In this document: positions 1 through 5,594 of the stretch, piece after piece
Layout: the number at the start of each line of letters is the position of its first letter
Numbering within the stretch: position 1 is the stretch's first letter
Source of the DNA: CAYFZR01 sp046760505 [NCBI: Candidatus Hydrothermarchaeota archaeon]
GTDB lineage: Archaea; CAYFZR01
Assembly: GCA_046760505.1 (NCBI GenBank)
Contig: JBHIEG010000065.1
Location: forward strand, 1 to 5,594
DNA: 5,594 bases
Direction of reading: 5' to 3'
Program-made: the position numbers and the translations under genes
The notes under the pieces: generated by a model
Seen by the model: the letters and a program-made list of their open reading frames with translations, nothing else
What the model was told of the DNA's origin: nothing
Database searches by the model: none

Positions 1-2
1 CT

Positions 3-884
3 TTAACTGACCCTTCGAGTCGGGCGATGGTGAACAATCAGCGGATAGAGGTTTGTTATAATGTGCAATTCACAGTTGATAGTAATAAATTGATTCTGGA
101 TTATGAAGTAACGAATGATATCAAGGATGGAGAGCATTTAAGCGAGATGGGAAAAAGGGCAAAACAAATCCTTGAAGTGGAAGAGATAGAAGTATTGGCG
201 GACAAGGGATATTATAATTCAGAAGAGATAAAAGAATGTGTAGATAACGGGATTACGCCTTACATTCCTGAGCCTGAGAGAACAGTATCAAAAGAGATAG
301 ATATACCAAAGCCTGAGTTTTACAAGGGCAAATTTCAGTATAAAGAAGATAAGGATGTATATGTATGTCCTGAGGGAAAAGAATTAACCTATAGAAATAC
401 TGCGGTTCATCATAGAAAAAAGATGAGGATTTACAAAAGTAGAGAATGTTTAGATTGTCCGAAGATGAAATTTTGCACAAGGAATAAAAATGGGCGGATA
501 ATATATCGGTGGGAGCATGAGGAAGTTTTAGAAGAAATGAGAGAAAGGGTAAGAAGGGAAAAAGAGAAAGTGAAATTGCGGAATTTATTAACCGAGCACA
601 TATTTGGGACAATGAAGAGGAATTTTAATCAGGGCTATTTTCTTATGAGAGGGATTGATAAGGTTGGAGGGGAGATGGCATTGACGGTTCTTGCCTATAA
701 TATAAGGAGAGTTTTAAATATAATAGATCCAGATAGATTAATTGCTATTATGAGGGTAACATCTAAAAGGATATTTAATAATTTAGAAGATATTTTTACG
801 AATTTAAGACATATTCTTTTAAAATTTAGAGATTTGAGTTTTTGGTGGTTAAAAACTACCTATAGTGAGGGAGTGTATACCTAA
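3..884 (+). CDS. IS1182-like DDE transposase, N-terminus cut by window edge
   Basis: This is the C-terminal part of a cut-and-paste DDE transposase that acts on the ends of its own element. The frame is open to base 3 with in-frame residues LTDPSSRA before the first ATG at 27, so that ATG is internal and the true start lies upstream. Residues are counted from the ATG at 27. The family-typical TDP and YNVQ segments come first, then ADKGYY with the second catalytic Asp at D59. A cysteine cluster follows (C114, C141, C144, C150; CPEGK, then CLDCP and FC), and then TEHIFGTMKR with the catalytic Glu at E190. The tail has the usual LAYNIRRVLNII helix. This arrangement fits the IS1182 group and the DDE_Tnp_1_6 domain. 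The first catalytic Asp should be in the missing part. Assignment to IS1182 rather than a neighbouring IS4/IS5-type family is from memory of motifs. Confidence 0.88.
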   Translation, partial: LTDPSSRAMVNNQRIEVCYNVQFTVDSNKLILDYEVTNDIKDGEHLSEMGKRAKQILEVEEIEVLADKGYYNSEEIKECVDNGITPYIPEPERTVSKEIDIPKPEFYKGKFQYKEDKDVYVCPEGKELTYRNTAVHHRKKMRIYKSRECLDCPKMKFCTRNKNGRIIYRWEHEEVLEEMRERVRREKEKVKLRNLLTEHIFGTMKRNFNQGYFLMRGIDKVGGEMALTVLAYNIRRVLNIIDPDRLIAIMRVTSKRIFNNLEDIFTNLRHILLKFRDLSFWWLKTTYSEGVYT

Positions 885-892
885 CTGTTTCT

Positions 893-911
893 GGTTTTCA
901 CACAGTCTGAC
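893..911 (+). repeat. probable right terminal inverted repeat of the IS
   Basis: The sequence GGTTTTCACACAGTCTGAC lies 9 bases after the transposase stop codon. Its reverse complement, GTCAGACTGTGTGAAAACC, has the look of the outer end of IS1182/IS5-type elements, many of which carry a CTGTGTGAAAA-like end. The last base could be 911 or 912. The matching left repeat is not in the window, so the call rests on position and resemblance only. Confidence 0.55.
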
Positions 912-921
912 GTTATGTGCC
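912..921 (+). other. cassette core site (R' type) at the 5' boundary
   Basis: GTTATGTGCC fits the integron core GTTRRRY except for T at the fifth base. The same deviation occurs in the downstream copy (GTTATATGCC, 1982-1991), so it may be the local integron's own variant. Recombination would be expected between the G and the first T. The bases immediately upstream belong to the IS end rather than to an attC arm. Confidence 0.68.
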
Positions 922-1982
922 ATAGTTCTACTTGTAGAAGTTAGGAGGCAACCAAACAATGAAGATTAGTCTTATCCAAGTACCATATCACTTAGGGCAG
1001 GGATGTGTCGGAGTGGGGATGGGACCGGTTCGTTACATGCAAGCTGGTGCGAATCGCAATTTGTTAGACCGAGGTTTTGAACTTAAGGTCGAGACTATTC
1101 AGTGCAACGATCGATTTGAAGATGAGCTGAGCGCGATTGTTGACATTGATACTCGTCTTGCAAGATGTGTCAAGGGCGCTATCACTAGTGGATACTTCCC
1201 ACTGGTACTCGGCGGGAATTGCAATACTTGTCTTGGCACACTTGCGGGTCTTGATTCCTATCAGATCGGGATCATCTGGTTTGATGCCCACGGTGACTTC
1301 AATACACCAGAAACAAGCCCTAGTGGTTTTTTTGACGGAATGTCACTGGCAATTGCAACTGGTCAGTGTTACAGAGAACTTTGGACACTAATTGAAAACA
1401 GCAGTCCTATCCCGGAGTCCTGTACTCTTCTTATTGGTGTGCGCGATCTAGATCCAAAAGAACGAGAGCATCTCGAACACTCCGAGATCCATGTAGTTGC
1501 TGCTGATGAACTGAAGAAAGCTGGACTGATGGCGAGTCTCCTTCCAAGGCTTACTGAGCTTCAATCACAAGTCCACGAGGTCTATCTCCATATTGACATT
1601 GATGTGCTCGATCCACAGGAAGCTCCTGGCGTTGATTTTAGGTGTCCAAACGGACTTTCTTCAAACGAGGTGGAGCAAGTGGTACAGATGATTACCGAAC
1701 GTTTCCGGATAAAGGCAGCAGCTCTTACCGCCTATGACCCTGATTACGATAAAGATGACAAGACACTTCAAATTGGTCTTCGTCTGTTGAATGTGATTGC
1801 AGATGAGGTAGCTAAATCAACTACAGCAAGGTACTAATCCACCTGGATTCAACGATCCGATACTGATATTTCCGAAGCTAGTTATTATTGAAAGGGCTAC
1901 GGCACATAACATGCGGTTGCCGGCTTCGGCCTTCGGCTTTCGCCCAAATCCCGACAAGTCGGACTTCGCCGACCGCCGCCCG
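913..1982 (+). mobile_element. integron gene cassette carrying an arginase-fold gene
   Basis: The unit runs from the T after the first core-site G (912/913) to the G of the next core site (1982). It holds one ORF starting 46 bases into the cassette, a short tail, and an attC at the 3' end, which is the standard cassette plan. The flanking 12-mers GTTATGTGCCAT (912-923) and GTTATATGCCAT (1982-1993) differ by one base, as successive cassette junctions should. The attC left outer box GGCACATAAC (1901-1910) is the exact reverse complement of 912-921, but has one mismatch with 1982-1991. In the excised circle, G1982 would join TTATGTGCC (913-921) and restore a perfect 10-bp outer stem, a known property of true cassettes. 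No integrase gene is visible. Confidence 0.8.
959..1837 (+). CDS. arginase/agmatinase-fold (ureohydrolase superfamily) protein with altered active site
   Basis: A 292-residue protein of normal length for ureohydrolases, which use two Mn ions to hydrolyse guanidino-type C-N bonds. Visible superfamily marks are GVGMGP (18-23), LGGNCN (84-89), [11 protein letters not shown] (107-117), SGFFDGM (122-128) and HIDIDVLDP (211-219). Metal ligands D109, H111, D113, D213 and D215 are kept. The usual GGDH motif reads GGNC, so the position of arginase His101 is Cys88. By alignment with human arginase I, His141 corresponds to D126, Asn139 to F124, and guanidinium-binding Glu277 to A258 (TAYDPDYD region). 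A normal arginase or agmatinase activity is therefore doubtful. It could act on another substrate or have lost catalysis. I recall similar GGNCN proteins annotated only as arginase family. The start at 959 follows AGGAGG (943-948) by ten bases. It is a cassette gene with no evident promoter, probably read from upstream. Shows no signal peptide, so it is probably cytoplasmic. Confidence 0.87.
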
Positions 1983-1991
1983 TTATATGCC
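1901..1991 (+). other. attC: attC recombination site (59-base-element type), 91 bp
   Basis: This is an imperfect palindrome with 24-base arms, 1901-1924 and 1968-1991, which pair at 18 of 24 positions without gaps. Outer boxes are GGCACATAAC (R'') and GTTATATGCC (R'). After a 2-base mismatched spacer (AT against GG) comes a GCGG/CCGC inner box, another 2-base mismatch, and then GC-rich pairing. This R-spacer-L layout is that of attC sites folded as single strands for IntI recombination. The 43-base middle contains a smaller palindrome CCGACAAGTCGG (1951-1962) and repeated CTTCGG units, giving a GC-rich branched terminal structure. The length is within the usual attC range. An unpaired extrahelical base is not obvious in this ungapped alignment, a weakness of the call. 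The hairpin might also weaken transcription between the two genes. A plain terminator is less likely, because there is no T-tract and the core boxes match. Confidence 0.82.
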
Positions 1992-2022
1992 ATTGGCTTT
2001 AATAATTTAAGGAGGTAAAAAC

Positions 2023-2451
2023 ATGAAGGTCGATGAAAGTGTATGGAACTTTTTCCAAAAGCATTTGGGTTACACTGATGAAGAAATGAAGAAATTCAGA
2101 GAAAATCCGAGAAATGAAGATGTTCTTTCCAAGGGACCTGCATTAATGAACAAGACAATCGTTGTAGGGGTGGTGGAATCACATGGGTGTAATAGTCAGC
2201 ATAAGGTAGGTGATAAGTTCTATTTTGATGGTGCAGGCAACCTTATTACTAAACTTTGTCCGAAGAGAGTCTGTATCTACGCCTTGACTTCAGTGGCACC
2301 GTTAATTTTCACATCAAACGAGCTATTCTATGCAGGGGTTGATCCTAATAAGATGCGATTTAAGAGAGTCGGCTGCTTCGATGTAGGGGTGCAATGTGGC
2401 GGCTGGGGTCATATCGTCATGGAGATCAGAGTAGAAGATCGTAAGAAATAG
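2023..2451 (+). CDS. small conserved protein resembling the TIGR04076 group; possible second cassette gene
   Basis: A 142-residue soluble protein with no signal peptide or membrane segment. The N-terminus (about 1-43) is a charged helical segment containing LGYTDEEMKKF. The core reads VVESHGCNSQHKVGDKF (50-66), then FDGAGN (68-73), CPKRVC (79-84), NELFYAGVDP (99-108) and VGCFDVGVQCGGWGH (116-130), ending in a strand-like VMEIRVE. The GHKVGD-like element and the later cysteines recall proteins annotated as TIGR04076 family, whose function is unknown. Cys56, His60, Cys79, Cys84, Cys118 and Cys125 might bind a metal or form a redox centre, but this is inference. The ATG is set by AAGGAGG (2009-2015), seven bases upstream. 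The gene begins 41 bases after the core site at 1982, so it occupies the position of a cassette ORF, although no attC is found after it. It might be co-transcribed with the preceding gene. Confidence 0.78.
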   Translation: MKVDESVWNFFQKHLGYTDEEMKKFRENPRNEDVLSKGPALMNKTIVVGVVESHGCNSQHKVGDKFYFDGAGNLITKLCPKRVCIYALTSVAPLIFTSNELFYAGVDPNKMRFKRVGCFDVGVQCGGWGHIVMEIRVEDRKK

Positions 2452-2890
2452 TTGATCGGTTGAGTCACATCTTGCATTATTACATTTTGAACTTGAAACT
2501 GGTCACAGGTCCAGATTAGTTTCATTCGGCATAGTAATTAGGATCAAGTCTCAATTTTTGACAATTTAAGTTAAAGCATAGGCTACTTTTTATAAATTTG
2601 ACCAGCAAGAGAAAACCATTCATAAAATAAAATTTTTCAGTGAGTTTTACTCAAGCCATTGCTATATGTTTCTAGGCAGGGAATTGAAAAGAATGATAAG
2701 GAAATCAGGAAAAATTGCAAATTAGTGGAAAAAGCAAATCCCTAACTCCTTTAACCGGTGAATGGTGAATGTGAGATGGTCAACAAACAAGTGAATTTTA
2801 AAAAATTGGGAATTTTTAGAGAGTTTTTTTGTATATTATAGTGAGGAGGGTTTTCAAATGACCCTAACAAATAAAAGATATATAATAAAA
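2452..2890. other. non-coding AT-rich stretch
   Basis: I see no convincing gene, RNA or terminator here. A 7-bp AT palindrome (AAAAATT, GGG loop, AATTTTT; 2801-2817) and a TATATTATA run (2832-2840) precede GAGGAGG and an ATG at 2858, which opens only 24 codons before a stop inside the next repeat. A weak promoter-like region is possible but has no well-spaced -35 element. The stretch lies where the attC of the second ORF would be expected, but no clear site is present. Confidence 0.55.
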
Positions 2891-3094
2891 ATTCCAAATC
2901 ACAAATCCCAAATTACAAATAAGCTCCAATGACCAAAATCCCAATGACCCAAACAAAAAGAGCAGATAATTGCGGTTTAGAGGAACAAACTTATCAGTTT
3001 GCTAAAGAAGTACCTCTTTATAATTGTTTTGGTCATTTGGTCATTAGAATTTGGAATTTATTTGATATTTGGTGCTTGGAATTTGTGATTTTAA
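2891..3094. repeat. imperfect fold-back (inverted) repeat built of CAAAT/CCAAAT-type units
   Basis: The left arm (about 2896-2955) is rich in units such as AAATCACAAAT, CCCAAATTACAAATAA and CAATGACC. The right arm (about 3025-3091) is its imperfect reverse complement in collinear order. Exact inverted matches are 2896-2906 with 3081-3091 (11 nt), 2916-2922 with 3058-3064 (7 nt), and 2928-2937 with 3036-3045 (10 nt); the TGACC-CAAACA end at 2945-2955 matches 3025-3035 with one difference. About 70 bases separate the arms. An open frame across it (2929-3162) translates to low-information text and is not a gene. This is a dispersed non-coding repeat or a MITE-like fold-back. I recall similar repeats from uncultivated bacterial genomes but cannot verify this here. 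Confidence 0.72.
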
Positions 3095-3121
3095 CTTTTG
3101 AGAAGGTGAAGCTGAAAAATA

Positions 3122-3170
3122 GAGCAAGAAAACCCGCATCACAACTGGGTTTTCAAAGTTGAAAATGCTC
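3122..3170 (+). promoter_or_regulatory. nested hairpin in the leader of the VIT-vWA gene
   Basis: GAAAACCC (3128-3135) and GGGTTTTC (3147-3154) form a perfect 8-bp stem with an 11-base loop. An outer pair GAGCA (3122-3126) and TGCTC (3166-3170) can close around it. It ends 8 bases before the ribosome-binding site of the gene at 3189. It lacks a T-tract directly after the stem, so it is a poor intrinsic terminator. It may be a leader structure affecting translation or mRNA stability, or a leftover of the adjoining repeat. No known riboswitch is recognised. Confidence 0.35.
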
Positions 3171-3178
3171 GTGAAAAT

Positions 3179-3186
3179 AAGGAGGT
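3179..3186 (+). promoter_or_regulatory. strong ribosome-binding site deciding between two adjacent ATGs
   Basis: AAGGAGGT lies only two bases before the ATG at 3189 and five bases before the in-frame ATG at 3192. The second ATG has the more usual spacing and gives MKKL, a typical signal-peptide start, so translation may begin mainly at 3192. The difference is a single Met. Confidence 0.7.
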
Positions 3187-3188
3187 AA

Positions 3189-5462
3189 ATGATGAAAAAG
3201 TTAATAGCTTTACTATTCTTAACCATAATTACCTTTGTCCTTCAGCCAAAGGTAATTCAAGCTGCCCCACAGGGAGAGGAAGAAGATAAAACCCTCTCTC
3301 CTTACTTCTTTGTGCAGGGCGATCCCAAAGTAGACCATTTTCCCCTGCTTAAAACAGGGGCGAAGGTAAATATTGCCGGGATTACCGCTGAGGTAGAGCT
3401 TACCCAGGTATATAAGAATGATGGCAAGAGGACCATAGAGGCTGTCTATGTTTTCCCCTTAGGGACAAAATCTGCTATACATGCCATGAAGATGAAGATA
3501 GGTAACAGGATAATTGAGGCAAAGATTGAGGAGACGATAAAAGCACAGAAGATATACCAAAGGGCAAAAGATGAAGGTAAAGTGGCTTCCCTGCTGGAGC
3601 AGAAAAGGCCCAATGTATTCCAGATGAAAGTAGCCAACATAATGCCCGGTGATGTAGTAGAGGTGGCGGTGAGGTATACAGAGATTCTTGTTCCTGAGAA
3701 AGGGATATACGAATTTGTTTTCCCCACTGTGGTGGGTCCCCGGTTTACAGGTGAAAAGGATAAAGGAGAACTGAAAGGTAAAGACAGGTGGGTAGTCACT
3801 TCCTATCTTCATGAAGGAGAAAAACCTCCCTACAAATTTGATATAAAAGTAAATTTAAGGACAGGACTTCCCCTTTCCAGAGTATGGGTAACTTCTCATA
3901 AGGTAAAGATAAGCAAGCAGGGTAGGGATGGAGCAAAGATTCTGCTCTCTCCTAAGGAGGAAAAGGGAGGGAACAGAGATTTTATTCTGAGGTACACCTT
4001 ACAGGGTGATGCCATACATACCGGACTTCTTCTCTATCCGGGTGAAAAAGAGAAATTTTTCCTCTTAATGCTTGAGCCGCCGGAGAGGGTAAATATAAAC
4101 ATGGTTCCTCCCCGTGAGTATGTATTCATTGTGGATGTCTCTGGTTCCATGCATGGTTTTCCTTTAGAAGTCTCCAAAGCTTTAATAAAGAGGATAATAG
4201 GGAATTTAAGAGAGAAAGATTACTTCAATGTACTATTTTTTGCTGGCGGTTCAGAGGTTCTCTCTCTTCATCCCCTTCCCGCCACCGAGAAAAACAAAAA
4301 GAAGGCCATAGATATGGTCATGTCCAGGACAGGCGGAGGAGGAACCAGGATACTCGATGCTTTAAAAAGGGCCTTATCCTTAGAGAAAAAGGAGGGTTTA
4401 TCCCGCATCATTGTTACGGCGACTGACGGATATGTGGCGGTGGAGAAAGAAGTATTTGATCTTATGAGGGAAAACCTCGGCCAGGCAAACTTCTTTGCCT
4501 TTGGCATAGGAACAGGAGTAAACCGTTTTCTTATTGAAGGAATGGCTAGGGTAGGCAGGGGAGAGCCCTTTGTGGTAACCAATAAAGAAGAGGCAGAAAA
4601 GATGGCAGAAAAGTTTATGAATTACATAGAACATCCTCTTCTGACCGACATAGAGGTAGCATTTGAGGGATTTGATGCTTATGAGGTAGAGCCACTTTCC
4701 CTTCCTGACCTCTTTGCCGAGCGTCCCCTTATTCTTTTCGGCAAATACAAGAATGCATCTGGAAAGATCAAAGTAAAGGGTAAGACCGTATCGGGTGATT
4801 ATAAGAAAAAGATCGTGGTGACTTCATCAATGGAAGATAAAGATAATGTGGCTCTCAGATACCTCTGGGCCAGGGAGAAGATAGCCCGGCTCTCTGATTA
4901 TGGAAAGATAGGAATGAAAGTAAAAGAAGAAGTAACAAATCTGGGGTTAAAATACAATCTCATGACCGAATATACCTCTTTTGTGGCAGTAGATAAGTTA
5001 ATCAGGAAAACCGGGGAAGTAGTGACCGTAAAACAACCTTTGCCTCTCCCCGAAGGAGTAAGCGATTATGCAGTTGGTGGTAGTATAGCTCGAGCACCAA
5101 CCGCTTATCGGATGGTTGCTCCTAAAGTAGCAAGAGAAGAAGTACGCTTAGGTGAAGACAAAAATATCTCTCCTCAGATTTATGTAATTGGTGGGAAATT
5201 GCCTTCTGAAATAACTCTGGATGGTGTAGAAAAGATTATACTCCGCCAGATTAAAAAAGATTTGGAAGGAGTTTTCAAGACATGGCAGCTGAAGAGTCTG
5301 ACCATAGTGCTGGAGGTAGAAAAAGGGAAAGTTAAGGCGATTAAAATAAAAAAATATAAAGGTAAAGAATGTAAGAAAGAAATTCTGGAAAAGATATTCA
5401 AGAAGCTCCACTTTCCTGCTTCCCTCAAAGGTACCTGGGAACTGAACCTGGAGTATATTTAG
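3189..5462 (+). CDS. secreted VIT and von Willebrand factor A domain protein
   Basis: A 757-residue exported protein. Residues 1-25 form a signal peptide (MMKK, hydrophobic core, VIQA with likely cleavage before APQ). A VIT domain covers about 50-185 (AEVELTQVYKNDG, YVFPLG, IYQRAKDEGK, FQMKVANIMPGD). A vWA domain at about 308-465 has an intact MIDAS metal site: DVSGS (D316, S318, S320), T386 in GGGGTR and D413 in ATDGY. Then comes the conserved linker of this family (LWAREKIARL 559-568, LMTEYTSFVAVDK 591-603, PLPEGVSD 619-626). The last 100 residues or so form a separate alpha/beta-like domain resembling TonB/AgmX-type C-terminal domains, a tentative reading. Architecture matches ITIH-like bacterial VIT-vWA proteins, usually taken to mediate metal-dependent protein binding at the envelope. 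There is no C-terminal membrane helix, LPXTG or PEP-CTERM tail, so it is probably periplasmic or released. No sortase or MoxR partner is in the window, and partners are unknown. Confidence 0.92.
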   Translation: MMKKLIALLFLTIITFVLQPKVIQAAPQGEEEDKTLSPYFFVQGDPKVDHFPLLKTGAKVNIAGITAEVELTQVYKNDGKRTIEAVYVFPLGTKSAIHAMKMKIGNRIIEAKIEETIKAQKIYQRAKDEGKVASLLEQKRPNVFQMKVANIMPGDVVEVAVRYTEILVPEKGIYEFVFPTVVGPRFTGEKDKGELKGKDRWVVTSYLHEGEKPPYKFDIKVNLRTGLPLSRVWVTSHKVKISKQGRDGAKILLSPKEEKGGNRDFILRYTLQGDAIHTGLLLYPGEKEKFFLLMLEPPERVNINMVPPREYVFIVDVSGSMHGFPLEVSKALIKRIIGNLREKDYFNVLFFAGGSEVLSLHPLPATEKNKKKAIDMVMSRTGGGGTRILDALKRALSLEKKEGLSRIIVTATDGYVAVEKEVFDLMRENLGQANFFAFGIGTGVNRFLIEGMARVGRGEPFVVTNKEEAEKMAEKFMNYIEHPLLTDIEVAFEGFDAYEVEPLSLPDLFAERPLILFGKYKNASGKIKVKGKTVSGDYKKKIVVTSSMEDKDNVALRYLWAREKIARLSDYGKIGMKVKEEVTNLGLKYNLMTEYTSFVAVDKLIRKTGEVVTVKQPLPLPEGVSDYAVGGSIARAPTAYRMVAPKVAREEVRLGEDKNISPQIYVIGGKLPSEITLDGVEKIILRQIKKDLEGVFKTWQLKSLTIVLEVEKGKVKAIKIKKYKGKECKKEILEKIFKKLHFPASLKGTWELNLEYI

Positions 5463-5569
5463 AAAGGGGTCTTAGAGGTCAAATACAGTGATCAAAGTCA
5501 ATATGTTTCTCCAGCTAAGCAATTGAAAACTCCAGAATAAGTAGTGTCAAAAATAGCATGAAAGAATCA

Positions 5570-5594
5570 TGAAACCACAGAGAACACAGACGAA
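5570..5594. repeat. edge of a dispersed-type repeat (ACCACAGAGAACACAGA)
   Basis: The last bases, starting TGAAACCACAGAGAACACAG, resemble an intergenic repeat of ACCACAGAG/ACACAGAG units that I recall from many environmental bacterial genomes. Only the first units are in the window, so repeat type and length cannot be judged. The 107 bases between the VIT-vWA stop and this point show no gene and no clear terminator hairpin. Confidence 0.4.

What the first reader, a model, noticed from the sequence alone, without database searches (positions are those of the whole stretch)
912..1991. Integron gene cassette with attC, no integrase in sight
Seen: core-like 12-mers at 912-923 and 1982-1993 differing at one base; one ORF between them; and a 91-base attC-like palindrome directly before the second core. 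The R'' box at 1901-1910 is the exact reverse complement of the core at the far end of the same unit (912-921), while its local partner at 1982-1991 has one mismatch. Established: in excised circular cassettes, R'' pairs with the R' reconstituted from the cassette's own 5' end. This long-range complementarity is hard to explain by an ordinary hairpin. Both cores share a T at the fifth base of GTTRRRY, which may mark a particular sedentary integron lineage.
Basis: partly seen in the sequence, partly recalled or inferred. Interest (0 to 1): 0.8.

Follow-up and report, generated by a model that had tools for sequence, protein, structure and literature searches.

The report
Integron cassette of an unusual lineage
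This stretch holds a mobile gene cassette of an integron, a bacterial gene-collecting system, and related genomes suggest that it belongs to an unusual version whose integrase enzyme and docking sites both lack features thought to be needed.

Summary
Window 912-1991 is one gene cassette: core GTTATGTGCC, an arginase-family ORF, then an attC hairpin whose R'' is the exact complement of the cassette's own 5' core. A model of 22 canonical attCs misses it; a model built without it from eight related sites hits it at 38.3 bits. The window's chromosomal flank is closest to a MAG grouped with WOR-3/Stahlbacteria. In that phylum 47 of 147 genomes hold this attC family at E<=1e-4. Over 35 neighbouring sites, R'' matches the core at the far end of its own unit (4.09 of 6) better than its local partner (2.77; random 2.93). 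Eleven of 13 genomes with a related integrase carry the sites. That integrase is XerA-like, lacks the roughly 41-residue insert of IntI and branches outside the IntI clade. The attCs have a 1-versus-5-nucleotide asymmetric spacer and mostly no extrahelical base. An attI-like motif follows most of the integrase genes. Recombination was not tested.

The parts
3..884 (+). C-terminal part of an IS1182-family transposase, cut by the window start; lies where an attI or earlier attC would be expected
   Evidence: NF033551 E 3.7e-59, profile 249-487 of 488, 200.9 bits, below its cut-off of 270
912..921 (+). 5' core (R') of the cassette, GTTATGTGCC
   Evidence: read by eye, 881-911 (printed) shows no attI-like motif; a 23-nt match of 869-891 to the L046 attI region has E 0.27 and overlaps the transposase end
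959..1837 (+). Cassette ORF, arginase/ureohydrolase family, RBS-like GGAGG upstream
   Evidence: (PF00491 E 2.1e-41)
1901..1910 (+). R'' box, exact reverse complement of 912-921
1904..1988 (+). attC of the WOR-3-type family
   Evidence: model R2, built without it, 38.3 bits, E 2.7e-9; next best in the window 6.3 bits
1911..1912 (+). Left spacer (1 nt in most of the family; here A plus a T opposite C)
1913..1922 (+). L'' arm GCGGTTGCCG
1938..1950 (+). Conserved inner sequence TTTCGCCCAAATC (family mostly TTCGYCCAAATY)
1951..1962 (+). Inner hairpin CCGA-CAAG-TCGG
   Evidence: read; position agrees with helix 3
1967..1976 (+). L' arm CGCCGACCGC
1977..1981 (+). Right spacer, 5 nt
1982..1991 (+). 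R' core GTTATATGCC: end of this cassette's attC and 5' core of the next unit
2023..2451 (+). ORF of the next unit (weak TIGR04076 match, below cut-off); no second attC found after it
   Evidence: homologue at 75% DNA identity in a non-cassette setting, L080 911-1351
2843..3172 (.). MITE-like insertion, absent at the homologous place in L015
   Evidence: L015 9930-9971 matches 2801-2842 and L015 9973 onward matches 3173-5463, one base between; inverted repeats; similar stretches elsewhere
3189..5462 (+). VIT/vWA gene, chromosomal flank that places the host
   Evidence: 84% DNA identity to L015

Best explanation
912-1981 is a mobile gene cassette carrying an arginase-family gene, left in a chromosomal integron array of a WOR-3/Stahlbacteria-type bacterium. 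Its attC, read as a folded bottom strand, would be cut at G^TT by a tyrosine recombinase; excision would join the cassette's own 5' core to its attC stem, which is why R'' fits the far core better than the near one. Re-insertion would occur at an attI that in relatives lies directly after the integrase stop codon, giving integrase-attI-cassettes in one orientation. The enzyme of this lineage is XerA-like without the IntI-specific insert, and its attCs have a 1-versus-5 spacer and mostly no extrahelical base. Shown by sequence: attC family, covariation, own-core match, arrays, linkage, attI motif, one cassette shared at two integrases. Inferred: catalysis, strand choice, single-strand substrate, excision. 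In the window an IS1182-type gene stands upstream, and no integrase is visible.
For: Model R2 from 8 sites without the window hits it at 38.3 bits and gives 0 hits at E<=1 in 403 kb of other loci. L helix: 8 of 11 pairs change on both sides in the 8 sites, 11 of 11 in 58 sites, an alignment fitted to the model that includes 4 training sites and the window. Own-core match 4.09 versus local 2.77 of 6 in 35 pairs, 0 of 5000 random draws as high; Wilcoxon 0.0006. R2 sites at E<=1e-4 in 47 of 147 genomes; 11 of 13 integrase genomes carry them, P 7e-5, or 8 of 10 with the training genomes left out, P 6e-4. In 5 of 13 genomes the integrase lies within 3 kb of a site, co-oriented, with sites on its 3' side. 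attI motif (TATRAACGA-GTT with variants) in 10 of 14 integrase loci. The same cassette follows two different integrases: 109 of 111 bases identical from GTT, 26 of 100 before. Decayed attI region, 59 nt at 85%, about 2.7 kb before the VIT gene of the relative.
Against: The window holds one attC, no integrase and no recognisable attI. The canonical model does not report it. In the window the local partner is only one base worse than the far core (5 against 6 of 6). When I looked upstream of 9 sites for their own core, 3 (window, L046, L137) had a run of 9-10 bases; the other 6 had 3-7, within the 684-1505 nt of upstream sequence held for them. Two of the 8 training sites (L134, L135) have a decayed R'. 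R2 does not report the L047 sites that the canonical model finds weakly, and three canonical-type sites lie in L178 and L186, so two site types coexist in the phylum. 36 of the 47 site-bearing genomes showed no integrase at E<=1e-50, G126 has the integrase without sites, and G124's integrase is about 319 kb from its site. No recombination was observed.
Confidence: 0.85

Rival explanations
1. An ordinary IntI-type integron cassette (CALIN fragment) with a somewhat divergent attC; any standard IntI moved it, and the XerA-like enzymes nearby have another job.
For: Standard IntIs are common in another phylum (84 of 247 genomes). Canonical-type attCs occur in L178, L186 and L047. Published work says cassettes in CALINs can be excised or captured by IntIs from elsewhere (PMC9668308, passages).
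Against: 0 of 147 genomes of the host phylum have TIGR02249 at E<=1e-45 (its built-in control did not ring, but the same family was found in 84 of 247 genomes). The XerA-like gene is linked to these arrays and to an attI motif. 58 of 58 sites have a right spacer longer than the left (alignment fitted to R2).
Confidence: 0.12
2. A REP-like or MITE-like palindromic repeat, or a terminator, that by chance resembles an attC.
For: It is a GC-rich hairpin after a stop codon; MITE-like repeats do occur nearby (window 2843-3172).
Against: The stem arms covary while the outer R bases follow the far core, not the local partner; a REP hairpin has no reason to do so. GTTATRTGCC itself is at about chance level in G013 (11 hits, 1 in an attC), so the core is not a dispersed repeat there.
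Confidence: 0.02
3. A fossil: the cassette was once mobile but is now frozen, since the window shows no integrase and the nearest relative keeps only integrase remnants. This concerns present activity, not identity, and is compatible with the best explanation.
For: G013 showed only fragments (L046 9774-10202; one in L047 with a stop) and a decayed attI near the VIT gene. The second unit in the window has no attC.
Against: The window's own hairpin keeps its R and L boxes, and long integrase ORFs exist elsewhere in the phylum.
Confidence: 0.5

Closest known systems
Sedentary chromosomal integrons and CALINs (IntI/attC/attI)
   Same: Cassettes bounded by GTT cores, R''/R' and L''/L' hairpins, short leader with RBS, tyrosine recombinase, attI-like site, arrays, R'' matching the cassette's own core
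   Different: Relatives' integrase lacks the IntI insert and scores below the TIGR02249 cut-off; attC mostly lacks an extrahelical base and has a 1-versus-5 spacer (canonical here: 5 left in 21 of 22, extra base in 22 of 22); integrase and array co-oriented with attI after the stop codon; some units hold two or three ORFs
XerA/XerC/XerD recombinases (NF040815, PDB 4a8e, 5hxy)
   Same: NF040815 above its cut-off in 3 of 3 enzymes with a whole catalytic part; solved relatives 4a8e and 5hxy, though the best solved match is IntI4, 2a3v
   Different: Linked to arrays and attI, two of the three carry a HARP-like N-terminal extension in frame (third: other frame), and they group with IntI rather than with the Xer rows (no archaeal XerA row was in that tree)
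Archaeal integrons (PMC9668308)
   Same: Integrons in uncultured MAGs, mostly CALINs
   Different: Those were called by IntI genes and clusters of attCs; the host here is a bacterial candidate phylum (passages only)
Taxon-specific attC models (PMC8352920)
   Same: Shows that attC families track taxa, built as covariance models
   Different: Eleven taxa: six gammaproteobacterial orders and five phyla, WOR-3 not among them (passages only)

Membership tests
Integron gene cassette | ORF unit bounded by GTT cores with an attC hairpin at its 3' end | tested here: met
Integron gene cassette | R'' complementary to the cassette's own 5' core (circle logic) | tested here: met
   window 10 of 10; 35 array pairs 4.09 versus 2.77 of 6; against it, 6 of 9 single sites showed no long own-core run upstream
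Integron gene cassette | Cassette found inserted at attI | tested here: inconclusive
   not seen for the window's cassette; seen for another cassette of the family in L046 and L199 (the L199 attI fits the motif only partly)
Canonical attC | Match to a canonical attC covariance model | tested here: not met
   R1, 22 sites, filters off, E up to 10
Canonical attC | Extrahelical bases in the folded bottom strand | tested here: not met
   window row shows none in the L helix; 54 of 58 sites have no inserted base in the left L arm (alignment fitted to R2)
IntI integrase (TIGR02249) | Score over the curated cut-off | tested here: not met
   218-228 bits against 265 in three relatives; none in the window
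IntI integrase (TIGR02249) | Insert within the catalytic domain | tested here: not met
   relatives only: alignment A7; 59 residues between motifs in 4 measured, 100 in 22 of 22 measured IntIs
Complete integron | Integrase and attI beside the array | tested here: not met
   not met in the window; met in relatives
CALIN as IntegronFinder 2 reports it | At least two attC sites without integrase | tested here: not met
   one attC in the window; definition from PMC9024848, passages
Integron, either form | Recombination activity | not testable with these tools
   needs a bench assay

The most novel reading that the evidence does not exclude
The WOR-3/Stahlbacteria phylum carries a separate class of integron: a XerA-like integrase that never had, or has lost, the IntI insert recombines attC hairpins that lack the extrahelical bases which that insert reads, using an asymmetric 1-versus-5 internal loop for strand polarity, with attI placed after the integrase. 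Because these enzymes branch beside the IntI clade, the class could be a sister or ancestral form of integrons.
Probability: 0.6. Interest if true: 0.92.

Novelty: new variant of a known kind. Interest (0 to 1): 0.85.

Why it matters
The integrase insert is described as not fully conserved but essential for integron function (PMC8138268, passage), and residues in or near it contact the two extrahelical bases of attC (PMC3053210, abstract and passages). Here enzyme and site lack both together. That would give a natural test of how folded attCs are recognised and how integrons arose from Xer-type recombinases. It also suggests that searches with IntI and canonical attC models alone could overlook an integron-like system that shows in about a third of the genomes sampled in one candidate phylum.

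Tried and rejected
Canonical attC model (R1) as a stand-in for IntegronFinder: misses the window and L046, finds L047 at 20-21.5 bits. Reported as a negative; its sensitivity outside its training genomes is unknown. My first set of canonical sites was in the wrong orientation (A2); corrected after reading the start codons; A2 was not used for a model.

GTTATRTGCC as a genome-wide marker: 11 hits in G013, one in an attC, about chance. Single gapped attC pattern in viral contigs: one hit, L001, beside a methyltransferase ORF, not a canonical attC; a similar pattern hit 0 of 19 genomes. Viral hits L129 and L130 of the attC arm lie within long ORFs. BLAST of the window attC: no match in phages; two weak plasmid hits, one read and rejected, the other not read; the two hits were not examined. 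Of the 7 genomes hit by the arm pattern (G080, G141, G148, G154) lie outside attCs on inspection. L139-L142 and the viral integrase relatives L207, L208 were not examined. Viral scans with the transposase and the two cassette ORFs found no relative.

IS1182 boundary: 4 of 77 genomes hit, 31-32% identity; best 45% in plasmids, so the IS end could not be placed. Paper searches on IS1182 with attC or palindromes, and on IS1111 with attC, gave nothing usable (listings, and passages of one paper). Structure prediction was not run. The motif-distance script misread four of nine new integrases (125 or 134, from an earlier KD motif) and gave no value for L204, 5 IntI and 13 Xer rows; only the clean values are cited, and A7 is the main evidence.

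Absence from print rests on: integron+WOR-3, 0 papers; integron+Stahlbacteria, 0; integron+XerA+attC, 1 paper, passages seen, nothing on arrays; integron-like+patch and others, 25 papers, listing of 15 seen. Open-licence papers only.

Full report
Observation. The 10-nt match between the cassette's start and R'' is reached in 50 of 20000 random draws. The bottom strand folds better than the top. No Rfam family reaches its gathering score.

Host. No whole genome is held for the window. Among 20 loci found with the VIT/vWA protein of 3189-5462, the best is L015, MAG CSMAG_2763 (82% protein; 84% DNA). L015 lies in genome G013. The phylum that the tool assigns to G013 includes G002-G005, G007, G009 and G015, whose records are named Stahlbacteria or WOR-3. 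NCBI now writes Candidatus Stahliibacteriota. Placement rests on one gene and a 42-nt stretch of its 5' flank.

From the relative back to the site. G013 carries integrase remnants followed by cassette-like units. One of them, L046 10964-11043, shares the arm AACAYGSGGTTGYCGRCTTCG with the window. That arm, and a BLAST of a third copy, led to sites in G059, G118, G054, G049, G122, G041 and G031; those of G054 and G049 have a decayed R'. Aligned with these, the window fits along its length.

The attC family. Model R2 was built from the eight relatives only. On the window it gives 38.3 bits, E 2.7e-9, against 6.3 for the next best. Over 147 genomes of the phylum, 67 have a hit at E<=1 and 47 have a best hit at E<=1e-4 (counted from the rows, where at most 31 candidates a genome were scored, with strict filters; E-values are per genome, so E<=1 includes chance hits). 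R2 gives 0 hits at E<=1 in 403 kb of integron and other loci. In the eight sites the L helix is 93% paired and 8 of 11 pairs change on both sides; in the R helix mainly the four core pairs are kept. In 58 sites, found in 21 of 23 sources searched, 11 of 11 L pairs change on both sides; that alignment leans towards the model and includes 4 training sites and the window.

Cassette logic. If units move as circles, R'' should match the core at the other end of its own unit and need not match its neighbour. For 35 adjacent same-strand pairs under 4 kb apart, the match over six variable positions is 4.09 for the own core, 2.77 for the local partner and 2.93 for random cores; 0 of 5000 random draws reach the own value and 79% reach the local one. 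Own is better in 25 pairs, worse in 5, equal in 5. Seven pairs are perfect for own and none for local. Pairs that fail, such as in L183, L173 and L186, are included. The window scores 6 of 6 own, 5 of 6 local. A looser look upstream of 9 single sites found a long own-core run in 3: window 10, L046 9, L137 10 bases.

The integrase. A search with the G053 enzyme finds 13 of 147 genomes at E<=1e-50, 14 places. Eleven of the 13 have R2 sites at E<=1e-4 against 47 of 147 (P 7e-5); leaving out the eight training genomes, 8 of 10 against 39 of 139 (P 6e-4). G126 has no site and the best site of G074 is at 2e-4. In G053, G064, G153, G118 and G027 integrase and sites lie within 3 kb, co-oriented, with sites on the 3' side of the gene; in G053 a further site lies just before it. 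Some of the 14 places hold stop codons or partial genes. Three enzymes score over the cut-off of NF040815 (XerA-like) and below that of integron integrases. They lack the stretch that IntIs carry between the KDR and HxLRHS motifs; clean measurements give 59 residues in four new enzymes against 100 in 22 of 22 measured IntIs. In a tree of 50 rows (48 different) the 27 IntIs form one clade (100/100); the new enzymes fall outside it but on its side of a 100/100 split from the Xer rows. They do not form one clade; L204 joins the IntIs with weaker support on a long branch. L202 and L204, the two places with the lowest identity (46% and 42%), have no linked array or attI motif.

attI and traffic. 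After the integrase, 10 of 14 integrase loci show TATRAACGA-GTT or a near variant, preceded, read by eye, by imperfect dyads; L195 and L200 look identical there, so nine are distinct. The remnant in L046 has it too, and a second copy stands on its other strand. G013 and G074 carry the same cassette after their integrase: 109 of 111 bases agree from GTT onward, 26 of 100 before it (the G074 site fits the motif only partly). L015 keeps a decayed copy of the attI region, 59 nt at 85%, about 2.7 kb before the VIT gene, so the window's array probably sits at the same chromosomal place.

Site and enzyme together. In 58 of 58 sites the right spacer is longer than the left; it is 1 nt left in 57 and 5 nt right in 52; 54 have no extra base in the left L arm and 56 none in the right (alignment fitted to R2). 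The 22 canonical sites have 5 nt left in 21 and the extra base in 22. Published work assigns extrahelical-base contacts to the alpha-I2 helix and to beta-4,5 residues and calls the insert not fully conserved but essential. That both are missing here suggests co-evolution; this is inference.

Limits. The window itself holds one attC, no integrase, no recognisable attI; the canonical model misses it; the second unit has no attC; the upstream end runs into an IS1182-type gene whose border I could not place. Activity is untested. MAG contigs can be misbinned, though 47 genomes make that an unlikely source of the pattern.

Noticed in passing
window:2843-3172: MITE-like insertion between the array and the VIT gene, absent in L015; stretches similar to 2876-3099 (AAATTCCAAATCACAAAT type) occur in 17 of 77 genomes searched (three candidates a genome scored).
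   Followed up: partly
window:3-911: An IS1182-family transposase ORF ends about 27 nt before the cassette core, where attI or an attC stem should be; it may have inserted into the array. The IS end could not be placed.
   Followed up: partly
L173:1766-10972: The G053 array carries type II methyltransferases, a type II restriction enzyme and PDC-M57A/M57B candidate defence genes, with up to three ORFs per unit.
   Followed up: partly
L173:9799-10851; L175:5785-6942: These integrases carry an N-terminal extension that looks HARP-like (PF07443 E 0.023 in L173 only, below cut-off); in L174 a similar stretch lies in another reading frame (6992-7288).
   Followed up: partly
L001:2341-3074: Viral contig with a methyltransferase ORF flanked by inverted CCGTTATGTGC / GCACATAACGG repeats.
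   Followed up: no
L178:5443-5509; L186:1134-1206, 2028-2151; L047:514-568, 1281-1408: Canonical-type attCs in the same phylum; L178 and L186 also hold the new type.
   Followed up: no
L080:418-1364: Two tandem homologues of the window's second ORF a little upstream of what look like nuo genes in a Deltaproteobacteria MAG, not in a cassette.
   Followed up: no
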